Source: Hyphomonadaceae bacterium (GTDB lineage: Bacteria > Pseudomonadota > Alphaproteobacteria > Caulobacterales > Aquidulcibacteraceae). Taken from it: a stretch of DNA of 43,705 bases. Below, piece by piece: positions 1 to 43,705 of this stretch (positions within the stretch are counted from its first letter, which is position 1; every line of letters begins with the position of its first letter). The stretch is taken from positions 1 through 43,705 of the forward strand of contig JAJTGP010000007.1 of NCBI GenBank assembly GCA_021299265.1, written 5' to 3'. The translations under genes were made by a program, and so were the position numbers. The notes beneath the pieces are model-generated. The model was not told where the DNA came from, ran no database searches, and saw nothing but the letters and a program-made list of their open reading frames with translations.

Positions 1-478
1 ACCCACCTCTTCAATCAAAATCGCAATCAACCCAGATCCATGACCCCAGACCATCACGCACAAACCTCCCGCGGAGCGGGTTCGTTCATCGGCCAGCCCC
101 TGCCGTTCCGAGGCCGAAATGGGCTGCTGTCCACAAATCCATGACGCGGGTCGGGCTTTCTGCGTTTTGGCTGACAGCGCAACGAAAAAAATAAGGCGAG
201 ACAAGCGCAGCGCACAAAGGGACCGTCGCCTTCAATCGCAGAAGCGATTCCTTTTGGCTGTCTAAGCTAAAGATCAGGTCAGTATTGCGTTTCCGTTACT
301 GTCTAAATGAATCGGCAGAGCCTTCACCCCGCTTCGAAACACATCGAAACGGAACGATCAAACTGCACATTGGGCAGACATTTTGCAGTGCCCTAGCAAA
401 AAATTTCGTGGGTACAGTCGTGGGTACAGATTTTTCAATTTTGTAAGTTGCTGAAAAATAACACAAAAATAGAAAAAC
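1..478. other. gene-poor stretch before tRNA-Ser
   Basis: No convincing coding region is seen on either strand. Short open frames here lack a ribosome binding site, codon bias like the neighbours, or any recognisable family. A small GC hairpin (CCCGC-GGA-GCGGG) lies at 68-80 but has no T-run, so it is a weak terminator candidate at best. A tandem 12-bp duplication lies at 406-429 and is listed separately. The window starts inside this stretch, so it may be the flank of an unseen gene. Confidence 0.5.
406..429. repeat. 12-bp perfect tandem duplication near tRNA 3' end
   Basis: The unit TCGTGGGTACAG occurs twice in direct tandem (406-417 and 418-429), about 50 bases beyond the 3' end of the tRNA-Ser gene. 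The surroundings are A/T-rich. The 3' flank of tRNA-Ser genes is a common integration target for tyrosine-recombinase elements, so this could be a scar or an arm-type site of a lost element. No integrase is visible, so that reading is inference. Confidence 0.6.
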
Positions 479-569
479 TGGCGGAGACGGAGGGATTCGA
501 ACCCTCGGTGCCCTTTTGGAGCACGCTCATTTAGCAAACGAGTGCCTTCAGCCTCTCGGCCACGTCTCC
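479..569 (-). tRNA. tRNA-Ser (anticodon GCU)
   Basis: On the minus strand the sequence folds as a long-variable-arm tRNA. The 7-bp acceptor stem GGAGACG/CGTCTCC is followed by discriminator G and an encoded CCA (479-481). The anticodon loop reads TTTGCTAAA, giving GCU, which decodes AGC/AGU serine codons. A T-loop GGTTCGAATCC is present, and the variable arm is long as in class II tRNAs. The length is 91 nt including CCA. T-rich sequence follows the 3' end and may serve as terminator. Confidence 0.97.
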
Positions 570-724
570 GCACACACGCCTGATAGCCCGACAAAAGGGG
601 ACAGAGCAAGAGCATCACGTCAGTGAAGCTGCACTGAGCCGATGAAGGCCTGCATTGGGCGCGGTTTCGTTAATAGGGCGTCTACCCAATGCTGATAAAG
701 ATCGCTTTAAGGAGCGTCTCGCCA

Positions 725-2215
725 ATGGCACGCATGGAGTATTCGCAAGACATCGCCGGGGATCGACCCGCGACAGCAGCGCGCAAAGCGGCGCGCGGCG
801 CGCGTTGGTATCGTTCCAGCTTTGGGCGCGCGCTGGAAATCCTTGATGTCATCGTCATCCTGTTCGTGATGGCCTATGTGCTGAACGTGACAACTGCCGA
901 TCATGTTCTGACCGCCCCTTTGAGTGCCTGTCTGCCCATGGTTCTGGGCGGGGTTGGTCTGTGGTGGATCCTGCGGGAGCATGATTTGTACCGTTTCGAT
1001 GCAGAGCCGATCGCCGTAACCCACGGTACTCGGACCCTGGGCGCGGTAGCTTTGGCTTTACCGACAACGGCGGGGATCGGGGCTTTGGTTGCTTTGGCGG
1101 TTGGTCGTGCGCCAGAGACTGGCGCATGGGAAGCTGGCATCGCGACGCTGCTCGCGGGCTCTAGCATTGTTTCACTCCATTTCTTTTCCGCCTTGATTTT
1201 AGGGGCGATGATTAAAGCGGGCTTGTTTTCCCTCAATGTGGTGATCGTCGGCGCGACGCCCTTGGCCCATAAATTGATCGAGGAAGCCAAAGCTTCGGGC
1301 GATATTGCAGTGCTGGGTGTGTTTGACGACCGAATGGACCGTGCCAAGCCCTTGCCTAACCATGTGAGACTTTTAGGCGACCTTGATGATCTTATGAGCT
1401 GGCCACATCTGCCCAGTATCGACCGGGTGATTGTGGCAGTCTCCAGCACCGCACAAAGCCGTGTCCTACAACTGGTCACGAAACTGCGCTCTATGCCCAA
1501 CAAAGTCGTGCTCGCCATTGATATGCAAGGCTTTGACAGCGACGGTACGACGATTGGCCGAATTGGCAACCGCCCGGTCGCCTATGTCTCCGGCGCGCCC
1601 GAAGATGCAAAGCGTGCCTTTTGGAAGCGCGTGCAAGATCTTGTGTTGGGAACCATTGCTTTGCTCTTGGTGGGCCCGCTGATGGCCTTGATCGCGGTGG
1701 CGATTAAGTTGGATAGCAAAGGGCCGATCTTCTTCCGGCAGAAGCGGCATGGATTTAACAATCAAGCGTTTGATTGCTGGAAATTCCGTTCGATGCGTGT
1801 AGAAACCACCGATGCTTGCGCCGCACAGCAAGTGACGCAAAACGACCCCCGGGTGACCCGGATCGGCCGCTTTATCCGCGCCACATCCTTAGACGAGTTG
1901 CCGCAATTATTTAATGTCCTGAATGGCACCATGTCGCTGGTTGGGCCACGCCCACATGCCATCGGGATGAAAACGGGCGATCAAGAAAGCGAAGCTTTGG
2001 TCGCTGAATATGCCCACCGCCACCGGATCAAGCCTGGCATGACAGGATGGGCCGCCATTCACGGCTCACGCGGGCCTGTGCATAGCGCTGAAGAAGTCGC
2101 TGAACGGGTAGCCTTTGACATCGCCTATATCCGCGATGCCAGCCTTTGGCTCGACCTCCTCATTATGCTCCGGACCCTGCCCGCCTTGTTAGGCGACAAA
2201 GGGTCGGTGCGGTGA
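725..2215 (+). CDS. hfsE: HfsE-like polyprenyl-phosphate sugar-1-phosphate transferase
   Basis: Initiating transferase that puts the first sugar phosphate on undecaprenyl phosphate at the inner membrane. The N-terminal third holds about four hydrophobic helices. It is followed by a Rossmann-like segment (VVIVGATPLAHKL, roughly residues 168-180) and another membrane segment near residue 310. The C-terminal 190 residues are a bacterial sugar transferase domain with KGPIFFRQKR, KFRSMR, DELPQLFNVL, SLVGPRPHA and RIKPGMTGW. I chose ATG 725 because AAGGAG (709-714) lies 10 bases upstream; a start 36 bases earlier is possible. The gene heads hfsE-hfsF-hfsG. The neighbours argue for the holdfast paralogue over other PssY/WcaJ-type enzymes. 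The family assignment is firm; the holdfast role is inferred from gene order. Confidence 0.85.
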   Translation: MARMEYSQDIAGDRPATAARKAARGARWYRSSFGRALEILDVIVILFVMAYVLNVTTADHVLTAPLSACLPMVLGGVGLWWILREHDLYRFDAEPIAVTHGTRTLGAVALALPTTAGIGALVALAVGRAPETGAWEAGIATLLAGSSIVSLHFFSALILGAMIKAGLFSLNVVIVGATPLAHKLIEEAKASGDIAVLGVFDDRMDRAKPLPNHVRLLGDLDDLMSWPHLPSIDRVIVAVSSTAQSRVLQLVTKLRSMPNKVVLAIDMQGFDSDGTTIGRIGNRPVAYVSGAPEDAKRAFWKRVQDLVLGTIALLLVGPLMALIAVAIKLDSKGPIFFRQKRHGFNNQAFDCWKFRSMRVETTDACAAQQVTQNDPRVTRIGRFIRATSLDELPQLFNVLNGTMSLVGPRPHAIGMKTGDQESEALVAEYAHRHRIKPGMTGWAAIHGSRGPVHSAEEVAERVAFDIAYIRDASLWLDLLIMLRTLPALLGDKGSVR

Positions 2216-2255
2216 ACTTTCTGCGAGCCCCCGATCGCGAGGCACAGCGCTTGCC

Positions 2256-3707
2256 ATGATGGGTCGTCACCTTATGGCGTATATCATCCCAAATCTGGCC
2301 CAAGCTGTGGCCAGCTTTGGGATGGTCGCTGTTCTCACGCGCCTGCTCAGCGACGACGATTATGGCCGCTATACCTTGGTCTATGCGGCCATGACGCTGG
2401 CACAATATCTCTCCGTTGTCTGGATTGAGGCGGCTGCGGCTCGCTTTTATGCCGATGCAGCAGAAAAAGGCGAAAAGCCGGCCCATTTCGCGACTTTGAT
2501 CACCTTGTTTAGCTGGTGCGCGGGCGCTTTTGCCTTGATCTCCATCGCAGCCCTTGTGCTATGGCCCGCCGACTTGAATTTGAAGATTGTGGTCGCAGCC
2601 GCCTTTGGCAGCGTGATTACCAGGTCTCTGATTAAAATCGCTTTGGAAACAAGGCGGATGGCGCAAGAGGCCAAGCGCTTTGCGGTAGTTGATACATTGC
2701 ACACCTTACTCGCCTTTGGGCTTGGCATTGGATGCGTGGTTTTCTTTGCTATGGGGCCAGAGGGTCCGTTTATCGGCATGCTGATTGCCTCGGTGGTCGT
2801 TCTGGCGATTGAAGGGCCAGCCTTGTGGTTTGCGGCACGCAAAGGCGCGCTCGAACCCACACGCGCGAAAGCCTATTTCGCCTATGGCGCGCCTTTGGCT
2901 GGCGGCTTAATTCTAAGTCTGGCCCTGACCAGTGGTGATCGCTTTGTCATCGCGGCGTTTCTGGGGGAAGGCGACGTGGGGGCCTATTCCGCCGGCTATC
3001 AGGTTGGTGCACGGATTCTCGACATCATCTTCACCTGGGGTGCCGCTGCCGTCACACCCATCTTGATCGCAGCTTATGAGCGCGGTGGCCCGGCAGAGGC
3101 CGTCAAGGCAGCCCATCAGGGCTATGTTGTCCGCCTCGGCATTGGTGCGCCTGCGGCTTTGGGTATAGGATTACTCGCCGCGCCAATTTGCGAGATACTG
3201 ATCGGGGAAGCCCTGCGCGACCGGGCGATCCAAGTCGTGCCGTGGATCGCCTTTTCGGCCTTGCTTGCCGGCATGTGCGACTATTTTTCTGAAGCTTTCA
3301 TGCTGTCGAAAAAGGCATTGCAACGGGCACTTTTGCTCTTGGTGCCGGTAGTCACCAGCCTCAGCCTCAACGTGCTGTTGCTGCCGAAATATGGCTTGAT
3401 GGGCGCAGCTTACGCCAATGTTGTCGCTTATGGCCTCGGCATGACCATGCTGGCTTGGATTGGCCGACGCTATGTGGCGCTGCCGATCCCATTATTCGAA
3501 ACGGCAAAGATCGCACTTGCCTGCGCCCTCATGGCGGGCGTGGTGCTGGCACTCCCCAGTTTTGGGGCGCTCCAAGATCTTGCGTTGAAAGGGGGCATAG
3601 GCGCTCTCAGCTATGGGGCATTTATCATGGTCTTAAATGTGGCGGGCGCACGCGACTTTGCCAAATCCCTCTGGACCCGCCTACGCCCACAAACGGGGGT
3701 CGTATGA
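2256..3707 (+). CDS. hfsF: HfsF-like polysaccharide flippase (Wzx/MOP superfamily)
   Basis: A 483-residue integral membrane protein with about 12-14 hydrophobic segments spread over its length, typical of Wzx/RfbX flippases that move undecaprenyl-linked repeat units across the inner membrane. The N-terminus has the usual first pair of helices (AYIIPNLAQAVASFGMVAVL and the following VLTRLLSDDDYGRYTL region) and a central GDRFVIAAFLGEGDVGAYS motif like other polysaccharide exporters. Two ATGs stand together (2256, 2259) and no upstream in-frame start exists. It begins 40 bases after hfsE and its stop overlaps the next gene by 4 bp (ATGA), so translation is probably coupled. Position between HfsE and HfsG homologues supports the HfsF call. 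Confidence 0.85.
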   Translation: MMGRHLMAYIIPNLAQAVASFGMVAVLTRLLSDDDYGRYTLVYAAMTLAQYLSVVWIEAAAARFYADAAEKGEKPAHFATLITLFSWCAGAFALISIAALVLWPADLNLKIVVAAAFGSVITRSLIKIALETRRMAQEAKRFAVVDTLHTLLAFGLGIGCVVFFAMGPEGPFIGMLIASVVVLAIEGPALWFAARKGALEPTRAKAYFAYGAPLAGGLILSLALTSGDRFVIAAFLGEGDVGAYSAGYQVGARILDIIFTWGAAAVTPILIAAYERGGPAEAVKAAHQGYVVRLGIGAPAALGIGLLAAPICEILIGEALRDRAIQVVPWIAFSALLAGMCDYFSEAFMLSKKALQRALLLLVPVVTSLSLNVLLLPKYGLMGAAYANVVAYGLGMTMLAWIGRRYVALPIPLFETAKIALACALMAGVVLALPSFGALQDLALKGGIGALSYGAFIMVLNVAGARDFAKSLWTRLRPQTGVV

Positions 3708-4633
3708 GCGAGACGATTTTCACCAATGGTGTCAAAGCCGAAGGCCCCTTGGCGCTCAGCATTGCAACGCCCTTCTTCCGCAATGACCCCAGTGCCTTGT
3801 TGGACATCTTGTCCAAACAGATGGCCACTGAAGCGGTTGAGCTGATTATGGTCGATGATGGGTCTGATGACCCATTTGTGACGGCGAAGCTGGAGGCAAC
3901 GCTACATAGTCTGAATGTGCCAGCCAGTTTGATAAGCTTACACAGCAATCAAGGCCGATCGGCCGCTCGGAACCGATTGATTGCGGCGGCAAAGGCCCCG
4001 GTCATCCTGTTTCTTGATTCCGACATGGCGCCCGATGCGCCAAGCTTTGTGTCTGAGTGGCTGCAGCTTGCCCGCGATCCAGCCACAGAAATTGCCTATG
4101 GTGGGTTTTCGACCCTGCAAATCCCCGATTGCCCGGCTTTAGCTTTGGCCAAAATGGTTGCGGAAAAGTCGGACTGCGCGTCTGCCAGCGAGCGGCAAAG
4201 CCGGGGCGCGTTGGCGGTTGCCACTTCCAACCTGCTGGTACGCAAAAGCATTTTGGACGACACGCCCTTTGATGCGGGCTTTTCGGGTTGGGGCTGGGAA
4301 GATGTAGACTGGGCGTTGCGGGCAGATGCCAAGGGTCACGCGGTTCGCCATGTCGATATTCCTGCGACCCATTTAGGCCTTGATGATGCCGCGACGCTCC
4401 TGGATAAGTTTGCCAAAGCTGGGCCGAACTTCCGCAAAATGGTTGAGCGCCACCCCAGTATGGCGGCATTGCCCGGTACCCAACTCGCCCAAACCCTGGC
4501 GCGTGTGCCGGGCCGACCGATGATCAAGTCAGTCCTGAAGGCTCTGGTCCTATCTGAGGCCCTGCCTTTGGCGATCCGGGCGCAAGGGGCACGGCTATGG
4601 CGGGCTTTATGGGCTGCCGACGCGCTTAAGTAA
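3704..4633 (+). CDS. hfsG: HfsG-like family 2 glycosyltransferase
   Basis: A 309-residue GT-A glycosyltransferase that would extend the lipid-linked repeat unit on the cytoplasmic side. Visible motifs are the nucleotide-sugar motif VDDGSDDP at about residues 50-57, NQGRSAARNR, the metal-binding FLDSDMAP near residue 105, and GWGWEDVDWALRA near 195, which resembles the C-terminal galactosyltransferase-type domain. The start at 3704 is fixed by the ATGA overlap with the flippase stop; an open frame continues upstream but only as a shadow of hfsF. The 3' end overlaps the convergent polymerase-like gene by 8 bp. In the Caulobacter locus hfsH follows hfsG here; it is absent. Confidence 0.85.
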   Translation: MSETIFTNGVKAEGPLALSIATPFFRNDPSALLDILSKQMATEAVELIMVDDGSDDPFVTAKLEATLHSLNVPASLISLHSNQGRSAARNRLIAAAKAPVILFLDSDMAPDAPSFVSEWLQLARDPATEIAYGGFSTLQIPDCPALALAKMVAEKSDCASASERQSRGALAVATSNLLVRKSILDDTPFDAGFSGWGWEDVDWALRADAKGHAVRHVDIPATHLGLDDAATLLDKFAKAGPNFRKMVERHPSMAALPGTQLAQTLARVPGRPMIKSVLKALVLSEALPLAIRAQGARLWRALWAADALK

Positions 4634-5795
4634 GGCGATTTCGGGTTTCAGGGCGCGGCGGTGCCGGCATCGGTGCGGTTGGATAAGTGCCTCTGACTTG
4701 TGCGCCAGCGCGCACTGGCGCTGCAGGACTAGGCCTTTGTGCTGGCACCAAAGGACACATGCCGACGCCAAAACTCAAGCCCGCCAAGAGTGCTACCCAT
4801 GGCCCCAGAACCGACACTTCTGTGGGGGCCAGTAACAAGGTTGCAAGTCCTGCGCACCATAGGCCGAACAATAAGGCGCCGTCCGTATCGGTCGCCCGGC
4901 GGTCCAGCGCCAAGCGAACACTGGTAACAATGGCCCAAAGCCCTGCCAGTCCCAGACCCAGCATACCCAATCCTTGGCCAAATCCTTCGCTGATCGAGGA
5001 ACCGGCAACGCCGAAGCCATAGCCAATCCAGTTTATCGCCCCAAATGAGTCCGACGAAAGTGCTAAAGGCGTGAACAACGCCAGCAGGGTCACGGTCAGG
5101 ATGGAACAGGCCAGCGTGACGGCTATATCGATCGGGGTCCACGGGCGACGAGCAGATATCCAGCGCAATCCATAGCCAAGGCCCGCCGTCACAATGCCAA
5201 CGCCTGCCGCCATCAGGCTGACCAAGTCCCCTAAGCCAAGCGCCAAGGCTATCAGCGCCACCGCCCAAGCCAACCAAGCCCAGCGCCACGTAGCACTGGC
5301 CGCCGACGCCCACAAAGCGCCACATAGGGCAAGGGTCAAATCGCCATCAAGGGCGGCCAGCGGCATCAGCCCTCGCGCGGCGATAAGCTGTGCCAAAAGG
5401 GCAAATAAGCCTGCAAAAGCAGCGGTAAAGGCTAAATCCACCGCCGACAGGCGCGCGGCCACCGCGATGCCAAAAACCCACACCAACAAAAGAAGGATTC
5501 CATGCTGCAACGCGATTGCCGGTGCTAGCGCCCAAGCGGCAGAGCAGAGACACACCGCGACTAACAGCAACCCGTCCAAGCGCCGCAAAAGAAGCGGGGC
5601 TAACACCTCCCAGCGCACCGCAAAGCCGACAAGACCCATGGAAGCTATCCCTGCCTTTAGGAATACGGGCCCTAAGGGGGCTTCGTCGAGGCCTGCGGCC
5701 CCAGGCCACGTCCGCCAAAAGCCTGCACTAAAACAAGCAAGCGCCAGCGCCAACAAGGCCAAGTCCCAACGCAACGACATTTTAGGTGCGACCAT
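4626..5795 (-). CDS. hfsC: HfsC-like polysaccharide polymerase (Wzy/WaaL-type membrane protein)
   Basis: A 389-residue protein with about 10-11 hydrophobic helices and a short cytosolic proline-rich tail. The segment CSAAWALAPAIALQHGILLL resembles the S-x-x-W-x-x-x-P-x-x-A-L signature of O-antigen polymerase/ligase proteins, and INWIGYGFGVAGS recalls the loop before the conserved histidine region of that family. The usual HN pair of that loop is not seen. The start codon follows the stop of the kinase-like gene by one base (TAAC-ATG), implying coupling; a second in-frame ATG lies at 5780. Order hfsA-hfsB-hfsC matches the Caulobacter locus. Sequence alone would give only a polytopic membrane protein; the polymerase call depends partly on context. 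Confidence 0.7.
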   Translation of the reverse strand: MVAPKMSLRWDLALLALALACFSAGFWRTWPGAAGLDEAPLGPVFLKAGIASMGLVGFAVRWEVLAPLLLRRLDGLLLVAVCLCSAAWALAPAIALQHGILLLLVWVFGIAVAARLSAVDLAFTAAFAGLFALLAQLIAARGLMPLAALDGDLTLALCGALWASAASATWRWAWLAWAVALIALALGLGDLVSLMAAGVGIVTAGLGYGLRWISARRPWTPIDIAVTLACSILTVTLLALFTPLALSSDSFGAINWIGYGFGVAGSSISEGFGQGLGMLGLGLAGLWAIVTSVRLALDRRATDTDGALLFGLWCAGLATLLLAPTEVSVLGPWVALLAGLSFGVGMCPLVPAQRPSPAAPVRAGAQVRGTYPTAPMPAPPRPETRNRLT

Positions 5796-5796
5796 G

Positions 5797-6471
5797 TTAG
5801 CGATTTTCGCTGAACTTCAGGGCAGGACTTGATTGGCCAGTCACCACGATTCCGAGACAGCGTCCACCGCGGCCGACGACTTCATCGCGCAGATCAATTG
5901 ACTCGCGGACATCGCTTTTAGCGCCATCAATGACCAGAATGACCCCGTCCATGTCTGCAGCTAAGGCAAGGCCTGCACGAGATTGCTCGAGCGGTGGGGC
6001 ATCGACAATGGTCAAATCAACCGATCGACGTACCGCACGCCAATAATCGGGTGCTGGGGCTACTTGCAGCTTTTGATTGCTGGCCAACGCAGTGCGATTA
6101 AACCGGCTGACATAGAGCTTTGGGATGGTGGTCTTGTAGCTGACGACGGCCCCTTCCCCTTGCGCGCCATCGGGGGCGCGGGGCTGGGCCCGCCAGAATG
6201 GCGTCACGCCAAAGGTCATATCATAGGGGCCTTTGAAGCTCGCCTGCGCACCACCCAAAGCAGAAAACTGGCCCGGCCCAAAGAAATCGAGATCAATCAG
6301 CCAAGCCGACTTTGCGGCGCGCTCAGCGGCGAGCTCTGCAAAGGCTCTCGCCACCTCGGAGATTCCAACGTCGTGTTTAGCCCCCACGAACATGACGGCA
6401 GCGCCCGCTCCCCCTGTTGCAGCAGCAACAGCAGACCAGACTCCGTTCATCTGTCCTTGAATGCTTCCCAT
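5797..6471 (-). CDS. hfsB: HfsB-like capsular polysaccharide kinase-type ATPase, altered P-loop
   Basis: A 224-residue protein of the ParA/MinD-like fold used by CpsD/Wzc-type tyrosine kinases. Beta strand 1 plus Walker A region reads VMFVGAKHDVGIS (about residues 26-38). The signature lysine (K32) is kept, but the P-loop lysine of GK[ST] is isoleucine (I37). Walker A' is SAWLIDLDFFGPG and Walker B is LTIVDAPP. There is no C-terminal tyrosine cluster; the protein ends ENR. It lies 34 bases after hfsA and one base before hfsC. It may partner HfsA as the cytosolic part of a split polysaccharide co-polymerase. Kinase activity is doubtful because of the P-loop change. The start could be 6450 instead. 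Confidence 0.75.
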   Translation of the reverse strand: MGSIQGQMNGVWSAVAAATGGAGAAVMFVGAKHDVGISEVARAFAELAAERAAKSAWLIDLDFFGPGQFSALGGAQASFKGPYDMTFGVTPFWRAQPRAPDGAQGEGAVVSYKTTIPKLYVSRFNRTALASNQKLQVAPAPDYWRAVRRSVDLTIVDAPPLEQSRAGLALAADMDGVILVIDGAKSDVRESIDLRDEVVGRGGRCLGIVVTGQSSPALKFSENR

Positions 6472-6505
6472 CCAAACCCCAACTCAAACAAGCCTCTACG
6501 CCGCC

Positions 6506-7987
6506 TTAGCGCGCCACCGTCGCCAAGATCGGAAGGCCCAGAGTCCGACCGATCGAGGACGGTGTTGGGAAGGTTGTCCGCGAGAATGCCCGCATCAAAC
6601 CAGCCGCCAGCGCCGTTATGGCCGCAAAGAAGACAGAGAGCATTACTGCTTCCTTCTTCCAGCTCTTGCCACGAGTCGGCACATTAGCACGTTCAATCAC
6701 GCGAATATTTTCATTAGAGGTGCGGCTGAGTTCATTTTGGGCTTGGGAAGATGCTTCCCGGGTTGAGAATTGTTTGACTTGCTCTTCCAAGATTGCCTTG
6801 CGGCGCATCAAGTCATCAAACAACGGCTTTACTTGACTTAACTGAATGGCACGCGCCTGCAACTGGGCAACTTGCGCCTCTAGAATGGCTTCACGCTGTG
6901 TTAAAGCTTCCACTTCAGCGGCATTACGTGCGCGATCAGAGGCCAAGGTATCGCGAACGGGGTTTGCCCCAGTCTTGGTTGTGCCAGCCGCGCGACCTTG
7001 ATCGGACCCCAGAAGTTCATCCAATGCCTCAATCCGGCGACGCATATCCTGCACGGGCTGGCTTTGTTCGGTATAGCGGGTTTGCAGTTCGGCCAATTGG
7101 CTGGCGAGCTCGATCCGACGGCGGGAATTGTCGGTCTCAAACGACAGGCGCACTTCGCGCGGTTCGCTACGGAAGCTGCGGTCGCTGGCGGCAAAGCGGC
7201 CTTCGGCTTCGCGCTGGCGCGACTGGACGTTCAATAAATCAGCCCGTGCCGTTGAGAGGAGTGACTGCAGCGCCAAACGCTCGGCTTCAAAATCCGCGAC
7301 TCCATTCGCCCCCAGAAAGGTAGTGATCTCGCCTTCTAACTCTTGCAGGCGGGTTTCAAACTCGTTGCGCTGGATTCGCAAAGCCCCTGTTTGGTCTTCA
7401 AACAGGACTTCACGACGATAGGTCAGATACTCGTCAATCATCGTATTGAGGACTTTAGCGGCAATAACCGGGTCTTTGCTCTGATAGCCCAATTGGATCA
7501 CCGTCGTATTGGTGGAAGCGGCTGCAGAAAAATTGCGCTGAAACTGATCCACCCCAAAAGCAATGCGTCGTTCGGGCGTATCGGGACCTTGGGTGATCTG
7601 GATGTCCTCAGGATTAAACAATCGGTCCAGCCCGATTTTACGAATCACCCGCTCTGCAACTTGGGCAGATTTGATCACTTCGACTTCAGATTGGACGATT
7701 TGTTCTTGCTTCGGCGCTGCCCCTTCACCAGCGGCACCGACGCGCGGGGTAAAAACATATTCCTGCCCCAACAAAATCGAAAGCCGCGCAGTGGCGGTAT
7801 AGCTCTTCTGAAGCGTGGTCGCAAAAGCGATCCCAAGGGCAGAAATAAGAATAAAAACAATGATCATTAGCCACTTCTCACGCCATAACAGGCTAAGCCA
7901 ATCGCGGAAATCCAATTGGGGGCGCGCGCTGCCAGTCGGCTCATAACCGCCAGAGCGGGGATAGCTTGGGCCCGTGTGGTAAGTCAT
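6506..7987 (-). CDS. hfsA: HfsA-like polysaccharide co-polymerase (Wzz/GumC family)
   Basis: A 493-residue inner-membrane chain-length determinant. A proline/glycine-rich cytosolic start is followed by DFRDWLSLLWREKW and a membrane helix at about 40-59, then the Wzz domain (YTATARLSIL). A long periplasmic coiled coil (about 190-420, rich in E, Q, R, A) follows, then the proline motif NVPTRGKSW and a second membrane helix near 447-465. It lacks a fused kinase domain, which fits the separate HfsB-like gene downstream. GGAA lies about 6 bases upstream of the ATG. The gene is divergent from hfsD across a 140-bp A/T-rich region. It is expected to control polymer length and link the polymerase to HfsD. 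Confidence 0.88.
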   Translation of the reverse strand: MTYHTGPSYPRSGGYEPTGSARPQLDFRDWLSLLWREKWLMIIVFILISALGIAFATTLQKSYTATARLSILLGQEYVFTPRVGAAGEGAAPKQEQIVQSEVEVIKSAQVAERVIRKIGLDRLFNPEDIQITQGPDTPERRIAFGVDQFQRNFSAAASTNTTVIQLGYQSKDPVIAAKVLNTMIDEYLTYRREVLFEDQTGALRIQRNEFETRLQELEGEITTFLGANGVADFEAERLALQSLLSTARADLLNVQSRQREAEGRFAASDRSFRSEPREVRLSFETDNSRRRIELASQLAELQTRYTEQSQPVQDMRRRIEALDELLGSDQGRAAGTTKTGANPVRDTLASDRARNAAEVEALTQREAILEAQVAQLQARAIQLSQVKPLFDDLMRRKAILEEQVKQFSTREASSQAQNELSRTSNENIRVIERANVPTRGKSWKKEAVMLSVFFAAITALAAGLMRAFSRTTFPTPSSIGRTLGLPILATVAR

Positions 7988-8040
7988 TCTAAATTCCGCG
8001 CGTCAGGACGTGTGGCAAAGCATTTTGCTTCCTCCAAACG

Positions 8041-8075
8041 TTAATCAACCATTATCCATTAACGAAACGTTTAAC
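8041..8075. promoter_or_regulatory. divergent hfsA/hfsD promoter region with CtrA-like half sites
   Basis: Between the hfsA and hfsD starts lies an A/T-rich block. TTAA at 8041 is followed after 7 bases by TTAT (8052-8055), one mismatch from the CtrA consensus TTAA-N7-TTAA. TTAA at 8059 is followed after 8 bases by TTAAC (8071-8075), one base too widely spaced. These are suggestive of cell-cycle control but not perfect. No clear sigma-70 boxes were assigned. Confidence 0.35.
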
Positions 8076-8127
8076 GATTGGGTTTCTAAGAAACAGGCTG
8101 TTGCCAACTGCCCTAGGGAGCCTGTTC

Positions 8128-8910
8128 ATGCGTGCCAAAACCACCGCTATACTCTGGTCTTGGGTGGCTTTGGCAGCTCTCAGCCTGACCGCTTGTGCGC
8201 CGAGAGGCTATGTCGATGCCCTGCGCACCGAGGGTAAGAATTGGCAGACTCCACGCCCGGTTGCGACGGTCGACTTCCCTGCTATCCCGACTTTTCCAAG
8301 CTGGACCGCCGAGGATGAGACGTATCGATTTTTTCCGGGCGATGTGATCGATTTCCAGTCAGTGGGTGCACCAGAGCTCAGTCGGAAGCTGACAGTTGCG
8401 CCCGACGGCCGCATTCATCCGCCGATGCTGGAAGCCATTATGGCGGCGGACCGCACACCCGATGATTTAAAGCTGGAATTGCAGGGACAATATGCGACCT
8501 ATTTGCGAAATCCAGCAATTGCGCTCGCACCCGATAGTTTCGCGTCGCAAAAATTCTTTGTCGGTGGCGAAGTTGCAAAGCCCGGCCTCTATGATTTGTC
8601 GGGGGAAATGGACCCGTTGCAGGCCATTACGACGGCTGGCGGCTTCTTAAACACCGCCCGACGGGAAGAAGTCGTCGTCTTGCGCCGGGGTGCCGGTGGC
8701 ACACCCTATATGCGCGTCTATGATCTGCGCTCTGTTTGGGCGAGCCAAGCCTTGCTAGCCGAACTGCCGCGCTTGCGCCGCTTTGACGTTGTTTGGGTGC
8801 CCAAGTCGCGCATTTCGGAACTGGGCCAATTCACCCAACAATTCGTGCGCGACGCGTTGCCAATTACCATCGGCTTCAACTATAGTATCGGCTCAAATAT
8901 CGTCCAATAA
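8128..8910 (+). CDS. hfsD: HfsD-like outer-membrane polysaccharide export lipoprotein (Wza/GumB)
   Basis: A 260-residue secreted lipoprotein. The N-terminus has a hydrophobic signal ending in LTAC, a lipobox whose cysteine would be lipidated. The polysaccharide biosynthesis/export domain follows (FFPGDVIDFQSVGAPELS, VAPDGRIHPPML) and then an SLBB-like segment (FFVGGEVAKPGLYDL, ITTAGGF). This is the shape of Wza/GumB/HfsD outer-membrane secretins. The ATG at 8128 is chosen because AGGGAG (8115-8120) lies 7 bases upstream; an upstream TTG at 8101 is less likely. The gene is divergent from hfsA and ends at a hairpin. It should form the pore by which the holdfast polymer leaves the cell. Confidence 0.88.
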   Translation: MRAKTTAILWSWVALAALSLTACAPRGYVDALRTEGKNWQTPRPVATVDFPAIPTFPSWTAEDETYRFFPGDVIDFQSVGAPELSRKLTVAPDGRIHPPMLEAIMAADRTPDDLKLELQGQYATYLRNPAIALAPDSFASQKFFVGGEVAKPGLYDLSGEMDPLQAITTAGGFLNTARREEVVVLRRGAGGTPYMRVYDLRSVWASQALLAELPRLRRFDVVWVPKSRISELGQFTQQFVRDALPITIGFNYSIGSNIVQ

Positions 8911-8915
8911 GGGCG

Positions 8916-8939
8916 TCAGACCGCACCTTTGCGGTCTGA
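8916..8939. terminator. bidirectional hairpin between convergent genes
   Basis: A perfect 10-bp inverted repeat (TCAGACCGCA / TGCGGTCTGA) with a 4-base loop begins 6 bases after the hfsD stop. A following T-run is weak. It lies between hfsD (plus) and the Sel1-like gene (minus), so it may serve both directions. Confidence 0.65.
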
Positions 8940-8951
8940 GAGCAGATGCTT

Positions 8952-9233
8952 TTAGTTCGCTGTGCGCTGAAGCCACTCACGTGCGGCGCGCTGGGCTGCT
9001 GAGACTTGGCTTTGGGTCATCATCGCGGTCAATTCTTGGCGACGCAGCTTGGCTTCGCTATCACCGCGCATGGCGGCGATGTTGAACCACTTGTGCGCTT
9101 CCACATAATCTACGTCGGCACCAACGCCGGTTGCATGCGACAGACCCAAGGCAAACAGATCGCTGCCTGCGTCATTGGTTTCAACTTCTGTGGTCATTGT
9201 GACCTCTAAAGCGCTGCTCATATCGTAAGCCAT
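8952..9233 (-). CDS. small Sel1-like repeat protein
   Basis: A 93-residue protein with one clear Sel1-type repeat, DLFALGLSHATGVGADVDYV followed by EAHKWFNIAAMRGDSEA, at about residues 24-62. The tail is charged and helical (AQRAAREWLQR). Such repeats are helix-turn-helix protein-interaction modules. No signal peptide is seen, so it is probably cytosolic. The start at 9233 is favoured because GGGGAAAG lies about 6 bases upstream; the frame extends 14 codons further upstream. It is convergent with hfsD and not in an obvious operon. Its partner is unknown. Confidence 0.8.
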   Translation of the reverse strand: MAYDMSSALEVTMTTEVETNDAGSDLFALGLSHATGVGADVDYVEAHKWFNIAAMRGDSEAKLRRQELTAMMTQSQVSAAQRAAREWLQRTAN

Positions 9234-9328
9234 TTTAGTCTTTCCCCTAACCATATTGACCGCGTTCTGGGCCAAGTGCTTTTTTCACCGAGCGGCCGTT
9301 TTGGCCTCTCGCAGGGACAATGTGACGG

Positions 9329-9775
9329 GTGATAGTGAATCGAATCTTCTCAAGACCTTGCTATAAAATGAATTTCAGTACCTTTTACGTAAACAGGTGG
9401 TTCACGCCCCCCGACGTGATTCATGACTCCTTCAGCTACTTTGCTCAGAGATTGATAAACTTGCCCTTTTTCGAACCCGATGATGCTAACGCTCTATCAA
9501 CCGAGAATCTCGACGTCTCTCAGGTTTTTGATTTGAACGGCAAAGGTGCGGTCGAGGCCTTAGCCCTTGTGGAAGCCGCCCTGCACGAACAGCGTCGCGA
9601 TGAAGAGGTTAAGCTGTGGTTCAAATTTGATCCCCCTCAGCCCGGTGGTGGCGAGACTTTGTTTCAGCCCGTCGGCAGACGATTGCGCGACGCCATTAAG
9701 CATGGCCATGCGGTGCGCGCGATGCCAGCCCAAGGTGGCGGCTGGATTGTCAGGCTGGCGGCAAAGGTGCGATAG
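9329..9775 (+). CDS. hypothetical protein with faint Smr-like C-terminal half
   Basis: A frame of up to 148 residues, not firmly recognised. The C-terminal 85 residues read coding-like: VFDLNGKGAVEALALVEAAL, then a GGGETLF-PVGRRLRD stretch and GGGWIVRL at the end. This order recalls the small MutS-related (Smr) domain, in which a DLHG motif starts a helix and a glycine-rich loop follows, but the key histidine is asparagine here. The first 60 residues have codon use unlike the neighbours, so the true start is uncertain: GTG 9329 (AGGGA 11 bases upstream), ATG 9368, or a later codon. It ends 6 bases before thrB, so the two may be cotranscribed. Confidence 0.5.
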   Translation: MIVNRIFSRPCYKMNFSTFYVNRWFTPPDVIHDSFSYFAQRLINLPFFEPDDANALSTENLDVSQVFDLNGKGAVEALALVEAALHEQRRDEEVKLWFKFDPPQPGGGETLFQPVGRRLRDAIKHGHAVRAMPAQGGGWIVRLAAKVR

Positions 9776-9781
9776 TTAATC

Positions 9782-10747
9782 ATGGCCGTCTATACCGAAC
9801 CCAGCGATGAAGAATTGGCGACCCTTTTGCAAGGATGGGGCCTGGATGGCCTGAGAAACTTCAAGGGCATTGCCGAAGGGGTTCAGAACTCAAACTTCTT
9901 GGTGGAAGCCGCCCAAGGCCGCTTCATCATGACGATTTACGAGAAATCCGTCGCGCTGGAAGATTTGCCCTTTTATTTGGGCCTGACCGAACGGGCCGCC
10001 AATGCGGGCCTGCCTGCTGCTCGACCTATCCGCACCCAAGATGACCAAGTGGTGCAGATGATCCGGGGCAAGCCCACAGCACTCTGCAGTTTCCTCGACG
10101 GGGTCTCAACGAAACGCCCACCTGCCAGCCATGCCCGCGCTGTGGGTGCCGCATTGGCCCAATTACATCAGGCTTTGGACGGCTTCCCGCTATCGCGCCC
10201 AAACGACTTGGGTCCAGATAATTGGGCTGATCTTTGGAAGGGCCGATCCCGCCATGCCGAAGCGCTGGAGCCTGGGATTGCGGCGGCCATCCAAGGCGAC
10301 CTCGAAGCCTTTAAGGCCGACTGGCCGACGGATTTGCCGCGCGGCATCATCCATGCCGATCTCTTCCCGGACAATGTGTTGTTTCTGGGCGAGCAGGTCA
10401 GCGGCCTGATCGACTTCTATTTCGCCTGCAATGACTTCTTGGCTTACGATGTTGCGGTCATGCTGAATGCTTGGTGCTTTGAAGCCAATGGGCGGGAGTT
10501 TGACCTCATCAAAGGCCGCGCTTTGATTGCAGGCTATGAGAGTGTGCGGCCCTTGAGTGCGGCAGAGCGCGCTGCTTTGCCCTTATTAGCGAGGGGCGCG
10601 GCCCTGCGCTTCTTCTTGACCCGTCTTGTGGATTGGATGACACCGATGGACGGGGCCTTGGTGCGCAAGAAGGATCCGCGCGATTATGCGGGCCGGCTTG
10701 CCTTCCACCGTGCCGCACGGGACGCTTCGGATTATGGTGCGCCTTAA
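9782..10747 (+). CDS. thrB: homoserine kinase (choline-kinase-fold ThrB)
   Basis: Phosphorylates homoserine with ATP to O-phosphohomoserine in threonine synthesis, in the cytosol. The 321 residues match the usual length of the aminoglycoside-phosphotransferase-like ThrB of alphaproteobacteria, unlike the GHMP-type enzyme of E. coli. Motifs are the nucleotide loop region GIAEGVQNSNFLV, the catalytic loop GIIHADLFPDNVLF near residue 195 (with the catalytic aspartate) and the metal-binding LIDFYFACND. No strong ribosome binding site precedes the ATG, consistent with coupling to the short gene just upstream. The stop codon overlaps the stop of the convergent hydrolase gene by 4 bp. Confidence 0.93.
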   Translation: MAVYTEPSDEELATLLQGWGLDGLRNFKGIAEGVQNSNFLVEAAQGRFIMTIYEKSVALEDLPFYLGLTERAANAGLPAARPIRTQDDQVVQMIRGKPTALCSFLDGVSTKRPPASHARAVGAALAQLHQALDGFPLSRPNDLGPDNWADLWKGRSRHAEALEPGIAAAIQGDLEAFKADWPTDLPRGIIHADLFPDNVLFLGEQVSGLIDFYFACNDFLAYDVAVMLNAWCFEANGREFDLIKGRALIAGYESVRPLSAAERAALPLLARGAALRFFLTRLVDWMTPMDGALVRKKDPRDYAGRLAFHRAARDASDYGAP

Positions 10748-11559
10748 ACGTCCAACCAGCCGGCAACCATCGACACCACTTCATCATCCTGCACCAGCGC
10801 CCGGTGGCCGAGACCATCGACGGGCCAGAAACGCGCGCCGGGCCACGCTTCTGCGGCGCGTTTGCCTTCAGAAGCTGGGCATTGTTCATCGTCAAGGGAA
10901 TGGATGAACAAGGCATCTGCCGTCATACTTGGCGCGGCAGCCGCCAAATCAAAAAAGCGGCCCTCTTGATGGCCGAGTGCCAAGGCCGCTTCAATCATCG
11001 GCTCTTCGACGCCATAGCGCCGCCACGCCCGTTCAAATTGGCGGGCTTGGGCAACTGGTGGGGAGATCAGCACGACTTGGTCTAGCTCTAGCCCTTGTTG
11101 GAAAGCCTTTGTTAAAGCCGGCCCGCCGAAGGAATGCGTTGCGGCACCGGCAAAAGGCCCAAAGCGCGCTTGCAACGCCAAGATCGCGTCCGCTGCTAAT
11201 TCCAGACTACAGCGATCGCCATCGCTATGGCCGTGGCCCGGCAGATCAAAGGCAACGACGGAACGGCCGCGCTGACTTAACAGCTCGATCAAAGGTGACC
11301 ACAGGCTGGTGTCGTCTTCCCAGCCATGCACCAAGAGTACGGGCGGGGCCTCATAGCGGTGTCCGAGCAGATGCCAGCTGGCAATCTGAGAGCCCTCAGG
11401 GCCAACCATTTCATGATCGGCTTGATGCAGAAGCGGGCTGACACGAGGAACCGCCCGCCGCTTTGGCTGGCCGGATTGGTTCAAAAGATACTTGGCATGA
11501 GTCACAACGTCGTTCATGACAGAGCGTGTGGAACGCCGCCGCGCAGTTTGCAAGGTCAT
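10744..11559 (-). CDS. alpha/beta hydrolase
   Basis: A 271-residue alpha/beta-hydrolase-fold protein, cytosolic. The oxyanion-hole motif VLLVHGWEDD (about 74-83) is followed by FDLPGHGHSDG, the nucleophile elbow ATHSFGG (serine after histidine, with threonine where glycine is usual), the acid HSLDDEQCP and the catalytic histidine GLGHRAL near the end. Substrate cannot be told: the family includes esterases, lipases and C-C hydrolases. It is divergent from the Nudix gene with only 20 bases between the start codons. A second possible start lies at 11517. It converges on thrB with overlapping stops. Confidence 0.85.
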   Translation of the reverse strand: MTLQTARRRSTRSVMNDVVTHAKYLLNQSGQPKRRAVPRVSPLLHQADHEMVGPEGSQIASWHLLGHRYEAPPVLLVHGWEDDTSLWSPLIELLSQRGRSVVAFDLPGHGHSDGDRCSLELAADAILALQARFGPFAGAATHSFGGPALTKAFQQGLELDQVVLISPPVAQARQFERAWRRYGVEEPMIEAALALGHQEGRFFDLAAAAPSMTADALFIHSLDDEQCPASEGKRAAEAWPGARFWPVDGLGHRALVQDDEVVSMVAGWLDV

Positions 11560-11579
11560 GACGAAACGGAAACCTCAAG

Positions 11580-12347
11580 ATGGATGACACTTTATTCCCA
11601 GCTGCGACGATTTTGTTGGTGCGCGATGGCGCAGACGGACTGGAAGTCATGATGGTCGAGCGCCACGCCAATATCGGCTTTGCCGGTGGGGCGATGGTGT
11701 GGCCCGGCGGCAAAGTGGATCCAGCAGACTTTGACGAAGGCTGGCTCGAAGCTGCAGAAGGCCTCGAAGGCTTGGAAGCCGATGAGCGCGCAGCTCGTGT
11801 GGCCGCCCTGCGGGAAGCCTATGAGGAGACAGGCATCTTGCTGGCGACCCGCAATGGCGAGCCGATTGGGGCAAAAGCGCTGGACTTAACCGACATGCGC
11901 AAACGCGTGGATCGCGACGCGACCTTGTTTCAGCCCTTGGTGCGCGGTCATGGCCTAAAACTGGCAACCAGCGCGCTGCGCCCGTTTGCGCGCTGGATCC
12001 CGCCCCCTGCCCTCCACAAGCGTTTCGATACGCGATTTTATTTGACACCCGTGCCAGCCGGCCAAGACGGGGTTCAAGATGGCAGCGAAGCGGTCGATCT
12101 GGTCTGGATCAAGCCACAAGCCGCTTTGGAGGATTTGGCTGCCGGCCGCCGTAAGATCATCTTCCCAACCGCCCGCAATCTCGAGCTCTTGGCGCTGTCT
12201 AAATCCGTCGCGCAGGCTTTGGCCGACGTGGCGGCGCGTCCCCAAGGTATCGTCCAGCCCATCATCGAAAATGGGGTGTTGAAGATACGTTCTGACCTTG
12301 GCTATCCAGTCACCGAAGAAACACTCGACACAGCCATGCGAGGGTAG
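11580..12347 (+). CDS. Nudix hydrolase (NUDT19/RP2-like subgroup)
   Basis: A 255-residue Nudix protein. The domain begins TLFPAATILLVRDG and contains MVERHANIGFAGGAMVWPGG. The Nudix box is split: GGKVDP is separated from AALREAYEETGIL by an acidic insertion of about 25 residues, as in the NUDT19-like group, some members of which cleave coenzyme A or acyl-CoA. The helical REAYEETG part with its metal-binding glutamates is intact at roughly residues 78-85. The start codon lies 20 bases from the start of the divergent hydrolase, so promoters must overlap. It is followed after 3 bases by a dienelactone hydrolase gene, forming a two-gene operon. Confidence 0.88.
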   Translation: MDDTLFPAATILLVRDGADGLEVMMVERHANIGFAGGAMVWPGGKVDPADFDEGWLEAAEGLEGLEADERAARVAALREAYEETGILLATRNGEPIGAKALDLTDMRKRVDRDATLFQPLVRGHGLKLATSALRPFARWIPPPALHKRFDTRFYLTPVPAGQDGVQDGSEAVDLVWIKPQAALEDLAAGRRKIIFPTARNLELLALSKSVAQALADVAARPQGIVQPIIENGVLKIRSDLGYPVTEETLDTAMRG

Positions 12348-12350
12348 GCC

Positions 12351-13004
12351 ATGCCGATGATCCACCTTTCAACGGATATTCCCGCCCTGTTTGAGCCCGC
12401 CCAAGGCGACCAGCGCCGTGGGGGCTTAATTGTGGCGCAAGAGATTTTCGGCCTGAATGCCAATATTCGCGCCCTGTGCGCGCGCTTTGCGGGCGATGGC
12501 TTTGATGTTGTGGCCCCAGCCTATTTCGACCGGATCGAAGCAGACTTTACCGCCGCCTATGATCCAGATGGAATTCAAAAGGGCCTTTCTGCGGTACGAG
12601 CCACATCCTGGGATCAAGTTACCGCTGATACGCAAGCGGCCATTGACCTGCTGCGCCAGACCCAGTCGCGCATCTTTGTCACGGGCTTTTGCTGGGGCGG
12701 GACGGTTGCCTGGGTGGCCGCGTGCCGCTGTGCAGGCGTGACCGCAGCTTCAGGCTTTTACGGCCGGATGATCAATATGTTCTTGGCCGAAACGCCAAAA
12801 GCACCGATTGAATTGCATTATGGCGACAATGACCCCGGCATTCCATTGAGCTTGGTCGACGAGGTGCGCGCCGCCCACCCACAGGTGCCCATTCATATTT
12901 ACCCCGCAGGCCATGGCTTCTTCTCAGACCGCGGCCATGATTTTGACCCGACACAAGCAGATCTTGCGTGGGCACGAACCCTCGACCTGTTTGACCGCAG
13001 CTAA
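12351..13004 (+). CDS. dienelactone hydrolase family protein
   Basis: A 217-residue alpha/beta hydrolase of the dienelactone hydrolase family. The catalytic triad is visible: cysteine in GFCWGG (about 106), aspartate in YGDNDPG, and histidine in GHGFFSD. QEIFGLNANIR near residue 31 is the family's conserved glutamate segment. Classical members open dienelactone rings in chlorocatechol breakdown, but many homologues act on other esters, and no aromatic pathway genes are nearby. GAGGG (12340-12344) lies just before the ATG, inside the end of the Nudix gene, showing coupling. The stop sits 7 bases from the convergent porin gene. Confidence 0.9.
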   Translation: MPMIHLSTDIPALFEPAQGDQRRGGLIVAQEIFGLNANIRALCARFAGDGFDVVAPAYFDRIEADFTAAYDPDGIQKGLSAVRATSWDQVTADTQAAIDLLRQTQSRIFVTGFCWGGTVAWVAACRCAGVTAASGFYGRMINMFLAETPKAPIELHYGDNDPGIPLSLVDEVRAAHPQVPIHIYPAGHGFFSDRGHDFDPTQADLAWARTLDLFDRS

Positions 13005-13011
13005 ATATGCG

Positions 13012-14454
13012 TCAGAAGACGCGGGTTAGCGCCACATAGCCATAATGGGTCGTGCCTTGGCGCGACGCATTGGGGGCGGTCCTCGCAAATCGACCCGGAA
13101 TCAAAGCGGATGCGCCAACTTCCAGCCGCAGTTTATTGGGCTGCAGCCAATAGCGGGCTCGGCCATCAATTGACGCACCGATAAACGTGCCAGACTGGCC
13201 GGTGCGATCCTGAACGCGCGCCACAACCCACGCATCGCGCGCTTCGTCCAGATGGGCATGCTTGAACGCCAAACGCAGGTCCGAACGGGCATTAGGTCGC
13301 ACCTCAATCCGGCCGCCGGCGGCATTGATATTTGCGGGCGTCAAAGGTCCATGAATGCCCGTATTGCCCAGATCAGTCCGCCGCCCGCCAAACAAGCGCT
13401 CGGCCTGTTCGAACTTGAGGTCGTTGGGATTGCTGTCACCTGAGGCAAAATCCCAATCAATCCCGACTCGCGGCTGCCAAGGCAGATCAAAAGTATATCC
13501 AAGATGGGCGTGGGCGGCAAAAGTCCGCACTTTCAGGTCAATCGTATCGCTTAGCGCGGCGCTTGCCCGACGGGTGCCGGTCCGCCAAGACGTATCTAAC
13601 TCAAAGTCCCACTGGCTTTTTTGCGGCGGCCGGAACAGGCGAAAGCCCGGCTGAAGATAGTCGCGATTGGGGGTATTGGTTCTGGCCGTATCATGTTCTT
13701 TCAAGCGAAAGACGAATAATTCCCCGGACGTCTCTGGCAACAGGTCGCCTAGTAGATTGGCGCGGCGATAATGCACGCCTAAAAGCAGCCGCGACCACTC
13801 TTCACGGTCAGCCTGCATCTCATTCTTCTCAAGGCTCGCGCGATCTTGTGGCAATCGCCCGACTGGCACCACGGCCACCACATTCCACGCATCGCCGCGC
13901 GCATTACTCGACTGCCAATAGGCCCCGGTGAAGTTTAACAACACATTGGCCATGTCCGCACGCTCAAGGATACGCCGACCGCCAATATCCAAGGTCTGGC
14001 GCCCGAGTTTCAGGCGCGCCTTGTCCTGTTTTAACGCATTGGCCAAGCCAGCTCCGCTCAAATCAATGGTCGCGTAAGCCTGCAAGACATCAAGCGGATT
14101 TACGAGCGACGCACTGAGCGTGGATCCTGAATCATTCAGTTCCTTGCGACTGTCTTGTAACTCAAGACCAAAAGTGACAGAGTCAAACTTCGCTTCTGCC
14201 AAGATCAGCGTGCGAAACGCCAAAGCTTGATCGCCACCTCTACCACCGGCACGAAACTGCCCGTCTAAGCTTTCATAGCGGACCCGCGCCTCGCCCGAGA
14301 TCTTTAGCCATTCTGGCAAAATCCGTTCTGGCGTCGCAGATGGGTTATCCACCGGCGCAGTCTGGGCCTGCGCGGCGTCGGGTAGCAAGGTCGCCAAGGC
14401 GAGCGCGGCACTGACCGCTAAAAACTGACGCACGGGGAGACTTTTGTCCTTCAC
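13012..14454 (-). CDS. alginate-export-type outer-membrane porin
   Basis: A 480-residue protein with a signal peptide (hydrophobic AVSAALALATLL, cleavage near AQAQ). It begins WLKISGEARVRYESLDGQF, typical of the alginate export (AlgE-like) barrel family, and shows alternating beta strands with aromatic girdles to the final phenylalanine (ALTRVF), the outer-membrane insertion signal. RLKLGRQTLDIGGRRILER (about 145-163) is a conserved strand in this family. Homologues often carry small or sugar-acid substrates; no alginate genes are present here, so the substrate is unknown. A 145-base region with an inverted repeat (GGAAGT / ACTTCC near 14465-14495) separates it from the exporter operon upstream. 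Confidence 0.85.
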   Translation of the reverse strand: MKDKSLPVRQFLAVSAALALATLLPDAAQAQTAPVDNPSATPERILPEWLKISGEARVRYESLDGQFRAGGRGGDQALAFRTLILAEAKFDSVTFGLELQDSRKELNDSGSTLSASLVNPLDVLQAYATIDLSGAGLANALKQDKARLKLGRQTLDIGGRRILERADMANVLLNFTGAYWQSSNARGDAWNVVAVVPVGRLPQDRASLEKNEMQADREEWSRLLLGVHYRRANLLGDLLPETSGELFVFRLKEHDTARTNTPNRDYLQPGFRLFRPPQKSQWDFELDTSWRTGTRRASAALSDTIDLKVRTFAAHAHLGYTFDLPWQPRVGIDWDFASGDSNPNDLKFEQAERLFGGRRTDLGNTGIHGPLTPANINAAGGRIEVRPNARSDLRLAFKHAHLDEARDAWVVARVQDRTGQSGTFIGASIDGRARYWLQPNKLRLEVGASALIPGRFARTAPNASRQGTTHYGYVALTRVF

Positions 14455-14599
14455 TGACTGTCGGAAGTGGTCCTTGAGATCACCGCGACTTCCACCGCGC
14501 TGCCTACTTCAGGCCGGGGTGTATGGCAAAGCCAACGCGCACCCAAGGGCTCATTTTGCAACATGTCTCGCGGAGAAGTGAAGACTTTGCCCCCGAACC

Positions 14600-15943
14600 C
14601 TAAAGGCCGAGTGCTAAAGCAAAAGCAAATTGCGCACGCGCCGCCTCTGCTTTTGCTGCCACTTCGGCACTTTGCGCTTCATAAGCTGCCCGTTCTGCTG
14701 TCAGCACTTCCAAGAAGCCGGAAAGTCCCGACGTATAGCGCACCCGAGCCAATCGCGCTTGATCTGCCGCAGAGGCGACATTGGCGGCTTGGGCTTGCGC
14801 ACTGCGCTCTCCTTGGCGAACAGCCGAAGCCTGAGTTTCCAAGTCGGCCAAGGCTTGCAGGACGCTTTGCTGATAGACCAGTGCTTCGGTCTCTGCCTGT
14901 GCCCCCGCTGCCTGTGCCAGCCCGCGCAGACGCCCAAAGTCAAACAAGGTAAGCGCTAAGTTACCCGACACACTATTGGACGGAAAAGATACGCCTTGGC
15001 CAAGGTCGGTCTCCACGGAAAGCCCCGTCAGGGACAGATTAGGCAAACGGTCGCGCTGAGCCGCCCGTGCATCAAGGCCTGCTGCCCGTAAACGGCGCTG
15101 CGCTGCGACAAGATCAGGCCGTGTGTCGAGCCAGACTTGCGGGGCTATAATGGCTTGGCGGGAATCCAATTGCGGGATTGGAGCCATAGGTTCTAAGAGA
15201 ACAGCCAGACTGCCGGGCTTATCGCCGATCAAGGCTTCCAGACCGAGACGGGCCGCCGTTTGGGCCTGCAGGAAACTGGGTAAGCGCGCGGCGATCGCAT
15301 CGCGATTGCTGGTCGCCTGTGCCACGCCCAGACCGGTTTCAAGACCGGCGACTTGCCGCGCTTTAGCTAGGCCTAAGCTTTCCTCAGCGCTGGCCAAATT
15401 GGCTTTGGTGACGGCAACTTGGGCTTGGGCTGCGCGATAGGCGATATAGAGTTGGGCCATATTTGTGCGCGTGGCACTTGCAACGCGCTGCGCGTCGAGG
15501 CGAGCAGCCTGCGCGCGGGCCTTACTGGCCCCTGCTCGCGCGCGATTGGCACCGAAAAGGTCAAGCGGCACGGCTAAAGTGGCACTGCCGATCTTTTCGA
15601 GACTGGCTTTTCCGCCATCGACTTCAGCGCGTGTTTGGCTGCCGCTAACGCCCAGTGACGGCAAGAGACCCGCACGTGCAACCATCAATTGGGCTTCGGC
15701 TTCTTTCAGGCGGCTCTGCGCAATGGCAAGGTCTGGCCCCAATTGCACGCGGTAAAGCAATTCCTTCAGAACTGCATCTTGGCTTGTCGGCACATCGGGT
15801 AAGCGTGCAGTTTCTTGCCAAGCAACAGGTAAGGCGTTGCGCGTTTCAGCCTCTATCTGCGCGCCAAGGCCAGTGGCGCAGCCTGCCAGCGCGAGGCTTG
15901 CGACCAACAGACTCGTTGTCACCCAAAAGCGAAAGCGGCTCAT
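14600..15943 (-). CDS. TolC-like outer-membrane efflux lipoprotein (NodT family)
   Basis: A 447-residue outer-membrane factor. The signal peptide ends LALAGC, a lipobox. Two OEP repeats follow, each with long alanine-rich helices; the first includes ELLYRVQLGPDLAIAQSRL and the second APQVWLDTRPDLVAAQRRL, which is the repeated signature of NodT-type proteins. It would form the trimeric channel across the periplasm. Its start overlaps the stop of the membrane fusion protein by 4 bp, so it is the last gene of the four-gene exporter operon. Sequence does not reveal the exported substrate. Confidence 0.9.
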   Translation of the reverse strand: MSRFRFWVTTSLLVASLALAGCATGLGAQIEAETRNALPVAWQETARLPDVPTSQDAVLKELLYRVQLGPDLAIAQSRLKEAEAQLMVARAGLLPSLGVSGSQTRAEVDGGKASLEKIGSATLAVPLDLFGANRARAGASKARAQAARLDAQRVASATRTNMAQLYIAYRAAQAQVAVTKANLASAEESLGLAKARQVAGLETGLGVAQATSNRDAIAARLPSFLQAQTAARLGLEALIGDKPGSLAVLLEPMAPIPQLDSRQAIIAPQVWLDTRPDLVAAQRRLRAAGLDARAAQRDRLPNLSLTGLSVETDLGQGVSFPSNSVSGNLALTLFDFGRLRGLAQAAGAQAETEALVYQQSVLQALADLETQASAVRQGERSAQAQAANVASAADQARLARVRYTSGLSGFLEVLTAERAAYEAQSAEVAAKAEAARAQFAFALALGL

Positions 15944-17223
15944 TTCGCATCCCCTGATTTTGGAGCTGTCACCGCACGCGCAATGGGCTTCGCCGTCACA
16001 AAGACATCCATTTGCTGACCGACAAAGGCCTGTCTGCCAGCGGGATTGAACGAATAGATCACCTCCACTACACGGGTATCGACCCGTTCTGCCCCGCCAT
16101 TGAGGTTCTTCTTCGGCATGGCTTGGGGTTCAAATCTGACGAAGGTCAAAGGAATGCGCTTGGAAGCATCCCCGCGCAGGCTTGCTTGAGCGGGTGCACC
16201 AGAAGCAATGCGGGCCGCATCTTCTTCATCAATCTGCACGCGGACATGCATCGGCGTGACCGCGCCCATGGCGACCAAGGGATCTGCCAACGTACCCGCA
16301 CTGGCAAACTCCCCCACCCGAATATTGAGACGCAGCACTTGGCCAGCAATGGGGGCGCGCACGATCAAGCGGTCCAGATCGGTAGAGACCACTTTGGCTT
16401 GTGCCGCTGCTTGAGCGGCACCGGCTTGAGCCGCTAGCGCTGCTTGTTGGCCTTCGGTGATCGAGGCCTTCGCACTGGCACTGGAGGCTTTTGCAGCAGC
16501 TAAACGGGCTTGCGCATCGCCAAGCCCACCGCGCGCAGACGTCAGGCCACCTTCGGCTTCTACCACCGCCCCGCGTGCCTGATCATAGCTGGCCTTGGCC
16601 CGTTCCATTGCGAATTTGGCGCGATCGCGTTCGTCGGTTGAGACCGCACGTGGATCAGAAATCGTTGCAAATAAGCCCAAGCGGGCTTGAGTATCCGCAA
16701 GCGCGAGGCGGGCGACATCAGCGGCAGCTTGCGCATTGGCCAAGCGCCCTTCGGCTTGGGTGAGAGCGCCTCGCGCCGTGGTGACACCGGCTTCAGCTTG
16801 GGCAATACCCGCCGCCGCATTGGCCGCATTGGCTTGTAAGGATGGCACACGGCTGGCGCTTGCCGCACTATTGGCGCGCGCCTGTTGAGCTGCAGCCAAT
16901 TGCGCTTCGAGACTGGCACCCAAGGCACGGCCGTCGAGGCGGAACAAGGGTGCTCCAGCGACGACTTGTTCACCCGGCTTTACATAGACCTCGCGGACGA
17001 CGCCGGACAATTCCGACCCCACCGCAATCACTTCGCTGGAGGGCTCAATCAGGCCCAGGGCGGCCACGACCGAGTTTTGATCATCCGGCGCGGTTGCAGG
17101 TTGGGCCGGTGGAGCCGCACCAGCTTTATCCGGCGGTGAGAGCGTTAAAACGGCAAATGCAATCAGGCCAGTCGCACCAATTGGCAAAACGAGGCGGCGT
17201 AAAAGTTGAGGAGTGACTTTCAT
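15940..17223 (-). CDS. periplasmic membrane fusion protein of ABC exporter (HlyD/DevB-like)
   Basis: A 427-residue adaptor with an N-terminal membrane anchor (about 12-27). A lipoyl half-motif SELSGVVREVYVKPGEQV comes at about 67-85, followed by a very long alanine-rich coiled-coil hairpin (about 100-290) and the second lipoyl half VRAPIAGQVLRLNIRVGEFA. It ends with a beta-barrel domain. The order and the ABC partners match DevB-type adaptors rather than RND ones. It starts 4 bases after the ATPase gene and overlaps the TolC-like gene by 4 bp. The unusually long hairpin should reach the outer-membrane channel. Confidence 0.9.
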   Translation of the reverse strand: MKVTPQLLRRLVLPIGATGLIAFAVLTLSPPDKAGAAPPAQPATAPDDQNSVVAALGLIEPSSEVIAVGSELSGVVREVYVKPGEQVVAGAPLFRLDGRALGASLEAQLAAAQQARANSAASASRVPSLQANAANAAAGIAQAEAGVTTARGALTQAEGRLANAQAAADVARLALADTQARLGLFATISDPRAVSTDERDRAKFAMERAKASYDQARGAVVEAEGGLTSARGGLGDAQARLAAAKASSASAKASITEGQQAALAAQAGAAQAAAQAKVVSTDLDRLIVRAPIAGQVLRLNIRVGEFASAGTLADPLVAMGAVTPMHVRVQIDEEDAARIASGAPAQASLRGDASKRIPLTFVRFEPQAMPKKNLNGGAERVDTRVVEVIYSFNPAGRQAFVGQQMDVFVTAKPIARAVTAPKSGDAK

Positions 17224-17227
17224 CTTC

Positions 17228-17947
17228 TTAGACCTTTTGGGGGAGGGATTGGGTAAGGCCGTCGTCGATCACACGTCCATCTTCCATGCGGATGATGCGG
17301 TCGGCGAAGGAAAAAATGCGGTCGTCATGGGTGACGACGAGGACCGCGCGATTGGGATCGTAAGCCGCTTCATCGAGCAAAGCCATAACAGCCTGCCCCG
17401 AAGCGGCATCAAGGGCGGCCGTCGGCTCGTCACACACCACCAAAGCGGGATTGTGCGACAGGGCACGTGCGATGGCCACGCGTTGTTGCTGGCCGCCGGA
17501 TAATTGGCGAGGGAATTTGGCTTTATGGGGCCCAAGCCCCAAATGGTCGAGCATGCGCCCAGATTGGGCGAGCGCATCTTCCCAAGCGACCCCATCTGAG
17601 ATCAGCGGAATGGCCGCATTCTCTGCCACGTTCAGGGTTGGGATCAGGTTATATTGCTGGAAGATAAAGCCGATCTTACGCCGCCGGAACCGCACGAGGT
17701 CGTCATTCTTCAAGCGGTCTAGGCGCTCATTCATTACGGTGACTGTGCCAGAGGTGGCCGACAAGGTGCCCGACAGGATTGAAAGCACCGTCGTCTTGCC
17801 GCAGCCCGATGGGCCAACCAGCATGGTCATTTTGCCGTAATCAATGCCCAAGGAGATGCCATGGAGAACCCGAATGACATCATTGCCACTGGGAAATTCC
17901 TTGATGACTTGATCAATCACCGCGGCTTGAGGGGAAATCAAAGTCAT
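17228..17947 (-). CDS. ABC transporter ATP-binding protein (MacB/DevA-like)
   Basis: A 239-residue ATPase with all key motifs: Walker [11 protein letters not shown]-loop region [12 protein letters not shown], signature [15 protein letters not shown], Walker [14 protein letters not shown] and switch histidine VVTHD. This belongs to the LolD/MacB/DevA group, which works with FtsX-like permeases to drive export from the periplasmic face. I chose the start at 17947, since a GGGGG-rich ribosome binding site lies just upstream and the permease stop is 4 bases away; the frame extends 11 codons further. It sits between permease and adaptor genes in the operon. Confidence 0.92.
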
Positions 17948-17951
17948 GCGC

Positions 17952-19136
17952 TTACCCCCGAAAAACGATGGCTGGATCAAGCTTCAGGACTTTGCGCACG
18001 CTGACATAAGCTGAGCCCAGAACGATAACCATCACCAATAAGGCGCTGCCACCAACAATCTCGCCCAAGGCTTTGAAGCCACGTAGACTGGGGTCGGCTT
18101 GCCCGAAATAAAGGAAGGCGGCAGTGCCCCCGATGCCAATGCCATAGCCGATAAAGCCAACCAGCAAGGCTTGACTCAACACCATCACCAAGATTTGCCG
18201 ATTGGTGACGCCGATGGCTTTAAGCGCCCCGAAATTCTTCAGGTTTTCGGCCACAAACATGGCCAAGGTCAGCGCTGTGATCACAACGGCAACCAGAATA
18301 CCAAGCCCGATGGCTGCCCCAAACGAGATGGGGATTCCGGTGTTTTCGATGATGAATTGCGTGCCCGCAGCCGCAAATTGCTGCCGTGTCAGGGCTTTCA
18401 AGCCGGTCACCTCGGTTATCCGCTTGGCAAGAGCTTCGGGTTCAATGCCGGGCTTGGCCTCAACCAGCACGAAGGACAATTTGTTGCGCTCAGGCGGGGT
18501 AATGGCAATCGCATCGGAGTATTTCATGTAGAGCGTGGGCAGACCGCTGAAATTGGTGAGAGAACTGGTAAGGCCAGTCACCACAATGCGATTGTCATTG
18601 ATCTCTACGGCCTCCCCGATGGGATCACGACCATCGGCCCAAATAAGATGGGTCGTATTGCCATCCAGAATGGCCGCATTGCGCCCGCGGATCGCGGCCA
18701 TGCTGTTGGTTAGATTCTCCTCTGGTAGGCCAACCATGGACTGATTGTCGACGCCCACCAACGTAACTGCAGCGATGTTGCCTTGCATGGTTTTCACCGT
18801 CGCGGCCGAGCGGGCATAGGGCACCGCCCACGCCACGCCATCGACTGAGCGCACCCGGTACAGGCTTTGATCGCTGATCGGCTGGCCTTGATCAGGCTGT
18901 TTCACGCGCGGGTCCATCACCCAGATTTGCGCTTGGCGCACATCGAGAACCGGATTGGCCCCCCATGTCAAAAGCCCTACAAAAATAGACGCCTGTTGGC
19001 TCATCAACAGGGTGGAAAATCCAATACCAAACACCAGCCCGAAATATTTGACCGGATCCCCCATCAGCATTTTGAGCGCAATGCCAATCATGCCGAGATA
19101 GGAGCGTTGCCCGGATTGAGTACCAAGAGAAACCAT
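17952..19136 (-). CDS. ABC transporter permease (FtsX/DevC-like)
   Basis: A 394-residue inner-membrane protein with four helices: one near residues 30-50, then a periplasmic domain of about 200 residues, then three helices from about 275 onward (GAAIGLGILVAVVITALTLA, LVMVLSQALLVGFIGYGIGI, and one near the C-terminus). NLKNFGALKAIGVTNRQI is the cytosolic coupling segment of FtsX-type permeases. DevC-like permeases have this layout. It is the first gene of the exporter operon and is transcribed away from the TetR gene across a 143-base region that carries operator-like palindromes. A downstream start is possible. Confidence 0.88.
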   Translation of the reverse strand: MVSLGTQSGQRSYLGMIGIALKMLMGDPVKYFGLVFGIGFSTLLMSQQASIFVGLLTWGANPVLDVRQAQIWVMDPRVKQPDQGQPISDQSLYRVRSVDGVAWAVPYARSAATVKTMQGNIAAVTLVGVDNQSMVGLPEENLTNSMAAIRGRNAAILDGNTTHLIWADGRDPIGEAVEINDNRIVVTGLTSSLTNFSGLPTLYMKYSDAIAITPPERNKLSFVLVEAKPGIEPEALAKRITEVTGLKALTRQQFAAAGTQFIIENTGIPISFGAAIGLGILVAVVITALTLAMFVAENLKNFGALKAIGVTNRQILVMVLSQALLVGFIGYGIGIGGTAAFLYFGQADPSLRGFKALGEIVGGSALLVMVIVLGSAYVSVRKVLKLDPAIVFRG

Positions 19137-19223
19137 GAGACTGCTTCTAAGTTAAGGTTTGCATTCGTCGTTCTTGCCGTGCCCAGACCCACCTGAAAAA
19201 GCGTGTCAGGGCGCTGGCAATTT

Positions 19224-19247
19224 CTGAACCGAACTGTTAAGTTCAGT
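19224..19247. promoter_or_regulatory. upstream TetR operator candidate (imperfect)
   Basis: CTGAAC at 19224-19229 and GTTCAG at 19241-19246 form an inverted pair 11 bases apart, with a nested GAACT/AGTTC repeat between 19231 and 19244. The half sites are the same as in the perfect palindrome at 19265-19279. Both lie in the divergent region between the exporter operon and the TetR gene, so binding here could repress both directions. Confidence 0.55.
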
Positions 19248-19264
19248 AAGTAGGCCATCAATTA

Positions 19265-19279
19265 ACTGAACGGTTCAGT
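19265..19279. promoter_or_regulatory. TetR operator candidate, perfect 15-bp palindrome
   Basis: ACTGAACGGTTCAGT is a perfect palindrome around a central G. It ends exactly one base before the first ATG (19280) of the TetR frame. Autoregulation by a bound TetR dimer is the natural reading. If the true start is the downstream ATG at 19346, the operator would instead sit over the promoter or early leader. Confidence 0.7.
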
Positions 19280-19954
19280 ATGTCAAGAGACTTGGAACAA
19301 AGAAATTCTGATTTGGAAACGTCGGGCCAGACGCAGTCTGCCCGTATGGGCCGGCCTGTCGACTTAGCCAAGGAAGCCAAAATTCTGGAAGCCGCCAAAA
19401 ATGCCTTCCTCGAAAACCCCTATGACCGCATTAGTATGGACGCTTTAGCGGCGCGCGCCGGGGTATCTAAAGTCACGCTTTACGCAAAATATAAGTCAAA
19501 GGATCAATTGTTTGTGGCGGCCATGAGTGTTGGCTGCAGCCCGATCTATGAAAATGCCAAGCTGGAAGTGGAAGCGGGCAAGCCCTTGGCGGAAACCTTG
19601 GAACGGCTGGGCATCAACTTCATCAAAATGATGCTAAACCCTGAAATCTCGGCCCTGCATGGGGTCATGATGCAGGCGTTGGCAACCCAGCCAGAATTAC
19701 CGCGCGCCTTTTATGAGCGGGTTGTGCATCGCTCAACCACTGTCTTGGCTGAGGTGCTCTCCATCGCGGACAAACGCGGCGAGATTGCGTGCGATCAACC
19801 CTATTTGGCTGCTGTGCAATATATCGCCATGGTGCAGGGGGAGTTCCGCTATAAGCAAGAGCTCGGCGTCACGCGTGGCGTCGACGAGGATGAGTTGACT
19901 TTATTTGTGAAATCCTGTGTGCGGGTCTTTTTGCGCGGTTGGCGCAAGGATTAG
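19280..19954 (+). CDS. TetR/AcrR-family transcriptional regulator
   Basis: A 224-residue repressor-type protein. The helix-turn-helix domain covers about residues 28-75, with ILEAAKNAFLENPYDRISMD and ALAARAGVSKVTLYAKYKSK, typical of TetR proteins. The all-helical C-terminal ligand domain matches the AcrR C-terminal type (ALHGVMMQALATQPELPRAF). It is divergent from the ABC exporter operon and very likely controls it, with the effector perhaps the exported compound. The first ATG directly follows an operator-like palindrome and has a poor ribosome binding site; MGRPVDLAKE at 19346 is an alternative start that fits the usual R/G-R-P beginning of the domain. The stop overlaps the convergent mtnP stop by 4 bp. 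Confidence 0.9.
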   Translation: MSRDLEQRNSDLETSGQTQSARMGRPVDLAKEAKILEAAKNAFLENPYDRISMDALAARAGVSKVTLYAKYKSKDQLFVAAMSVGCSPIYENAKLEVEAGKPLAETLERLGINFIKMMLNPEISALHGVMMQALATQPELPRAFYERVVHRSTTVLAEVLSIADKRGEIACDQPYLAAVQYIAMVQGEFRYKQELGVTRGVDEDELTLFVKSCVRVFLRGWRKD

Positions 19955-20814
19955 AGCACCCGCCCCGCCACGGCGGATAATTTGGCCAGAAGCGCAGGGT
20001 CTCGTGCCTCTGGGGCTGTGATCAGCGCGAAGTCCAAACATGTATCAATTGGAGAGGGCGTCCGTTCAATCGATTTGAGCGCGCGCGCCAAATCGGCCAC
20101 CAAGGCCTTTGCCTTGGTTGAATTGGCGTGCATGACCTCTAGAATAGCCGAAACCTCAACCGCGGCATGGTCCTCATTCCAACAATCATAGTCTGTCACC
20201 ATGCAAACTGATGCATAGGGCAATTCCGCTTCCCGGGCGAGCTTGGCTTCGGGCATATTGGTCATGCCAATCACTGAACAGCCCCATGAGCGGTAAAGGT
20301 TGCTCTCGGCCAAAGTCGAGAATTGTGGGCCTTCCATCACGAGATAGGTACCGCCCTCGGTCACATCCGCGCCAGAGCGACGCGCCGCTTCTGCGGCAAG
20401 CCCGGCCAAACGCGGGCAAATGGGATGGGCTACCGACACATGGGCAACAAGGCCTGTGCCATAAAAGCTTTTGGGCCGCGCAAAGGTGCGGTCGATGAAT
20501 TGATCCACCACGACAAAATGACCCGGCGGCAGTTCTTCCTTGAGGGAGCCGACGGCGGAAATGGACAAAACATCCGTCACCCCTGCCCGCTTCAGGACGT
20601 CAATATTGGCGCGGCTATTGAGTTCAGACGGGGAGATACGATGCCCACGGCCGTGGCGCGGCAAAAATACCACTCTTTGGCCGTCCAATTCGGCATCGAA
20701 AATTTGATCGGAAGGCTCCCCCCACGGGCTCTCGATGGTCCGCCATTCCCCAGACAGGCCCGGGATATCATACAGCCCGGAACCACCAATCACACCCAAA
20801 ACCCAGTTTGACAT
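19951..20814 (-). CDS. mtnP: S-methyl-5'-thioadenosine phosphorylase
   Basis: Cleaves methylthioadenosine with phosphate to adenine and methylthioribose-1-phosphate in methionine salvage. The 287 residues begin VLGVIGGSGLYD, the phosphate-binding start of the family, followed by FLPRHGRGHRISPSELNSRA (phosphate and ribose contacts) and VMEGPQFSTLAES. SVIGMTNMPEAKLAREAELP and CMVTDYDCW are the purine-site segments; the aspartate in TDYD suits 6-aminopurines as in MTAP. It is the last gene of a run with the P450 and an unknown exported protein, only 5 bases after the latter. Downstream salvage genes are not in the window. Confidence 0.94.
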   Translation of the reverse strand: MSNWVLGVIGGSGLYDIPGLSGEWRTIESPWGEPSDQIFDAELDGQRVVFLPRHGRGHRISPSELNSRANIDVLKRAGVTDVLSISAVGSLKEELPPGHFVVVDQFIDRTFARPKSFYGTGLVAHVSVAHPICPRLAGLAAEAARRSGADVTEGGTYLVMEGPQFSTLAESNLYRSWGCSVIGMTNMPEAKLAREAELPYASVCMVTDYDCWNEDHAAVEVSAILEVMHANSTKAKALVADLARALKSIERTPSPIDTCLDFALITAPEARDPALLAKLSAVAGRVL

Positions 20815-20819
20815 TTAGC

Positions 20820-21500
20820 TTAACCCTCTTTGCGCCAACGCGTTACATCACGGCGGCAGGCCTCTAACGTGGCCAAGCGGCGTTGCATCACGGCATTTGG
20901 ATTTTTTGCGCCCGCAAGCTCGCGCTGGCCCTGGCGGGCAAAGGCATCATAATCGGCACGAAAGCGGGGCTCACCGCGTACAGTCGAGGCCGCCAATACC
21001 ATGGGCTGCATCGCGTCACTCAACGCCATGATCTCACGCGCGACCCCGACAACTTGCTTGGGTGCCCCAGGCCGGCTGGCTTGAATGCGGGTGATCGCGC
21101 CCATGAAGTCCGCAGTCCCATAGCATTGTACCAAGCGGGTATAATCGCGCGAAACATCAAAATTTGGCGCAATTTCCCGAGCAATCTCAGCAGGCGTCAG
21201 CGGGCCACGCGGCGCAGCAGGTGGCATAGCCATGGCTGGACTGGATAAGGCTGGCAGTGTCGTGTCTGCCGTAGCTGCAGACGCCGCATTTGGGTTAAAC
21301 TCCTGCGGCAACTCAAATTGCTTCGTCTCAAGCGGCGCAATCATCGGCGCCGCGGGTGCTTTACGGCCAAGATTGACCGTTACCTCTGGCACAGGGTCTT
21401 GAGCAGCGGCTATAGGTGCCGGGTCTTGAGCTTGAGCATTCGCCCAATCGACTGGCCCCGCTGCCAGCGTGAGAATAATCGCAAGAGGTGCAAAACGCAT
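20820..21500 (-). CDS. unknown exported protein
   Basis: A 226-residue protein not assigned to a family. A signal peptide is clear (MRFAPLAIILTLAAGPVDWA, cleavage near ANAQA). Then comes a proline/alanine-rich low-complexity linker to about residue 100. A helical C-terminal domain of about 120 residues carries two cysteines (RLVQCYG and LEACRRD) that could form a disulfide. The tail ends in basic residues. The ATG at 21500 lies 2 bases after the P450 stop; a TTG two codons earlier overlaps that stop. It is cotranscribed with the P450 and mtnP, but no functional link is obvious. Confidence 0.8.
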   Translation of the reverse strand: MRFAPLAIILTLAAGPVDWANAQAQDPAPIAAAQDPVPEVTVNLGRKAPAAPMIAPLETKQFELPQEFNPNAASAATADTTLPALSSPAMAMPPAAPRGPLTPAEIAREIAPNFDVSRDYTRLVQCYGTADFMGAITRIQASRPGAPKQVVGVAREIMALSDAMQPMVLAASTVRGEPRFRADYDAFARQGQRELAGAKNPNAVMQRRLATLEACRRDVTRWRKEG

Positions 21501-21502
21501 GT

Positions 21503-22789
21503 TCAATCCATTACATAGCGGATTGGCAGGTTCTTAAGCCCGCCAACAAAATTGGCTTCCGATAGCTTGGGTTCACCTGCAAATTCGACGGATTTGAGGC
21601 GCGGCAGTAATTCTTCCCAGAATATCCGCATCTCCAATTTGGCCAAATGCTGACCTAAGCACAAGTGCGCGCCATAGCCAAAGGCCAAATGCTTGTTCGG
21701 CGTCCGATCAATCCGGAACGCATAAGGGTCGTCAAACACTTCTTCGTCGCGATTGCCCGACGGATAGGACAACATCAGCCAATCGCCCTTTTTGATCGTT
21801 TGACCGCGCAACTCATAGTCTGCGGTGGCTGAGCGCATGAAATGACGCACCGGCGTCGCCCAACGGATCGATTCATCCACCAAGCCATGGATCAGATTTG
21901 GATCTTTCTGAACGGCTGCCAATTGGTCGGGATTTTCGATCAAGCCAAACAGGCCCGCAGCGGTCGAAGACGAGGTGGTATCATGGCCAGCCGTGGCGAT
22001 AATGGTGTAATAGCTGACGGCTTCAAACGCGCCAATTGGCTCTCCATCCATCTTAGCATTGGCAATCACGGTCGCGACGTCTTCAGTTGGGTTGGCCCGG
22101 CGCGCCTCTGTGATTTGGTTGAAATACATAAAGAAGTCCATCAGGACGGCTTGGATATCGGCCAAGGCTTTTTGTTCGTCTTGAAGCTCGCCGCCCGAGC
22201 GGTTCATTTCCGGGTCCTGCGCCCCGAACAATTCCTGGGTGAGCTTCAACATACGAGGCTCATCCACTTCTGGGACGCCCAGAATCTCCATGATGACGCG
22301 CAACGGGAAAAAGAGTGCGATATCATTCAAAAAGTCACACTGCCCACCCATGCCAGCCATTTTGTCGACATAGATGCGGGCGATTTTGCGGATTTGATCC
22401 TCAAGCTTGCGCAAATTCTGCGGCATAAACCAAGCTTGGGTCATCACACGGAACTTCGGGTGATCCGGCGCGTCCATTTGTACCAGAGTCCGGATCAAAT
22501 GTGGGGAGCCGCCGGTCTGTTTGCGCACCTTTTCATCCACCGACTTAGTCGTCAGGGTAGTTGGCAATTCGCCGCTCAAAAACAGGTCGTTCTGACGACT
22601 GATTTCCAAAATGTCGGCGTGCTTTGATACAAACCAGAATGGTTCAAAATCAGACATCTGGGTCTTGGCCAACGGAAAGTCGGTGCGGATTTTCGCAAAC
22701 GTGGCGTCCATGACGGCTTGATCTGCATAGGTCTTTGGACTGACCACGGCACGCGACAGCTCTTCTGGTAGAGTTGGATCTGCAGACAT
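21503..22789 (-). CDS. cytochrome P450
   Basis: A 428-residue soluble bacterial P450. The I-helix oxygen-activation motif AGHDTTSSS is near residue 245, the ExxR of the K-helix is ESIRW near 285, and the heme-binding loop FGYGAHLCLGQHLAK near 370 carries the thiolate cysteine. There is no membrane anchor, so it needs separate ferredoxin and reductase partners, which are not in this window. The N-terminal region resembles the group that includes terpene- and sterol-oxidising bacterial P450s, but the substrate cannot be fixed. GGGAG lies 9 bases before the ATG. It is the first gene of a three-gene operon with the exported protein and mtnP. Confidence 0.92.
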   Translation of the reverse strand: MSADPTLPEELSRAVVSPKTYADQAVMDATFAKIRTDFPLAKTQMSDFEPFWFVSKHADILEISRQNDLFLSGELPTTLTTKSVDEKVRKQTGGSPHLIRTLVQMDAPDHPKFRVMTQAWFMPQNLRKLEDQIRKIARIYVDKMAGMGGQCDFLNDIALFFPLRVIMEILGVPEVDEPRMLKLTQELFGAQDPEMNRSGGELQDEQKALADIQAVLMDFFMYFNQITEARRANPTEDVATVIANAKMDGEPIGAFEAVSYYTIIATAGHDTTSSSTAAGLFGLIENPDQLAAVQKDPNLIHGLVDESIRWATPVRHFMRSATADYELRGQTIKKGDWLMLSYPSGNRDEEVFDDPYAFRIDRTPNKHLAFGYGAHLCLGQHLAKLEMRIFWEELLPRLKSVEFAGEPKLSEANFVGGLKNLPIRYVMD

Positions 22790-22923
22790 CGCTTAAGCTC
22801 CCTGTATGGCCTTTTATGACTGGGCCTTATTACCGGGACGATGTGACGGACTGGCTGCACGGGTCAAGGGCACCCGCACAGATTTGATGTGATGCCCGCC
22901 TGCAGGCGATAGGTTTGCATCGC

Positions 22924-23676
22924 TCAAGACGCGTTGAGGTCCTGCTCCGCAAGGATCCGCAAGCCGCCATCTTTGAGCTCAAAGAAATAGGCTTGGTTCA
23001 TCAATTTACATGGCTTCTCTGAGTTAAGCTCACATTCTTCCCCGGTGAGGCGAATGCCATTCAGCTTGTAATCAAACTTGATTTTATTGCCGGAAATGAT
23101 CTTCAAAACCACGTCAGCAGGTTCTGACGGGATCAGATCGCCGGGGGTCACTTCATAGGGCGTTTGGGGAATGGGGGATAAGCCTTGCAAGCGAGCGCTA
23201 TAGATGCGCAAGCCACGGTCAATCGATTCAGTGATATAGCCCGCATCAAACGTTCCATCCTTATTGATGTCACGGAAACATTGGGCACGCCGCAAACCCT
23301 GATCGGGCAAGACTGGGGTGCAGTAACCCACACCATTGTCGAGTTGGACCTCAAACAAAATGGTGCCCGCGGGAACAGATTGAGGATAGCTGCCACGACG
23401 CGGAATCGTATTGATCTTCAAGCGCGCCGTATTGGTCACATGCACCTCAAAGCGGGCGATAACGTCGCCTGGGCGAATAATCTCATCAACTTTGCTGGTC
23501 GTGACCAGAGTTGCATTGAACCGGAAATCCGTCACAGGCATTTGTAACAGCTTGCCCTCCGCCGCGCGTTCATTCGCCGTAGCCGCGCGGTCTGCATAAC
23601 TAGGGCCTGTCATAGCTGCCGTTGCGCCAAGCGCGAGGGCTAGTGCCCAGCGAAATGTCTTGCTAAAATATGTCAT
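22924..23676 (-). CDS. unknown exported protein
   Basis: A 250-residue secreted protein of no family I recognise. The N-terminus is a signal peptide (FRWALALALGATAAM, cleavage near SYADRA). The body is beta-rich and has four cysteines, likely two disulfides (VGYCTPVL/RAQCFRD and EECELNSEKPC). DINKDGTFDAGY is like an isolated EF-hand or dockerin calcium loop. GAGGG 7 bases upstream supports the start at 23676; the open frame continues 15 codons further upstream. It stands alone, with about 130 bases before the P450 start and 230 bases after the membrane protein gene. Confidence 0.8.
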   Translation of the reverse strand: MTYFSKTFRWALALALGATAAMTGPSYADRAATANERAAEGKLLQMPVTDFRFNATLVTTSKVDEIIRPGDVIARFEVHVTNTARLKINTIPRRGSYPQSVPAGTILFEVQLDNGVGYCTPVLPDQGLRRAQCFRDINKDGTFDAGYITESIDRGLRIYSARLQGLSPIPQTPYEVTPGDLIPSEPADVVLKIISGNKIKFDYKLNGIRLTGEECELNSEKPCKLMNQAYFFELKDGGLRILAEQDLNAS

Positions 23677-23905
23677 CCAATAACCCTCTAAGCCGATGGG
23701 CCGCACGCTGTGCTGCGCCAATTACGCGGATCAAAGGGGGATCACTTGGCTGTATCGGCGCGTTGCCGACCGCATATGCCACCCCCGTGACGCCCATTAC
23801 AGGACATAGGGATGACCGACCTCAATTGCCAATTACAAAGAGGTAAGTTTCTGAAGTTTAACGTCTAGGTGGCTGTGAAAATCGCCCGACCAATTGTCGG
23901 TCACC

Positions 23906-24310
23906 CTATAATTTCAGGACCGACGTAATCGGCCAGACGGCAATTGCAAGCCCGATAATCACCTCAATGGCAACCGATCGCACGACGTGGCTGTGCTGGG
24001 TATTGCTGTCCATGCTGTAGGATAAACAACGACCCAGAGCGGTGAAGAACCAACCTGCAGCGAGTACGCTACACGCCGCGATACCTGCTTCCTTGCCCCA
24101 GAAAACCATGAAGGCTAAGGCCGACAAATGTAGGCCTAAAAACATCCCACCAAACGTCGCGCGAAACTCAGCATAACCTTCGGGCTGGCCATTCTCTGGC
24201 TGAAGCCGCACCAGCCGCCCCGCCCACATCGGATCAAACATGCCTTTAACGCCAAGCCCTGCACCAAAAGCGAGGGTTCCAGCCGAAATATAAAAAACGA
24301 TATCATACAT
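23906..24310 (-). CDS. small integral membrane protein, DUF4345-like
   Basis: A 134-residue protein with four predicted membrane helices. GYAEFRATFGGMFLGLHLSA in the second quarter recalls the conserved segment of small DUF4345-type membrane proteins, but this resemblance is only approximate. The start at 24310 is chosen because GAGG stands 8 bases upstream; an ATG six bases earlier is too close to it. It is divergent from the DUF1801 gene with about 90 bases between them. Function unknown. Confidence 0.7.
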   Translation of the reverse strand: MYDIVFYISAGTLAFGAGLGVKGMFDPMWAGRLVRLQPENGQPEGYAEFRATFGGMFLGLHLSALAFMVFWGKEAGIAACSVLAAGWFFTALGRCLSYSMDSNTQHSHVVRSVAIEVIIGLAIAVWPITSVLKL

Positions 24311-24401
24311 AGGCATAGCCTCGAAAGGTACTAGGTGATTTTTGATCCCCATCAGATATAATCATTAAACGTAAAATTTCTTCCAACAGGAGTGTATAAG
24401 G

Positions 24402-26107
<1,706 letters not shown>

Positions 26108-26230
26108 CTAAGTTGTTACGCGCCCCTGATAGCGCGCGTTGCACGCGCCTGAAAGAGCGCGCGCGCAGACAAGCCAATCAGACTGCCCGTCCAACTCGAC
26201 AAAAACCGTTACGGGCTCTATCTCGCGGGC

Positions 26231-27097
26231 ATGTATCTGATCCTAGCCACTGGTCCGCGCGCCGCCATAGAAGGCGCTTCGAAACTCCTTGACGCACTGG
26301 GTGGCTTTGGGGCTGTCGGCTGGAGGGAGTTAGAGCGCCGGCAATATAAGCTGGAGGCCTATGCCTACTCGCTAGAAGGTGCTCAATTTGGCGTGGGTGC
26401 CCTGGCGCTTTCAGACCCCGATTTGGAAGCCCGTATCGCACCGCTCGAAGATGCGGACTGGGTGAAGATGTCGCTCGAAGGCCTGCCGCCTGTCCCAGCT
26501 GGCCGGTTCATGGTCGTTGGCAGCCATGACGTGGGCAAAGCGAAAAACGGCACGGTCGAAATCATCATTGATGCTGGCGAAGCCTTTGGTACAGGCCATC
26601 ATGGGACAACGTCGGGCTGCCTCTTGGCGCTAGACCGGCTGTTGACGCGCGGCAAGCGCCCGCAACGTGTGTTGGACGTGGGTACAGGCTCTGCCATTTT
26701 GGCGATTGGCGCTGCCAAGACCGGCAGCCGCGTGGTCGTGGGCACCGAGATTGACCCCCGCGCCAATTATATCGCAGGCCTCAATGCCAAGCTTAACCGT
26801 GTTGGCCCGAAGGTGCGCACCTATGTTGCCAATGGCGTGCGCCGCGCGCTGATCCGCTCGCAAGGCCCGTTTGATTTGGTGTTTGCCAATATCCTGATGA
26901 AGCCACTGGTGCGCTTGTCGCCAGACTTGGCCGGCATTGTGAAGCCAGGCGGTCGGATTGTGCTGTCAGGCCTCTTGACTCACCAAGAACCCGCCATTCG
27001 CCGCGCTTATGGTCAACGGGGTCTGGTGCTAGAGCATCGCTATCGGAAAGAGAATTGGTCGACCTTGACCTATCGCCGACCTTTGAAGGCCCAGTAA
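26231..27097 (+). CDS. prmA: ribosomal protein L11 methyltransferase (PrmA)
   Basis: Trimethylates ribosomal protein L11 with S-adenosylmethionine. The 288 residues have the N-terminal L11-recognition domain (to about 100) and a class I methyltransferase domain. AFGTGHHGTTSGCLLALDRL is the PrmA hallmark, VLDVGTGSAILAIGAAKTG the SAM motif I, and FANILMKPLVRLSPDL the catalytic-loop region. The GTG-S variant of GCGSG is seen. The ribosome binding site is weak. It is divergent from serS with about 130 bases between, rich in GC hairpins, and converges on an unknown gene 7 bases away. Confidence 0.93.
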   Translation: MYLILATGPRAAIEGASKLLDALGGFGAVGWRELERRQYKLEAYAYSLEGAQFGVGALALSDPDLEARIAPLEDADWVKMSLEGLPPVPAGRFMVVGSHDVGKAKNGTVEIIIDAGEAFGTGHHGTTSGCLLALDRLLTRGKRPQRVLDVGTGSAILAIGAAKTGSRVVVGTEIDPRANYIAGLNAKLNRVGPKVRTYVANGVRRALIRSQGPFDLVFANILMKPLVRLSPDLAGIVKPGGRIVLSGLLTHQEPAIRRAYGQRGLVLEHRYRKENWSTLTYRRPLKAQ

Positions 27098-27103
27098 GCG
27101 CGC

Positions 27104-28225
27104 TTACGCTCGGCGGCTCAAATCGTCATAGGTTGTCTCGGTCAGGCTAGTCAGGAATTCGGTCAGCATTTCGTGGAATTCTGAAGCCTGCATGTGTAGG
27201 CGGTTCGGGTTCGGGAAGCGATAGTCCCAAAAGCTGGTGATGTGGCTCATCACGCCCATGCTATGACCCAGCTCGATAAACAGACGCGGCGCTTCCAGCA
27301 AGAACTTCCGGAATGCAGCCGCATTGCCATGTTCGACCAGATCGTTGAAGGCGTCATCATAGAGACCCAAAATGGCGACGCAGCCGCGTGCGGCCTTTTG
27401 AATCGCCTTCTTCAACGCGGCGCGCTGGTTTGTAATGGTGGTATCCAGCGTCTTATCCATCGCGCCTTCCAGAGAAACGCGGTCTAGCGCTACTGAAAGA
27501 GACTTTAGCTTGGTCATGCTGCCGTTGAATTGCCATTTGAAATACAAAAAGCCCTTCCAACTGAAGATACTATCCTCAAACTGCTGACCATCGAGTCCCA
27601 AGGTGACGCGCAAAGGATCTAAGCGCGATTCCGAGTCCTTTGTCAGAATTGCGTCCACCATCCGCTTGATGCTATGGCTCATCTGATTGTTTGTGCCACC
27701 AAAAGCCAGCGTGATTAATTGGCGGATTTGTTCGCCTGCAAAACTGCGCATCCGCTCAATATCGGCGGTCGACATGGCAAAATAACAATCGGCTGGCGCA
27801 AAATTATGGCGCGTCAACGTCTCTTTGAGCAGAAATGGGTCCAGCGATGGTAACTTGGCCAAAACGCCCAACAGCCTGAAGTCTTCCTCCATATCGCCCT
27901 GTTCGCCACCCAGCATTTCAATCAGCGTCGCTTGATAGCCCGATTGTCCAATCAGGATGGATTGGCCACCGGCACGCAGGGTTTTCTTATCAAAAGGAAA
28001 AATGATTTTGGTCGCAACCGGACTAGAGCGCGGCATCAAATAGGTCTCATCCGACCGAAGCCGGTGTTTGACAAAAATGGCGCGGTTCAGGGTTGGGTCT
28101 TGAAAGAATGGATGACGAGCATATTCATCCTCTTCATGATTTTGCTCATACACTTGGAATAGATTGAGCACGCGGCTGGTCGATGCCGTCCGATATAGGG
28201 CTTCAAGACTTCGGAGACCGCGCAT
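27104..28225 (-). CDS. unknown 373-residue cytosolic protein
   Basis: Not recognised. The protein has no signal peptide and no membrane helix. It is mixed alpha/beta, with charged helices in the second half (KLKSLSVALDRVSLEGAM, RAALKKAIQKAARGC). The start is MRGLRSLEALYRTAS, preceded by GGGAGGA about 12 bases upstream, which supports a real gene. Length, even codon bias and absence of frameshifts indicate an expressed conserved gene. An N-terminal domain (about 20-115) and a larger helical domain (about 130-370) can be guessed. It is divergent from the aminopeptidase gene. Confidence 0.8.
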   Translation of the reverse strand: MRGLRSLEALYRTASTSRVLNLFQVYEQNHEEDEYARHPFFQDPTLNRAIFVKHRLRSDETYLMPRSSPVATKIIFPFDKKTLRAGGQSILIGQSGYQATLIEMLGGEQGDMEEDFRLLGVLAKLPSLDPFLLKETLTRHNFAPADCYFAMSTADIERMRSFAGEQIRQLITLAFGGTNNQMSHSIKRMVDAILTKDSESRLDPLRVTLGLDGQQFEDSIFSWKGFLYFKWQFNGSMTKLKSLSVALDRVSLEGAMDKTLDTTITNQRAALKKAIQKAARGCVAILGLYDDAFNDLVEHGNAAAFRKFLLEAPRLFIELGHSMGVMSHITSFWDYRFPNPNRLHMQASEFHEMLTEFLTSLTETTYDDLSRRA

Positions 28226-28386
28226 GTACTTTCAGAGTCCTCCCAGTCTTTGCATACTTCTGCTTGCCAAAACTTGGACCAGCTAAAGACTAGATCGGTG
28301 TATCTAACTCAATGGATGCAAACAAATTGTGAATCCGTCAGCACCATTGCCTTGCGCGAATTCGGCCATGCCTTTAGGCTCTGCGC

Positions 28387-30198
28387 ATGTTTCAGACTTA
28401 TGACGTGCGCGGTGGCGCAGACCAAGGCCGCAAGGCACTCCCCTTAATCCGCGCTCAGCTGGAGCAATTGGGCCTTGATGGCCTGTTTGTGCCCCATGAG
28501 GACGAGTGGCAGAATGAGTATTTGCCCGATTGTGCCGAGCGTTTAGCTTGGGCGACAGGCTTTACCGGCTCTGCAGGCGCCGCCATTATCCTGCGCGATA
28601 AGGCCTACTTGTTTTCCGACGGGCGCTACACCCAGCAGGCGCTGAGTCAAACCGCACCCGAATTGTTTGAACAACGCGATCTCGTCGAACAAGGGCCGGC
28701 CGTTTGGCTCAAGGCAGAAGCACCTGCTGGCGCTAAAATCGGCTATGATCCCCGTCTCGTCCCGCCTGATGCCTTGGCGCGCCTGAAAGAATCGGCTGCT
28801 CAAGCGGGCGTTGACTTGGTCGCCGTCGGGGTCAATCCGATTGACCAAGCTTGGCAGGACCGCCCTTCTGAACCCAGCGCTGAAATCGTCCCCCATCCGG
28901 AAACTTTCTCGGGCGAGAGCAGCGCGTCGAAGCGCTCGCGCATTGGTGAAAAATTGTCTGGCGATGGCATTGAGGCCAGTGTCCTCACATCGCCTGCAGC
29001 ACTGGCTTGGTTGTTCAATATTCGCGGCAAAGACGTCACCCGCACGCCTTTGGCCTTAGGTAGCGCAATCCTGAACAAGGATGGCACGGCACAATTGTTT
29101 GTGAAGCCTGAAAAGGTGACGCCAGAACTACGCGGCTTCTTGGGCAATGAAGTATCCATCAGTGCAGAGCCTGATTTCGTCGAAGCGCTCAAACACACCA
29201 GTGGCAAGCGCGTTTTGGTCGACCCCAGCCTGTCGTCGGCCCATGTGTTTGATGCCCTGCATGCAGCCGGGGCTCAAATTGTTCGCGGGCAAGACCCTAC
29301 CCTTCTACCACGCTCCCTAAAGAATGCCGTGGAGATCGCTGGAACCAAGCGTGCCCATGCGCGTGACGGGGTTGCATTGGCCAATTTCCTGCATTGGTTT
29401 GACGTCGAAGCGCCCAAGGGCAAGCTGACAGAGATCGACATCTGCAAGGCCATCGAAGGCTTCCGCTTGGCGACGGGCGCTTTGCAGGATTTGTCGTTTG
29501 ACTCCATTTCCGGCGCTGGTCCCAACGGGGCTTTCCCGCATTATCGCGTGACGGTCGAAAGCAACCGCAAAGTCGATCAGGATAATTTGTTCCTGCTCGA
29601 TTCCGGTGGCCAATATCTTGATGGCACCACAGACGTCACCCGCACCGTGGCGGTCGGCACGCCAAGTGCTGAGATGAAAGACCGCTTCACCCGCGTTCTG
29701 AAGGGCCATATCGCTTTGTCGCGGGTGCGCTTCCCGAAAGGTACCACGGGTTCTGCGCTCGATGCGTTGGCGCGCATGAGCTTGTGGGAAGGCGGCTTTG
29801 ATTATGACCATGGCACCGGCCATGGCGTCGGCTCTTATCTCGGCGTCCATGAAGGCCCGCACCGCATCGCGAAAGTGCCCAATCATGTGGCGCTGGAACC
29901 CGGCATGATCGTCTCAAACGAGCCCGGTTTCTATAAGATAGACGGCTACGGCATTCGCACCGAAAACCTGCAATATGTGACGCCCGCCACCCCGATTGAG
30001 GGCGGAGAGCGGCCGATGTTGGGCTTTGAGACGCTAACACTGGCTCCGATTGATCGCCGCTTGATCGTGGTCGAGATGTTGACCGAGGCAGAACGGGTTT
30101 GGCTGAACCAGTATCACGCCAAAGTTCTGGCAGAGATTGGCCCACGCGTGGAAGCTGATGTGCGGACTTGGCTCGAAGCGGCAACTGCACCGCTTTAG
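28387..30198 (+). CDS. aminopeptidase P family (M24B) Xaa-Pro peptidase
   Basis: Removes N-terminal residues before proline, in the cytosol. The 603 residues match the long three-domain form (two creatinase-like N-terminal domains, then the pita-bread domain). The metal-binding set is complete: aspartates in LLDSGGQYLDGTTDVTRT, histidine in GHGVGSYLGVHEGP, and glutamates in SNEPGFYK and in GIRTENL. FTGSAGAAIILRDKAYLFSD is the conserved N-terminal domain strand. The gene begins at ATG 28387. The upstream 160 bases are shared with the divergent unknown gene. Confidence 0.95.
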   Translation: MFQTYDVRGGADQGRKALPLIRAQLEQLGLDGLFVPHEDEWQNEYLPDCAERLAWATGFTGSAGAAIILRDKAYLFSDGRYTQQALSQTAPELFEQRDLVEQGPAVWLKAEAPAGAKIGYDPRLVPPDALARLKESAAQAGVDLVAVGVNPIDQAWQDRPSEPSAEIVPHPETFSGESSASKRSRIGEKLSGDGIEASVLTSPAALAWLFNIRGKDVTRTPLALGSAILNKDGTAQLFVKPEKVTPELRGFLGNEVSISAEPDFVEALKHTSGKRVLVDPSLSSAHVFDALHAAGAQIVRGQDPTLLPRSLKNAVEIAGTKRAHARDGVALANFLHWFDVEAPKGKLTEIDICKAIEGFRLATGALQDLSFDSISGAGPNGAFPHYRVTVESNRKVDQDNLFLLDSGGQYLDGTTDVTRTVAVGTPSAEMKDRFTRVLKGHIALSRVRFPKGTTGSALDALARMSLWEGGFDYDHGTGHGVGSYLGVHEGPHRIAKVPNHVALEPGMIVSNEPGFYKIDGYGIRTENLQYVTPATPIEGGERPMLGFETLTLAPIDRRLIVVEMLTEAERVWLNQYHAKVLAEIGPRVEADVRTWLEAATAPL

Positions 30199-30254
30199 CG
30201 CTTTATCGCCTTTAGTCCATTGACCTCAAAGGTTGGCTGACCCATCAAAGAAGG

Positions 30255-31529
30255 GTGAGCCAATCTTTAGCCCCCTTCAAGCATGTTTCTTTCGCCCGCT
30301 ATTGGTGCGCCCGTGTCTTTTGGACCTTGGGCACGCAAATCCAGATCACGGCGATGGGTTGGCAGGTCTATGACATTGCGCGAGCACGTGGCGACACGAT
30401 TGAAGAAGGTGCTTTTCTGCTGGGCCTGATTGGTCTGTCGCAATTTGTACCCTTATTGATCCTATCCTTGTTTGGTGGCCAAGCAGCCGACCGGTTTGAT
30501 CGCCGCCTGATCATTCTAGTCTGTATCGCACTGAAAGTTGCGATTGCGGGTGCCTTGGTGGCGGCTTCAGGCTTTGCGCCGTCGGCCTTGATCGCCGCCA
30601 TTTTTGCGGTCGCTATGGTGACCGGCATGTTGAACGCCTTTTTGCCCGCAGCCAGCTCTGCCATGGTGTCCAACCTCGTACCGCGCGATCAGCTGCCCCA
30701 AGCCATTGCTTTAATGTCGTTAAGCTTTCAAGGCGGGTCCGTTCTCGGCCCCGCTCTGGGCGGCCTCTTGTTCCACTTCGGTGCCAATGTGCCCTATAGC
30801 GCAGCCTTGGGACTGTTTATCTGTGGCTGGATTCTGGCCTTTTGGACCAAGGCCCCGCCGCAAGAAAAAGTCGAAAGCGGGCGCACCTTTGCGATGATCA
30901 AAGAGGGCCTGATTTATGTGCGCGACAATAAGATTGTTTTAGGCGCGCTCAGCCTCGATCTCGCCGTTGTGCTATTGGCCGGGGCGACCGCCCTCCTCCC
31001 CGTTTTTGCGCGCGATATCCTCCATGCTGGCCCCACCGCCCTTGGGGCCTTGCGCTCTGCTGGGGCTATTGGGGCAGGTGTGGTCTCCATCTTTCTCGCT
31101 ATCAAGCCGATTGAGCGCAATGTCGGACGATGGATGTTTGGTGCGGTCTTTGTGTTTGGACTGGCGACCTTGGGCTTTGGCCTGTCGACCACTTTGTGGG
31201 TTTCGGTTGCCTGCTTGGCGATTGCAGGCGCAGCCGACATGATTTCGGTTTATGTGCGTTCTTCGCTGGTGCAATTGGCAACCCCAGACGCAATGCGCGG
31301 GCGGGTGTCGGCGATCAGTTTTGTCTTCATCTCAGCATCCAATGAAATGGGCGAGTTCCAATCCGGTGTTGCCGCCCGCCTGCTCGGCCCCGTCACCGCC
31401 GTTGTGGCGGGCGGCATTGGCGCGGTTATGATCGCGGGGGCTTGGATGCGCTTGTTCAAGCCCTTGGCCGAGGCCAACCGCTTTGAAGATGCAGCGCCCG
31501 AAAATCAGGCCTCGACCAAAGCGTCTTGA
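30255..31529 (+). CDS. MFS transporter (EntS-like group)
   Basis: A 424-residue integral membrane protein with about 12 helices. The loop between helices 2 and 3 reads GGQAADRFDRR, the MFS motif A. It matches the MFS_3/EntS branch of drug or siderophore exporters in length and in its opening FARYWCARVFWTLGTQIQIT. The start is GTG, with AAGAAGG directly before it, a very short spacing, and no ATG in frame nearby. It lies 56 bases after the aminopeptidase gene. Substrate unknown; no siderophore genes are nearby. Confidence 0.88.
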   Translation: MSQSLAPFKHVSFARYWCARVFWTLGTQIQITAMGWQVYDIARARGDTIEEGAFLLGLIGLSQFVPLLILSLFGGQAADRFDRRLIILVCIALKVAIAGALVAASGFAPSALIAAIFAVAMVTGMLNAFLPAASSAMVSNLVPRDQLPQAIALMSLSFQGGSVLGPALGGLLFHFGANVPYSAALGLFICGWILAFWTKAPPQEKVESGRTFAMIKEGLIYVRDNKIVLGALSLDLAVVLLAGATALLPVFARDILHAGPTALGALRSAGAIGAGVVSIFLAIKPIERNVGRWMFGAVFVFGLATLGFGLSTTLWVSVACLAIAGAADMISVYVRSSLVQLATPDAMRGRVSAISFVFISASNEMGEFQSGVAARLLGPVTAVVAGGIGAVMIAGAWMRLFKPLAEANRFEDAAPENQASTKAS

Positions 31530-31571
31530 CCCTGCTAATCTCAAACAAACATAAGACTAGGGAGCACGACC

Positions 31572-32489
31572 ATGGGCGTTTTAGACGGTAAAGTCATTCT
31601 GATTACAGGTGGTGGCAATGGCATTGGCCGCGAGTGCGCGCTGCAAGCCGCTGCTGCTGGCGCCAAGATTGTCGTCAATGATTTGGGCGGCTCGGTTACA
31701 GGCGGGGATGAAGGCTCGGTCGGGCCTGCACAAGCGGTTGCCGATGAGATCAAGGCAGCTGGCGGGCAAGCCGTTGCCAATTCAGACTCCGTGACCGATT
31801 TTGCCGCCGTCAAAGGCATGATTGAGCAAGCCAAGGATGAGTTTGGTGGCCTTCATGCCATTATCAATCCAGCCGGCATCTTGCGCGATGGCATGTTCCA
31901 CAAAATGTCTGAACCCGATTGGGATGCCGTGATCGATGTGCATTTGCGCGGCGCTTATAACGTCACCCGCGCCAGCGTGGAATTGTTCCGCGAGCAACAA
32001 GACGGGGCCTATGTCCTGTTTACCTCCACCTCCGGCATTATCGGCAATATTGGCCAAGCCAATTATGCCGCCGCCAAAATGGGTGTAGCGGGCTTGTCGC
32101 GCATCATCGCGATGGAAGGGGCGTTGAAAAACGTGCGCTCCAACGTTATCGCGCCCTTTGCTTGGACCCGTATGATCGCCACCATCCCCGTGAAGGATGA
32201 AGCCAGCGCCCAGCGGGTGGAACGGATCCGCACCCGGATGCGCGCCGATCAGGTCGCCACCTTCGCAGTCAGCCTGTGTTCAGCTGCCGCCAGTCATGTA
32301 ACAGGTCAAATATTCGGCGTACGTGGCAATGAAGTGGTCGTCTTTGACCAACCAAGGCCAGTCCGCTCGGTATCGAGGATTGACGGATGGACACCAGAGA
32401 CATTGATCGAACATGGACTGCCCGCTTTGAAAGGTGGATTCATGGGACTGGAAGCAACAGCCGGGGTCTTCACCTGGGATCCAGTCTAA
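31572..32489 (+). CDS. short-chain dehydrogenase/reductase
   Basis: A 305-residue SDR with the NAD-binding motif TGGGNGIG near residue 13 and VVNDLGGSVTGGDEG, an insertion seen in the 17-beta-HSD4/multifunctional enzyme type 2 branch. The catalytic serine lies in FTSTSG and the tyrosine and lysine in YAAAK (about 158-162). The usual NNAG motif is NPAG. These features suggest a hydroxyacyl-CoA or steroid-type dehydrogenase. AGGGAG (31558-31563) precedes the ATG well. The 3' end may overlap the start of the META-domain gene by up to 103 bases. Exact substrate is unknown. Confidence 0.9.
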   Translation: MGVLDGKVILITGGGNGIGRECALQAAAAGAKIVVNDLGGSVTGGDEGSVGPAQAVADEIKAAGGQAVANSDSVTDFAAVKGMIEQAKDEFGGLHAIINPAGILRDGMFHKMSEPDWDAVIDVHLRGAYNVTRASVELFREQQDGAYVLFTSTSGIIGNIGQANYAAAKMGVAGLSRIIAMEGALKNVRSNVIAPFAWTRMIATIPVKDEASAQRVERIRTRMRADQVATFAVSLCSAAASHVTGQIFGVRGNEVVVFDQPRPVRSVSRIDGWTPETLIEHGLPALKGGFMGLEATAGVFTWDPV

Positions 32490-33301
32490 GAAAGTCTGGC
32501 CTCGCGCTCGCCGTGTGCGGGCTGGCCGCATTTGCCGCCAGCCCAGCGCTGAGCCATGGCGTACATGCGCCCTCAAAGGGGGCACCTAAGCCTGTTTTGG
32601 TGCTGGAGGGCGAGTTTGTGGCGACGGAACTCAATGGTCGCCCGCTCAGCCGAAGCGGTGACGCGCCCAAAGCGACTTTGGTTTTTATGCCCCAAGATGG
32701 CGTCAGCGGCTCAACCGGCTGCAATCGACTGAATGGCAGGCTGGTAAGGTCGGGCGCAGGCACCACGCGCTTTGGTCCGCTTGCCCTCACCAAAATGGCC
32801 TGTACAGGCCCAGCAGGCGCTTTAGAGCGCCAGATGCTGGTGGTTCTGCGCGCCACCAATCAGATCAGCAAATTTGGCAGCGAAGTGCGTTTGCTATCGG
32901 CCAATGGTCGCGTGCTTGCGCGCCTACAAGCCATCAGCGCGCGCGCCGAGACGGGCACAAGCCTTTACGGAAAATCCTGGACCTTGGTCCGCTTGAATGG
33001 TCAGGCTCTCGACCCGCAAAGCCTCAGGCCGCAGGTGACGTTTGAGAGCAATCGCATCAGCGGCTCAACCGGGTGCAACCAGTTCTCCGGCATCCACCAG
33101 CGCGCGGCGGGCAAGTCCCGCTTCCTGAATATGATGCAGACCGAGCGGGCATGTTTGGCCGCGATCGGCGACCCCATGGCGACTGAAGCCGCCTTTATGG
33201 AAGCCCTAAGTCAAGTCGATGAGATCAGTTTGACGACAAATCAGATGATCTTGAAGTCCAGTAAGTCGCCAGATGTGCTGATCTTTGAAGCGGGCAATTA
33301 A
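32387..33301 (+). CDS. double META-domain exported protein (HslJ-like)
   Basis: Two META domains in tandem, at about residues 70-180 and 190-300, each with the GSTGCN motif and a partner cysteine (TKMAC, ERAC). HslJ-type META domains are linked to heat-shock and antibiotic tolerance in E. coli, but their chemistry is unclear. A signal peptide sits at about residues 35-56 (RKSGLALAVCGLAAFAASPA) rather than at the very start. The true initiation site is therefore uncertain: ATG 32387 overlaps the SDR gene by 103 bases, and no good start lies just before the signal. The stop overlaps the convergent LysR stop by 4 bp. Confidence 0.78.
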   Translation: MDTRDIDRTWTARFERWIHGTGSNSRGLHLGSSLRKSGLALAVCGLAAFAASPALSHGVHAPSKGAPKPVLVLEGEFVATELNGRPLSRSGDAPKATLVFMPQDGVSGSTGCNRLNGRLVRSGAGTTRFGPLALTKMACTGPAGALERQMLVVLRATNQISKFGSEVRLLSANGRVLARLQAISARAETGTSLYGKSWTLVRLNGQALDPQSLRPQVTFESNRISGSTGCNQFSGIHQRAAGKSRFLNMMQTERACLAAIGDPMATEAAFMEALSQVDEISLTTNQMILKSSKSPDVLIFEAGN

Positions 33302-34209
33302 ACATGCCAAGGCGGGGTCCGTCCGCCAAATTTCTTGACCATAAAGTCCGCGAAGACTTCCAAACGCTTTGGCTTACCCCTGCCCGGCGGGCTTAACAGG
33401 TGCAGCGTCAATTCGGGGGAGCGCCAGTCTTCCAACGCGCGTTCCAGCCTGCCTGCACGCAAATCTTCACAGACCAAAAAGTCGGGCAGATAGGCAACGC
33501 CGAGCCCCTCGCGAAGGGCTGGCATTTCAATCTCGCCGCCATTGATGGTGATGGGGCCTTGAACCCGCACGCGCAGGTCGTTGCCCTCCCCATCTATATA
33601 GCGCCACAGCGAGTGGTTGGGCGTATTGGTGTAGCGAAAGCAGCAATGCATGGCGAGGTCTTCGGGCCTGCGCGGCTTACCCCGTTCTTGCCAATAGGCG
33701 GGGGCCGCCACCGTCAACAGGCGCACTGGCGCGAGTTTACGCGCCAGAAAACTAGAATCCGGCATCGTGCCGATGCGGATCGCCACATCAAAATTATCCG
33801 CCACCATATCGACGGTGCGCTCGTCCACGCCAAACTCAAGGCTGATTTCGGGATAGGCGCGGATGAATTCCGGCAAGAGGTCGGCCAGCCACAGGCGCGC
33901 AAAGGCTTGTGGCGCAGCAATTTTCAGATTGCCACGCGGCACCTCACGGGTTTCGCGGGCTTCGTCCGCTAAGGCAGCAGCCTCTTCCATGATGCGCTGC
34001 GCCCGGGCATAGGCGCGCTGGCCCGCATCGGTAAGCGAAAACAGGCGTGTGGTGCGGGCAAACAGCAAAACGCCCAGCTTTTGCTCCAGCTCTGCAATTT
34101 GCTTGGACACGGTTGCTTTAGACAAATTGAGATCGCGCGCCGCAGCGGTCACACTGGCGCGCTCGGCGACTTTGGCAAAGGTCGTCAAGAGATCTAAATC
34201 CAAGCTCAT
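33298..34209 (-). CDS. LysR-family transcriptional regulator
   Basis: A 303-residue LysR protein. The winged helix-turn-helix is at residues 3-60: LLTTFAKVAERASVTAAARD then LNLSKATVSKQIAELEQKLG. A substrate-binding domain follows (NLKIAAPQAFARLWLADLLP). I chose the start at 34209 because MSLDLDLLTTF is the natural beginning and because the longer frame from 34245 runs through a palindrome. It is divergent from a flavodoxin-pirin pair and so probably controls them, likely in response to quinones or other electrophiles. That role is inferred from context. Confidence 0.9.
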   Translation of the reverse strand: MSLDLDLLTTFAKVAERASVTAAARDLNLSKATVSKQIAELEQKLGVLLFARTTRLFSLTDAGQRAYARAQRIMEEAAALADEARETREVPRGNLKIAAPQAFARLWLADLLPEFIRAYPEISLEFGVDERTVDMVADNFDVAIRIGTMPDSSFLARKLAPVRLLTVAAPAYWQERGKPRRPEDLAMHCCFRYTNTPNHSLWRYIDGEGNDLRVRVQGPITINGGEIEMPALREGLGVAYLPDFLVCEDLRAGRLERALEDWRSPELTLHLLSPPGRGKPKRLEVFADFMVKKFGGRTPPWHV

Positions 34210-34237
34210 GCGCGCCACCGATCGCTGATACAAATCA

Positions 34238-34254
34238 CGAAACAATCGGTTTCG
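34238..34254. promoter_or_regulatory. LysR-type operator candidate
   Basis: An inverted repeat CGAAAC-AATCG-GTTTCG lies in the divergent region between the LysR gene and the flavodoxin gene, 29 bases upstream of the LysR start. Its size and place fit a LysR recognition site. T-rich sequence follows it. Confidence 0.5.
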
Positions 34255-34349
34255 TTTTTCCCTAGTATTCGAACAATCTGCTTTCGTCCATAAGGCGTTT
34301 CAACATCTGTCGCATCTCTGGCGGCGGATACGAGAAAAGGTCTCCTCCC

Positions 34350-34925
34350 ATGACGAAAATCGCAATCATCTATCACTCCGGTTATGGCCATACTGCTGTC
34401 GTCGCAGAACATGTCGCCAAAGGCGTGACCGAGGCAGGCGGGGAAGCCGCCTTGTTAAAGATCGACTCTGCCGCACAGGATTTCAGCGCGATTTTGGACG
34501 AAGCCACCACGGCAGATGCCATCATCTTCGGTGCCCCCACTTATATGGGCGATATCTCTGCGCCGTTGAAAGCTTTCTTTGAAGCCAGCTCCAAAGTCTG
34601 GCTCACTTTAGGCTGGAAAGACAAGGTGGCCGGCGGCTTCACCAATTCCTTGAGCTTTGCCGGTGATAAGGGCAATTCCTTAAACTCCATCCTGACTTTG
34701 GCCATGCAACAAGGCATGATCTGGGTTGGCACGGGCCTCGCACCTGGTGCACACAGCAATAGCGATGCAGCCCCTGACGTGGTCAATCGTTTAGGCTATT
34801 ATGTCGGCGTAGCCACCCAGTCCGACAATGCGGCGCCCGACATCACCCCGCCTCCCGGCGACCGCGAATTTGCCCGCCTTTATGGCGTCCGCATCACGGA
34901 AATGACGAAGAAAATGAAAGGTTAA
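34350..34925 (+). CDS. flavodoxin-fold NAD(P)H quinone oxidoreductase (WrbA-like)
   Basis: A 191-residue flavoprotein-type protein. It starts IAIIYHSGYGHTAVVAEHVA, the FMN phosphate-binding loop, followed by FGAPTYMGDISAPLKAFFE and KVAGGFTNSLSFAGDKG, typical of the WrbA/NADPH-dependent FMN reductase branch. Such enzymes reduce quinones by two electrons and limit redox cycling. The gene is divergent from a LysR regulator and 3 bases before a pirin gene, so the trio looks like an electrophile or quinone response unit. Confidence 0.88.
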   Translation: MTKIAIIYHSGYGHTAVVAEHVAKGVTEAGGEAALLKIDSAAQDFSAILDEATTADAIIFGAPTYMGDISAPLKAFFEASSKVWLTLGWKDKVAGGFTNSLSFAGDKGNSLNSILTLAMQQGMIWVGTGLAPGAHSNSDAAPDVVNRLGYYVGVATQSDNAAPDITPPPGDREFARLYGVRITEMTKKMKG

Positions 34926-34928
34926 GCC

Positions 34929-35627
34929 ATGATTGAGAAACGCGAATTCAACAGTCTGGGCCGCTTCAAAAATAGCTGGCTCAATGCCCGCCACCACTTC
35001 TCCTTCGGCCATTATCATGACCCAAAGCGCACGCAATGGGGTACGATCCGGGTGTGGAATGATGACGAAATTGCCCCCGGCACTGGCTTTGACCCCCATG
35101 GTCATGCGGACATGGAAATCATCACCTATGTGCGCGAAGGGGCGATCACCCATAAGGACAGCTTGGGTAATGTGGGCCGCACCGAAGCGGGCGACGTTCA
35201 GGTTATGAGTGCAGGCACCGGTATCACCCATGCTGAATATAACATGGAAGATGAAAAAACGACGCTCTATCAAATCTGGATCTTGCCAGAGAGCGCCGGT
35301 GTCGCCCCCTCTTGGGGTGCAGCGAAATTCCCCAAGGATGATCGTTCTGGGCAATTCGTGACCCTCGCCTCCGGCTTTGCCGAAGATGAAGGCGCGTTGC
35401 ACATTCGACAAAAGGCCCGCGTCTTGGGCGCGACTTTGAAGGCTGGCGAAAGCGTCACCTATGACCTGGCTGCTGGCCGTCATGCCTATCTGGCAGCGGC
35501 CAAAGGCGTCGTCGAACTCAATGGCATCGACCTGTATGAGCGCGATGCCGCCGCCATCAAAGACGAACCCCAATTGACCATTAAGGCGGTTGTCGACGCC
35601 GAACTGGTATTGGTGGACGCACCTTAA
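34929..35627 (+). CDS. pirin family protein (YhaK-like bicupin)
   Basis: A 232-residue bicupin of the pirin family. The N-terminal cupin carries the metal motif FDPHGHADMEIITYV with two histidines, followed by a further histidine and glutamate in SAGTGITHAEYN. The C-terminal cupin lacks ligands, as is usual. Bacterial pirins can act as quercetin dioxygenases or redox sensors; no substrate is shown by the sequence. It follows the flavodoxin gene by 3 bases and belongs to the same operon. Confidence 0.92.
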   Translation: MIEKREFNSLGRFKNSWLNARHHFSFGHYHDPKRTQWGTIRVWNDDEIAPGTGFDPHGHADMEIITYVREGAITHKDSLGNVGRTEAGDVQVMSAGTGITHAEYNMEDEKTTLYQIWILPESAGVAPSWGAAKFPKDDRSGQFVTLASGFAEDEGALHIRQKARVLGATLKAGESVTYDLAAGRHAYLAAAKGVVELNGIDLYERDAAAIKDEPQLTIKAVVDAELVLVDAP

Positions 35628-35645
35628 CACTGCATTGAGGCTAAC

Positions 35646-35690
35646 ATGCGAGGCTGGCCGTTCTTCGAAAGTAGGACGGCCAGCATGTTG
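35646..35690. promoter_or_regulatory. hairpin spanning two possible start codons
   Basis: CTGGCCGT (35654-35661) pairs with ACGGCCAG (35676-35683), and flanking AACATG/CATGTT extends the stem beyond a small bulge. It begins 18 bases after the pirin stop but is not followed by a T-run. It contains both upstream in-frame ATGs of the next gene (35646 and 35685), so it could act as a terminator or block translation. Confidence 0.45.
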
Positions 35691-36386
35691 TTCCACAAGC
35701 CTCCCTCCCCCACGCGTTCACGCCGCGATGCAGGCCATGAGGCCCGCCCTCGTGCTGTAGGGCCAAGGCCCAATGGGCCGGACACACCTTTGATGGAACC
35801 AGCGGCCCTGAGTCGCGCCCTTAGGCATGCGGCTTGGCGCGATCCACGGACTGAGCGCAAGAAATTCACCGAAGTCTATAGTGCCGTCCGCACCTTGGAA
35901 CGCACGGCCGCCTATTTGGATCAGGCTTTGGAGCGTTTGGCAGAAGTGGCAGAAGCGTTGCGGATTGGCCAAACGACCGAACACGACTTGATGCGCGGCC
36001 TGCAGGCTGCGCGCATTGAAGAATTGCTGGATAGTCTAGATCGCCTCTCGAAGATGGCGGCAGAAGGTGGCCTAAACTTGCTCAATAGTGAGTCCGATAG
36101 CCTCTATCTCGACTTTGGGCATGAAGCTTTTCGATATGTCCTACCCCCGTTTGACCTGCGCCGGGGCCCCAAGGGCCTGAACATTCCGCAAATCAAAGAC
36201 GGCTTTGAGAATAGTTCAGAGATCCAAACGATCAGCCAAGCTGTCGCTTTGGCCCAAGTGCGCGTCGGCCAATTCGCGGCCCGCCTGAGCCATGATGCCG
36301 GCATGCTCGTCCGCATGGCCAAGACCTATGAGGCCGATATCTCAGGTACAGGTGAAGATGACGCGACCCGCGACGGAACCGACTGA
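35646..36386 (+). CDS. helical flagellin-like protein of unknown role
   Basis: Up to 246 residues. Residues 1-50 are rich in arginine and proline and may not be coding; ATG 35793 (MEPAALSRALRHAAW) is a plausible true start. The core has long helices (YLDQALERLAEVAEALRIGQ). An EELLDSLDRLSKMAAEGGLN segment ending in LL resembles the N-terminal flagellin core, and the C-terminal ISQAVALAQVRVGQFAARLS recalls the terminal flagellin helix. The middle is shorter than in any real flagellin. No flagellar genes lie in the window. The flagellin likeness is an impression from motif order, not a firm family call. Confidence 0.65.
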   Translation: MRGWPFFESRTASMLFHKPPSPTRSRRDAGHEARPRAVGPRPNGPDTPLMEPAALSRALRHAAWRDPRTERKKFTEVYSAVRTLERTAAYLDQALERLAEVAEALRIGQTTEHDLMRGLQAARIEELLDSLDRLSKMAAEGGLNLLNSESDSLYLDFGHEAFRYVLPPFDLRRGPKGLNIPQIKDGFENSSEIQTISQAVALAQVRVGQFAARLSHDAGMLVRMAKTYEADISGTGEDDATRDGTD

Positions 36387-36453
36387 GTTACCGGCGCGGT
36401 CGACTGAACCATTCGGGCCCTTGACGCGTAAAGAGGCCTGAAAGGTAATCAAC

Positions 36454-36996
36454 ATGTTCAAAGCCCTCCAAAAGGCAGCCGCCCTCACAGCCGTCGCGCT
36501 GAGTTTGGCCGGTTGTGCTACGACCGCTGCCGCGCCAACCGCTAAAGCACCCCAACAGCTTGTTCTGGAAGACTATTTCAAGGGCAAGACCACCGCTTGG
36601 GGCGTATTCCAAGACCGCAACGGTACGCTGATCCGCCAGTTCAAGGTCGACATTGACGGCCAATGGGACGGTTCCGTTCTCACCCTCGATGAGCGCTTTG
36701 ACTATGCCGACGGCGCGAAAGAGCAACGCATCTGGAAAATCAAAAAGACGGGGCCGAACACCTATGAAGGCACCGCGGGCGATGTGCGCGGTGTGGCGCG
36801 CGGCCTCATTCAAGACAATCAATTGTCGTGGGTCTATGATGTCGACTTGAAGGTCGGTGAACGCACCGTCTTGGTGACTTTTGATGACCGGATGTGGTTG
36901 CAACCCGATGGCATTTTGATCAATCGGGCAAAGGTAAAGAAGTTCGGCATCGTCTTTGGCGAAGCGATCATCGTGTTTCAGCCAGTAAAGCCTTAG
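36454..36996 (+). CDS. DUF3833 family lipoprotein
   Basis: A 180-residue lipoprotein with a signal peptide ending LSLAGC. The domain runs from about residue 38, with VLEDYFKGKTTAWGVFQDRN, FKVDIDGQWDG and LDERFDYADGAKEQRIW, the pattern of the DUF3833 family. It ends with a strand-rich region (ERTVLVTFDDRMWLQPDGIL). The family has no known function; members are periplasmic or outer-membrane anchored. GAAAGG about 9 bases upstream fits the ATG. It probably has its own promoter. Confidence 0.9.
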   Translation: MFKALQKAAALTAVALSLAGCATTAAAPTAKAPQQLVLEDYFKGKTTAWGVFQDRNGTLIRQFKVDIDGQWDGSVLTLDERFDYADGAKEQRIWKIKKTGPNTYEGTAGDVRGVARGLIQDNQLSWVYDVDLKVGERTVLVTFDDRMWLQPDGILINRAKVKKFGIVFGEAIIVFQPVKP

Positions 36997-37123
36997 CCGA
37001 AGGTCAAGCCGCCACAAATTTAATGTTGGGCCACCTTGCCGAAACGTGATTTTGCGATCATTTTAGACACTGCTGGGCCCAATTTTCAGTCCTGTTGTGG
37101 GGTTGGATGAAGAGGAGAAAGAC

Positions 37124-37597
37124 ATGGTGAAGTTATTTTCTGCCGCTGCACTGCTCTTAGCGATGACTTTTGCTTCCACCGCATCTGCCGACCCGCTGCA
37201 AGTCAATGTGACCTATAGCGAAGCGGCCCAGAAAAAGATGGAAAAGACCTATGGCGTTCGTGAAAAAGCCGTCATTCAAGAGATGGTTGAACGTAGCCTG
37301 CGCGAAAGCCTTGGCGATCGGGTAGCCCGGGTTGATGTCGTGATCCACGATTTAACCGCCAATCGTCCGACCTTTAAGGAATTAGGCGACAAGCCGGGCC
37401 TGTCCATGCAAAGCTTTGGCATTGGCGGGGCGGACGTGTCTGGCAAAGCTTTTGACCAATCCGGCAATCTGATTGGCCAAGCCAGCTATGACTGGAGCGG
37501 GGACATCATTTGGGCCGATACGGCTTGGATCTGGTCGGATACAGACCGGACACTTTCTGTCTTCGCCCGGAAATTGGCACAAGCTGTTCCTGGCTGA
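37124..37597 (+). CDS. small exported protein of unknown family
   Basis: A 157-residue secreted protein, not placed in a family. The signal peptide VKLFSAAALLLAMTFA cleaves near ASADP. The mature part begins LQVNVTYSEAAQKKMEKTYG and ends with a helical segment (LSVFARKLAQAVPG). AGAGGAG (37111-37117) lies 6 bases before the ATG at 37124, which decides the start; the frame extends 9 codons further upstream. A strong terminator follows 37 bases after the stop. Confidence 0.85.
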   Translation: MVKLFSAAALLLAMTFASTASADPLQVNVTYSEAAQKKMEKTYGVREKAVIQEMVERSLRESLGDRVARVDVVIHDLTANRPTFKELGDKPGLSMQSFGIGGADVSGKAFDQSGNLIGQASYDWSGDIIWADTAWIWSDTDRTLSVFARKLAQAVPG

Positions 37598-37633
37598 GGT
37601 CTGTTCAGAAGCTCTCATGATGATCGAAACGAT

Positions 37634-37666
37634 AATAGCGGGGCCTACCGAGGCTCCGCTATTTTT
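37634..37666 (+). terminator. rho-independent terminator
   Basis: A 13-bp stem (AATAGCGGGGCCT / AGGCTCCGCTATT, one G-T pair) with a 4-base loop runs straight into a T-run (37662-37666). It lies 37 bases after the exported protein gene and ends that transcript. The A-rich left side means it could work in reverse too. Confidence 0.9.
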
Positions 37667-37943
37667 GCCCTCTGATGGGCTGTGGGGGCCAAGTACAAGC
37701 CTCAAACGATGTTTCAAATTCGAACAAGTGCCGACGGGGTCCGCCCCCTTGGTGCCGCGAACGATTTCCAATTCTGGTACATAATCGCGGGGAAAAGGCC
37801 CAAAAGCGCCTGAGAAGCCGTTTCATTCACAACAATGTGACAAATTACCCCAAAGAAATACTTACCATTAGGGGGTAAGTTTTCCGGGATTGGGCCAAAT
37901 CTTGCTAGTCAGGGTGAAAGCTTTTTGGGGAAGGATTCGTGCC
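37667..37943. other. intergenic leader before the acyltransferase gene
   Basis: About 275 bases without a convincing gene. The last part contains an inverted repeat ACTTACC (37860-37866) / GGTAAGT (37874-37880), and the right arm can also pair with TTACCCC at 37845-37851, giving two mutually exclusive hairpins. This may be an operator or an attenuator-like leader. A short frame overlapping the terminator has no support as a gene. Confidence 0.5.
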
Positions 37944-39077
37944 ATGACCAAGGTTACCCACGTTTCAGTAGCGTCACTTGATGGTATTACTGAGTTTGAG
38001 GAAACATTATTCTGCGCGTTTCGTGATGCAAACCCAGACTTGGCCAGCCCTTATTTCTCCGCTGACTTCTTAAAGTCGATTGCCCCGCATACACCTGGTA
38101 GCATGTTGGCGCGCTTTCACGACGGCGACGAGATTGTGGGCTTCTTTGCCTATCAGAAGCGCGGACAAAGCTTGCAGCCTGCAGGGGCGCCTTTGGCCGA
38201 TTATCATGCAGCCGTTATGAAGACCGGCTATGCGCCTGACTGGACGCTTCTTCTCGCTGCTGCTGGTGCCAAGCGCCTAGAATTTAATGGCTTGATTGGC
38301 GCTGACGGCCTCGACCGCGCGCCCATTGTCAAGCATCGCCAAATTGCCTCGGTCACGGTTGGCTTTGACGCTTGGTTTGCAGCTCAAAAAGCCCGTGCAC
38401 CAAAATACTTTAAAAACTTGGGCCGTTGCACCCGCAATGTTGCCAAGGATTTGCCAGACCTGAAATTTGAATGGACCGAAGTTAGTCCCGCCTTGTTGGA
38501 CTGGGTGCTGAATTTGAAGGTCGATCAATATAAGCGTTCTGGCATGCATGATGTGTTCAGCTGTGGCTGGACCCGCGATCTTTTGTTGGCTTTGGCGGAA
38601 CAAAAGACGGGCAATGCGTCCTTGATGGCTGGTGTTTACCGTCGCGGTGAGGAGTTGGTTGCCGCGGAAATCTGCTTGATTGATGGGGAAGATTTGCATT
38701 TCTGGTTCCCAGCCTACAACCCAGCTTATAGCCGCTATTCCCCCGGCCTGCTGTTGACTTTCGACATCATCCGCCACGCGGCTGATCTCGGGTTTAAGGT
38801 GTTTGATTTTGGCAGCGGTGGTGAAGCCTATAAGTCGCCCATGACGATAGACGGCCCGCTTTGCTATGAAGGCCAAGTCGGCCAAGCCTTGGCCCTGCCG
38901 GTGAAGAGCGAAAGTTTGCAACGCGCTTGGCTCAGCGTCTGGCGGCGCGCGCACATTGTCCGAGCCTGCGAAGTGTCGATTAAAGGTCAACTCTTAGCGT
39001 GTTGGCGTTTGTTGGAACGGGCGCACATCCGCGCGCGGGCACGTCTGGCGACGCGACAGCAGCAACCTGCGACCTAG
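37944..39077 (+). CDS. FemAB/GNAT-like acyltransferase, possibly HfsK-related
   Basis: A 377-residue protein of the GNAT/FemAB superfamily of the type found with polysaccharide genes (CelD/BcsL-like). The acyltransferase core lies in the second half: ASLMAGVYRRGEELVAAEIC, then DLHFWFPAYNPAYSRYSPGL and FKVFDFGSGGEAYKSPMT, matching the FemAB fold. In Caulobacter, HfsK is an acetyltransferase of this superfamily needed for normal holdfast; the resemblance plus the hfs locus makes a related role plausible, but the gene lies 29 kb away. AAGGA 8 bases upstream fixes the ATG at 37944. The stop overlaps the convergent queD stop by 4 bp. Confidence 0.75.
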   Translation: MTKVTHVSVASLDGITEFEETLFCAFRDANPDLASPYFSADFLKSIAPHTPGSMLARFHDGDEIVGFFAYQKRGQSLQPAGAPLADYHAAVMKTGYAPDWTLLLAAAGAKRLEFNGLIGADGLDRAPIVKHRQIASVTVGFDAWFAAQKARAPKYFKNLGRCTRNVAKDLPDLKFEWTEVSPALLDWVLNLKVDQYKRSGMHDVFSCGWTRDLLLALAEQKTGNASLMAGVYRRGEELVAAEICLIDGEDLHFWFPAYNPAYSRYSPGLLLTFDIIRHAADLGFKVFDFGSGGEAYKSPMTIDGPLCYEGQVGQALALPVKSESLQRAWLSVWRRAHIVRACEVSIKGQLLACWRLLERAHIRARARLATRQQQPAT

Positions 39078-39445
39078 AGGCCGATCTCCAGCGTACACAT
39101 TTCGCCCAGCGACGGCCGGGCGACCGATACGCGGCGCAAATTGGGGAGGCTTGGCTTCAAGCGCTCAGCTACCCACGCGCAAATGTTTTCCAGCGTCGGT
39201 GTCTCAAGGCCTTCGATCTCATTCAGGAACGAATGATCGAGCACATTGCGAACTTCGCTGATGGCCTTGGCGAGTTCGGCAAAGTCGCGCACCCAATGGT
39301 CTTTGCCATCGGCCTCATCCTCAACCGATACATCCAGCCGGAAGGAATGGCCGTGCAGACGGCGATAGGGATGGCTTTCATCGCCTTGGTGGAGATGATG
39401 GGCGGCGTCAAAAGTTACGCTTTTGGTCAAGAGGCAGCGGGTCAC
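39074..39445 (-). CDS. queD: 6-carboxytetrahydropterin synthase (QueD)
   Basis: Makes 6-carboxy-5,6,7,8-tetrahydropterin from dihydroneopterin triphosphate, early in queuosine synthesis. The 123 residues have the zinc-binding FDAAHHLHQGDESHPYRRLH (histidines) and GHSFRLDVSV. FLNEIEGLETPTLENICAWV carries the conserved TxExxxxW motif. It overlaps queE by 4 bp (ATGA) and is the last gene of the operon queC-queE-queD. Confidence 0.95.
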   Translation of the reverse strand: MTRCLLTKSVTFDAAHHLHQGDESHPYRRLHGHSFRLDVSVEDEADGKDHWVRDFAELAKAISEVRNVLDHSFLNEIEGLETPTLENICAWVAERLKPSLPNLRRVSVARPSLGEMCTLEIGL

Positions 39446-40077
39446 GGGATTCCAAGCATTTTATGAGTTTGCAGGCTCAATCGCCATTGTGGATGGGCAA
39501 GACAATAGCCGACCGCAGCTTGGGTGTTTTTGTCCGTGTGCGGGCCGTCCATCGGTTGCAGGAAAAAGTTGTCAAAGGCGAGGGCCTCAAACTGATCTGG
39601 CATCGCCAAAGCTTGCGGATAGACCAGCTTTAACTCATGGCCAGTGCGCTGAGCCAATGCGGCATTAGCCTTAGGACTGACACAGATCCAATCAATCCCT
39701 TCCGGGGCAGCAATCGTGCCATTGGTCTCCACCGCAATCTCAAAGCCTGCTTGATGCAGCGCGGCGATCAAGGGGGCGTCAAGCTGCAATAAAGGCTCTC
39801 CGCCCGTACAGACGACATAGGGGCGGCCTTGTTGCAGATCAGGCCAGAGCGACGCAACCGCTTCAGCCAAGGCTTCTGGGGTTTCAAACTTGCCGCCGCC
39901 TTCGCCATTGGTACCAACGAAGTCGGTGTCACAGAATTGGCATACGGCTTCATTGCGGTCCTGCTCACGTCCGCTCCACAGGTTACACCCCGCAAAGCGC
40001 AGGAATACGGCCGGACGACCTGCTTGGGCCCCCTCGCCTTGCAAGGTGTAGAAACGCTCTTTCACCATATAGGTCAT
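39442..40077 (-). CDS. queE: 7-carboxy-7-deazaguanine synthase (QueE, radical SAM)
   Basis: A 211-residue radical SAM enzyme converting carboxytetrahydropterin to 7-carboxy-7-deazaguanine. [20 protein letters not shown] is the family start. The cluster-binding cysteines lie in [20 protein letters not shown] and the following CDTDFVGT, a long form of CX14CX2C typical of this QueE type. [13 protein letters not shown] is the SAM-binding region. The start is set at ATG 40077, which overlaps the queC stop by 4 bp; a longer frame upstream is only the shadow of queC. Confidence 0.95.
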
Positions 40078-40814
40078 GGGGCCACGCGCGCGCCTTGAAC
40101 CGCCTGCCCCTGATGCTGGGCCTGCCATTGCTGCCAACCTGCTGCCCGCAACTCACACGCCGGACAGGTGCCACAGCCATACCCCCAGTCGTGCCGCATC
40201 GAACGGTCACCCGTGTAGCAGGTGTGGGAATGCTCCACCGTGAGGTCGATCAAGGCGTCGCCGCCTAGAGCAAACGCAAGGTCCCATGTCTGAGCTTTGG
40301 TCAGATACATGAGGGGCGTTGCCAGCTTAAACGAGACATCCATGCCAAGCGACAAGGATTGCTCCATCGCATCTAAAGTCGCCCGGCGGCAATCGGGATA
40401 GCCGGAATAATCCGTCTCGCACATGCCGCCGACCAAAACCCCAAGCCCACGGCGATAGGCTAATGCCCCAGCAAAGGTCAAGAATACCAGATTGCGCCCC
40501 GGTACAAAGGTTGTCGGCAGTCCAGACTCCGCCATGGCGATGGCGGTATCACGCGTTAGCGCCGTATCGGAGATTTGACCCAAGAGACCTAGGTCCAAGA
40601 GGTGATCATCGCCCAACTTGTTGCCCCACTGCGGCATAGAGGCGCGGATCGCATCCAAAATCACCAAACGCTGGTCGAGTTCCACCCGATGCCGTTGGCC
40701 GTAATCAAAGCCGATCGTCTCCACCCGATCATAGCGTGACAGCGCCCACGCCAAACAGGCAGTGGAATCCTGACCGCCTGAAAACAGGACAAGCGCGTGT
40801 TTGGGCTCAATCAC
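40074..40814 (-). CDS. queC: 7-cyano-7-deazaguanine synthase (QueC)
   Basis: Converts 7-carboxy-7-deazaguanine to preQ0 with ATP and ammonia. The PP-loop motif [16 protein letters not shown] lies near residue 10. [20 protein letters not shown] and the zinc-binding cysteines in HSHTCYTGD and [13 protein letters not shown] are family hallmarks. I place the start at GTG 40814, giving 246 residues, the normal length; the open frame continues 57 codons upstream but that part has no family match and is leader. It heads the queC-queE-queD operon, and an IS element has landed about 175 bases upstream. Confidence 0.93.
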
Positions 40815-40989
40815 GAGGAAACTTTCACGGAAGCAAAACGGGGAGTTGGGCGGGCTCCATAGCCTATTTTTAGTAAAACCGAAACTGCCACAGCGCAGAA
40901 GCCTCGTCGCGCCGATCAAGCCAGCAAGGCCTAAAGCCCGCCAAGCTAGCTCGTCGCGTGTGAACAATTCCCATCCCATTGCCATTGAA
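40815..40989 (-). other. queC leader between queC and the IS element
   Basis: About 175 bases remain between the queC start and the IS end. Read on the minus strand this includes A/T-rich patches that could hold the promoter. I looked for a preQ1 riboswitch (a short H-type pseudoknot) and saw none. The upstream open frame that runs through it is not supported as protein. Confidence 0.4.
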
Positions 40990-42520
40990 CAGGTTTTTGG
41001 CGTTTTGAAGTATTCGGATTTGCAAGGTTTTGCTGTGTTTGGCAGATTTCCTTGCGATTTGGGTGCGCGGCTGCGCGAGGGGGGTAGCGCTTGGGCGGCA
41101 GTGCTGATTCAGTGTGCTGGCCTGTTCCATGGAGCTGATGATGCGCCCCAAGCCGCCTATTGCCGATGTGCCCGATGACCTGTTCCGCCAGCGCCTAACC
41201 TCGATCATCGATGCACGTCATCCGCTGGTATTGCTGGCTGCCCGGATCGACTGGGCAGCACTGGAGACCCGGTTTGCCGGACGTTTCGTGTCCGAGCGTG
41301 GCAGGCCTGCCTTGCCGGTGCGGCTGATGGTGGGCCTGCACCTTCTGGGCCAGATCAAGAACCTGTCGGATGAGGCAGTGTGTGCGGCATGGGTCGAGAA
41401 CCCTTACTTCCAGCACTTCTGCGGCGAGACCTTCTTCCAGCACACCCTGCCTGCTGATCGCTCGTCCATCAGCCGCTGGCGCTTGCGGATCAAGGAGGAG
41501 GACCTTGAGGTCATGCTGGCGGCAACCATCACCATGGCCACCAAATCCGGCGCGGTAAAGCCCGGTCAGCTTGAGCGCGTAACGGTTGATACCACTGTGG
41601 CCACCAAGGCGGTGGCCCACCCCACTGATAGCCATCTGATGGTGCGCGCCATCGAGCATCTGAACGCCACAGCCGAGGCCTGTGGGGTCCGCGTGCGTCA
41701 GTCGTATCTGCGCGTGAGCGCTCATGCCCGGCGCGAGGCTGCCCGCCTGATCCATGGGCACGGCCACAAGCAGGCCATGGCCCATCTGCGCTTCATACGC
41801 ATCAGGCTGGGTCGCTTGATCCGGGATATCACAGCAAAGACAAAGCCTGAGGACCGTGGCCCCGGCACCAGGCTGGCCACAGTGCTGGAGCGCGCCACCA
41901 CCATCCATGCCCAGGCCTTTGGAAAAAAGCCCGAGGGTGGCAAGCTCTATGCGTTTCATGCACCCGAGGTCGAGTGCATCGCCAAAGGCAAGGCCCGCGT
42001 GCGCTATGAGTTCGGCGTCAAGGCAAGCTTTGCCGTCACCAATGCCCGCTGCCCCGGGGGCCAGTTCGTGCTGGGTGCCCAAGTCCGCCCCGGTCTGCCG
42101 TATGATGGCCACACGCTCAAGGACCAGCTCGCCCAGGTCACCCGCATCACTGGCGCGCAAGTCCAGCGTGCCTATGTCGACCGGGGCTATCGTGGCCATG
42201 GCATCAAGGAGGCCAATGGACCCGCCGTCTATGTGAGCCACACCCGTGGCATCACCTCGCCTACCATCAAACGGGAACTGCGGCGGCGCAACGCCATCGA
42301 ACCTGTCCTTGGCCACATGAAAGCCGACGGCCGCCTCGAGCGCCACGCCTATGCCGGCACCCATGGCGATACCTATGCCATCATGATGGCAGCCATCGGC
42401 CACAACCTGCGCCTGCTGCTGGCATGGCTCAAAACACCTTTGCGCGCCATGATCCTCGCCCTGATCGCAACCATGATCCCACGCAGCCCACTCAGGGCTA
42501 CATAGACACCACAAACCAGC
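40990..42520 (+). mobile_element. IS5-family insertion sequence, about 1.5 kb
   Basis: One transposase gene with short flanks. Candidate terminal repeats: GGTTTTTGGCGTTT on the left (from 40992) and AGACACCACAAACC on the right (to 42517), which match at 11 of 14 positions when one is inverted. An alternative right end near 42537 matches 11 of 12 but overlaps a terminator. No clear target duplication is seen. Codon use is CTG-rich, unlike the TTG-rich neighbours, which fits recent arrival. Confidence 0.75.
41129..42505 (+). CDS. IS5-family DDE transposase
   Basis: A 458-residue transposase. The N-terminal DNA-binding part has RPALPVRLMVGLHLLGQIKN and FQHFCGETFFQHTLPADRSS, common in this IS5 group. 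The DDE core shows VTVDTTVATKAVAHPTDSHL (first aspartate), QVQRAYVDRGYRGHG (second aspartate) and RRRNAIEPVLGHMKADGRLE (glutamate). It appears intact, with no frameshift. The start may be ATG 41141, where GGAG is 6 bases upstream; 41129 is the first ATG. Its leucine and alanine codons are GC-richer than those of nearby genes. Confidence 0.93.
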   Translation: MELMMRPKPPIADVPDDLFRQRLTSIIDARHPLVLLAARIDWAALETRFAGRFVSERGRPALPVRLMVGLHLLGQIKNLSDEAVCAAWVENPYFQHFCGETFFQHTLPADRSSISRWRLRIKEEDLEVMLAATITMATKSGAVKPGQLERVTVDTTVATKAVAHPTDSHLMVRAIEHLNATAEACGVRVRQSYLRVSAHARREAARLIHGHGHKQAMAHLRFIRIRLGRLIRDITAKTKPEDRGPGTRLATVLERATTIHAQAFGKKPEGGKLYAFHAPEVECIAKGKARVRYEFGVKASFAVTNARCPGGQFVLGAQVRPGLPYDGHTLKDQLAQVTRITGAQVQRAYVDRGYRGHGIKEANGPAVYVSHTRGITSPTIKRELRRRNAIEPVLGHMKADGRLERHAYAGTHGDTYAIMMAAIGHNLRLLLAWLKTPLRAMILALIATMIPRSPLRAT

Positions 42521-42528
42521 ATCCAGCC

Positions 42529-42551
42529 AAAAAGCTGCCTCTCAAAGGCAG
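42529..42551 (-). terminator. rho-independent terminator of the repeat protein gene
   Basis: On the minus strand, 2 bases after the stop codon, CTGCCT-TTGAG-AGGCAG forms a 6-bp hairpin followed by C and five Ts (42533-42529). It ends transcription of the gene at 42553-43380. It lies between that gene and the IS element, so it is native flank if the IS ends at 42517. Confidence 0.8.
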
Positions 42552-42552
42552 A

Positions 42553-43380
42553 TTATCCCAAATGCGCCGAAATCGGATTGTTCACATGCGACTGGATAGA
42601 GTGCTTGCCCTCAGGCGTATCGACGCAAACAACCGGCACCCATTCATGGCGCTCCGGCGTTACTTCAACGTCGCGCTGCATGGTGCCCATACGGGCCTCT
42701 ACTTTGGTCCGGACTTCGCGGGCGGGTTCGACCAAGGTGTCAATTTTTACATCCCTGCTCTCAGCCTTAACATAGACCTCACGGACGGAGGGTGCCGTAA
42801 CAAGAACGCGCCGCTCAATGGTCTCTTCGAGCGCAGGTATACGCTCCCGCGTGACTTGTGCTGGCGCGATTTGCACCTCACGCTGCATCACCGCTGTCTT
42901 AGCTGGCTCTTCAACCAGACAATAAACTTCGCCCGTGGCCGCATCAATGCGGCGCACTTCTGAGCCCTTGCTACCGGGACGCCAAACCAATCGTGGCTCG
43001 CGGATCACCACTGTTACGGGACGGGTTCCAATCACGGCCGGGGAAGCACGCAAGCGCTCATGGGCAGGACGAACAAGAATCTTCTGCTGTTCAGTCCGGA
43101 AGGTGGGGGGCGTTACGACATAATCCTTGTACGCATCGCTCACCTGTAATGTCTTTACTTCAGTCTTAAATACGGGGTTGCTGACTTGCACGCTGTCGTG
43201 CGCATCACGGATCACCACGGGGACTGCCTCGGTGCGATAGGTCGCGGGAACAAGGACTCGCGCGAAACATTGTCCAGCTTTAGCTTGCGCCGGCATTTGT
43301 AGATTAAGCGGCTGTTGAGCCGTTGCCAGCGCTGGGGCTAGCAAGCATGCCGATGCAGACCAAAGCGCGATGCGTTTCAT
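42553..43380 (-). CDS. exported protein with tandem ~23-residue repeats
   Basis: A 275-residue secreted protein. The signal peptide ALWSASACLLAPALATA cleaves near AQQP. The mature part begins AGQCFARVLVPATYRTEAVP, a segment also seen at the N-terminus of some OmpA-family proteins, and continues as repeats of about 23 residues of the form P-A/T-x-Y/F-x-T-x4-V-x-V. Two halves each end with a tryptophan-proline or cysteine segment (GEVYCLVEE, EWVPVVCVD). There is no OmpA peptidoglycan-binding domain. TAAGG about 8 bases before ATG 43380 supports the start. A terminator follows at once. Function unknown, probably cell envelope. Confidence 0.82.
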   Translation of the reverse strand: MKRIALWSASACLLAPALATAQQPLNLQMPAQAKAGQCFARVLVPATYRTEAVPVVIRDAHDSVQVSNPVFKTEVKTLQVSDAYKDYVVTPPTFRTEQQKILVRPAHERLRASPAVIGTRPVTVVIREPRLVWRPGSKGSEVRRIDAATGEVYCLVEEPAKTAVMQREVQIAPAQVTRERIPALEETIERRVLVTAPSVREVYVKAESRDVKIDTLVEPAREVRTKVEARMGTMQRDVEVTPERHEWVPVVCVDTPEGKHSIQSHVNNPISAHLG

Positions 43381-43480
43381 TGATGCGACCTTACAAACGT
43401 TACTTGGTGCGACTATGCAGATATTCAAGTGGTGGTTACCAAGAGCAGAAAGTCATCATGAAGTTATGAAGTCAATAAAA

Positions 43481-43498
43481 ATCATGTATATACATGAT
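43481..43498. promoter_or_regulatory. 18-bp perfect palindrome
   Basis: ATCATGTATATACATGAT is fully self-complementary. It lies 2 bases before AAGGAG-like sequence (43500-43505) and an ATG at 43508. Its symmetry fits a dimeric repressor operator. The regulator is not known. Confidence 0.6.
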
Positions 43499-43507
43499 AA
43501 AGGAGTA

Positions 43508-43567
43508 ATGTTCACTTCGATCTTCGCGTCAAAGGCGAAGTTAGCACCTAAACAAGACGCCGAATTA
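43508..43567 (+). pseudogene. short reading frame cut by an IS5-like element
   Basis: An ATG at 43508, with AGGAG just before it (2-base spacing, unusually tight), opens a frame MFTSIFASKAKLAPKQDAEL that runs directly into the start of an IS-like sequence at 43568 and stops 11 codons later. The frame upstream may also continue through the palindrome. This looks like the 5' remnant of a gene interrupted by insertion. The family is not recognisable from 20 codons. Confidence 0.35.
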
Positions 43568-43705
43568 GGGCTTGTTGACAAACTGGATTCCCAAATCATT
43601 TGAATTCTGATTCAAGGTAGCTTTTGGGGAGGTTATCTTGGCGCGGTTGTTGATGGAAGATGGAGAATGGATGTTCTTTGAGCCGTTTTTGGTTGGCATT
43701 CGGGG
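43568..43705 (+). mobile_element. left end of a second IS5-like element (partial)
   Basis: From 43568 the sequence GGGCTTGTTGACAAACTGG resembles the terminal repeat of IS5-family elements of the IS427 type, preceded by TTA, which would be a TNA target duplication. An inner inverted repeat TTGAAT/ATTCAA (43600-43615) and the transposase start follow. The element leaves the window, so its other end and target repeat cannot be checked. Confidence 0.65.
43638..43705 (+). CDS. IS5-like transposase, 5' part only
   Basis: The first 22 codons read MARLLMEDGEWMFFEPFLVG when starting from TTG 43638. GGGGAGG (43626-43632) lies 5 bases upstream. This matches the typical start of small IS5-family transposases (M-A-R-x-L-x-x-D-x-x-W-x-x-x-E-P-x-L). 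The gene continues beyond the window, so frame integrity is unknown. Confidence 0.7.
   Translation, partial: MARLLMEDGEWMFFEPFLVGIR

Follow-up and report, generated by a model that had tools for sequence, protein, structure and literature searches.

In Caulobacter crescentus, the holdfast synthesis genes follow the order hfsEFGHCBAD in the account given by PMC12727192. HfsH tunes the stickiness of the holdfast, as described in PMC8449245, and the same source states that a D43A substitution in the Hirschia baltica enzyme (hbal_1965) phenocopies deletion of the gene. The unipolar polysaccharide (UPP) of Rhizobiales is presented in PMC12727192 as a related polar adhesin. The locus analyzed here, from the assembly of a freshwater bacterium of the genus Aquidulcibacter, retains the Caulobacter arrangement of hfsE-F-G / C-B-A / D in both order and strands, and its hfsH gene is missing.

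Holdfast synthesis genes in the window

Seven open reading frames in the window, the 43,705-nucleotide stretch of DNA that was analyzed as a whole, occupy the order and strands that a preliminary description had assigned to them. On the forward strand, hfsE (689-2215) encodes an initiating sugar-phosphate transferase (NF050817 HfsE, E = 1.6e-149, 498.7 bits against a cut-off of 750; PF02397), with an in-frame ATG at 725 that the preliminary description had chosen as its start. This gene is followed by hfsF (2256-3707), which encodes a Wzx-type flippase (NF050818 HfsF, E = 1.7e-112, 376.9 bits against a cut-off of 700; PF01943), and by hfsG (3704-4633), which encodes a family 2 glycosyltransferase (NF050819 HfsG, E = 2.1e-85, 286.5 bits against a cut-off of 500) and whose ATG start overlaps the hfsF stop, an upstream TTG at 3455 being the alternative in the open reading frame list. 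HfsE, HfsF and HfsG are the best curated families for these three genes, and all three scores lie under the equivalog cut-offs. The reverse strand carries an hfsC-like membrane protein gene (4626-5795) in the polymerase position, identified by that position and by a weak match to Caulobacter-type HfsC that aligns by profile-profile comparison only (probability 85, 201 columns), then hfsB (5797-6471), whose product shares 38% identity (129 bits) with the corresponding protein of the Caulobacter-like locus L074, and hfsA (6506-7987), which encodes a Wzz-type chain-length/export protein (PF02706, E = 4.8e-11; TIGR03007, E = 4.6e-42, below its cut-off). The Pfam search at E 0.001 gave no match for HfsB or HfsC. 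The divergent forward-strand hfsD (8101-8910) encodes a Wza-type export lipoprotein with Poly_export/SLBB domains (PF02563, PF10531); its listed start is the TTG at 8101, and the ATG at 8128 appears likelier, with a lipobox-like LTAC, judged by eye, after it.

The site of hfsH in Caulobacter-type loci is here a tail-to-tail overlap of hfsG and hfsC by 8 bp (4626-4633), an overlap also present in the locus of genome G020 (L063). Profiles of both deacetylase types defined below were run against all six frames of the whole window and found nothing (best E 1.3); a hidden or decayed hfsH inside it was rejected on this result, and the absence of hfsH after hfsG noted in the preliminary description stands.

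An HfsH-family deacetylase outside the locus

The preliminary description had proposed searching the full genome for polysaccharide deacetylases and hfaABD, and both searches were productive. Four proteins of this genome match PF01522, one of which is HfsH-like (NF050820, E = 4.2e-52, 177.3 bits against a cut-off of 400 that is itself exceeded in only 20 of 398 genomes of the order); the other three were rejected as holdfast deacetylases, their best match being the allantoinase PuuE model. The gene for the HfsH-like protein lies on contig C3 (4992-5738, reverse strand), where it immediately follows an FkbH-domain gene, and its product scores 69.9 bits against PF01522 (curated cut-off 23.1), which places it in the CE4 polysaccharide deacetylase family. 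With L074 HfsH it shares 35% identity. Residues S32, F35, D36, D37, H94, H98, R155 and H205, which we take to be the CE4 motif residues, are invariant in all 19 type-2 rows. The predicted model of a 93%-identical relative (L101; mean pLDDT 95.8) finds CE4 esterases and polysaccharide deacetylases as its ten best solved matches, and a CE4 fold is predicted for that relative. An hfaABD-like operon lies on contig C25 of this genome (3068-5846), with E values of 1.7e-7 for HfaA, 1e-73 for HfaB and 0.0013 for HfaD, all scoring under the curated cut-offs and HfaD being assigned mainly by position. Together with the best-matching families HfsE, HfsF and HfsG and a WecG-family glycosyltransferase gene (of the HfsJ kind, assigned at family level, and found in eight of the nine genus genomes), this operon disfavors assignment of the window genes to a non-holdfast exopolysaccharide locus.

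Placement of the deacetylase gene downstream of the FkbH-domain gene is kept in eight of the nine genus genomes, as is the spacing of the pair, and the protein is 77-98% identical in seven of the eight other genomes. Its neighbors are the FkbH-domain gene and pgi, not hfs genes, and comparison of gene order in related genomes, also proposed in the preliminary description, found hfsG and the deacetylase adjacent in none of the eight genus genomes that carry both. In genome G019 a contig end truncates hfsG, and the contig bearing the deacetylase showed no hfs gene nearby. The exception in the genus, G005 (2.5 Mb, 100% complete), is without the deacetylase, the FkbH gene and the CsgG- and WecG-family genes, and a search of it for hfsG returned no HfsG match better than 6.3e-6.

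Two deacetylase clades across the order

We refer to the clade of in-locus HfsH proteins as type 1 and coin the name type 2 for a second HfsH-family clade. The first tree held 23 rows labeled as in-locus, picked for lying beside hfsG; a careful tree retained 62 of 83 rows, the 21 removed being near-duplicates or rows that were distant or odd. In the careful tree, 21 of 22 in-locus HfsH proteins are split from type 2 with support of 100/99 (98 in the quick tree), and the Aquidulcibacter deacetylase falls within the type-2 clade, outside that of the in-locus proteins.

Among 398 genomes of the order, hfsG was found in 238 and the HfsH family in 249 (both in 237, hfsG alone in 1, the HfsH family alone in 12, neither in 148), and 237 of the 238 hfsG-bearing genomes encode an HfsH-family member, either type 1 or type 2. 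Full-length type-2 proteins, separated by a gap in score (E of 6.3e-91 or better, the next being 5.6e-76), occur in 55 genomes; the rows behind the profiles used (A2 and A3) were picked after the first tree, and their genomes match by construction. All 55 carriers have hfsG and none was scored as also having type 1, with one HfsH-family hit apiece in both of the profile searches, in which at most the six best first-look candidates per genome were scored and an extra weak copy could escape. Brevundimonas accounts for 39 of the 55, so that the genomes are not independent events, and 39 of the 46 hfsG-bearing genomes of that genus (g16, identified as Brevundimonas through its named relatives) are type 2. 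The type-2 gene lies beside hfsG in one of the 53 type-2 genomes with listed positions (hfsG positions being unlisted for G101 and G175), and the type-1 comparison covered the genomes with positions among the matches listed. In G013, which belongs to a related genus, hfsG is immediately followed by a type-2 gene. On the Brevundimonas side, 17 of 35 loci have a PleD-like gene close to the unlinked deacetylase; at least three loci duplicate a genome already represented, and this association may reflect a single syntenic lineage.

When deacetylase type is mapped onto a tree of 79 HfsG rows, which were selected by deacetylase type (seven through other loci: L166, L173 and L220-L224), the label changes 11 times, six of these changes being forced by well-supported branches; with eight long rows removed there are nine changes. 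The quick HfsG tree was flagged for long branches joining one another, and a tree of HfsG does not equal a species phylogeny.

The type-2 clade is not holdfast-specific, because type-2 genes or their relatives also occur in genomes without hfsG and on plasmid records. A type-2 gene in the absence of hfsG was found in five of the 12 additional genomes sampled by way of loci (Novosphingobium AP12, Croceibacterium xixiisoli, one Nitrosomonas MAG and two MAGs from Alphaproteobacteria), and relatives below 60% identity are present on 85 plasmid records, nearly all from Sinorhizobium/Ensifer. Caulobacter sp. S45 carries both types.

Probable replacement of hfsH and comparison with known systems

Our preferred interpretation, which we hold to be probable, is that in-locus hfsH has been repeatedly replaced by an unlinked type-2 relative predicted to act on the holdfast. 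We are similarly inclined to regard the window as carrying a genuine holdfast synthesis locus in which hfsH was replaced, jointly with the unlinked type-2 enzyme performing deacetylation. In such a lineage, the CE4 enzyme encoded on C3 would most likely strip acetyl groups from the Aquidulcibacter holdfast glycan, and the type swaps across the order would represent functional replacement. A missing hfsH does not mean a missing deacetylase: loss of deacetylation was set aside because a conserved HfsH-family gene is present in the genome. Among the options raised in the preliminary description, a deacetylase encoded elsewhere is borne out, on another contig and conserved across the genus, and supporting evidence for a fully acetylated holdfast was not found.

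The principal competing explanation, which we consider unlikely, is that the unlinked deacetylase and its FkbH partner modify another surface glycan, leaving a holdfast without a deacetylase and more acetylated. FkbH-deacetylase pairs are indeed present where hfsG is lacking (Novosphingobium AP12, Croceibacterium and the Nitrosomonas MAG), Caulobacter sp. S45 has such a pair while keeping its HfsH gene beside hfsG, and the Aquidulcibacter gene adjoins the FkbH-domain gene and no hfs gene. However, the invariable presence of hfsG in the 55 full-length type-2 carriers of the order, none scored with type 1, argues against this explanation, as do the placement of type 2 inside the hfs locus of G013, the joint absence of type 2 and hfsG in G005, and the effect of HfsH on how well the holdfast coheres and adheres in C. 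crescentus and H. baltica, as reported in PMC8449245.

Plain relocation of an ordinary hfsH would account for the shared protein family. In the first search, the gene beside hfsG in G013 was also the nearest relative from any other genus (46% identity), and both trees place it close to the Aquidulcibacter genes (support 82 in the quick tree, 88/80 in the careful one). Both the G013 and Aquidulcibacter genes are nonetheless type 2, set apart with support of 100/99 from all but one of the 22 in-locus genes, and relocation, improbable overall, is rejected on the careful tree; for the G013-Aquidulcibacter part alone, the data are compatible with a gene that was first replaced in place and later left the locus. 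Loss of hfsH from the contig during assembly is barely credible: the genome is a 310-contig draft of 94.89% completeness, but single-contig G003 (locus L058), with the deacetylase at 331078 and hfsG at 2236854, has the same arrangement and refutes an artefact, and deacetylase and hfsG share a neighborhood in none of the eight genus genomes with both.

A speculative and improbable extension of the replacement model is that FkbH and the type-2 deacetylase form a two-gene module in which the deacetylase would free amines of the holdfast repeat unit and the FkbH protein would re-acylate some of them with another group, yielding a chemically distinct holdfast. The FkbH-domain protein has a Cys-rich N-terminal motif, and its C-terminal part looks acetyltransferase-like from predicted secondary structure (predicted model mean pLDDT 69.4, residues 1-55 below 50); a literature search pairing FkbH with polysaccharide deacetylase found no paper. 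If type 2 has repeatedly replaced HfsH, holdfast chemistry or regulation would have been rewired several times, and surveys limited to the hfsG-hfsC gap or the curated HfsH cut-off may wrongly score deacetylation as absent, for example in those 39 Brevundimonas genomes.

Relative to the C. crescentus system, whose hfsEFGHCBAD order is also seen in L074, the Aquidulcibacter locus shares the hfsE-F-G / C-B-A / D order and strands, whereas it has no hfsH between hfsG and hfsC, and Aquidulcibacter HfsC, unlike its Caulobacter counterpart, has no detectable Wzy_C domain. The deacetylases of both belong to the CE4 family, yet the Aquidulcibacter enzyme falls in a separate clade and is unlinked. The Rhizobiales UPP gene cluster differs from hfs, and deacetylases on the type-2 side are found in Bradyrhizobium, Methylobacterium and Mesorhizobium, some of them a few kb from Wzx-like genes. 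The H. baltica HfsH is of the same family, and the Aquidulcibacter enzyme also keeps its DD motif, to a residue of which D43 would correspond; in H. baltica, hfsH lies within the hfs locus, as PMC8449245 describes it, whereas in Aquidulcibacter the deacetylase gene lies outside.

The hfs locus and other holdfast genes

The genome under study is a draft of 3.43 Mb in 310 contigs with an estimated completeness of 94.89%, and the window is its contig C139; the genus, Aquidulcibacter, is assigned in the accessible text of PMC12700997 to the proposed family Aquidulcibacteraceae. The window locus is a holdfast locus. Seven ORFs match hfsE, hfsF, hfsG, hfsC, hfsB, hfsA and hfsD and are arranged and oriented as in a Caulobacter-type locus, as the preliminary description proposed. 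The absence of hfsH that it reported was borne out, with the 3' ends of hfsG and hfsC sharing 8 bp (4626-4633). Six-frame searches of the window with profiles for two clades of HfsH-family CE4 deacetylases, which we call type 1 and type 2, returned no deacetylase of either type (best E 1.3). The HfsC protein (4626-5795) is short, at 389 aa, has no detectable Wzy_C domain and aligns with Caulobacter-type HfsC over residues 13-218 only; its counterparts in genome G020 (386 aa) and Brevundimonas locus L067 are likewise without a Pfam match. A tRNA-Ser (gct) gene lies upstream of hfsE at 479-569 on the minus strand.

A profile search of the genome for hfaABD, which had been named earlier as a check, revealed consecutive hfaA, hfaB and hfaD-like genes on contig C25 (E-values 1.7e-7, 1e-73 and 0.0013, all scoring below the curated cut-offs). 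The genome also encodes one WecG-family protein, and a separate curli-type locus on contig C104 has another CsgG. The extracted locus L252 (7206-10222), from the same genome, contains a curli-type CsgG and a curlin-repeat protein of 574 aa.

An unlinked HfsH-family deacetylase

The preliminary description had suggested that without hfsH the holdfast may be fully acetylated or otherwise different, or that a deacetylase encoded elsewhere is used. The polysaccharide deacetylase family PF01522 matches four proteins of this genome, one of them HfsH-like, a 248-aa protein encoded on the minus strand of contig C3 (4992-5738) that scores 177 bits against the curated HfsH model NF050820 (4.2e-52; cut-off 400). 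The remaining three, with PuuE as their best match, were rejected as HfsH candidates. Use of a deacetylase encoded elsewhere is probable, and deacetylation itself is probably not missing. The gene is convergent with pgi and starts 3 bp past the end of an FkbH-domain gene (C3:5742-7709, minus), a neighbourhood that is unchanged in genomes G003 and G002 and in loci L100 and L101. It is present in eight of nine genus genomes, the seven others at 77-98% identity. The exception, G005 (2.5 Mb, 100% complete), lacks the deacetylase and has HfsG matches no better than 6.3e-6; searches for FkbH (at 1e-20), CsgG and WecG likewise gave nothing there. These joint absences look as though the holdfast system had been lost.

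The residues that we take to be the CE4 motif do not vary among the 19 type-2 rows, and inspection by eye found no obvious signal peptide. The predicted structure of the L101 relative (93% identical; mean pLDDT 95.8) has CE4 esterases or polysaccharide deacetylases as its ten best solved matches, consistent with such a fold; of the top ranks, the one with the best query-normalised TM-score (0.73) is a viral turret protein at rank 11. In eight of nine loci the FkbH gene ends no more than 60 bp from the point where the deacetylase match begins, or runs into it; in the ninth, L100, an early in-frame stop prevented the measurement. Cysteines 24, 27, 32, 36 and 47 in the N-terminal part of the FkbH-domain proteins are invariant in 8/8 aligned rows, which include L101:8235-9998 and the C3 gene. 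Because no FkbH protein was found at 1e-20 in G013, G019, G026 and G030, the type-2 deacetylase as such does not need FkbH. Around these genes, FkbH is matched as two pieces in the single-contig relative G003 (L057:9829-11792), and the G020 deacetylase-FkbH pair is adjoined by a protein of 1118 aa in which GH18, polysaccharide deacetylase and GT2 domains occur together (L062:6406-9762). Of 35 Brevundimonas-side loci, some of which are second copies of one genome, 17 have a PleD-like gene no more than a few kb from the unlinked deacetylase (for example L069:5838-9742).

Two deacetylase clades and their distribution

A first, quick tree built from 83 HfsH-family proteins has a branch with support 98 that separates 22 of the 23 in-locus proteins, together with six more (type 1), from the displaced Aquidulcibacter and Brevundimonas genes (type 2). 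A simple move of the same hfsH gene would explain the displacement, and was rejected when a more careful tree, built from 62 of the 83 rows, recovered the same split at 100/99, separating the displaced genes from 21 of 22 in-locus rows. Holdfast deacetylation in Aquidulcibacter would instead be carried out by an unlinked, non-orthologous HfsH relative. The exception in both trees, G013 from a related genus, is informative: its type-2 gene directly follows hfsG.

The order was surveyed as 398 genomes, by their handles the same set each time, with HfsG, NF050820, type-1 and type-2 profiles. HfsG was found at E 1e-45 or better in 238, and an HfsH-family protein in 249 by NF050820, in 249 by the type-2 profile and in 250 by the type-1 profile. 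When the HfsG genomes are compared with those matched by the type-2 profile, 237 have both, one has hfsG alone (G057), 12 have the HfsH family alone and 148 have neither. Type-2 genomes, defined by E 6.3e-91 or better (next best match 5.6e-76), number 55, all with hfsG and all with a single match in both type-profile searches. Seven genomes, all f2 and none among the 55, have two full matches; with at most six first-look candidates scored per genome, a further weak copy may have escaped detection. Left uncounted were four fragments scoring better as type 2, in G111 and G215, which have hfsG, and in G011 and G286 (63% and 65% complete), which do not.

Among the 53 type-2 genomes with listed hfsG positions, the deacetylase adjoins hfsG in G013 alone, lies 88 kb to 1.9 Mb away on the same contig in 21, and is on a different contig in 31, which in draft genomes does not prove distance. 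It adjoins hfsG in 76 of 79 other genomes, among matches listed with both positions (exceptions G070, G157 and G207). Of the 46 hfsG-bearing genomes in genus g16, taken to be Brevundimonas, 39 are type 2 and seven are not. The type label has to change 11 times on a 79-row HfsG tree, six of these changes being forced by starred branches, and nine remain without eight long-branch rows; direction is unreadable in either case. Six independent pairs can be formed on starred branches, of which 5.9 on average go opposite ways (200 pairings; p with a median of 0.031 and a range of 0.031-0.0625), a description of the pattern rather than an unbiased test, since rows were picked by type.

Type-2-side relatives also occur in Caulobacter sp. 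S45, Novosphingobium, Croceibacterium and Rhizobiales, among others, and relatives below 60% identity turn up on 85 plasmid records (Sinorhizobium or Ensifer in 84 cases). Twelve further genomes were reached through loci, with results that weigh against the reading above. Five carry a type-2-side gene and no hfsG; type 2 is therefore not holdfast-specific. Of the seven with hfsG, Caulobacter sp. S45 has a type-2 gene in addition to an HfsH-family gene adjoining hfsG, which at 361 bits is type 1 by its score and position, so the two types can coexist; the remaining six have one HfsH-family match each, three sharing coordinates with survey genomes (G399 with G059, G402 with G101, G405 with G175).

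Relation to known holdfast systems

A second HfsH clade is not described in the accessible text of the literature searched, which takes in only a minority of subscription journals. In the accessible parts of the sources, the hfs gene order is given as hfsEFGHCBAD (PMC12727192), steps of the holdfast pathway were cross-complemented in C. crescentus by genes of other Alphaproteobacteria (PMC11340318), and the holdfast genes reported for Brevundimonas abyssalis include a polysaccharide deacetylase whose location is not given there (PMC3798453). According to PMC8449245, hfsH of C. crescentus and H. baltica lies within the hfs locus and affects cohesion and adhesion, whereas the deacetylase of Aquidulcibacter is unlinked. 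This arrangement, in which an unlinked, non-orthologous relative probably performs the deacetylation, is probably a variant of the known holdfast system.
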